Of a DNA stretch of 33,066 nucleotides, positions 1-33,066 are shown in pieces; position 1 is the first letter of the stretch; every line of letters starts with the position of its first letter. The stretch comes from a bacterium (lineage in GTDB: Bacteria > Zixibacteria > MSB-5A5 > WJJR01), in NCBI GenBank assembly GCA_021813505.1, contig JAKAKI010000090.1:1-33066 (forward strand). The letters are read 5' to 3'. Both the position numbers and the translations under genes were made by a program. The notes under the pieces are model-generated. The model saw nothing but the letters and a program-made list of their open reading frames with translations, ran no database searches and was not told the origin of the DNA.

Positions 1-395
1 CGCTACCCCGCCTCTGTGCCCACGGACAACGGGCACAAGGCCCTATGCTACGTGACATGAGCGGTGCTGGGTAGGTTGTAGCATAGCCCCTTGTGGGCGT
101 CACCGGATTTCACTACCCCGCCTCTGTTCCCATGGACACCGGGCACAGGCCCTATGCTACGCGACATGAGCGGTGCTGGGTTGGTTGTAGCATAGCCCCT
201 TGTGGGCGTCGCTGGCTTTCGCTACCCCGCCTCTGTGCCCATGGACACCGGGCACAAGGCCCTATGCTACGCGACATGTGCGGTGCTGGGTTGGTTGTAG
301 CATAGCCCCTTGTGGGCGTCGCTGGCTTTCGCTACCCCGCCTCTGTGCCCACGGACAACGGGCACAAGGCCCTATGCTACGCGACATGTGCGGTG
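1..395. repeat. 110-bp tandem repeat array with internal hairpins
   Basis: A unit of 109-110 bp recurs with starts at 1, 111, 220 and 330. The last copy is partial and loses identity near 395, and the array probably continues beyond the left edge. Each unit carries an inverted repeat: an arm ending in CCCTATGCTAC (for example 250-270) faces an arm beginning GTAGCATAG (297-317), separated by about 26 nt. The short reading frames across the array only follow the repeat and show no protein family. Units are nearly identical, which points to recent amplification. Confidence 0.85.
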
Positions 396-408
396 GTGGG
401 CGACGGGC

Positions 409-500
409 TCGCTCAAAAAGGACGGCCACATAGGGCCGCCCCTACAACCCACTTGCGAATCCATTCGTAGTGGCGCCCCTGTGTGGGCGCCGGCGGCAGG
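409..500. repeat. Dispersed GC-rich hairpin repeat fragments
   Basis: A non-coding stretch after the tandem array. It contains GGCGCCC at 472-478 facing GGGCGCC at 485-491, and a segment near 421-444 that resembles the arms of short GC-rich dispersed repeats. From 500 to 589 I see nothing further. Confidence 0.5.
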
Positions 501-589
501 CGTGGAACAGGTGAAAGTCTTCCGCCGGGTCCTGTGGGGTGCCACGGCCACCCCCGCCCATGTCCGCAATCCCCTGAAATTCATCCGGT

Positions 590-616
590 TAAAAGGACCG
601 GCGGAACAGCCGATAC
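590..616 (+). promoter_or_regulatory. Candidate sigma28 (FliA) promoter for motAB
   Basis: TAAA at 590-593, then exactly 15 nt, then GCCGATAC at 609-616. This matches the flagellar sigma28 pattern TAAA-N15-GCCGATAA with one difference in the last base. Transcription would start near 623, about 95 nt before the motA start. The window encodes FliA itself at 26436-27278, so a cognate factor is available. Confidence 0.75.
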
Positions 617-717
617 TTTCACAGAGGGTTTGGAGGGGCTGGTATTGGATCAAGCCCACTCCTGCCCAAAATCGAAATCGCGCCTGTGTCATAGGGACAC
701 TGTCCCCAGGATGGGGA

Positions 718-1509
718 ATGGCGGCGATTGGACGTACGGCACTGGCCATGGACATAGCAACAATTGGCGGACTGGTTCTGGGATTCTCGGCGGTGATTGC
801 CGGGTTCATCCTCGAAGGCGGACATCTCTCGTCTGTCTTCCAGTTTCCCGCCATGCTCCTCGTCATCGGCGGTACGTTCGGCGCCTCGATGATTACCACC
901 TCGTTCAAGACACTGCTGAACATTCCCCGATACCTGCGCATCGCGATGTTTGGCGGATCGATTAACCCCATTGGCACGATCGACCAAATCGTGCACATGG
1001 CCGACCGCGCCCGCCGCGAGGGAATCCTGGGACTCGAGAAAGACCTGAGTACAATCAAGGAACCGTTCTTCCACAAGGCGACGCAGCTCATCGTCGACGG
1101 CACCGAGATGACCGTGCTCACCAGCACGCTCGAGACAGAGATCGCCAACATCGAAGAGCGCCACAAGAACGGCATGGTCCTCTTCAATAAGATGGGCGGC
1201 TTCTCGCCGACTCTCGGCATCATCGGCACCGTGCTCGGACTGATCCATACCCTCGCCAACACCTCGGATGCCAGCAAGATGGCCTCATCCATCGCATCGG
1301 CATTCATCGCGACCCTGTGGGGTGTTAGCCTTGCGAACTTGCTGTATCTCCCGATTGCCGACAAACTCAAATTTCGTCACGACGAAGAGATGCTGTACTT
1401 CGGTTTGATCCTCGAAGGCACCACCGCGATTCAGTCGGGCGAAAACCCACGGATGATTCGCGAGAAGCTGATGTCGTTCATCCACCCCGAACGACGGACG
1501 GAAAAGTAG
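718..1509 (+). CDS. motA: Flagellar motor stator protein MotA
   Basis: Inner-membrane stator subunit that forms the ion channel with MotB and pushes on FliG. Four membrane segments are visible: TM1 begins at MDIATIGGLVLGF, TM2 at FPAMLLVIGG, TM3 at the PTLGIIGTVLGL stretch with the conserved proline, and TM4 at SAFIATLWGVSLANLL. The cytoplasmic loop has the ARREGILGLE motif, whose charged residues contact the rotor. The reading frame is open far upstream, so the start must be chosen. ATG 718 has AGGA about 7 nt upstream and gives 263 aa. ATG 748 begins directly at TM1 and gives 253 aa, but lacks a ribosome site. The stop abuts the motB ATG. A sigma28-type promoter lies at 590-616. Family assignment is secure; the start is less so. 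Confidence 0.95.
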   Translation: MAAIGRTALAMDIATIGGLVLGFSAVIAGFILEGGHLSSVFQFPAMLLVIGGTFGASMITTSFKTLLNIPRYLRIAMFGGSINPIGTIDQIVHMADRARREGILGLEKDLSTIKEPFFHKATQLIVDGTEMTVLTSTLETEIANIEERHKNGMVLFNKMGGFSPTLGIIGTVLGLIHTLANTSDASKMASSIASAFIATLWGVSLANLLYLPIADKLKFRHDEEMLYFGLILEGTTAIQSGENPRMIREKLMSFIHPERRTEK

Positions 1510-2298
1510 ATGCCTCACGGCGGCTCCCGTTCGTCCATGCGCCAGCGCCGTCACGCGGGTGTGCATGAAAACCAGGAACGCTGGCTGTTGACCTATGCGG
1601 ACCTGATCACCCTCCTGCTCGCGTTCTTTATCGTGATGTACTCGATGTCGCGCATCGACGCCAAGAAGTTCGGCGCGATGACCTCGGCATTGACCGGGGC
1701 GCTCAAAGGAGTCGATCTTGCACAGCGGGAGCGCGACGTCATGGGGCGTCTGAATACCGGGGGGCCGCTCAAGACCGGCGAACTGCGCTTGATGCAACAA
1801 CAACTTTCACAAAAAGTCGGCGATGCGGGTATGTCCAGTACGATTTCCGCCGAGGTCACCGAACGCGGATTGGTCATCTCCGTCAAAGACGCCACTCTAT
1901 TCGATGAAGGCAAAGCCGACCTGAATCCGGGCGCACTGGAAGTACTGCGTGTGATCGGGAGAGAAATCAGCGCGGTTACCAATCATGTGCGTGTCGAAGG
2001 CCACACCGATCCGCGCCCGATCAACACGGCCCGATTCCCGAGCAATTGGGAGCTTTCGACCTCCCGCGCCACATCTGTGCTCCGCTACCTTGTAGATAGC
2101 ACCGGCTGTGCCCCGCAAAGAATCTCCGCTCTGGGATTCGGAGAGTACCGTCCCGCCGTGGTCAACGATACACCCGAGCACATGGCCGCTAATCGCCGTG
2201 TGGATATCGTCCTGCTCTCCCAACAGATGAGCCTCTCCGAACCGGAAGCCGTAGTCCAGCCCCACGATTCCACCCTCGCGGGCACGACTCACGACTAA
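1510..2298 (+). CDS. motB: Flagellar motor stator protein MotB (OmpA-like)
   Basis: Stator subunit anchoring the MotA/MotB channel to peptidoglycan. A short basic cytoplasmic N-terminus is followed by the single TM segment, TYADLITLLLAFFIVMY, which carries the ion-binding aspartate at residue 31. A periplasmic OmpA/MotB domain spans roughly residues 115-240, with the VEGHTDPRP motif, the RATSVLRYLV helix and the NRRVDIVLL end. At 262 aa it has normal length. The ATG directly follows the motA stop, so the pair is translationally coupled. Whether the motor uses protons or sodium cannot be told from these residues. Confidence 0.95.
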   Translation: MPHGGSRSSMRQRRHAGVHENQERWLLTYADLITLLLAFFIVMYSMSRIDAKKFGAMTSALTGALKGVDLAQRERDVMGRLNTGGPLKTGELRLMQQQLSQKVGDAGMSSTISAEVTERGLVISVKDATLFDEGKADLNPGALEVLRVIGREISAVTNHVRVEGHTDPRPINTARFPSNWELSTSRATSVLRYLVDSTGCAPQRISALGFGEYRPAVVNDTPEHMAANRRVDIVLLSQQMSLSEPEAVVQPHDSTLAGTTHD

Positions 2299-2337
2299 AG
2301 TCGTAGTTACGATGTCCGAGCCCCAGGGATGTCTGAT

Positions 2338-2518
2338 CCCCGAAGGGGCGATCTAATCCAGCCCAGGCCGCAGGCCTGGGTCAGAAGCGAAGTGAGATGA
2401 AAGTCCTGAACGGGCGTTCTAACCGTGGGAGGTTAGGACACTCTTTCAGGGCTTGGATATGTTTGCATCTCGTTACCCAGGCCTGCGGCCTGGGCTGGAT
2501 TAGATCGCCCCTTCGGGG
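2338..2518. repeat. Long inverted-repeat element (44-bp perfect arms)
   Basis: Positions 2338-2381 and 2475-2518 are perfect reverse complements over 44 bp. The 93-nt loop holds a further hairpin, CTAACC-N6-GGTTAG, so the element could fold into one long nested stem. It sits between motB and the flgB promoter region. Open frames across it match no family. It resembles a miniature mobile or REP-like dispersed element; other copies cannot be checked here. Confidence 0.85.
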
Positions 2519-2558
2519 CTTTGACTCTCACAGGACGAACTATTATTTACTACGAATC

Positions 2559-2573
2559 CGGAAAAAACTTCCG
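2559..2573. promoter_or_regulatory. Candidate activator dyad CGGAA-N5-TTCCG (flgB operon)
   Basis: A perfect 5-N5-5 dyad centred at 2566, 96 bp upstream of the -24 GG of the flgB sigma54 promoter. A 17-bp match with two differences occurs at the same distance before the fliR promoter. Enhancer-binding proteins with Fis-type HTH domains, such as NtrC, bind dyads of comparable geometry. Function is inferred. Confidence 0.65.
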
Positions 2574-2660
2574 TCTCCGCATCACACTGTCCTGACTGGG
2601 TGCCAGTATGAAATTCAGAACGTATTGATATCACGCACCTTAGTCCCGCGCCGCTTGACC

Positions 2661-2676
2661 CGGCACGCCCTTTGCC
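2661..2676 (+). promoter_or_regulatory. Sigma54 (-24/-12) promoter of the flgB operon
   Basis: CGGCACG-N4-TTGCC, with the invariant GG at 2662-2663 and GC at 2674-2675 separated by 10 nt, fits the sigma54 consensus TGGCACG-N4-TTGC. Transcription should begin near 2687, leaving a short leader that contains the flgB ribosome site. Confidence 0.85.
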
Positions 2677-2703
2677 TCACCGCAACGCGGGGGAGTAGAC
2701 TAT

Positions 2704-3117
2704 ATGCCGGGTCAGCTACAGAAAATCCTATTCGATAAGACAGGCGTACCACGCCTGCAAAACGCGCTCGACCTGGCGGCGGCAAGGCAGAAGCTCCTCA
2801 CTCAGAATGTGGCCAACTCGGAAACGGTCGGCTACAAACGCAAGGACATCAATTTCCAGGCGGAACTACAGGCGGCCATGGGATCCGGCGGCCACCTGCA
2901 AATGAAGACCACGCGCCCCGGCCATCTCGGCGCCACGGCTCAGACACGCTCGCCGAAAGTCAATGAAGACAAGATCCCGGCCGGCCAGAAGAACGGTGTG
3001 GACATCGACCGCGAGATGGTCAATGTCGCGCAGAACCAGATGGAATACAATGTGGCGGCCAAGCTGGCGCGTCAGAAATTCGACGCCCTGAGGACCGCGA
3101 TTCGCGGACGGACATAG
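2704..3117 (+). CDS. flgB: Flagellar proximal rod protein FlgB
   Basis: Rod subunit exported through the MS ring. The N-terminus has the rod/hook motif NVANSETVGYKRKDINF (about residues 37-53). The C-terminus has the matching helix, DIDREMVNVAQNQMEYN onward, which packs with it in the rod. At 137 aa it has the usual length. GGGGAG lies about 8 nt before ATG 2704. It is the first gene after the sigma54 promoter and is 7 bp from flgC. Confidence 0.95.
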   Translation: MPGQLQKILFDKTGVPRLQNALDLAAARQKLLTQNVANSETVGYKRKDINFQAELQAAMGSGGHLQMKTTRPGHLGATAQTRSPKVNEDKIPAGQKNGVDIDREMVNVAQNQMEYNVAAKLARQKFDALRTAIRGRT

Positions 3118-3124
3118 GAGAAGT

Positions 3125-3625
3125 ATGAGCATAGGAAACTTTCGCACGCTGGCCGTGGCGGCCGACGGATTGTCCGCGCAACGGCACAAGATGAACGTTG
3201 TCGCGGAGAATATCGCGAACGCCGAGACCACGCGCACGCCGGAGGGCGGACCGTATCGCCGCCAGCGCGTCGTGCTCACCGCGCCGCGCCAGGTGACGTC
3301 GTTCAGTTCTGCGCTCGAAGCCGCTCATCTGCAAATGCGCCGCACGCACGACGAACATCGTGGGCCGTCCGCGCCCGGCTCGGCTGCGGTGCGGAAGGAA
3401 GGCCAGTTCCTCATCGCAAAAGACAAGATCGATCCGACCGATCAGCCGCAGATGGTCTACGATCCCACGCATCCGGATGCCAACAAGGACGGCTACGTTG
3501 CGATGCCCAACATCGACATCATCACCGAGATGGTCGACATGATGGCCGCGCAGCGCGCCTACGAAGCCAACACGACCACAGTGGAATCGGTCAAGCAAAT
3601 GGTCAACAAAGCACTGGATATCTAA
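3125..3625 (+). CDS. flgC: Flagellar proximal rod protein FlgC
   Basis: Proximal rod subunit. The N-terminal motif NIANAETTRTPEGGPYRRQ (about residues 29-47) and the C-terminal end, in which MAAQRAYEANTTTVESVK leads to the terminal helix, are typical of FlgC. At 166 aa it is slightly longer than most. GGAG lies just before ATG 3125. A repeat-filled gap of about 380 bp separates it from the next gene, although flgBC-fliE is usually tight. Confidence 0.95.
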   Translation: MSIGNFRTLAVAADGLSAQRHKMNVVAENIANAETTRTPEGGPYRRQRVVLTAPRQVTSFSSALEAAHLQMRRTHDEHRGPSAPGSAAVRKEGQFLIAKDKIDPTDQPQMVYDPTHPDANKDGYVAMPNIDIITEMVDMMAAQRAYEANTTTVESVKQMVNKALDI

Positions 3626-3696
3626 GCTAGCGAAAGAATGGAAACGAAATCATAATGACGCCTCAGTCTTCGAGCCAGCGTGTCCCATCAGATGTC

Positions 3697-3716
3697 ATTC
3701 CCGCGAAAGCGGGAAT
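3697..3716. repeat. Short dispersed hairpin ATTCCCGC-GAAA-GCGGGAAT
   Basis: An 8-bp perfect stem with a GAAA loop. It looks like the ATTCCC...GGGAAT class of short dispersed repeats known from many bacterial genomes (Neisseria dRS3 is one example). It lies in the non-coding gap after flgC. Confidence 0.7.
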
Positions 3717-3749
3717 CCAGACGCGGCATACTCTTTCACTTGATGGCAA

Positions 3750-3823
3750 GTGGGAGGGCGAGGCTCCTGCCGAGCCTTGTCTCGGTGCGAACAAGAGGCT
3801 CGGCAGGAGCCTCGCCCTCCCAC
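3750..3823. repeat. Inverted repeat with 27-bp perfect arms
   Basis: Arms 3750-3776 and 3797-3823 are perfect reverse complements, separated by a 20-nt loop that can add four more pairs. With the hairpin at 3697-3716 it fills the gap between flgC and the small gene at 4009. From 3824 to 4008 I see no gene; the frames there are short and unlike any family. Confidence 0.85.
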
Positions 3824-4008
3824 GACGCACATCTTGCATCGCGAAGGCCGACGAATCTGAACGCGGTGCATCAATGAACTCTGCGACGAATGTGACTCCC
3901 TTCTCCGGGGACCACTGCAATCATCGGCGGGCAGCCGGGACCAGGCAAATTGTTCCGGCGCCCGTCGGTGATATTTGATGTTTGACGAACTGGATGGAGC
4001 GACACGGA

Positions 4009-4236
4009 ATGAACGAGACCAGCATCATACGCCCCTGGCAGCCGGCGCCGGCGGCGAAGACCAATGCCCGCCCGGCGGCAGTGGCCAAGAATGAAGCGGA
4101 TGATCGCCTTCTGATGGCCCGCCTCTTCGGCAAGAATCCGGCGCCAATCCCAACCGCCAATGCGGTGCGGCCACCAACAGGCCCCGATGACGAGTTCGCG
4201 CCGCATCTTGGGCGCCATTTGGACGTGATCGCATGA
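4009..4236 (+). CDS. Small unknown protein coupled to fliE
   Basis: I do not recognise this 75-aa protein. It is rich in alanine and proline, with one likely helix at about residues 27-41 (KNEADDRLLMARLF), and has no signal peptide or membrane segment. ATG 4009 is preceded by GGAG with 9-nt spacing, which decides the start over the upstream TTG 3982 and ATG 3994. Its stop overlaps the fliE start by 4 nt (ATGA), so the two are translationally coupled. That coupling and its place between flgC and fliE suggest a flagellar role, perhaps with the rod/MS-ring junction. That role is inference only. Confidence 0.7.
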   Translation: MNETSIIRPWQPAPAAKTNARPAAVAKNEADDRLLMARLFGKNPAPIPTANAVRPPTGPDDEFAPHLGRHLDVIA

Positions 4237-4544
4237 CCACGATCAACACGATTCGCCCCGAGCTGGGTTCGGGGCTACCCCTTGGGGATCGTCCCACGCA
4301 AAGCCTCTCGGCCACGGTGCAGCCGCAGGAGGGTGGGAATGTCTTTGCCAAGGCGTTGGACGAGGTCAATCAGATTCAGGCGCAGGCCGCCGGATTGCAG
4401 GAAAGCATGTACGCAGGTGATCCGGTGGAATTGCACCGTGTCATGATCGCGGCCGAGGAAGCCGGCACCGCATTCGACCTGTTGGTCGAAATGCGCAACC
4501 GGCTGGTCGAGGCCTATCAGGAATTGATGCGCATGCAGATTTGA
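4233..4544 (+). CDS. fliE: Flagellar hook-basal body protein FliE
   Basis: FliE links the MS ring to the proximal rod and is the first rod-type export substrate. At 103 aa it has the usual length. The conserved C-terminal half is recognisable: the segment around DPVELHRVMIAAEEAG, then FDLLVEMRNRLVEAYQELM, close to the family end. Its start overlaps the preceding small gene by 4 nt. The gap to fliF is 59 bp. Confidence 0.95.
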   Translation: MTTINTIRPELGSGLPLGDRPTQSLSATVQPQEGGNVFAKALDEVNQIQAQAAGLQESMYAGDPVELHRVMIAAEEAGTAFDLLVEMRNRLVEAYQELMRMQI

Positions 4545-4603
4545 GGCGTGCGATGTGGGAATGGTTCTGTGACGTCTTGTGCGTGAGCCATTGGAGGGCT
4601 TGA

Positions 4604-6133
4604 ATGTTCGCACGGTTTTTTGAAGCGTTTCGCGCGATGGATCCCAACCGCCGGTTCCTGGCGGTGACGACAGCCGTCGGTCTGATCGCGGCCGTCATCG
4701 TGATCGGCTGGTGGGCCCGCCATGTGACATATGGCGTGCTCTTTTCGCGCTTGCCGGCCGAGGAGGCGGGACAAATCATCGACCAGCTCGACCAGATGAA
4801 GGTGTCGTACCGTGTTTCGGACGGCGGTTCATCGATTCTGGTCCCCTCCAGCCAGGTTCCGGACGTCCGCATCAGACTGGCGGCAGCCGGGCTTCCCCGC
4901 ACCGGGTCAGTCGGCTTCGAGATTTTCGACAAGACCAATCTGGGGATGACCGATTTTCTGCAGAAGGTTAACTACCGCCGGGCGCTTGAAGGGGAACTCT
5001 CCAAATCCATATCGTCCCTGCGCGAGGTCGCCGCGGCGCGGGTGCATATCGTGATTCCCGAAAACCGCCTGTTTGCCCAGGATCAGAAGCAGACCACCGC
5101 GTCGGTGATCGTCAAAGTCAATTCCGGCTCGCTGGACCGCGGCAAGGTCGCGGCTATCACCCATTTGGTTGCCTCGGCGGTCGAGGGTCTCGATGCGTCG
5201 AGGGTGACCGTGCTCGATCAGAGCGGCAATCTGCTCTCTGCGGCCCAGGATGACACGTTTCTCGGCGCTGCCAGCAGCCGCCAGCTCGACATTCAAAAGA
5301 ATGTCGAATCGTACCTGCAGGACAAGGCGCAGTCCCTCTTGGACGGCGTGCTGGGCCCGCGCAAGGCGATTGTCCGCGTCAACGCCACGCTGAACTTCGA
5401 ACAGGCCGAGAAGACCGTCGACCAGTACGATCCCGACAATCTCGCCATTGTCTCCCAGGAACAGACAACCGAGAAGACCTCCGATAACAGCACCGACCCC
5501 GAAGGCGGCAAGTCGGGCGGGGAGACCACGAAAGAAAACACGGTCACCAACTACGAAGTCAATCACACGGTTCAGAAAATCGTCAGTGCGATGGGCACCA
5601 TTCAGCGCCTGACCGTCTCCGTGATTGTCGACGGGATCTACACCAAGCCGGAAGGCGCCACCGACGACAAACCCGCCACCTTCACGCCGCGCTCGCAAGA
5701 GGAACTCGACCGCATCGGCGCATTGGTTAAGGCCGCCGTCGGCATCGTCCCCGACCGCAATGACCACATCGAGGTTGTCAGCGTTGCCTTTGACAACACC
5801 GGCATGCAGGAAGAGAAGAAGGAACTGGAGAAACTGGAAAAGCGGCAGTTCTACTACGATATCGCGTACAAAGTCGGCTACGGCCTCGCCATCCTGGCCG
5901 CGCTCTTCATCGGCTTGAAGATCATCAAGAAGTTCATGCGTTTCCTGGGTTCATTGGCCGAGCCGCGGGGGCCGCACCTCGACGTCGGCAGTGTGCCCGC
6001 CATCATCGACGAACGCGCCCCGGCCATCATGCCGGAGCGGCGCAAGGCACGGCTGTCCGATCAGATGGTGCAGGTCGCGAAAGACCGTCCCGACGAAATG
6101 GCACGGGTTATCAAAACCATGATGGTGGACTGA
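4604..6133 (+). CDS. fliF: Flagellar MS-ring protein FliF
   Basis: FliF forms the inner-membrane MS ring on which the rod and C ring are built. TM1 is at about residues 18-38. The periplasmic ring-building domains follow, with the family motifs VPSSQVPDVRIRLAAAGLP and FLQKVNYRRALEGELSKSI. A low-complexity segment lies near residues 285-310, then TM2 at about 425-445. The cytoplasmic tail ends RPDEMARVIKTMM, the FliG-binding region. The 509 aa are within the normal range. GGAGGG lies before ATG 4604. fliG follows after 4 bp. Confidence 0.97.
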   Translation: MFARFFEAFRAMDPNRRFLAVTTAVGLIAAVIVIGWWARHVTYGVLFSRLPAEEAGQIIDQLDQMKVSYRVSDGGSSILVPSSQVPDVRIRLAAAGLPRTGSVGFEIFDKTNLGMTDFLQKVNYRRALEGELSKSISSLREVAAARVHIVIPENRLFAQDQKQTTASVIVKVNSGSLDRGKVAAITHLVASAVEGLDASRVTVLDQSGNLLSAAQDDTFLGAASSRQLDIQKNVESYLQDKAQSLLDGVLGPRKAIVRVNATLNFEQAEKTVDQYDPDNLAIVSQEQTTEKTSDNSTDPEGGKSGGETTKENTVTNYEVNHTVQKIVSAMGTIQRLTVSVIVDGIYTKPEGATDDKPATFTPRSQEELDRIGALVKAAVGIVPDRNDHIEVVSVAFDNTGMQEEKKELEKLEKRQFYYDIAYKVGYGLAILAALFIGLKIIKKFMRFLGSLAEPRGPHLDVGSVPAIIDERAPAIMPERRKARLSDQMVQVAKDRPDEMARVIKTMMVD

Positions 6134-6137
6134 TCCC

Positions 6138-7166
6138 ATGGCCGACGCTCCCGGAACCGCCACGAAAGAATTGACGCCAACGCAAAAGGCGGCGGTCTCA
6201 TTGGTGGTCATGGGCCGCGAGGTCGCGGCCGAGGTTGTCAAGAATCTCAGCCAGCGCGAAATCGAAAAACTCACGGTCGAAATCGCCAACCTCCCGGAAG
6301 TCTCGCCGACCCTTGAAGAAAACGTCATCAAGGAATGCCACACCATCTTCATGGCGCGGCAGTATATCGCCCAGGGAGGTATCGAGTACGCACGCGGACT
6401 CCTCGAAGAGGCGCTCGGCAAGACGAAGGCCGTGGAGATTCTCTCGAATCTGGAAGGCAGCCTCCACAAGACCGGATTCGACATGCTCAAGAACATCGAG
6501 CCGCGCCAGCTCACAAACTTCATTCAAAACGAGCATCCCCAGACGATTTCGCTGCTGCTGACGCAGTTGACCGCCCAGCACGCCGCGGCCGTGCTCGCCG
6601 AACTGTCGGCGGAACTGCAGGCCGAAGTCACCCTGCGACTGGCCACGATGGAAAAGATCTCCCCGGAGATTCTGCATCAACTCGAAGAGGTCCTTGAAAC
6701 GCAATTCGACACAGGGCAGTCGCGCGACTTGTCCGTTTCGGGCGGCGTGAAAACGGTGGCCGATATTCTCAACATCATCGATACCACCACCGAGCGGCGC
6801 ATCATGAAGATCCTGGAAGCCGAGGATGCCCAACTGGCCAATCAGATCAAGAATATGATGTTCGTCTTCGAGGATCTGGTACTGCTCGACGACCGTTCGA
6901 TGCAGCGCGTCCTCAAGGAAGTGGAAACCAAGGATCTGGCCGTCGCCATGAAGGCAGCCTCCGAGGAAGTCAAATTCAAGATTTACTCCAACGTTTCCGA
7001 ACGTGTCGCGGTGATGATTCGCGAGGAAATCGAATTCCTCGGTCCGATGCGCCTGTCGGACGTCGAAGGCGCGCAGCAGCGCATTGTCGAGGCTGTCCGC
7101 CGGCTCGAAGAAGAGGGTCTCATCATCATCAGCGGTCGCGGAGGCAAAGAAGATGTTATCGTCTGA
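6138..7166 (+). CDS. fliG: Flagellar motor switch protein FliG
   Basis: C-ring protein that receives torque from MotA. The middle domain has the EHPQ motif at residues 132-135, and the C-terminal torque domain has the ridge around NVSERVAVMIREEIEF and GPMRLSDVE. Compared with E. coli FliG, the positions of R281 and R297 are conserved and D288/D289 are both glutamate, which keeps the charge. At 342 aa it has normal length. ATG 6138 has only a weak ribosome site and follows fliF by 4 bp. Its 3' end overlaps fliH by 14 nt. Confidence 0.97.
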   Translation: MADAPGTATKELTPTQKAAVSLVVMGREVAAEVVKNLSQREIEKLTVEIANLPEVSPTLEENVIKECHTIFMARQYIAQGGIEYARGLLEEALGKTKAVEILSNLEGSLHKTGFDMLKNIEPRQLTNFIQNEHPQTISLLLTQLTAQHAAAVLAELSAELQAEVTLRLATMEKISPEILHQLEEVLETQFDTGQSRDLSVSGGVKTVADILNIIDTTTERRIMKILEAEDAQLANQIKNMMFVFEDLVLLDDRSMQRVLKEVETKDLAVAMKAASEEVKFKIYSNVSERVAVMIREEIEFLGPMRLSDVEGAQQRIVEAVRRLEEEGLIIISGRGGKEDVIV

Positions 7167-7890
7167 GCGCGTCCTTCGGCGCAGCTCCCTGTCTCCCCGC
7201 AGTTACCTGATCGGTGACGCCACACGCGGCGTCATCAATCCGATCGACACGCGTCCGTTGACAGTCCAGGAGGCCGAAGAAAAGTTCAAAGCCGAAATCA
7301 AACGCCTCAAGGATCAGCACCAGGCGGCGCTCGAGGAAGCCTACCGCAATGGTTACCAGGATGGCGCCGGCATGGCGGGAGCCGAAGCCGCCGCCGAAAT
7401 CGCGCGTATCGCGGCGATCGCTGATGCCATGGGTGAGGAATTCTCGCGCACTCGCGCCGAGTGGTACGCCGCCTACGAACAGCAGATCATCGAATTGCTC
7501 GGCTGCGCACTCGAAAAGATTCTGGGCGACCGCCCGCAGGTTCCGGAACGCGCCGCGCATGCCTTGCGTGATGCTTTCAACCGGCTGACGGGCGGCGACC
7601 GCGTGACCTTGCGCTGCCATCCCAGCGACCTGACGTTTATTCAGGAATTGCTGGCGAAGAAGCTGGACGAGTTTGCCGGTTTCCGGCAGATTCGCGTCAT
7701 CGCCGACGAACAAGTCGGCGTCAACGGGTGCCTGGTCGAAACGGAACTGGGTGTTGTCGATGCCCGCATTGAGCAACAACTGGTGATCCTCAAAGGGATG
7801 CTCACGACCGCAGCGGCCAATTCGACCTCGACCGATATCAACGGCGAAGCCGAACTTCCGGAGGTGGGCAATGGCTCACCCGTGGAGTGA
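7153..7890 (+). CDS. fliH: Flagellar export regulator FliH
   Basis: FliH holds the FliI ATPase in check and brings it to the export gate. ATG 7153 has GGAGG 8 nt upstream and overlaps the end of fliG by 14 nt; the frame extends upstream, but only inside fliG. The 245-aa product has an alanine-rich helical stretch with small-residue repeats (YRNGYQDGAGMAGAEAAAEI, about residues 64-83). The HrpE/YscL-FliH type C-terminal domain follows, including GDRVTLRCHPSDL and GGCLVETE-like NGCLVETELGVVDARI. It overlaps fliI by 20 nt. Confidence 0.92.
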   Translation: MLSSERVLRRSSLSPRSYLIGDATRGVINPIDTRPLTVQEAEEKFKAEIKRLKDQHQAALEEAYRNGYQDGAGMAGAEAAAEIARIAAIADAMGEEFSRTRAEWYAAYEQQIIELLGCALEKILGDRPQVPERAAHALRDAFNRLTGGDRVTLRCHPSDLTFIQELLAKKLDEFAGFRQIRVIADEQVGVNGCLVETELGVVDARIEQQLVILKGMLTTAAANSTSTDINGEAELPEVGNGSPVE

Positions 7891-9295
7891 AGCTTCAGAC
7901 CCGGCCATCGAGCGGCAGCTTCGCCCATTGTCTGCCCGCTTTCCGATTCCCGCTGTCAATTGGAACAAATACCAATCGCTGATTGGCGCCTCAGATGTTG
8001 TGCGTGCCACCGGAAGAATCAGCGGACTTGTTGGGTTGACCATTGAAGCCGATGGGCCGACCGCCCGTGTCGGCGACCTGTGCATGCTGGAAGAACTTCA
8101 GACGCGCCAGAAGATACCTGCCGAAGTGGTCGGCTTCCGCCGCGGGCACGTTCTCTTAATGCCGATCGGCGATCATCATGGTATCGGCCCCGGCTGGGTT
8201 GTCAGCGCCACCGGCGAATCACTGACCGCCCCGGTGAGCGAAAACCTGCTGGGCCGCGTCGTCGATGCCCTCGCCAATCCCATTGACGGACGAGGACCGG
8301 TCGCCGGAACCATCCGCCGCCCGTTGAATTGCACTCCGCCCCACCCGTTGACGCGTCCCCGCGTGACCGACCGGCTCACCACCGGTGTGCGCGTCATCGA
8401 CACCTTGCTGACGTTGGGCAAGGGCCAGCGCATGGGATTGTTTGCCGGTTCGGGTGTCGGGAAGAGCACTCTGATGGGCATGATCGCGCGAACTTCGTCT
8501 GCCGATGTCAACGTGATCGCTCTCGTTGGCGAGCGGGGCAAGGAAGTGCGCGACTTTCTCGATCGCGATCTGGGCCCCGACGGCGCCCGGAAGTCCGTCA
8601 CCGTCGTGTGCACCTCGGATCAACCCGCCCTCCTGCGGGTGAAGGCGGCGCTGACCGCCACCACGATCGCCGAGTACTTCCGCGATCGCGGCGCCAACGT
8701 CATGCTCCTGGTCGATTCGGTGACCCGCTGGGCTCTGGCGCAACGTGAAATCGGACTGGCCACCGGCGAACCGCCCACCACGCGCGGTTTCCCGCCATCC
8801 GTCTTTGCATTGCTGCCGCGACTTCTCGAACGCGCGGGACGATCTTCACGCGGCTCGATTACCGGTGTCTACACTGTGCTGGTCGAGGGCGATGATCTGG
8901 CCGAGCCGATCTCCGACTCCTGCCGCGCAATTCTCGACGGACACCTGGTTCTCTCGCGCCGGATCGCTTCGCAGAATCACTTCCCAGCCGTGGATGTGCT
9001 CGAATCGGTCTCGCGCGTGACTTCCGATGTGTTGAATCCGGGTGAGCGTGTCCTTGCCGGCGACGTGCGGGATATCCTGGCCACCTACCGTGAAGCCGAA
9101 GACCTGATCGCCGTCGGAGCATACAAGCGCGGTGCCTCCAGCAAGATCGATCGCGCCATCGATCTCATCGATGGGTTGAATTCGTTCCTGAAACAGGACA
9201 TCCGTGAGACCGCAGATGAAGCCGGCACATGGGCCCGCCTCCGCGCGTTGGCTCAGACCCCGACACAGCCACAGGCAACAGCAACCGCTGCGTAA
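7871..9295 (+). CDS. fliI: Flagellar export ATPase FliI
   Basis: Hexameric ATPase of the flagellar type III export apparatus, related to F1-beta. The Walker A motif GSGVGKST is at residues 193-200, and the Walker B region is NVMLLVDSVTRWALAQREIG. The signature GEPPTTRGFPPSVFALLPRL and the catalytic-site stretch GSITGVYTVLVEGDDLAEP are also present. At 474 aa it is slightly longer than most. GGAGG precedes ATG 7871, and the start lies inside the end of fliH. It is the last gene of this tight run; a repeat-containing gap of 411 bp separates it from fliJ. Confidence 0.97.
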   Translation: MAHPWSEASDPAIERQLRPLSARFPIPAVNWNKYQSLIGASDVVRATGRISGLVGLTIEADGPTARVGDLCMLEELQTRQKIPAEVVGFRRGHVLLMPIGDHHGIGPGWVVSATGESLTAPVSENLLGRVVDALANPIDGRGPVAGTIRRPLNCTPPHPLTRPRVTDRLTTGVRVIDTLLTLGKGQRMGLFAGSGVGKSTLMGMIARTSSADVNVIALVGERGKEVRDFLDRDLGPDGARKSVTVVCTSDQPALLRVKAALTATTIAEYFRDRGANVMLLVDSVTRWALAQREIGLATGEPPTTRGFPPSVFALLPRLLERAGRSSRGSITGVYTVLVEGDDLAEPISDSCRAILDGHLVLSRRIASQNHFPAVDVLESVSRVTSDVLNPGERVLAGDVRDILATYREAEDLIAVGAYKRGASSKIDRAIDLIDGLNSFLKQDIRETADEAGTWARLRALAQTPTQPQATATAA

Positions 9296-9421
9296 GGTCT
9301 TGCTCTGGTGAATCAAGAGTGCTGACCCGATTGACCAATGAAACCTTCGTTGTGGATGAGAGAGTGGTGGTGGGTGCCCCACAGCTTGGGGCGTGTTGAA
9401 GAAGCCTTCCGAAAGGTGGCA

Positions 9422-9580
9422 GCAGTTGTGTAAGGGTGAGGTTGCTTCGGCGCAAAGAGCCGCGCCTCGCAACGACATCTCATTGGTCGTTGGCAATGCA
9501 AAGGCACAGTTGTCGTTGCGAGGAGCGTCTCCGCCGAAGGCGGAGGGAGCAACGAAGCAACCTCCCCCTTGCACAACTGC
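9422..9580. repeat. Nested inverted-repeat element between fliI and fliJ
   Basis: Outer arms 9422-9449 and 9553-9580 are reverse complements over 28 bp with two mismatches. Inner arms 9465-9477 and 9511-9523 match perfectly over 13 bp. The GTTGCGAGGAGCG and CGAAGCAACCTC pieces resemble a dispersed repeat widespread in bacterial genomes. The surrounding gap 9296-9706 holds no gene I can support and no clear promoter. Confidence 0.75.
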
Positions 9581-9706
9581 CACGATCTTGGGGACAAGCT
9601 TCTCAGCAGGCCCCTTGCTGTTGGAGGAATCGTGTGTGCAGGTGCGTCGTATATGCGCACACGCGCTATTTCCTCCCCGGGACACTAACCCGAATCGACT
9701 AACCCC

Positions 9707-10177
9707 ATGAAACCCTTCCGCTACCGCCTCGCTCGTTTGCAGCATCTCAAAGATGCCGAGAAAAAGCAGCGCGCTGCGGAGCTCGCCCAGGAACAGAGCG
9801 TCCTTCGCGCCCGCGAGGCCGACCTGGGGCGCGCTGAAACGGAACGCGTCCAGGTGCTGAAACTGTACGGTTCGCTCTCGAATCGCCCGACCGAGGCGCG
9901 GATGTGGGATGGCGCGCAGCTCGCGCTGGGCGCGGCGGGGCTTCATGTCGCTCGCCGCAGGGATGCTGTCCGGCGTGCTGCCGATCAGGTCGAGCAGGCG
10001 AGGGAGAGGCTCGTGCAAAAGGCCCGCGAGTTCGAAACCCTCGAACGGCTCCGGCTCCGCCTGTGGCGGGAACACGCGCTGGAGAATCAACGCAGCGAGC
10101 AAAAAGAGAATGACGAAAAGGCCGTGACCCGCTTCGGCGTCAGCGCGAGCCACGAGACCAAAGCGACCGAGCGATAG
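9707..10177 (+). CDS. fliJ: Flagellar export chaperone-like FliJ
   Basis: FliJ is the coiled-coil stalk of the export ATPase and an escort for export chaperones. The 156-aa product begins KPFRYRLARLQHLKDAEKK, the typical FliJ start, and is charged and helical throughout, with a long coiled coil to about residue 135. ATG 9707 has no visible ribosome site. It is cut off from fliI by a repeat element, and I see no promoter of its own. It may depend on read-through from the flgB operon. Confidence 0.85.
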   Translation: MKPFRYRLARLQHLKDAEKKQRAAELAQEQSVLRAREADLGRAETERVQVLKLYGSLSNRPTEARMWDGAQLALGAAGLHVARRRDAVRRAADQVEQARERLVQKAREFETLERLRLRLWREHALENQRSEQKENDEKAVTRFGVSASHETKATER

Positions 10178-10182
10178 CTTGA

Positions 10183-10197
10183 CGGAATAATTTGCCG
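10183..10197. promoter_or_regulatory. Candidate activator dyad (motE-like operon), one mismatch
   Basis: CGGAA-N5-TGCCG centred at 10190, one base from the CGGAA-N5-TTCCG dyad found before flgB and fliR. Its centre is 138 bp upstream of the -24 GG, against 96 bp at the other two. The 42-bp difference is about four helical turns, so it faces the same side of the DNA. The rest of 10198-10326 is AT-richer than the genes and contains nothing else I can name. Confidence 0.5.
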
Positions 10198-10326
10198 ATC
10201 GATCTGGAAATCAAAACCGGGACTAAACGCGAATTCGGTAACCTCCCAAGTCCCGCGCCGCAACCAGCAAGACCAATCCCAATAACCACAACGACTTGAC
10301 ATAAACCCGGCGGTCGTTTAAGCACG

Positions 10327-10342
10327 CGGCACGGGAGTTGCA
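10327..10342 (+). promoter_or_regulatory. Sigma54 (-24/-12) promoter of the motE-fliK operon
   Basis: CGGCACG-N4-TTGCA with GG at 10328-10329 and GC at 10340-10341, 10 nt apart, a near-perfect sigma54 match. The start of transcription should fall near 10353. That is past the ATG at 10349, so translation must use the next in-frame ATG at 10391. Confidence 0.88.
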
Positions 10343-10390
10343 CAACGGATGTCGGATTGGTTTGCCCATGTGGCGAACCAGGCAGGAGCT

Positions 10391-11116
10391 ATGGCAGAGG
10401 ATGTAAAAAAAGCGGCCCCACCGGCGACAGATAAGCCGAAAGCATCCGCCAAAGAACCAAGCAAGGATGCCGGGAAAGAAACCGAAAAGGACGCGGGAAC
10501 TGCCGAGGCGGCACCCGCGGAAAAGACAGGCAAGAAGTTCAGTCCGGTCATGCTGATTGTGATTGGCCTGGTGACCTTTGTCGTCTTCCTCGCCGTCTTC
10601 AGCTACATGATGGGTATCTTCAACAAGAAGCCTGCCCCGACAGCCGAAGCGCCCGCCGGTGAGAATCCGGCGGCCGATTCCACCAAGCCGGAAGCCGAGG
10701 CTCAGCAATTCGTGTCTGACTTCGGACGCGCCGCGGCCGGTCTCGAAGCAGCACAGAAGAGCGGTATCGATACCATTTCAGCGCTCTCGGAACTTGATCA
10801 GCGCCACAAAGAAATCGCCGCCGAAGAAGCCCGCTTGCAGGCCGAGATGCAGGAATTGACCGCCCTTAAGGCCCAAGTCGAGCAACTGCTCTCCCAGAAG
10901 AAGGCGATTGCCGGGGAGAAGGTCCTCTACCTGGCGAAACTGCTGGATGGCATGAAGCAGGACGAACTTGGCGGACTGATGGCGAAGCTCGATGACAAGA
11001 CCATCCTCGCCGTTCTGCCCAGTATGAAACCGGCCAACGCCTCCAAGATTCTGGCGATCCTGCCGCCCGATCGCGCGGCCCAACTCACCACCCAACTACT
11101 GAACACGGAGCCCTAA
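10391..11116 (+). CDS. MotE-like flagellar protein (MgtE N-terminal-type domain)
   Basis: Membrane protein of 241 aa. A charged Ala/Lys/Glu-rich cytoplasmic N-terminus precedes one TM segment at about residues 50-75 (VMLIVIGLVTFVVFLAVF). A helical, probably coiled-coil region follows (about 120-165), then a domain like the MgtE intracellular N-domain (about 175-235, with LDDKTILAVLPSMKPANASK and ILPPDRAAQL). This architecture matches MotE-type proteins, which act as stator chaperones in some bacteria and commonly sit near fliK or fliJ. The frame opens at ATG 10349, but the sigma54 start near 10353 excludes it; ATG 10391 has GGCAGGAG just upstream, though spacing is short. fliK follows after 10 bp. 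Confidence 0.75.
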   Translation: MAEDVKKAAPPATDKPKASAKEPSKDAGKETEKDAGTAEAAPAEKTGKKFSPVMLIVIGLVTFVVFLAVFSYMMGIFNKKPAPTAEAPAGENPAADSTKPEAEAQQFVSDFGRAAAGLEAAQKSGIDTISALSELDQRHKEIAAEEARLQAEMQELTALKAQVEQLLSQKKAIAGEKVLYLAKLLDGMKQDELGGLMAKLDDKTILAVLPSMKPANASKILAILPPDRAAQLTTQLLNTEP

Positions 11117-11126
11117 GGGATACCTG

Positions 11127-13010
11127 ATGCAATCTTTGGCGGCCGATAGTCTTCTTCAATTACTGGGTCAGTCTCCATTGAAACCCGGTAGTTCCGTTCG
11201 CCTTGATGTGGCGTTGGCGGACAATGAGGCTTTCGCGTCTGCTCTGGAACTTCTCCTGACGGGAATGCCGCCGACATCGTCCGGTGGTGATTCGCCCACT
11301 GCAACTGATCTGGCGACGCTCTTGCTCATGGGGCAGCCGGCGACGGCATCGGCCGGTTCGCAAGCCACTCTAGTTCCGGCGTTGGCGATTCCGACACCCG
11401 AGTCGGACGCGAAGGCAGTCCTACCCATGCCTGCCGAAGCTTCCGCTCTGGCGACACTGATGGCCCTGATGCCGCAGCCGGCTGGAGTCGTAGCTACAGA
11501 TCCCCCAATCGAGACGACAATCACGTCTGTCCCGGTAGACTCGTTACTGGAACTCCCGGTCGCAACCAAACCGTCCGTGAATCCAAATGCGCCCACCGGC
11601 GCAACTTCGATAACCGATCCGGCCCTGCTGGCCTCGACCAGTCCCCTCCAGTTCGCGTTGCCGTCACTGAACCTGCCGGCACAGACGCTGCCGGAAACCA
11701 CAAGCGATTCAAGTGTCACTCCGACGACGATTGGTTCTACGGCAGATCCGCTGGTGAGCCAGGTGGAACGTGAGTTCCTGCCGGTCCCATTGCCGTTCGA
11801 GCCGCACTATCTGATTGTCGCAGATCAACCGAGCGAACCATCGGCAGAGCCATCAGGTCAGGGATCGTCACTGGTAACGAAAGCGGGCGATTCGCGACCC
11901 AGCTTGGATGTCGCGCCGCAATCTCAAATTCCGCAGGGAACCGTGGTCTCGAAGCAGTCTGGCGTAACTCTACCCGTCACTCCGACTGAAATCGACCTGA
12001 ATCAGTCTGTGACACCGAATGTAACTGGCGCAACGGTGCCAACCAAGACCGACGGGACAACGCCGCAAATCCAGTTGCAGAACGCCGCGATTGCGCGCAA
12101 GGCCGATCAAACGCTCAACACGAAGATTCTCAATCCCGTTACTATCGGAAACGGCAGTACGGAAATGCGGACGCTGACCAGCAAAGCATCCGAACTCGGT
12201 ATCCAAAGCCTCTCGGTGCGCCTCGGCAGCGAAAACAGCAAGTCCGCCGAACCGCTGCGCGTTCTTTCATCTCTTGATGACAGTGCACTCGTCCGCACCA
12301 TAGCAAAGGACTCTCCGCCAGTCATGCAGCCCGCCAGACCGTCAAAGCGCGACAATGACAACGACCGCCCGGCCATTATTAGCCAGCCGGCTCGCAAGAA
12401 ATCCGATTCGCATCTCCAGATAGAATCGAACCGCTCGGCGGAGCCAGTCGCAAAGTCAGCGACGCAGACGCAGGACACATCTGTCCAGTCCGCCTCGGTC
12501 ACGCGGGAAGTCGTCACCGATCGCACCGAATCCGCTCCGGCGCCCCGTTTCATCGTCGATGACCCCAAGCCGATTCGAGTGCCGGGCCAGATCACAGTCC
12601 GTATGGAGCCGTCGAATCTGGGGCCACTCACAATTGACCTGCAAAGCGGCACCGACGGCATCATTGCCAGATTGCGTTTTGGCTCTGAAGCGGTCCGCTC
12701 GACCGTGGAGCGCGACATCACCCAATTGCATCGCGCCTTGTCCGATGCCGGAATCCGCGTCGAACGCCTGGATATCGTCGGCGTCTCGCCGGCCAACGAA
12801 CGTTCCGGCATGTCATCGCAAACACCGCAGGACCATCAGGCTCCGCAGCGTGACACACAAAGCCAGGGGAGAAACAACCAGCCCGGCGACCGACCTACAT
12901 ATAACCAGCGCGAGCGCAGCCACCGTCAGACTCCGGCATGGACCGGCGCCCCGCAGTCGCCATGGGTGGCAATGAACAAAATGGCCTCCAGTCTCAATCT
13001 CGTGGCCTAA
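11127..13010 (+). CDS. fliK: Flagellar hook-length control protein FliK
   Basis: Exported ruler that sets hook length and switches export specificity by acting on FlhB. Residues 1 to about 470 are Pro/Ser/Thr/Val-rich and low in complexity, as in most FliK proteins. The conserved C-terminal domain is at about 484-555, with GQITVRMEPSNLGPLTIDL and a helix ending LHRALSDAGIRVERLDI. A Gln/Arg-rich tail follows. At 627 aa it is longer than the enteric 400. AAGGGA lies upstream of ATG 11127. flgD follows closely, as usual. Confidence 0.92.
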   Translation: MQSLAADSLLQLLGQSPLKPGSSVRLDVALADNEAFASALELLLTGMPPTSSGGDSPTATDLATLLLMGQPATASAGSQATLVPALAIPTPESDAKAVLPMPAEASALATLMALMPQPAGVVATDPPIETTITSVPVDSLLELPVATKPSVNPNAPTGATSITDPALLASTSPLQFALPSLNLPAQTLPETTSDSSVTPTTIGSTADPLVSQVEREFLPVPLPFEPHYLIVADQPSEPSAEPSGQGSSLVTKAGDSRPSLDVAPQSQIPQGTVVSKQSGVTLPVTPTEIDLNQSVTPNVTGATVPTKTDGTTPQIQLQNAAIARKADQTLNTKILNPVTIGNGSTEMRTLTSKASELGIQSLSVRLGSENSKSAEPLRVLSSLDDSALVRTIAKDSPPVMQPARPSKRDNDNDRPAIISQPARKKSDSHLQIESNRSAEPVAKSATQTQDTSVQSASVTREVVTDRTESAPAPRFIVDDPKPIRVPGQITVRMEPSNLGPLTIDLQSGTDGIIARLRFGSEAVRSTVERDITQLHRALSDAGIRVERLDIVGVSPANERSGMSSQTPQDHQAPQRDTQSQGRNNQPGDRPTYNQRERSHRQTPAWTGAPQSPWVAMNKMASSLNLVA

Positions 13011-13025
13011 GGGAAGGTGGGAATC

Positions 13026-13709
13026 ATGAGCGCAATTTCTGCCACATATGATCAAATCACCGCCGGTGCGACCGCCGCCGCCAAGACCGCGACGGGCAAG
13101 AATGCCCTTGGTAAAGACGACTTCCTGCGCCTGTTCGTCACGCGTCTGGCCAACCAGGACCCGATGTCGCCCATGCAGGACGAGCAGTTTATCGCCCAAA
13201 TGGCGCAGTTCACCCAGTTGGAACAGCTAACCAACATGAACGACAACTTGCAGAAGGCGCTGAGTGCCGATCTGGTGCTGTCGCAGACAATCAACAACAC
13301 GATGGCCACTTCGCTTATCGGGCGCACCGTCCGCGTGCAGGCGAACTCAGTTGTGCTTGATGACAAAGGTACCGCCACCATCGCCTATGAACTGGAGAAG
13401 CCGGCCAAGGATGTCACCATCGAGATTTCCAACTCGGATGGCAGTCTGGTGCGTGCTCTACGCGTCGATGGGGTTTCGGCCGGTGCCAACAACATCGCTT
13501 GGGATGGCCTGGATGCCAACGGCAGCAAGGTCGCCCCGGGCCAATACAACCTGACAATTGTCGCCGAAGATGCCGACGGCAACGCGATCACCGCCCATGC
13601 CTTCTTCAACGGCACGGTGGATGGCGTGCGTTACGTCGACGGTGCGGGAATGCTCACGGTCGGCAGCGTCCTGATTCCGCTGAGCGACGTGCTGGAAATT
13701 CATTCCTAA
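13026..13709 (+). CDS. flgD: Flagellar hook capping protein FlgD
   Basis: Scaffold cap on which hook subunits polymerise. The N-terminal motif is KDDFLRLFVTRLANQDPMSP (about residues 32-51), with the MAQFTQLEQLTNM helix after it. The C-terminal part is the FlgD Tudor/Ig-like region with WDGLDANGSKVAPGQYNLTI. The frame also has a GTG at 13017. ATG 13026 is preferred because AAGGTGG lies about 6 nt before it. The product is 227 aa. It lies between fliK and a TIGR02530-type gene, the usual order in many phyla. Confidence 0.95.
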   Translation: MSAISATYDQITAGATAAAKTATGKNALGKDDFLRLFVTRLANQDPMSPMQDEQFIAQMAQFTQLEQLTNMNDNLQKALSADLVLSQTINNTMATSLIGRTVRVQANSVVLDDKGTATIAYELEKPAKDVTIEISNSDGSLVRALRVDGVSAGANNIAWDGLDANGSKVAPGQYNLTIVAEDADGNAITAHAFFNGTVDGVRYVDGAGMLTVGSVLIPLSDVLEIHS

Positions 13710-13724
13710 GGAAAGTGTGAGACG

Positions 13725-14222
13725 ATGAGCCTGGTTCAATCAGTACGCACCGCTGCCGCGCAGGCGCTTCAGGTACGTCCGACGGACGCCCCTGGAGCAC
13801 CGTCTGCCCCCAGCGGTGAATTCGCCCGGATGCTGCGGACGAAGCTCGACGAGCAGCATATCGCGGTCTCCGCCCACGCGGCCGACCGCATGATCAGGCG
13901 TGGTCTGGTCCCGGATGATGCAACGATCGATCAACTCCAAACGGCCTTTGACCTCGCCGAGAAGAAAGGATCTCGCGAGGCGCTATTCTTGCTCGATGAT
14001 CTCGCGGTCATCGCCTCGGTGCCGAATCGCACCGTGAAAACCGCGATGGACCGCCAATCGCTCGAAGCCGGAGTTTTCACCAATATCGACGCCGCGATCG
14101 TTCTGCCGTCGAAACCCCGGCCCATTCCAACCAGTAATCAACAGGAAAACCTGTCATCCAGATCGATCGGCCGGACCCCAAACGGGGGGGCTGCGATCCT
14201 ACATGGAGGATTACCGCTATGA
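13725..14222 (+). CDS. Flagellar operon protein, TIGR02530 type
   Basis: A 165-aa cytoplasmic protein of the family often found between flgD and flgE. The family hallmarks are HAADRMIRRGLVPDD (about residues 46-60) and LDDLAVIASVPNRTVKTAMD (about 90-109). Its role is not well established in any organism; the conserved position suggests a hook-assembly helper. The C-terminal 40 residues are Pro/Asn-rich and look disordered. Its stop overlaps the flgE ATG by 4 nt, so the two are translationally coupled. Confidence 0.88.
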   Translation: MSLVQSVRTAAAQALQVRPTDAPGAPSAPSGEFARMLRTKLDEQHIAVSAHAADRMIRRGLVPDDATIDQLQTAFDLAEKKGSREALFLLDDLAVIASVPNRTVKTAMDRQSLEAGVFTNIDAAIVLPSKPRPIPTSNQQENLSSRSIGRTPNGGAAILHGGLPL

Positions 14223-16147
14223 TGGCCTCGCTGTTCGCGGGTGTATCAGGGCTGCGCAATCACATGGTGCGCATGAACCTGGTCGGCGATAATATCGCCA
14301 ACATCAATACGATTGGCTTCAAAACCGGGCGCGTCACGTTCCGTGAAGCGCTCGTGCAGACTCTGCGCGGTGCGGGTCGCCCCTCGGCAACCTCGGGCGG
14401 CTTCAACCCGGTGCAATTGGGCTTGGGCATGAACGTTGCCACCGTTGACAACAGCTTCTCCCAGGGCGGATTGGAAACGACCGGACAATTGACCGACCTC
14501 GCACTGCAGGGATCGGGATTCTTCATCCTCTCTGACGGCAAGCAGGAATACTATACGCGCGCCGGCGCGTTCAACATGGACGCCAATTCCAATCTCGTCA
14601 ATCCGGCGAACGGCTTCTTTGTCCAGGGCAAGATGGCCAACACGGACGGCACGATCCCGGCGACCACCGCGATCGGCAATATCATGCTCCCGTTCGGCCA
14701 GCAGGATCCGGCCAAATCGACCACTCAGGTGTTCCTGGCCAACAACCTCGACTCCACCGCCACGACGTCAGCCGCGTCGCTCTTCTCCGCGGGCTCGACC
14801 AACATCGATAGCGTGACCGGTCTCGCCGCCGACGGCGCCGGTGGCACGCATACGCTGACCATCACCGGTGTCCAGCCGACGAATTCGACCATGACCACCG
14901 CCCTCGCGGCCGGCACAACCGAGACGACGACCCTCACCGCGCTCGGTGTGACCCAAGCGGGACTCGACGCCGGTTTCTCTCTGTCGGTTGATGGCGGCAC
15001 GTCCGTTCCTATCACCGGTCTGACGTTGACCTCAACCGTGGCCGACCTGGTTGCGGCGATCAGCAAGATCAAAGGCGTGGAATCAAGCTTCATCACCGCA
15101 TCGGGGCAAATCAGACTAACGCGTTCGTACGCGGGCGCCGGGAGTGCCTACAACATCACAACCAACGTTGCGGTCGCCAATGACATTGCCAGCCGGATAT
15201 TCGGCGCCGCCGTCGGTTCGGCGTTGACCATCAATAATGGCACCGCCAACACGTTTGTGGTCAGTGACGTGTTCCAGCCCAATGGCGGCCTCTCGCCGTT
15301 GCCGGCCCAAAACCTGGGCGTAACGCTCAACAGCACCACCGGCCTGGTCACCGGGATCTCCGGTCTTGGCAAAGGCGGGGTCAGCATCATCTCGTCCTCG
15401 CAGTTGGCCGCTGGTACTGCCGTCATCAGAACGGCTGATACGCAACACGCCACCTCCATCTCCGTCTATGATTCGCAGGGCGGCAAACACACGGTCGTCT
15501 TCACGTTCACCAAGCAAGTGACGCCGAATATGTGGAGATGGAAGGCCACCATGGCCGGCAACGAAATCGCCCGGTCCGGTGATCAAGGTACGCTGAGCTT
15601 TAACAGCAACGGCTCGCTGTCCAACTTCACCTTTGACGATCTTTCAAGCTCCCTGTCGATCGATCCCAACAACGGCGCCGCGGTCATGGACATGAAGTTG
15701 TTCCCCGGCACCGGCGGCGATTTCGACGGCCTGACGGGCTTTGCCGCCAGCTTCTCGGCGATTGCCAAGAATCAGAACGGCTACGGCATGGGTATGCTGG
15801 ACAAGATCTCGATCGACGACCGCGGTGTGATCACCGGTATTTTCACCAACGGTGTTTCGCGCACCCTGGCGCAGATCATTCTCGCGGACTTTAACAACGC
15901 CTCCGGTCTATTGAAGGCGGGGGACACGATGTTTACCGCATCCGCAAACTCCGGCGATCCGGTCCGGGGCGTGGCGGGCGCGACAATTAACGCGAGCATC
16001 TCCTCCGGAGCGCTCGAGGGATCCAACGTGGATCTGGCCGAAGAGTTCACGAATGTGATCGTATCACAGCGTGGTTTCCAGGCCAACGCCCGGGTGATCT
16101 CGACCTCGGATCAGATGCTGAATGAACTTGTCAACCTGAAGCAATAG
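14219..16147 (+). CDS. flgE: Flagellar hook protein FlgE
   Basis: Subunit of the hook. The N-terminal rod/hook motif starts MASLFAGVSGLRNHMVRMN, with NIANINTIGFKTGRVTF (about residues 24-40). The C-terminus has EGSNVDLAEEFTNVIVSQ and GFQANARVISTSDQML, the usual FlgE end. At 642 aa it is well above the enteric 400. The extra length is a Thr/Ala/Gly-rich middle region, including a flagellin-hook-IN-like stretch at about residues 254-324. GGAGG lies before ATG 14219; a second ATG follows directly. A perfect hairpin lies just after the stop. Confidence 0.96.
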   Translation: MMASLFAGVSGLRNHMVRMNLVGDNIANINTIGFKTGRVTFREALVQTLRGAGRPSATSGGFNPVQLGLGMNVATVDNSFSQGGLETTGQLTDLALQGSGFFILSDGKQEYYTRAGAFNMDANSNLVNPANGFFVQGKMANTDGTIPATTAIGNIMLPFGQQDPAKSTTQVFLANNLDSTATTSAASLFSAGSTNIDSVTGLAADGAGGTHTLTITGVQPTNSTMTTALAAGTTETTTLTALGVTQAGLDAGFSLSVDGGTSVPITGLTLTSTVADLVAAISKIKGVESSFITASGQIRLTRSYAGAGSAYNITTNVAVANDIASRIFGAAVGSALTINNGTANTFVVSDVFQPNGGLSPLPAQNLGVTLNSTTGLVTGISGLGKGGVSIISSSQLAAGTAVIRTADTQHATSISVYDSQGGKHTVVFTFTKQVTPNMWRWKATMAGNEIARSGDQGTLSFNSNGSLSNFTFDDLSSSLSIDPNNGAAVMDMKLFPGTGGDFDGLTGFAASFSAIAKNQNGYGMGMLDKISIDDRGVITGIFTNGVSRTLAQIILADFNNASGLLKAGDTMFTASANSGDPVRGVAGATINASISSGALEGSNVDLAEEFTNVIVSQRGFQANARVISTSDQMLNELVNLKQ

Positions 16148-16154
16148 CAGGCGC

Positions 16155-16186
16155 GGGCCGTTCCGGTCCCGTGACCGGAACGGCCC
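16155..16186 (+). other. 13-bp perfect hairpin between flgE and flbD
   Basis: GGGCCGTTCCGGT at 16155-16167 pairs fully with 16174-16186 around a 6-nt loop. No run of T follows, so it is not a clear rho-independent terminator. It lies only 10 nt before the flbD ATG and may attenuate read-through, protect the 3' end of the flgE message, or hide the flbD ribosome site. Confidence 0.7.
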
Positions 16187-16196
16187 CACCGAAACT

Positions 16197-16403
16197 ATGA
16201 TCAAACTCACTCAGTTGAACGGACATTCGATCGTCGTAAACAGCGATCTGATTGAGTTTGTCGAACAGACGCCGGACACGCTTGTCAGTCTGACGACGGG
16301 CAAGAAGATTATGGTGCGTGAGTCCGACGAGGAGATCGTGAGGCTGACGGCGGAGTACCGTCGCCTGTGCCGTATGGCCAAAATGCCCGGCACCACGCAT
16401 TGA
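16197..16403 (+). CDS. flbD: FlbD-family small flagellar protein (SwrD type)
   Basis: A 68-aa protein beginning MIKLTQLNGHSIVVNSDLIE, with TPDTLVSLTTGKKIMVRESD in the middle, the full signature of the FlbD/SwrD family. Bacillus SwrD raises motor power; it is not the Caulobacter response regulator of the same name. Genes of this family usually lie between flgE and the motA/fliL genes, as here. No strong ribosome site is visible before ATG 16197. Confidence 0.93.
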   Translation: MIKLTQLNGHSIVVNSDLIEFVEQTPDTLVSLTTGKKIMVRESDEEIVRLTAEYRRLCRMAKMPGTTH

Positions 16404-16410
16404 CGCGGAC

Positions 16411-16878
16411 ATGAAACCAATCCTGATCCTCGTTGGCGTCGTCGTGTTCATGGCGACCACGGCGTTTTTGGTGACCAAGCTGGTCATCAAGCCTGCCATG
16501 GCCCCGCATGCGGTCGAAACCGCCGCGCCCAAGGAGGAAGAGCCCGCGGAAAACGCCGGGCATGGCGCCGAAAATAAGGCCGAAGTCTATCTCGTCTCGA
16601 ATCTGCTGGTGAACCCCACGGGCACCGGCGGCACGCGTTATCTCTCGGCCTCAGTCGGCATCGAAGTGAAATCCCCGGCGGTGCTGGAGAAGATGCGGTT
16701 GCGTGATTTGCAGGTGCGGGACCTCTTGATCTTGGTGCTGTCGTCGCGGACAGTCGATGAACTCACCAATTCCCAGGCACGCGAACAGATGCGCCGGGAA
16801 ATCCTCGGGCGGCTCAATCAGTTAATGGGAGGCGAGCAGTTAACCGCGGTCTACTTCGTGGACTACGTGCTGCAGTAG
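16411..16878 (+). CDS. fliL: Flagellar basal body-associated protein FliL
   Basis: Single-pass inner-membrane protein that surrounds the stator and supports its function. The TM segment is at about residues 4-24 (ILILVGVVVFMATTAFLV). A short Pro/Glu-rich linker follows, then the periplasmic FliL domain (about 58-155) with LVSNLLVNPTGTGGTRYLSA and VRDLLILVLSSRTVDEL, ending YFVDYVLQ. At 155 aa it has normal length. It is followed 4 bp later by fliM. Confidence 0.93.
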   Translation: MKPILILVGVVVFMATTAFLVTKLVIKPAMAPHAVETAAPKEEEPAENAGHGAENKAEVYLVSNLLVNPTGTGGTRYLSASVGIEVKSPAVLEKMRLRDLQVRDLLILVLSSRTVDELTNSQAREQMRREILGRLNQLMGGEQLTAVYFVDYVLQ

Positions 16879-16882
16879 CCCT

Positions 16883-17860
16883 ATGGCCAAATTCCTCACC
16901 CAGGAAGAAATCGACGCCCTGCTGTCTACCGTGGGAAGCACGACGGTCGATCCCGATGCCGGTTCGCGGGTGAACCAGCGCAGTGCCGCCGTTTACGACT
17001 TCAAGCACCCGAACCGGATCTCGAAAGACCAGGTCCGCACTCTCGAGAATATCCACGACAATTTTGCGGGGCACCTCGGCTCCGCCCTGTCCGGAATCCT
17101 CCGGGCGGTCGTTGACGTCGATCTGGTCAGCGTCGATCAGATCACCTATTCCGAATTCTTCATGTCGCTCGCTTCGCCCTCGTGCACATACACGTTTTCA
17201 ATGAAGCCGCTCGAGGGCCTGTGTGTCGCCGACATCAGCCCGGCGCTCGCCTTCGGTTTCGTCGACCGCATGTTCGGGGGACGTGGCAAATCGATGGATG
17301 CCGACCGGGAACTGACCGGCATCGAGCTCAGCGTCGTCGACAAGATCGTCAATCGCGCGTGGCGCGAATTGGCGCTTGCGTGGAACCGCGTCGCCGAGGT
17401 CGAAGTCGTCAGCGCGGGATTCGAGACCACACCGCAATTCATCCAGATCGTTCCCCCGGGGGAAACTGTTCTGGTGACGACCCTCCAGTTGAATGTCCTG
17501 GAGACCTCCGGCATTCTGAAGTTGTGCTACCCCTACATGACGCTGGAGCCGATCATCACCAAACTGCTCGGCCAGAACTGGACCGACTCGGCTCGGGCCA
17601 CTGCCAGCGACAGCGACCGTGTTTCGCTCCACGATAACCTGCTGGAAGTGGAAACCAGTGCGGTCGCGCTGCTTGCCGAAACGCAAATCAGTGTGCGCGA
17701 CTTTCTGAACATCCGCGCCGGTGACGTGCTTCTCACCGACACCAAATCGGTTGAACCCTCGCTGATCAGGATCGCCGGAGTTGGAAAGTTTCTGGCCCGT
17801 CCCGGTCTTCGTGGCCGCCACCGGGCGGTTGAAATACTCGCTGTGGAAACGGAAAAGTAG
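16883..17860 (+). CDS. fliM: Flagellar motor switch protein FliM
   Basis: C-ring protein that binds phospho-CheY and switches rotation. The N-terminal CheY-binding peptide is clear (FLTQEEIDALLSTV, about residues 4-17). The middle domain includes SGILRAVVDVDLVSVDQITY and the GGRGK loop (about 133-137). The C-terminal SpoA-type domain starts around LLAETQISVRDFLNI. At 325 aa it has the usual length. The intact CheY peptide implies that a chemotaxis system exists elsewhere in the genome. It starts 4 bp after fliL. Confidence 0.96.
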   Translation: MAKFLTQEEIDALLSTVGSTTVDPDAGSRVNQRSAAVYDFKHPNRISKDQVRTLENIHDNFAGHLGSALSGILRAVVDVDLVSVDQITYSEFFMSLASPSCTYTFSMKPLEGLCVADISPALAFGFVDRMFGGRGKSMDADRELTGIELSVVDKIVNRAWRELALAWNRVAEVEVVSAGFETTPQFIQIVPPGETVLVTTLQLNVLETSGILKLCYPYMTLEPIITKLLGQNWTDSARATASDSDRVSLHDNLLEVETSAVALLAETQISVRDFLNIRAGDVLLTDTKSVEPSLIRIAGVGKFLARPGLRGRHRAVEILAVETEK

Positions 17861-17898
17861 ACGAAGGCTCCCGCGAGCCTGGGAATCAGAGGAACGAT

Positions 17899-18483
17899 AT
17901 GGCCGAAGAACAAGACGAACAGAAAAACGCCGATGGCGCAACGCCCGTCCCGCCGCCGGATGACGACTTGATTGCAGCTCCGAGTCTGCAGCCGGTGCAG
18001 GAAACCACGCCTGCAGGCGCCATCCCGCCGCTGGGCAGCGAAGCCATCGCCGATGTCTTCAGCGACGTGGCCGCGTTGCGAGCCGAGGAAGCGTCTGGAA
18101 CACCGTCGCAGGTGATCAAAGAACCGACGATGGATTTCACCAGCGCCATGCCGCAGGCCGACGATCCCATGCTCGTTCACCCGGCCGAATTCCCTCAATT
18201 GACCGGTGGCGCCGCACCGCACCCGGCCGGCAACATCGATCTTCTGCTCGACGTGAAGCTTCCCGTGTCAATCGAGCTGGGCCGGACGGTACTCCCGATT
18301 TCGGACATCCTCAACTGGGCACAGGGGACGATCGTCGAGCTCGACAAGCTCGCCGGCGAGCCGGTGAATCTGCTGGTCAACAACAAGCTGGTGGCAAGGG
18401 GAGAGGTTGTCGTCGTTGACGAGAACTTCGGTTTGCGCATCACGACCCTCGTCTCGCCGAAGGAACGCATCGAAAGCCTCTAG
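17899..18483 (+). CDS. fliN: Flagellar motor switch protein FliN
   Basis: C-ring protein at the base of the switch and a dock for FliH. The SpoA domain is at about residues 115-190, with DVKLPVSIELGRTVLPISDI, GTIVELDKLAGEPVNLLVNN and VARGEVVVVDENFGLRI, nearly canonical. About 110 residues before it are acidic and Pro/Ala-rich and look disordered, so the 194-aa protein is longer than enteric FliN (137). GAGGAA precedes ATG 17899. A small inverted repeat (GGCTC...GAGCC) lies in the gap after fliM. Confidence 0.95.
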   Translation: MAEEQDEQKNADGATPVPPPDDDLIAAPSLQPVQETTPAGAIPPLGSEAIADVFSDVAALRAEEASGTPSQVIKEPTMDFTSAMPQADDPMLVHPAEFPQLTGGAAPHPAGNIDLLLDVKLPVSIELGRTVLPISDILNWAQGTIVELDKLAGEPVNLLVNNKLVARGEVVVVDENFGLRITTLVSPKERIESL

Positions 18484-18508
18484 CCCGTCGCGTCAGGAGA
18501 ATGGCAGG

Positions 18509-19069
18509 ATGCCAATGAATATTTCCCAACTGATCCGTAGAGCCGCAGCCAGTGCCGTGGCCATCGTGGGAACTGTCGCCACTGCCTGCGCCCAACAACC
18601 CGCGACGCCTCCCGCCAAGGATCCACTGCCCTCGCTGACATCCTTCGGCACTGGCGAGTTGTGGTCATCGCTCGGCCGGCTTGGTATCACCCTGGCCCTC
18701 GTCATTGGATTGATCTGGGCCACGCTTTGGGTGGCGCGGCGATTCTTGAAGGGAAAGGTTACCGGACGCGGCGAAGCAGGACTCAAGGTCCGGGAACGGC
18801 TCTTCCTTGCGCCGAAGAAATCGATTGAAGTCGTAACGATTGGCGATCGCGTGCTGGTGCTCGGAGTCACCGAGAATCAGATCTCGATGCTGACCGAACT
18901 CACACCCGCCGATCTGGCTCCGGCGCCCAACAGCGTCGCGGCACGCACAACGCTGTCCCAGACCCAGGAACAAAGACAGCGCGATTTGCTCCGTCAGGCA
19001 CGCACCAGAATGCAAGACCTCTTTCGGTCGGCGCGGATGACCCCCGTGGAATCGCCACCCGCAGCCTGA
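18509..19069 (+). CDS. fliO: Flagellar export apparatus protein FliO
   Basis: FliO helps FliP assemble into the export gate. The 186-aa product starts with a signal-peptide-like segment: RR, then a hydrophobic core, then TACA before QQ, so cleavage near residue 28 is possible. A TM segment follows at about residues 55-75 (LGITLALVIGLIWATLWVA), then the cytoplasmic FliO domain with KVRERLFLAPKKSIEVVTIG and RVLVLGVTENQISMLTEL. The frame extends upstream into fliN. ATG 18509, with AGGAG 9 nt before it, is preferred; ATG 18515 is an alternative. Confidence 0.9.
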   Translation: MPMNISQLIRRAAASAVAIVGTVATACAQQPATPPAKDPLPSLTSFGTGELWSSLGRLGITLALVIGLIWATLWVARRFLKGKVTGRGEAGLKVRERLFLAPKKSIEVVTIGDRVLVLGVTENQISMLTELTPADLAPAPNSVAARTTLSQTQEQRQRDLLRQARTRMQDLFRSARMTPVESPPAA

Positions 19070-19098
19070 TCACACGATTTGCAACTCATGGATGAGTA

Positions 19099-19860
19099 AT
19101 GCTGCCGAAAAGATCATACACGAAATGGCTCGTAATCGGAATCGTCGCCCTGGTGCTTCTGGCGCCGGCGTTCGTCCACGCCCAGAGTCTGCCCAAGATC
19201 TCCATCGGCGTGGAGAAGAGCGACAATCCGGCAGACCTCTCGACCACGCTTCAGATCCTGATGGTCCTGACGGTCCTGTCGCTGGCGCCGTCGATTGTCA
19301 TCACGATGACGTCTTTCACCCGGATTATCGTCGTCCTTTCGTTTCTCAAACACGCGATGGGCACCCAACAGATGCCGCCGTCGCAATTGATGATCGCGCT
19401 CGCGTTGATCCTCACCTTCTTCATCATGTCGCCGGTCTTCATGACGGCCTATGAGCAGGGGCTGAAACCCTACTCCGCCGGCACGATCGACCGCACGGTT
19501 GCCATCGATAAGGCAATGGCGCCGATCCGCGACTTCATGCTGCGGCAGACGAGGGAGAAAGACCTGGCGCTGTTTGTCAATCTGGCCAACCTTCCCAAGC
19601 CGGCCACCCCGGCCGACGTTCCCCTGCGTGCGCTCATTCCCGGATTCATGATTTCCGAGCTGCGCGTCGGATTTCAAATCGGATTCGTGCTGTTCGTTCC
19701 GTTTCTGATCATCGACATGGTCGTGGCCTCGGTGCTGATGTCGATGGGCATGCTGATGCTGCCGCCCATCATGGTGGCCATGCCATTCAAGATACTCTTG
19801 TTCGTGCTCGTGGACGGCTGGTACCTGCTGGTCCAGTCGCTGGTGACCTCGTTCCATTGA
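19099..19860 (+). CDS. fliP: Flagellar export gate protein FliP
   Basis: Core of the FliP5-FliQ4-FliR1 export gate. A cleavable N-terminal signal-like segment ends near PAFVHA (about residue 28). The family motifs are ILMVLTVLSLAPSIVITMTSF, TRIIVVLSFLKHAMGTQQMP, LRALIPGFMISELRVGFQIG and LIIDMVVASVLMSMGMLMLP, giving four TM segments. At 253 aa it has normal length. The ribosome site before ATG 19099 is weak. fliQ follows after 35 bp. Confidence 0.96.
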   Translation: MLPKRSYTKWLVIGIVALVLLAPAFVHAQSLPKISIGVEKSDNPADLSTTLQILMVLTVLSLAPSIVITMTSFTRIIVVLSFLKHAMGTQQMPPSQLMIALALILTFFIMSPVFMTAYEQGLKPYSAGTIDRTVAIDKAMAPIRDFMLRQTREKDLALFVNLANLPKPATPADVPLRALIPGFMISELRVGFQIGFVLFVPFLIIDMVVASVLMSMGMLMLPPIMVAMPFKILLFVLVDGWYLLVQSLVTSFH

Positions 19861-19895
19861 CGGCGGATGTGTCGCCCCGTAAAGGATAGACTGCA

Positions 19896-20165
19896 ATGAC
19901 GACGGAATTCGTGCTGGGCCTCGGACGCGAGGCGATCACCCTGACCCTGTTGGTCTCTGCGCCAATGCTGGTGCTCGGCCTTCTTGTGGGCGTGGCGATC
20001 TCCATCCTCCAGGCTGTGACCCAGATTCAGGAAATGACTCTGACCTTCGTTCCCAAAATCGTCGTGGTGACCCTGGCGTTCCTGCTATTCCTGCCCTGGA
20101 TCATCAATCTGCTCGTAGGCTTCACCACCCGCCTCTTCACCAATATCCCGATGCTAACCGGTTAA
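19896..20165 (+). CDS. fliQ: Flagellar export gate protein FliQ
   Basis: Small gate subunit of 89 aa with two TM helices. The motifs are LGREAITLTLLVSAPMLVLG and VGVAISILQAVTQIQEMTLT followed by FVPKIVV, matching the family closely. AAAGGA lies 9 nt before ATG 19896. It ends the second operon. In most genomes fliR follows directly, but here 225 bp with a separate sigma54 promoter intervene. Confidence 0.96.
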   Translation: MTTEFVLGLGREAITLTLLVSAPMLVLGLLVGVAISILQAVTQIQEMTLTFVPKIVVVTLAFLLFLPWIINLLVGFTTRLFTNIPMLTG

Positions 20166-20170
20166 CTTCC

Positions 20171-20215
20171 GTCCACTATGTCCACTCCGACCACCACGTC
20201 CATGTCGTCCACGAC
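20171..20215. repeat. Five 9-bp direct repeats (GTCCAC-type)
   Basis: GTCCAC or a one-base variant starts at 20171, 20180, 20189 (GACCAC), 20198 (GTCCAT) and 20207, an exact 9-bp period. The array ends next to the dyad at 20218-20232 and lies about 110-150 bp upstream of the fliR sigma54 promoter. It may be additional binding sites or a small unstable repeat. No similar array was seen at the other two promoters. Confidence 0.65.
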
Positions 20216-20217
20216 TC

Positions 20218-20232
20218 CGGAAAGAATTTCCG
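20218..20232. promoter_or_regulatory. Candidate activator dyad CGGAA-N5-TTCCG (fliR operon)
   Basis: A perfect dyad centred at 20225, exactly 96 bp upstream of the -24 GG at 20321, the same spacing as at flgB. With two flanking bases it matches the flgB site at 15 of 17 positions. The remaining sequence to the promoter is C-rich and shows no gene. Confidence 0.65.
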
Positions 20233-20319
20233 CCCCTTCGCCTTGGCCCCCAGCCTCAAATAGCACTCGCTTCATCTAAGTCGCTGTCCCACAACGTTCC
20301 GGCCCACCCCTCCGCCACC

Positions 20320-20335
20320 CGGCACCAACATTGCT
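20320..20335 (+). promoter_or_regulatory. Sigma54 (-24/-12) promoter of the fliR-flhBA operon
   Basis: CGGCACC-N4-TTGCT with GG at 20321-20322 and GC at 20333-20334, 10 nt apart. Transcription should begin near 20346, which excludes the upstream in-frame TTG at 20331 as the fliR start and fits ATG 20391. Confidence 0.83.
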
Positions 20336-20390
20336 AAAGGTTTTGTCGAAACGGACGATCTACGCCCGTTTCGGAGACCTGAGACGCCGG

Positions 20391-21179
20391 ATGACGCCCC
20401 CAATACCCTTCAGCTTCGATTGGATCTGGTCCGTCATGTGGACCCTCCTGCGGGTCACCGGCTTTTTTCTGTTGGCACCGTTTTGGGGTCATGCAGCCAT
20501 TCCCCGTGCAATCAAGATTCCAGTCATCCTCGCCCTGTCCGTCGCCATCGGCCCGATCGTGGCCGGGCTCGGTCCCGTGCAGCCCGAATCGCTCTGGATG
20601 GCGGGCGGGTGGGCTCTGCGTGAAGTCGTGATCGGTGCGCTCATCGGCTTCTGTTTTGCGACTCTCTTTTGGGCGATTCGCATGGCCGGCGACCTCATCG
20701 GTCTGCAAATGGGCTTCTCTATCGTCAACGTCATCGACCCGTCCAGCACCGAGCAGGTCTCGCTGATCGGCGAGTTCAAATACATCCTGGCGATGCTGAT
20801 CCTGCTGATTCTCGATGGCCATCACCTGATGATCGGTGCGCTGATCGACACCTACAAGGTCGCACCCGTCGGCGGCGGCACGTTCGGCAATCTGACCTTG
20901 GATGCCGTCATCCGCGTCTCGGCCGGCACCTTTGTCACCGCCATCAAGCTCGGCGCGCCGGTAATGATCACGCTTTTGCTCACCGACGTGGTGATGGGCA
21001 TCGTGTCGCGCACGCTGCCGCAGATGAACATCTTCATCGTTGGCTTCCCGCTGAAGATCGGCATGGGGTTTCTGCTCCTGTCCGCCTCGCTGCCGTTCCT
21101 AACCCAGGTATTCGGACGCTCGCTGGGGCAATTGCAGTTGGACACCCAGCGCGTCATTGCCGCACTCGCGCATCCATAA
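20391..21179 (+). CDS. fliR: Flagellar export gate protein FliR
   Basis: Gate subunit that completes the FliPQR pore and contacts FlhB. The 262-aa protein has several TM helices. The family motifs are RVTGFFLLAPFWG (about 21-33), AGDLIGLQMGFSIVNVIDPS (about 103-122) and QMNIFIVGFPLKIGMGFLLL. The frame opens at TTG 20331, inside the sigma54 promoter, so ATG 20391 is the start; GGAG lies 14 nt upstream, which is loose. It starts the third operon and is 18 bp from flhB. Confidence 0.95.
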   Translation: MTPPIPFSFDWIWSVMWTLLRVTGFFLLAPFWGHAAIPRAIKIPVILALSVAIGPIVAGLGPVQPESLWMAGGWALREVVIGALIGFCFATLFWAIRMAGDLIGLQMGFSIVNVIDPSSTEQVSLIGEFKYILAMLILLILDGHHLMIGALIDTYKVAPVGGGTFGNLTLDAVIRVSAGTFVTAIKLGAPVMITLLLTDVVMGIVSRTLPQMNIFIVGFPLKIGMGFLLLSASLPFLTQVFGRSLGQLQLDTQRVIAALAHP

Positions 21180-21197
21180 CTCCCGGCAAATCCAACA

Positions 21198-22307
21198 ATG
21201 GCAGAAGAGTCCTACCAGGAAAAAACCGAACAGGCGACCCCACGCCGCCGTGAAGAGGCGCGCAAGAAGGGGCAGGTCGCGCGTTCGATGGAGTTGAACT
21301 CCTTCGCCATTCTCTTCTTTGGTGTCCTGATTCTGCTCTTTGCCGGCCCCACGATGGTTCGCGAGATGGCGCAGCTCACACGCGAACTGCTGACCAACGT
21401 GACCACCATTGCCGGAGGCGTCGAGAACTACAACCGGCTGCTGACTCACCTCAGCCTTCGCTGTCTGGTGATTCTGGCGCCGGTATTCGTCGCCCTGATC
21501 TGCGTGGGACTATTAATCAACGTCGCTCAAGTTGGATTCAGCGCCTCCGCCGAGGTTCTGCAACCAAAGTTCGACAAACTCAATATCGTCAATGGTCTGC
21601 AACGCCTGATCTCCCGGCGATCGCTAATCGAGCTGTTCCGTGACCTTCTGAAGCTGGTCATCATCGGCTGGGTTGCGTGGTACGCCGTCCGCGTGGAATT
21701 GGATCGCCTGATCGTTCTCACTGACGCCGAACCCGCTGGAATTCTGACGATCACGGCCTGGGCGCTTTTCCGTGTCTCAATCAAGGTCGTCCTCGCGCTC
21801 CTGCTTCTGGCGCTCTTTGACTACGCCTTCCAGCGCTGGGAATACGAACGCTCGATCCGCATGACCAAGCAGGAATTGAAGGAAGAATACAAACTGTACG
21901 AAGGCTCGCCACAGATGAAGTCCCGCATCCGCCAGGTCCAGCGCGAGCTGTCACGGATGCGCATGTCTAAGGAAATCCCCAAGGCGGACGTGGTCGTGAC
22001 CAACCCGACTTCGCTCGCGGTTGCGCTGAAATACGATTCCGAAACCATGAGCGCCCCGACCGTCGTCGCCAAGGGCGCCCGTCTGATCGCGGATCGGATT
22101 AAAGAACTCGCACGCGACGCCGGAGTTCCCATCGTCGAGAACAAACCGCTGGCGCGTGCCCTGTACGCGTCGGTGGAAATCGGCGCCGTGGTTCCGGCGG
22201 AACTCTACAAGGCTACAGCCGAGGTGCTCGCTTACGTCTACCGCCTGCGCGGCCAGACGGCGCCGGGCGCCACGGCTGAAGTCGCCACCGAAGGGCAGGC
22301 CACATGA
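21198..22307 (+). CDS. flhB: Flagellar export switch protein FlhB
   Basis: Export gate protein whose cytoplasmic domain controls the switch from hook to filament substrates. The N-terminus EKTEQATPRRREEARKKGQV is canonical. Four TM segments follow, then the linker QELKEEYKLYEGSPQMKSRI. The self-cleavage site, normally Asn-Pro-Thr-His, reads NPTS at residues 269-272. Asn and Pro, between which cleavage occurs, are intact, but the histidine is replaced by serine. The KGARLIADRIKELARDAGVP and ENKPLARALY motifs follow. At 369 aa it has normal length. The stop overlaps the flhA start (ATGA). Confidence 0.96.
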   Translation: MAEESYQEKTEQATPRRREEARKKGQVARSMELNSFAILFFGVLILLFAGPTMVREMAQLTRELLTNVTTIAGGVENYNRLLTHLSLRCLVILAPVFVALICVGLLINVAQVGFSASAEVLQPKFDKLNIVNGLQRLISRRSLIELFRDLLKLVIIGWVAWYAVRVELDRLIVLTDAEPAGILTITAWALFRVSIKVVLALLLLALFDYAFQRWEYERSIRMTKQELKEEYKLYEGSPQMKSRIRQVQRELSRMRMSKEIPKADVVVTNPTSLAVALKYDSETMSAPTVVAKGARLIADRIKELARDAGVPIVENKPLARALYASVEIGAVVPAELYKATAEVLAYVYRLRGQTAPGATAEVATEGQAT

Positions 22308-24427
22308 GCGCCAAACGCCGCTCACGCAGTTCCTTCGGGATGAATGCCGACATCATGCTCGCTGTCGGGGTGATCGGAATAATCGGTGTTTTGGTGATTC
22401 CGATCCCCCCGCAACTCCTCGACTTCCTGCTCGCCTTCAATATCGCGTTCTCGCTCGTCGTGCTGCTGGCGTCTCTCTACGTCACGGCACCGCTTGAGCT
22501 GTCGGTGTTTCCCGGCATGCTGTTGATCGTGACCTTGTTTCGCTTGTCGCTCAACGTGGCATCGACCCGTCTGATTCTCGCCGATGGTTACGCCGGTGAC
22601 GTCATCAGCTCATTCGGCGGTTTCGTCGTTCGCGGCAACTACGTGGTCGGTTTCATCATATTCCTGATTCTCGTTGTCATTCAATTCGTGGTCATCACCA
22701 AGGGCGCCGGCCGCATTTCGGAAGTCGCGGCCCGGTTCACCTTGGACGCCATGCCCGGCAAGCAGATGGCGATTGACGCCGATCTCAACGCCGGCCTGAT
22801 CGGTGATGATGATGCCCGCAAACGCCGCCAGACAATCGCACGGGAGGCGGACTTCTACGGCGCCATGGACGGCGCCAGCAAATTCGTGCGCGGCGATGCG
22901 GTGGCGGGCATCATCATCACCGTCATCAACGTCATCGGCGGCTTGATCATCGGCGTGCTCCAGCGCGGCATGAGCCTTTCGGATGCAGCGCGGGCGTACA
23001 CGCTGTTGTCCGTCGGCGATGGCCTGGTCACCCAGGTTCCGGCGCTTCTCGTGTCGGTCTCCTCCGGTATCCTGGTCACCCGCGCCGCCGCGGAGTCCGA
23101 TCTCGGTTCTGATCTGCGCAATCAAATCGCCAGCAAGCCGCGCGCATTGGGCGTGGCCGCCGCGATGCTCATTCTCTTCGGCTTCGTGCCCGGTATGCCG
23201 ACGATTCCGTTCCTCGGCCTGGGCCTCATGGTTGGCGCAGGCGCGCTGGCTGCCGACCGCTCGCAGAAAAAAATCAAGGCCGCCACCGAAGTGGAAAAGC
23301 AGGTGGCGCCGCCTCCCGTCCAGAAGCCGGAAGAATTTCTGCGCCTCGACATTCTCGAAGTGGAAATCGGCTACGGCCTGATTCCGATCGTCGACACGAA
23401 CGCCGGCGGCGATCTCCTCGACCGCGTGGCCGTGATCCGCCGCCAGATGGCGCAGGAAATGGGATTCGTTGTCCCGCCCGTACGCATCCGCGACAACGTT
23501 TCGCTCGATCCTTCGACGTACGTGATCAAGCTGCGAGGTGTCAAAGTTGCCGGCGGCGAGCTGATGATGAACTACGTGCTCGCGATCAACCCCGGCGGGC
23601 TCAATGAAGACGAACTTGGCGGAATCCCCGGAATGGAACCGGCATTTGGACTGTCGGCCCGCTGGATTGCACCGGCCGCCAGGGAGATGGCGGAACTAAA
23701 GGGATTCACGGTCGTTGAGCCGGCCTCCGTACTCGCCACCCACCTGACCGAAATCATCCGTGCGCACGCCGCCGAAATCCTGTCGCGCCAGGACGTCCAG
23801 ACTTTGCTTGATCATCTCAAGCACGATTATCCCGTCTTGGTCGACGAAGCGCTCTCGAAAGTTGGTTCCGCCGGCCCGATTCAACGTGTGCTGCAAAACC
23901 TGCTGCGGGAACGCATCCCCGTCAAAGATCTGGTCACGATCCTCGAGATGATCGCCGACTATTGGGCACTGACGAAAGACACCGATGTCCTGTCTGAGTA
24001 CGCACGCCGCTCGCTGAAACGCTCGATCACGCAGACTTACTCGGATCAGTCGGCCACCGTTACAGCGTTCTCGCTCGACCCGCTTGTCGAGAAAGTGCTC
24101 TCTGAGTCGGTCAATCAGTCGCCCGCGGGATTCCATCTTGCCGTTCCGCCTGATGTCGCCGAGGAGATTCTCTCGTCGACCGGTGCAGCCGTGGATCGCA
24201 TGGTCGCCCAGGGCCAGGCGGCGATTGCCCTCGTGGCGCCGAACCTGCGGCTGCTCTTCCGCCGCTTTGTCGAGCCGCGCTATCCGTCATTGGTCGTGCT
24301 CTCATACAACGACCTCTTACCGAACACCAAGATCGAAATCGTGCACGTGGTGCGCCTGGCATCGCCCGGCGTGAAACTGATGTCGCCGGCCGCCACAAGC
24401 GGACGGATGACTGCGAACGCTGAGTAG
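22304..24427 (+). CDS. flhA: Flagellar export gate protein FlhA
   Basis: The largest export gate component; its cytoplasmic ring docks chaperone-substrate complexes. The N-terminal membrane half (about residues 15-320) has LSVFPGMLLIVTLFRLSLNV, TKGAGRISEVAARFTLDAMP with GKQMAID after it, and ISKPRALG-like SKPRALGVAAAMLILFGFVP. The cytoplasmic domain (about 345-690) has NPGGLNEDELGGIPGMEPAF and LDHLKHDYPVLVDEAL. At 707 aa it has normal length. It overlaps flhB by 4 nt and is followed 14 bp later by flhF. Confidence 0.97.
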   Translation: MSAKRRSRSSFGMNADIMLAVGVIGIIGVLVIPIPPQLLDFLLAFNIAFSLVVLLASLYVTAPLELSVFPGMLLIVTLFRLSLNVASTRLILADGYAGDVISSFGGFVVRGNYVVGFIIFLILVVIQFVVITKGAGRISEVAARFTLDAMPGKQMAIDADLNAGLIGDDDARKRRQTIAREADFYGAMDGASKFVRGDAVAGIIITVINVIGGLIIGVLQRGMSLSDAARAYTLLSVGDGLVTQVPALLVSVSSGILVTRAAAESDLGSDLRNQIASKPRALGVAAAMLILFGFVPGMPTIPFLGLGLMVGAGALAADRSQKKIKAATEVEKQVAPPPVQKPEEFLRLDILEVEIGYGLIPIVDTNAGGDLLDRVAVIRRQMAQEMGFVVPPVRIRDNVSLDPSTYVIKLRGVKVAGGELMMNYVLAINPGGLNEDELGGIPGMEPAFGLSARWIAPAAREMAELKGFTVVEPASVLATHLTEIIRAHAAEILSRQDVQTLLDHLKHDYPVLVDEALSKVGSAGPIQRVLQNLLRERIPVKDLVTILEMIADYWALTKDTDVLSEYARRSLKRSITQTYSDQSATVTAFSLDPLVEKVLSESVNQSPAGFHLAVPPDVAEEILSSTGAAVDRMVAQGQAAIALVAPNLRLLFRRFVEPRYPSLVVLSYNDLLPNTKIEIVHVVRLASPGVKLMSPAATSGRMTANAE

Positions 24428-24441
24428 TTGGGGACATTAAC

Positions 24442-25635
24442 ATGATCGTCAAAACCTTCACAGGCCCATCCGTTCGCGAGACTCTGCAGATGGTGCGTGA
24501 TGCCTTCGGCGCCGACGCGGTGATTCTCGAGACGCGCATGGATGAAGGCGGCCCGCGCCAGTTGGGGATCTCCCGGGGGGGAGTGGTCATCACCGCGGCG
24601 GCCGAGCCACAGCGCCCGCCGCAGCCGGCGGCCGATGGTCCGCGCTCGCTGTATCTCAAGGGATCTCTGGGTGATAGTCCGGCGCCAATTGCGACGGCTG
24701 CCCCCGCCATTGAGATCGATCCACCGCAGATTGTCGAAGAGGCGATTCCCGCAGCCACACGACCGGCGCCCGCGCCGATGCCACAGCAGTTCGATGCGGT
24801 GCTGAGCGAACTCCAGGCCATCAGCCGGGCATTTCATTCATCCTCAGCGAACGGAAACGGGAACGGCAACGAAGCGCTGTGGGATACGATGCGCCACTGG
24901 CTTTCCGGCCAGCCTTCACTAGCTGCCGGCATCATTGAAACCTTTGTGACCCACCTGATCGATTCGCTTCCGCCTTACAGTTCGTTTTTGAATGCCCCTT
25001 CACGCAGCCAGAGCGTGCTCGTGGTCGGGGCTCGCGGCGCGGGGAAATCGACTTTCGCATTCAAAGCGCTCGCCGCGCGCTGGCAGGAAATTCAGCGGAA
25101 GCCGTCGCTCGTGATCCTGAGCGTCTCCCCGGAACACGGCCACGAACGGATGCACGCACTCAGCATCGGCTGCGGCGTTGATTGCTCCGCGTTCGCGCTG
25201 GGTCAGACCCGCCGGATTCGCCTCGATTCCGATTCGAGTGACAACGTCATCGCCGAGTACGTCGGCGGACGGGTTAACGACGACTGTGAAGCCCACGCGC
25301 GTTTGATCCGCCGCGGATTGAAACCCGACGTGGTCGTCCTCGTGCTCAATGCGACGGTCGCGCCGTCCATCTGGCGCCAGCAGTTGAACCGATTCGCAAT
25401 CCTTGCACCGACTCATCTGGCATTCACGCATTGGGACGAAGCCCAGCCGTGGTGGGATGCCATCATGTTTTCCGGACAGAGCCGCCTGCCACTGGCCTAC
25501 CGGGTGAGTGGCTTCGAGGCGTTTGGCGAAATCGACGCTTTCACACCTTCAGAACTCCAGGCCGGCATCTCCGATTACGTGACCCATTCGCTCGGTTCCT
25601 CTGACGGCGACACCGTCCGGAAGGAGGGGAAATGA
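24442..25635 (+). CDS. flhF: Divergent FlhF (SRP-type GTPase-like)
   Basis: FlhF normally recruits flagellar assembly to its cell site with GTP-dependent dimerisation. The start MIVKTFTGPSVRETLQMVRD and the AFGADAVILETR stretch are typical of the family, and the gene lies between flhA and flhG as usual. A proline-rich linker precedes an NG-like region. Walker A is kept as GARGAGKST (residues 196-204). The DTYR and DTAGR motifs that contact GTP in SRP GTPases are not found, and the expected TKxD reads THWD at residues 329-332. The fold seems kept while GTP binding or hydrolysis is doubtful. Length (397 aa) is normal. The stop overlaps flhG by 4 nt. Confidence 0.85.
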   Translation: MIVKTFTGPSVRETLQMVRDAFGADAVILETRMDEGGPRQLGISRGGVVITAAAEPQRPPQPAADGPRSLYLKGSLGDSPAPIATAAPAIEIDPPQIVEEAIPAATRPAPAPMPQQFDAVLSELQAISRAFHSSSANGNGNGNEALWDTMRHWLSGQPSLAAGIIETFVTHLIDSLPPYSSFLNAPSRSQSVLVVGARGAGKSTFAFKALAARWQEIQRKPSLVILSVSPEHGHERMHALSIGCGVDCSAFALGQTRRIRLDSDSSDNVIAEYVGGRVNDDCEAHARLIRRGLKPDVVVLVLNATVAPSIWRQQLNRFAILAPTHLAFTHWDEAQPWWDAIMFSGQSRLPLAYRVSGFEAFGEIDAFTPSELQAGISDYVTHSLGSSDGDTVRKEGK

Positions 25636-26420
25636 TCGCCCATAGCGCTCAAACTTCCTCCGATCTCCGGATTACGGGAATTGCTGCCGCCAAAGGTGGC
25701 GTCGGACAAAGCACGATCAGTCTGGATTGGGCGCGCGCGCTCGCGTCCCGTGGGCAGCACACTCTGCTCCTGGAAATCGCCGGTGGCGATCTGGCCTGGA
25801 TGGCCGGCGTGTCGCCGAGGCAGTTCACCGAAGATGCAGCCCGTGGAACCGTTTCCCCAGTTGCCGCCGCGGTCGAGGCCGGATCGAATCTCGACGTGCT
25901 GGCTGCCGGCAACGAGTGGGCCGTTCACGGATGCGATGATCCAGCGAAGCTCACGAAGCTCATGCAGGCACTTCAATCCGGAATCTGGGCGGAATGCGTC
26001 ATCGATCTCGGGCACACCGACCCGCGGCGAGCGCGCGCTGCCTGGGAGTCATGCGCGATTCTCGCGGTGGTAATCGATGACGACTTGGGATGCGTGTCGC
26101 GCACCTATGCGCTGATGCGGCATCTGCTCGACTTTGGCTGGGGTGACCGCCTGGCCCTGGTCTTCAATCACCTGACCGACCCAGGGCACGTGGAATCCCT
26201 CCGCCAGCGCTTTGACCAGATTACGAACGCGTTTTTAGGGCGCACGTTTCCGCTGATCGGCGTGGTCCCGGATGGACCCGAATCGCGCCGTTCAGCCGCG
26301 GTCGCCAAATGGGTGCCGGGCGGTGCCGAGTTGGCGGCGTCTCAGACGGATTCGCTGCTTCTGGCGCACAATCAACCTCGAATGATCGACGCGGCCATTC
26401 TTGCCGATATCAAAATATAA
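25632..26420 (+). CDS. flhG: Divergent FlhG/MinD-like ATPase
   Basis: FlhG (FleN, YlxH) is a MinD-type ATPase that limits flagellar number with FlhF. In the 262-aa product the deviant Walker A reads KGGVGQST (residues 21-28). The signature lysine K21 is present, but the P-loop lysine is glutamine at residue 26 (codon CAA). The usual acidic DAD motif after the P-loop is replaced by LLEIAGGDLAW, and the switch II region reads VIDLGHTD. It lacks an obvious C-terminal membrane helix. Position and overlap with flhF support the assignment. The product may be a non-hydrolysing relative. Confidence 0.83.
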   Translation: MIAHSAQTSSDLRITGIAAAKGGVGQSTISLDWARALASRGQHTLLLEIAGGDLAWMAGVSPRQFTEDAARGTVSPVAAAVEAGSNLDVLAAGNEWAVHGCDDPAKLTKLMQALQSGIWAECVIDLGHTDPRRARAAWESCAILAVVIDDDLGCVSRTYALMRHLLDFGWGDRLALVFNHLTDPGHVESLRQRFDQITNAFLGRTFPLIGVVPDGPESRRSAAVAKWVPGGAELAASQTDSLLLAHNQPRMIDAAILADIKI

Positions 26421-26435
26421 CCTGGAGCTGATTAC

Positions 26436-27278
26436 ATGCCGACAGTAACCACTACCGGCCGCGCCACTGCGGCAACGACGAACAGCGCAACTGCCACCCG
26501 CAAACGCGGAACCACGCCGATTCAGGTTCAGCGCCAATGGGAAGCCTACCGGCACTCCGGCGATCCCAACGTGCGCCAGCAGTTGCTCAATCACTACCTG
26601 CCGCTGGTGCGCAACGTCGCCGGCCGCATGGCCCTTGGGTTTCCCAAGTCGGTGGAGGTGTCGGACCTGGTATCGACAGGCGTCATCGGACTGATCGAAG
26701 CGCTCAAGAACTTCGACCCCGAACGCGGCGTCAAGTTCGAGACTTTCGCGGTGCCGCGTATTCGCGGCGCCATTTTGGACGAACTGCGTTCGCTCGACTG
26801 GGTGCCGCGTTCGACCCGCGCGAAGGCCCGCGAGATTGACCGTTCGACCGTCCGCCTCGAAAACCGCCTCGGCCGTGTTCCGACCAGGGGAGAGCTCGCG
26901 GATGATCTGAAGATCTCCATGGAAGATCTGGCCGCGGCCCTTGAGGATGTTTCCGGCACCACACTTCTGTCGCTGGACGAACTCGTCTATCGCGAAGAAG
27001 ACAACCGCCAGGTGCCGCGTGTCGAGACACTCGAGGCGCCGCGCGGTGACACCGTGCTCGGCGACATTGAACGCCAGGAGCTGCGTGCCTTCTTGATCAA
27101 CGCGGTGTCCGATCTGACCGAACAGGAAAAACTCGTGATTGCTTTGTACTACTACGAAGAACTGACACTCAGGGAAATCGGCGAAGTGATGAACATCTCC
27201 GAATCACGTGTCTCGCAGATCCACACCAAGTCAGTGGGGCGGCTGCGGCACATGGTGCGGGAGCGCTTCGGACTCTGA
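26436..27278 (+). CDS. fliA: Flagellar sigma factor FliA (sigma28)
   Basis: Sigma70-family factor for late flagellar genes. After a disordered Thr/Ala-rich start (about 1-28), region 2 has LPLVRNVAGRMALGFPK and DLVSTGVIGLIEALKNFDP. The FliA/WhiG signature follows: FETFAVPRIRGAILDELRS then LDWVPRSTR. Region 3 has RLGRVPTRGELADDL. Region 4 has LTEQEKLVIALYYYEELTL and the HTH EIGEVMNISESRVSQIHTKS. At 280 aa it is a little longer than most because of the start. GGAG lies 8 nt before ATG 26436. A matching promoter exists upstream of motA. Confidence 0.96.
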   Translation: MPTVTTTGRATAATTNSATATRKRGTTPIQVQRQWEAYRHSGDPNVRQQLLNHYLPLVRNVAGRMALGFPKSVEVSDLVSTGVIGLIEALKNFDPERGVKFETFAVPRIRGAILDELRSLDWVPRSTRAKAREIDRSTVRLENRLGRVPTRGELADDLKISMEDLAAALEDVSGTTLLSLDELVYREEDNRQVPRVETLEAPRGDTVLGDIERQELRAFLINAVSDLTEQEKLVIALYYYEELTLREIGEVMNISESRVSQIHTKSVGRLRHMVRERFGL

Positions 27279-27293
27279 GTAAGGGGATGGGCA

Positions 27294-27629
27294 ATGGTCC
27301 GGCCGGTCGAATTGCAGGACGTGCTCGCTAAGACGCAGGCAGCGGAACGAATCACTCAGCTGCAGAAAGCGAGTCCGGAAAACGATCAGCGGCAATCGCT
27401 CCTGATCGCCGGACAGAAGGCCAGCGAGGCGCAGCACAAAGCAACCCCGACCGTACATCCCGATGAAGTCATCCTCCACCGGAACACGGAGGAGGAGAAA
27501 AAGAAGAAGAAGGAAAAGAAAGGCGACAAGGCACACAAAGAAGGCACAGACGAGAACGCGGGCAATACTCCTCCTCCCAAAGATGAGGAGCCGCCACTCC
27601 CGCCGCCGGTGCTCGATATCACAGTGTGA
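27294..27629 (+). CDS. Small charged unknown protein after fliA
   Basis: A 111-aa soluble protein I cannot name. The first 25 residues (MVRPVELQDVLAKTQAAERI and on) look like a conserved helical head. A Gln/Ala-rich helix follows (about 30-50), then a strongly basic run of Lys and Glu (about 66-82) and a proline-rich tail. Similar small proteins with an MVRP-type start occur next to flagellar genes in some other phyla, from memory only. GGGGATGGG lies before ATG 27294. It is 15 bp from fliA and so belongs to the operon. Confidence 0.75.
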   Translation: MVRPVELQDVLAKTQAAERITQLQKASPENDQRQSLLIAGQKASEAQHKATPTVHPDEVILHRNTEEEKKKKKEKKGDKAHKEGTDENAGNTPPPKDEEPPLPPPVLDITV

Positions 27630-27663
27630 GGATTCGCAAACTCACGGATGAGGAGTGACCACA

Positions 27664-27993
27664 ATGGAAGTGCTGATGGATCCAACGTTTTGGGGAGAGG
27701 TGGGGCTCGCGGCCGCCGCAAAATTGGCGCTCCTGGCGGCCGTGGTGTGGGTGGCGCGGATGGCGGTGAATCGCACGCGACTGGCGTCGTCGCCCCGCAA
27801 TGTGGAATACACTGCATCCGCCGTGCCGCGCCACCGCATCGAACCGGTGCCCGCTCCAGCACCCGCAGAACCGTCTTTCGTGAACCTCAAACCTCGCCCG
27901 GTGCCGGCCGTGGCTGGCGCCCAGCACAATGTGACTCATGACCGGCTCATGCAATACGTGCAGCGTCGCGCGATGGAAAGGATTCCTTCATGA
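27664..27993 (+). CDS. Small membrane-anchored unknown protein
   Basis: A 109-aa protein with one TM helix at about residues 10-32 (WGEVGLAAAAKLALLAAVVW). A proline-rich cytoplasmic or periplasmic linker follows, then a short C-terminal helix (THDRLMQYVQRRAMERIPS). No family is recognised. A GTG at 27655 is also in frame, but ATG 27664 has GGAG with 8-nt spacing and is preferred. Its stop overlaps the following DUF2225 gene by 4 nt (ATGA), which links the two functionally. Confidence 0.75.
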   Translation: MEVLMDPTFWGEVGLAAAAKLALLAAVVWVARMAVNRTRLASSPRNVEYTASAVPRHRIEPVPAPAPAEPSFVNLKPRPVPAVAGAQHNVTHDRLMQYVQRRAMERIPS

Positions 27994-29162
27994 AGACCGA
28001 CGAGTCACCATTCTACATCACGCGCGTCGAATGCCCCGTCTGCAAGACGATCAACGATTTCGAAACCATCAAGATGGGGGCGTACAACGAATCCGGACGC
28101 GACACCGATTTCTGTCCGACCGGACGCGAATGGCGCAATCGGAAATACCAGGCCGTCAATCCGCTGCTTTACTTCATGGTGACTTGCTCCTCGTGCTTCT
28201 ACACACGGGAGTTCAATCGCAAGTTCCGCGAATGGAAGGATGATGCCGCCTTCAAGACTTACCGCCAGAAGGTTGTTCGCCAGCGGCATCTCAATGAGCT
28301 CGCCTCGGAAGACTCCCTGCTCAAACGGCTCGGGGCGGCCCTCTGGCCGGGCTCGTATCCCGGCCCGACCGCCATCAACAAATTGATCCTGGGCGTCTAC
28401 GACGAGCTGATGCTGGACCAGCCATCGCACTTTGACGTTGGCCGCTGGTATCTGCGCATCGGCTGGCTGTTCCGTGAACAGGGTCCGGGAGACACCGCGA
28501 GTCCGTCGCCGCGCGCACTCACGATGAGCCGGATGAGCACCGCCCTGCGCGAATTGACCGGAGACATTGGCCGCTTGTCTGCCAAGGTCAGTAATATCAA
28601 GCAGATGATCGACGCGAATCCGGATGCCGGGGCATCGCGGCCCGATGACACCGACGGTCCCGACCGTTGCCATCGCGCGGTCGCCGGGATCATTGATCAT
28701 CTCGACGGAATCACGAGCGGCGTCGAATCGCTCCAGGATCGTCTGAACTCGGGGGACGCCGAGTGTCCTACCGCGTCCGGCACCGCGGAGACTTTTGGCG
28801 AGAGCTCCTCATACGAGGCGTTCCTCGGCGAACTGCGCACCAAATGGCCGCTGGTTCCCACGAACGAATGGGACGCTCTGACTCTGGCTCTGGATCATTA
28901 CAAGAAATCCTTCGAAGAGGCGCGCGACATCCCCGCGGGCAACGCGCAGATTCAACTGACCTACATGATCGGCGAACTGGCCCGGCGTGTGGGCCAATAT
29001 CAGGCGGCGCAACAGTACTTCAACCTCGCGATCCGCACTGGACGCGAGTGGCTTCACAAAATGGGCGATGACCCGACCAAGTCGGCGCTGGCGCGCCACG
29101 TCGTGGATCTCGCCGTTGAACAAATGCACACAATCCGCGAAACACTGGCGGCGGCTCGCTGA
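27990..29162 (+). CDS. DUF2225 protein (cysteine-rich, TPR-like C-terminus)
   Basis: A 390-aa cytoplasmic protein of the DUF2225 family, whose function is unknown. The N-terminus has CPVC at residues 15-18, Cys42, and CSSC at 66-69, a likely zinc or other metal site. A helical region follows (about 85-150), with LMLDQPSHFDVGRWYLRIGW. After a Ser/Pro- and Asp-rich linker, the C-terminal quarter (about 285-390) looks TPR-like: IQLTYMIGELARRVGQYQAA then QQYFNLAIRTGREWLHK. Its coupling to a small membrane protein in a flagellar operon suggests a motility-related role, but no mechanism is visible. Confidence 0.82.
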   Translation: MKTDESPFYITRVECPVCKTINDFETIKMGAYNESGRDTDFCPTGREWRNRKYQAVNPLLYFMVTCSSCFYTREFNRKFREWKDDAAFKTYRQKVVRQRHLNELASEDSLLKRLGAALWPGSYPGPTAINKLILGVYDELMLDQPSHFDVGRWYLRIGWLFREQGPGDTASPSPRALTMSRMSTALRELTGDIGRLSAKVSNIKQMIDANPDAGASRPDDTDGPDRCHRAVAGIIDHLDGITSGVESLQDRLNSGDAECPTASGTAETFGESSSYEAFLGELRTKWPLVPTNEWDALTLALDHYKKSFEEARDIPAGNAQIQLTYMIGELARRVGQYQAAQQYFNLAIRTGREWLHKMGDDPTKSALARHVVDLAVEQMHTIRETLAAAR

Positions 29163-29207
29163 GCTGCCTGGGAATCGATTCTCGGGAATTGCCATAGGGA
29201 GGCACAC

Positions 29208-29726
29208 GTGACTACCAAATCCAAAACCAAAGAGACGACGGCGCCCACAACCCATCCGAAGGGCAAAGACAAGCACGCTCCGCTGGAGCAGAAGCGCCGC
29301 TACGTGCGGCTGGAGATCTTCTCTCCGGTCAGCTACTACTCGATCGTCACCGAGGAAGGGCAGCGCGCCCGCCGGCATCCGGCCAAGAAGGCGGGGCTGC
29401 TGCTGAATCTGTCCGGAGGGGGCGTCCTGATTTCCACCACCGACAACGTCCTCGCCAATGAGTTCGTCCTGCTCACCTTCGAGATCAAGGGATTCGATGC
29501 CCTCACGAGTGTCCTTGGCCGCGTGAAGCGCGTCGAGGAATGCGAAGACGGCGAGCGGCTGGTGGGAATCGAATTTCTCACGCCGGAACAAGTCGATGAC
29601 CCGGTGCTGGCAACCTCGCTGTCGCGGCTCTCTGATAATCCCCTCGGCTTCTCGGACAGCTTGCGCCGCCTGATCTCCCGCTTTGTGTTCCAGCGCCAGG
29701 TCGAAACAGAGCCGAAGTCCAAATGA
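29208..29726 (+). CDS. PilZ-domain protein (probable c-di-GMP receptor)
   Basis: A 172-aa soluble protein with one PilZ domain. After a basic disordered head (1-25), the RxxxR motif is R30-R34 (RRYVR), and the second motif is NLSGGG at 67-72, matching the D/NxSxxG pattern. Both c-di-GMP-binding motifs are therefore intact. The domain ends near VGIEFLTPE, and a helical tail of about 45 residues follows. There is no YcgR-type N-terminal domain. GTG 29208 is the start, with GGGAGG close upstream. At the end of a flagellar operon it probably tunes motor output or assembly, by analogy with YcgR-like proteins. Confidence 0.9.
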   Translation: MTTKSKTKETTAPTTHPKGKDKHAPLEQKRRYVRLEIFSPVSYYSIVTEEGQRARRHPAKKAGLLLNLSGGGVLISTTDNVLANEFVLLTFEIKGFDALTSVLGRVKRVEECEDGERLVGIEFLTPEQVDDPVLATSLSRLSDNPLGFSDSLRRLISRFVFQRQVETEPKSK

Positions 29727-29764
29727 GCCAGCGACGTTGCGACATGGAGTCAGGGGAGAGGCCA

Positions 29765-30550
29765 ATGCACAATCACCGATGCGATTCTGTGCCGTGCGCC
29801 CGTCTTGCCGGGTGTTTGGGATTGGCGGCGGCGTTTCTCCTGCTGCTCGCGCCGGCGGCCGGCCACGCGAAGAAGGTGAAGCCGGCACTGCCGCCTCCAC
29901 CGCCGCAGACCGTGCTCTGCTGGATGGCCGATGGAGCAGGGATGCAGCCCGCCGGCGATCTGGAGGAGTTTCTGGCCGATCGCCTGGGAGCGACCGGCGA
30001 GCGCATTTCGGTCGATCCGCTGACTGTTCGCGCTGCCGTCCAGGCCCTCGGGCTCGGACCGCGCAGTTCGTTTGTACCCGCGACCGCCCAGCAACTGGCT
30101 CACGCTTGTTCGGCGCGCTGGGTCGTGTGGGTCAAGCTCGTCTCGCGTGACATCCAGCCGAAACGCCTGTTGTCATTCCCGTATCTGTTCAATCATCGGC
30201 GTCTCGATGAGCATGTCTTCTTTGATGTGCGCATCTACGATTCCGCGTTGCGCGAGATGGTTGGCTCCAAACGGCTCCAATTGTCGGATCGCGGCGATGC
30301 GACCTGGCAGGTTGTTGACGATGAGCCGCTCGACCCGTACTACAACAACGATCAGGTCGAACTCCATCACCGGCAGCGCCGTCTCGACTGGCAGGCGGCC
30401 GCCATCATCTCCGGTTATTGTTCCGACGTGTTCCGTTCGCCGCGTCTGGCCGCGATTACTGCCGAACCCCAGCGCAATGCCAGAGTAGAAAAATCACCGG
30501 AGGCGCAGACCGCCGATCCGGTGATCCACCCCGTCACCCATCCACAGTAG
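29765..30550 (+). CDS. Secreted unknown protein of the flagellar operon
   Basis: A 261-aa protein with a clear signal peptide: CARLAGCLGLAAAFLLLLAP then AAGHA, with cleavage near residue 36. The mature part starts with a proline run (ALPPPPPQ) and contains alternating hydrophobic strands (CSARWVVWVKLVSRDI, HVFFDVRIYDS). It faintly recalls periplasmic or outer-membrane-associated CsgG/TolB-N-like folds, which is a guess. The frame also has ATG 29723 overlapping the PilZ stop. ATG 29765 is preferred because GGAGAGG precedes it and the signal peptide begins there. Confidence 0.75.
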   Translation: MHNHRCDSVPCARLAGCLGLAAAFLLLLAPAAGHAKKVKPALPPPPPQTVLCWMADGAGMQPAGDLEEFLADRLGATGERISVDPLTVRAAVQALGLGPRSSFVPATAQQLAHACSARWVVWVKLVSRDIQPKRLLSFPYLFNHRRLDEHVFFDVRIYDSALREMVGSKRLQLSDRGDATWQVVDDEPLDPYYNNDQVELHHRQRRLDWQAAAIISGYCSDVFRSPRLAAITAEPQRNARVEKSPEAQTADPVIHPVTHPQ

Positions 30551-30562
30551 GTGCGCAGAGCC

Positions 30563-31084
30563 ATGACACAGAAAATCACTCACAGCACGCAACGGCCGGA
30601 CAGCACACCGGAGCATGAGCCCTCGCCGGAGGCGGTGGGCGAACTTGTGGATGCGGTTAAGGCATTGGGTGAACGCGCCCGGTTCCTCGCCGTGAACCTG
30701 GCGGTGATCGCCGCCAAGCTCAAACAGCAGGGGATGGGCCGCACCCGCCTGAACGATGATATTCTCGATTTGGTTGCCCGTGTCACCCGGGTTTCGCAGG
30801 ATGTTTCCGAAGCCGTGACCGCCATCGAAAAAGGGCGTGCCGGCGCCGGATCGTCATCGCAGCTTCCCCAGGCGCAGTGGGATGGCATCGGAGTCCCGGA
30901 CGAGCGCACGCTCGAGCGTTTGACCCGCTCGCTCCAGGAGACTCTCGAACTCTCCCGTCACGTCTTCCGCTGGGTACGCGACACATACCCGCCGGTCCCG
31001 CCGAGTTCCCCTGAGCACGACATCCCCGGTGTCTCCTGGGCCGACGAGTCCCACAACAAGAAACCCGACACCGGCGCCGTCTGA
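30563..31084 (+). CDS. Small receptor-hairpin-like cytoplasmic protein
   Basis: A 173-aa soluble, largely helical protein. Residues 38-90 (RARFLAVNLAVIAAKLK and on) resemble the signalling tip of chemotaxis receptors, where a NLLALNAAIEAAR-type helix turns into a second helix with a VVADEVRKLA-type motif; here the second is ILDLVARVTRVSQDVSEAV. There is no TM, sensor or HAMP region. A second helix pair lies near residues 113-140, and the tail is disordered. GTG 30551 is in frame but ATG 30563 is more likely; both ribosome sites are weak. It is the last gene of the operon. The similarity is by eye and needs a profile search. Confidence 0.65.
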   Translation: MTQKITHSTQRPDSTPEHEPSPEAVGELVDAVKALGERARFLAVNLAVIAAKLKQQGMGRTRLNDDILDLVARVTRVSQDVSEAVTAIEKGRAGAGSSSQLPQAQWDGIGVPDERTLERLTRSLQETLELSRHVFRWVRDTYPPVPPSSPEHDIPGVSWADESHNKKPDTGAV

Positions 31085-31109
31085 GCCGGTCAAACCGGAG
31101 ATAAAGTCG

Positions 31110-31280
31110 CGGACAAGGGGCTTTCAGCCCCTTGCACCGGTCGCGCGGCATCGCCGGTTCGCGGTCGCTTCCACACGTTCGTTGGCACGGTTGCGAAGAG
31201 GGCCGCGCGGCCGGTCACCGCGCTGAAGCGTAGTGTTAGCAGAGGTGACTGCCGTCAAATAACCCCGTGCTTCAGCACGG
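31110..31280. repeat. Dispersed repeat, copy A
   Basis: Contains CAAGGGGC-N5-GCCCCTTG at 31114-31134, then a segment shared with copy B (31457-31626), and ends in the hairpin CCCCGTGCT-TC-AGCACGGGG near 31263-31282. It lies just after the last flagellar gene. No poly-T follows the stems, so a termination role is uncertain. Confidence 0.7.
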
Positions 31281-31316
31281 GGTGAGCACCTATCGTAGTG
31301 GAACTCCCGCAGGAAT

Positions 31317-31373
31317 GGTGGGCGAAGCCCACCCTACGATTCCACATAGCAGGTAGGGTGGGCTCTGCCCACC
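31317..31373. repeat. Two GGTGGGC...GCCCACC hairpins
   Basis: GGTGGGC-GAA-GCCCACC at 31317-31333 and GGTGGGC-TCT-GCCCACC at 31357-31373, the latter followed by TTTTCTACTTG. A third copy at 32911-32927 has the same tail before the probable intron. Confidence 0.8.
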
Positions 31374-31456
31374 TTTTCTACTTGTTAGTTCGCGGATCGC
31401 AGGTCTCTTCACATGCGAGTCGACGCGGCGTGTCCGCCTACCGGCGACAGAGTCGT

Positions 31457-31626
31457 GGGCAAGGGGCTTTCACCCCCTTGCACCGGTCGCGCGGCATCGC
31501 CGGTTCGCGATTGCCTCCACACGCTCGTTGGTACTCTTGCGAAGAGGGAAGGGCGGCGGCGACACCGCGCTGAAGCGCGGTGTTAGTAGAACTGACCGCT
31601 GTCAATTAACCCTGCGCTTCAGGGCG
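31457..31626. repeat. Dispersed repeat, copy B
   Basis: A direct repeat of 31110-31280, similar but not identical, starting with the CAAGGGG stem at 31460 and ending with a hairpin at the CTGCGCTTCAGGGCG segment. The two copies flank the hairpin pair at 31317-31373. No gene is seen between 31085 and 31736. Confidence 0.7.
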
Positions 31627-31638
31627 TGTTAAAAGACC

Positions 31639-31716
31639 GGGCAGACAAGAGTGTCTGCCCCACTCTTGGTCATGAATGTTCTTGTCTCTCAGTGGCGCGG
31701 ACACTCCTGTCCGCGC
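31639..31716. repeat. Two perfect 9-bp-stem hairpins between convergent genes
   Basis: GGGCAGACA-AGAG-TGTCTGCCC at 31639-31660 and GCGCGGACA-CTCC-TGTCCGCGC at 31695-31716. They lie between the end of the flagellar operon and the end of the minus-strand gene. They could stop transcription from either side, although neither has a T run. Confidence 0.7.
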
Positions 31717-31736
31717 TGTACTCAATGGCGTACCGG

Positions 31737-32657
31737 TCACTGTGGACAATCCGTCGGATACGCGGCACAATCACACGGATTACACGGCGGCGGACCATTG
31801 ACGAAGATGTGTTCGATCAGGTAGAGCGCGTCGAAGAGGCGGAAGTTGTCGCCATCGCAGTTGACATCCCCCCGGTCGGCCGCCGGACAGCCTGGATCGA
31901 TCGGCGGGGGTGGTCCGCCCGAGAATTGGTACTCGAGCATTGCCAGAACATCGAACAAATCGACCACGCCGTCTCCGTTGATGTCTCCCTGATTAGGGCA
32001 GCCGCAGTCTACAATCGTGATTACGCCCTTGGTAAATGTCGGGAGTGAAGCCGGCGGCCCAGAGGCGGCGACGAAGACCAAGTGGCATCCCGGATCACAG
32101 CAGGAGCTATCAATCTCAAACCGACCGACGGTGTTGTTGGTCGTCAGCAGGATCTGGAGTGAGGGAGTCGTGCCATCGGTGCCGGGTGGAAGGGTCGAAC
32201 CGAGGATAACTCCACATTTAATGCCGACGCCTTCTGGTGAGATGCCGTCAGAATAACCATCTGACATATCAGGGGAGCCAAATCCACCGGGTTGGCCGCC
32301 TTTGCAGTGGCCGTCCTCATTCCGATAAGAGTTGAAAATGACCACATCGGACAGGCAGGACTGCAGACGTCCCCCCGGGGTCTTTTGGGCAAGCAGCGTT
32401 GTGGTAAAAGCACCCGAATCGACGGAACGAATGATGAGAGGAATGATGAGATACTTTAGCGTGACATCATTTGTAACCGAGAGGCCGACCGTGATCGGCT
32501 TGCCCTTTCCCACTGTTTTCGATTCAATCGTCAGAAAATTGCCCGCACTGACTTGGGCGCCGTCCGAGGGTATGCAGACTTCTTCAACTTCCGCCCGAGC
32601 GACCGCCAGATGCCCGGCGATGGCGGCCAGACACAACCCGATAGCCAGTCGTTTCAT
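31737..32657 (-). CDS. Secreted dockerin-repeat protein with cohesin-like region
   Basis: A 306-aa exported protein. The signal peptide KRLAIGLCLAAIAGHLAVARA ends near residue 22. The middle (about 40-210) has beta-strand patterns such as GKPITVGLSVTNDVTLKYLI, reminiscent of cohesin-like or CARDB-like sandwiches in FCB bacteria. The C-terminus is a dockerin-type pair. The first EF loop is DINGDGVVDLFD (225-236). The second, DVNCDGDNFRLFD (from 264), has one extra residue and Phe at an expected acidic position, so calcium binding there is doubtful. GGPPP spacers follow each. AGGAG lies before ATG 32657. No C-terminal sorting domain is visible. It is convergent with the flagellar operon and probably unrelated. 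Confidence 0.88.
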   Translation of the reverse strand: MKRLAIGLCLAAIAGHLAVARAEVEEVCIPSDGAQVSAGNFLTIESKTVGKGKPITVGLSVTNDVTLKYLIIPLIIRSVDSGAFTTTLLAQKTPGGRLQSCLSDVVIFNSYRNEDGHCKGGQPGGFGSPDMSDGYSDGISPEGVGIKCGVILGSTLPPGTDGTTPSLQILLTTNNTVGRFEIDSSCCDPGCHLVFVAASGPPASLPTFTKGVITIVDCGCPNQGDINGDGVVDLFDVLAMLEYQFSGGPPPPIDPGCPAADRGDVNCDGDNFRLFDALYLIEHIFVNGPPPCNPCDCAAYPTDCPQ

Positions 32658-32834
32658 CTCGTTCACTCCTCTCAATTCCCCGTAGGGTCTGCGGTGAAAA
32701 GTCTGTCACTCTCGAGACTTCGCTCCAAACAGAGACCACCCCGCACGGAAATCCTCTCCGCACGTTCGGTGCACTTCAAGTTGCTGCTGCGTTGCCGCCG
32801 TGCCGCCGGGCATGGCAGCGCGTCGACTACGCCT

Positions 32835-32863
32835 AATATCCTGTCCCACAGCAGCTTTGTCAA
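32835..32863 (-). promoter_or_regulatory. Sigma70-type promoter for the dockerin gene
   Basis: On the minus strand, TTGACA (32858-32863) is followed after 17 nt by GATATT (32835-32840). The -35 is perfect and the -10 matches four of six. Transcription would start near 32828, giving a leader of about 170 nt. Confidence 0.6.
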
Positions 32864-32910
32864 TATGTCTGTTGGAGCTATTCCCCGTGAATCGCGAAGG
32901 ATGTCAGTAG

Positions 32911-32927
32911 GGTGGGCTCCGCCCACC
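32911..32927. repeat. Third GGTGGGC...GCCCACC hairpin
   Basis: GGTGGGC-TCC-GCCCACC followed by TTCTTCTCTACTT. It is the same element as 31357-31373, but the sequence after CTACTT changes to the probable intron at 32941. Confidence 0.8.
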
Positions 32928-32940
32928 TTCTTCTCTACTT

Positions 32941-33066
32941 GTGCGCCCGGCATGGGCACTGACTTGGAGGTGTAAGTCCTCTGTGAAGCAGGTCACAGCG
33001 ACACAAGGGAAACGCAAGGGCGGACGGGTGACCGTTCGTCCGGAGGAAGCGTGGAACGCAACCGCG
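32941..33066 (+). mobile_element. 5' end of a probable group II intron (cut by window edge)
   Basis: The segment begins GTGCGCCCGGCATGGGC, which has the 5'-GTGCG start of group II introns and resembles RT-encoding bacterial introns I know. Small stems typical of domain I follow: GAGG-N5-GTCCTC, GTGA-N5-GTCAC and CGGACG-N10-CGTCCG, with GGAGGAAGC after them. The junction is supported by comparison: the empty hairpin repeat at 31357 continues differently after CTACTT. The reverse-transcriptase gene and 3' end would lie beyond the window. Confidence 0.7.

Follow-up and report, generated by a model that had tools for sequence, protein, structure and literature searches.

Glutamine in place of the P-loop lysine in FlhG of a zixibacterial family

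Introduction

FlhG (also FleN or YlxH), a MinD-like flagellar number ATPase, and FlhF, an SRP-type GTPase, are usually described as a nucleotide-driven switch, and a DQAxxLR helix of FlhG is reported to stimulate FlhF in other bacteria (PMC12826062). In V. alginolyticus, the D60A variant of FlhG is reported to have no ATPase activity and to be nearly functional, whereas Walker A mutants lose function and the cells hyperflagellate; binding of FliM/FliY by FlhG of Geobacillus and Shewanella is described as independent of nucleotide (PMC7226244). Related ATPases with an altered P-loop have been reported outside the flagellar system. Specifically, P1 ParA K122Q, a laboratory mutant of a plasmid partition protein, binds ATP without hydrolyzing it and behaves as a super-repressor (PMC2950902), and BcsQ is a natural ParA/MinD-family member that reads RGGVGTT and has lost the catalytic lysine (PMC9178275).

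Our literature search, which covered few subscription papers, found no description of a natural FlhG that lacks the P-loop lysine. Such a protein under selection would offer a natural experiment that separates the FlhG functions dependent on ATP from the others, and relatives that have flagellar genes but no flhG indicate that the entire gene can be lost. Here we analyze an FlhG of this kind in a 33,066-nucleotide stretch of zixibacterial DNA, hereafter the window.

Results

FlhG of the window carries glutamine at the P-loop lysine position

The window belongs to a genome of 3.89 Mb in 95 contigs (G000, contig C19), and its nearest named relative is the groundwater MAG Candidatus Zixiibacteriota JACRMA010000039.1. 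It contains a flagellar run of motA, motB, rod, hook, C-ring and export genes to flhB, flhA, flhF, flhG and fliA (Table 1). With flagellins encoded elsewhere in G000, the flagellar gene set around flhG looks complete as judged from the sequence. An Acido-Lenti-1 RNA (Rfam RF01687, 43.7 bits) lies at 2476-2520, just upstream of the rod genes. A search for a relevance of the finding to phages gave no match.

Table 1. Coordinates of the flagellar features discussed, in window numbering.
Feature	Position	Strand	Remarks
fliM, C-ring protein, possible FlhG partner	16883..17860	+	N-terminal EIDALL motif intact
flhA, export gate	22304..24427	+	FHIPEP; TIGR01398 above cut-off
flhF, 397 aa, degenerate GTPase domain	24442..25635	+	TIGR03499 46 bits vs cut-off 174
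FlhF G1 P-loop GARGAGKS, lysine kept	25027..25050	+	coordinates calculated
FlhF G3 region DNVIAEYVGGRVNDD, G3 aspartate missing	25240..25284	+	
flhG, 262 aa, Gln replacing P-loop lysine	25632..26420	+	between flhF and fliA; profile A1 match E 2e-26
FlhG deviant Walker A motif KGGVGQST, residues 21-28	25692..25715	+	codon 26 = CAA at 25707-25709
FlhG E48-I49-A50 instead of D-x-D acidic motif	25773..25781	+	
Sigma-28-like -10 element of fliA, GCCGATAT, within flhG 3' end	26403..26410	+	-35 poor in window
fliA, sigma-28 factor	26436..27278	+	TIGR02479 above cut-off

The flhG gene overlaps flhF by ATGA, and its place in the order flhA-flhF-flhG-fliA fits FlhG. The protein scores 93.6 bits against profile A1 (20 FlhGs of the phylum), while its Pfam matches fall below the curated cut-offs (ParA, 26.7 vs 27.1 bits; CbiA, 23.9 vs 25.4 bits) and its best NCBIfam match, BcsQ, lies far below the cut-off. 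The initial annotation had read KGGVGQST with the P-loop lysine replaced by glutamine (Q26, codon CAA), and this reading stands, with glutamine present in relatives as well. The signature lysine K21, the glycines, S27, D125 and N179 are all retained, the Walker B aspartate D125 being invariant across alignment A2. The acidic motif after the P-loop had also been described as lost, and indeed the consensus V-D-A-D is changed to L-E-I-A (E48, A50), although the second acidic residue is likewise missing in lysine-keeping FlhGs of family f17 and this trait therefore extends beyond the Gln lineage. The pattern DQA..L, a mark of the N-terminal DQAxxLR helix, occurs in none of the 91 FlhGs of the phylum, that of the window included. 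At the other end of the protein, the hydrophobic moment of the C-terminal stretch is 0.31-0.33 in the Gln FlhGs (best value in the window, 0.33), compared with a 5th percentile of 0.37 in the set; this rough measure weakly hints that membrane cycling may have been lost in the Gln FlhGs. AlphaFold2, run on FlhG with two sequences as input, returned a mean pLDDT of 36.

Gln is confined to one family among the FlhGs of the phylum

Our sample comprised 132 genomes, covering phylum and class alike, in 105 of which FlhA is present. The flhA region was collected from 100 genomes besides the window (101 loci). Since the flhG profile also picked up FlhF sequences, FlhG was defined at each locus as the profile match that is not FlhF. 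FlhG was found in this way at 91 of the 101 loci including the window, one of them masked, and the 90 readable P-loops comprise 85 with lysine, three with glutamine, one with arginine (G125) and one with threonine (G106). Seven additional P-loops all have lysine, which is thus present in 92 of 97 overall. Family f1 yielded no FlhGs other than the three Gln proteins. The orthologue comparison proposed in the initial annotation revealed no normal lysine in this clade: codon 26 is CAA in the window and in a genome of the same genus (G007), and CAG in G008, a genome of another genus of the family, whose motif reads KGGIGQSA.

The other odd FlhG P-loops read SPLYGKSI (L083, G124), AGGSGRTA (L084, G125), TGGVGKTT (L085, G128) and KGGVGTSS (L095, G106). 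Two of these, G124 and G128, keep the P-loop lysine and have lost the signature lysine.

Purifying selection acts on the Gln FlhG

In the one available pair, G000 and G007, flhG differs by 33 synonymous and 7 non-synonymous changes, without any internal stop or indel between the two genes. The resulting dN/dS of 0.067 compares with 0.067-0.323 in 13 control pairs with intact FlhG, and 7 non-synonymous changes out of 40 give a binomial p of about 1e-14 against neutrality. The P-loop/switch segment holds one non-synonymous and nine synonymous changes (dN/dS 0.034). Four of the seven amino-acid changes fall in the first 12 residues, start codon included, whereas residues 15-222 hold 3 non-synonymous vs 30 synonymous changes. 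This low dN/dS indicates purifying selection on the Gln form, and the substitution pattern shows for this genus that Gln FlhG, altered P-loop segment included, is maintained by selection. Over the longer distance to G008, FlhG identity is 38%, compared with a median of 42% in 857 pairs of similar FlhA divergence, of which 119 are lower; in the P-loop segment it is 62% vs a median of 65% in the comparison pairs. This ordinary divergence at a given FlhA divergence rules out fast decay of the Gln lineage.

flhG has been lost in relatives of the Gln lineage

The FlhA tree unites f1 with f2 (support 1.0), and within this group f1 is itself a clade (1.0). G006, a member of f1, groups with G000/G007 apart from G008 in the FlhA tree (0.883) and in a tree built from three proteins of 13 genomes (83.6/78), and is thus placed with moderate support inside the Gln clade. 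However, G006 has no flhG between flhF and fliA, and neither have G001 and G002 of f2, though flhF is present in all three. Rod genes and flagellins are kept in these genomes, as is flhA in G006. The checked profile matches elsewhere in the three genomes are ParA- or Mrp-like, bar two adjacent KGGTGKT proteins of G002. Because G006 keeps flhA and flagellins without flhG, one relative at least can do without the Gln FlhG. The simplest reading of the tree is that glutamine arose in the ancestor of f1, was then retained, and that the gene was later lost in G006. Three further members of f1 (G003-G005) gave no FlhA match. Replacement by a second FlhG in G000 was rejected on the strength of the matches checked, C71 being ParA-like and C50 Mrp-like; C47 is a further, weak match.

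FlhF has lost the G3 aspartate in the same order

FlhF of the window is degenerate, as had been claimed: the G3 aspartate is missing. However, most FlhFs of the phylum lack the G4 lysine, with TKxD, and only 10 of 98 rows match the G4 pattern (a count that includes truncated rows). The N-terminal B-domain is strongly conserved, and in the G000-G007 comparison dN/dS is 0.090 in B, 0.046 in N and 0.041 in the first part of G, but 0.458 in the linker. In G007, flhF (L041) carries a frameshifting 65-bp deletion, aligned to window 25239-25303, which puts it into the flhG frame and creates a single 643-aa open frame. This frame may represent a recent break, an in-frame fusion or an assembly fault. 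Because the part past the deletion still has a dN/dS of 0.056 in the old frame, the break, if it is one, should be recent or an assembly fault.

The co-occurrence of Q26 with the FlhF losses, also put forward in the initial annotation, was counted at 94 loci with a readable FlhF G3 region, after setting aside two rows with FlhG, among them the one with the deletion of G007, and two others that are truncated or masked. The G3 aspartate is lost at five loci, namely all five readable loci of the f1/f2 order and nowhere else; two of these have Gln FlhG and three have no FlhG. At the remaining 89 loci, where the aspartate is kept, FlhG has lysine (84), arginine (1) or threonine (1), or is absent (3). 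The match is thus perfect inside the f1/f2 clade, but it breaks down elsewhere, FlhF G3 being intact despite loss of the FlhG lysine (G106, G125) or absence of FlhG (G040-G042). As one clade amounts to one event, and the motif losses are uncoupled in the rest of the phylum, the proposal that FlhF and FlhG evolved together is not supported. In family f19, a lysine-to-arginine change in FlhF G1 (G128-G131, 4/4) goes with a kept FlhG P-loop lysine.

A sigma-28-like promoter of fliA lies inside flhG

A near-invariant GCCGATATAA[AG]GGAATAG lies within the 3' end of flhG, immediately ahead of fliA. Within it, GCCGATA lies at most 60 bases from the stop codon in 60 of 90 flhG ends, against an expectation of 0.015 derived from the remainder of those loci, and 57 of these 60 have an [AT]AA element about 15 bases upstream; we take the two elements to match the sigma-28 consensus. 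This arrangement suggests that fliA may activate itself from inside flhG. FlhG has an apparent C-terminal peptide ADI[KR]E because the promoter-like DNA lies there. As a protein binding motif this peptide was rejected: this DNA falls in another reading frame in G074 (L062), is interrupted by a stop in G044 and G045 (L111, L112), and is still present in G040-G042, where flhG is missing. These last three genomes belong to genus g26 (family f7; G041, G040 and G042, at L052, L108 and L109), in which flhG has been lost, flhF looks normal and the fliA promoter is kept.

Discussion

Our preferred reading, which we consider somewhat better than an even bet, is that the Gln form is a lineage-fixed, hydrolysis-incompetent FlhG kept by selection as an adaptor in flagellar assembly. 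CAA at codon 26 is a single base from AAA, but a sequencing or assembly error has a negligible probability and is in effect excluded by glutamine in two more genomes, encoded by two different codons (CAA in G007, CAG in G008). A stronger competitor, though one we hold to be unlikely, is that the gene is on its way out: the ATPase would have been lost under relaxed selection, glutamine being the fossil of an early step that was followed by loss of the gene, as in G006 and f2. The absence of flhG from G006, G001 and G002, the frameshifting deletion in G007 flhF, and the lack of an FlhA match in f1 members G003-G005 all fit such a decay, but the flhG dN/dS of 0.067 (0.034 in the P-loop segment) without internal stop or indel and the ordinary divergence from G008 argue against it, and the deleted flhF itself, still at 0.056 in its old frame, points to a recent break or an assembly fault.

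FlhG might still be an active ATPase in which another residue substitutes for the P-loop lysine and the switch cycles; K21 and the remaining pocket are conserved, yet lysine and acidic motif are both changed and P1 ParA K122Q is reported to be hydrolysis-deficient (PMC2950902), so we consider it improbable. Even less credible, and in our view highly improbable, is that the flhG frame is kept mainly for the fliA promoter at its 3' end while the protein is idle. The element GCCGATAT, the low synonymous divergence of the last 40 codons (2 synonymous changes between G000 and G007, dS 0.068) and the retention of the element in G040-G042, which lack flhG, would all be expected of a selected promoter, but they leave unexplained the amino-acid constraint across the core, residues 15-222, away from it.

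The window FlhG is altered at both the P-loop lysine and the catalytic acidic pair, and on the preferred adaptor reading it is therefore very probably incapable of ATP hydrolysis. It might hold the C-ring proteins FliM/FliN or FlhF, for example, without any hydrolysis. Such an adaptor could take two forms: ATP-bound and locked, as in the Lys-to-Gln form of P1 ParA, or indifferent to nucleotide. The conserved pocket favors a bound nucleotide, and the weak C-terminal amphipathic stretch favors a loss of membrane cycling. The nucleotide-independent FliM/FliY binding and the nearly functional D60A variant are precedents from other FlhGs, whereas the loss of function in V. alginolyticus Walker A mutants (PMC7226244) counts against an adaptor, as does the absence of flhG from G006.

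Compared with FlhG/FleN/YlxH in general, the window protein shares gene order, length, signature lysine, Walker B aspartate and the profile match, and is distinct in its P-loop glutamine, its changed acidic pair, its lack of the DQAxxLR helix and its weak C-terminal amphipathic stretch. P1 ParA K122Q likewise has glutamine for lysine in its deviant Walker A motif, but in the window the change has been fixed by evolution, in a flagellar protein whose acidic motif is altered too. FlhF of f1/f2 resembles other SRP-type FlhF in its conserved B-domain and its constraint between G000 and G007, and differs in the lost G3 aspartate; the G4 TKxD is not kept in most of the phylum.

A maintained pair of scaffolds, as envisaged in the initial annotation, is only partly borne out. 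The constraint on FlhF and FlhG alike in the G000-G007 comparison is what retained, non-hydrolyzing proteins would show, but FlhG is absent in G006, G001 and G002, so not every member that carries flagellar genes needs a joint scaffold. We put forward only tentatively, as a possible but rather doubtful extension, that FlhF and FlhG of the f1/f2 order could both be nucleotide-independent scaffolds (a pseudo-GTPase and a pseudo-ATPase of the SIMIBI class), still selected and still guiding flagellar assembly. If so, assembly would dispense with the hydrolysis cycle that is regarded as the core of the switch. Additionally, with no DQAxxLR pattern and FlhF mostly without TKxD, the FlhF/FlhG switch may depart from the textbook version throughout the phylum.

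BcsQ, in turn, acts in cellulose biosynthesis and has its signature lysine changed as well, whereas the window FlhG is flagellar and keeps this lysine. MinD-like proteins of 401-403 aa with the motif KGGLGVTT, also without the P-loop lysine, are encoded in f1 members G003 (L140), G005 (L141) and G004 (L142), and resemble CpaE/TadZ.
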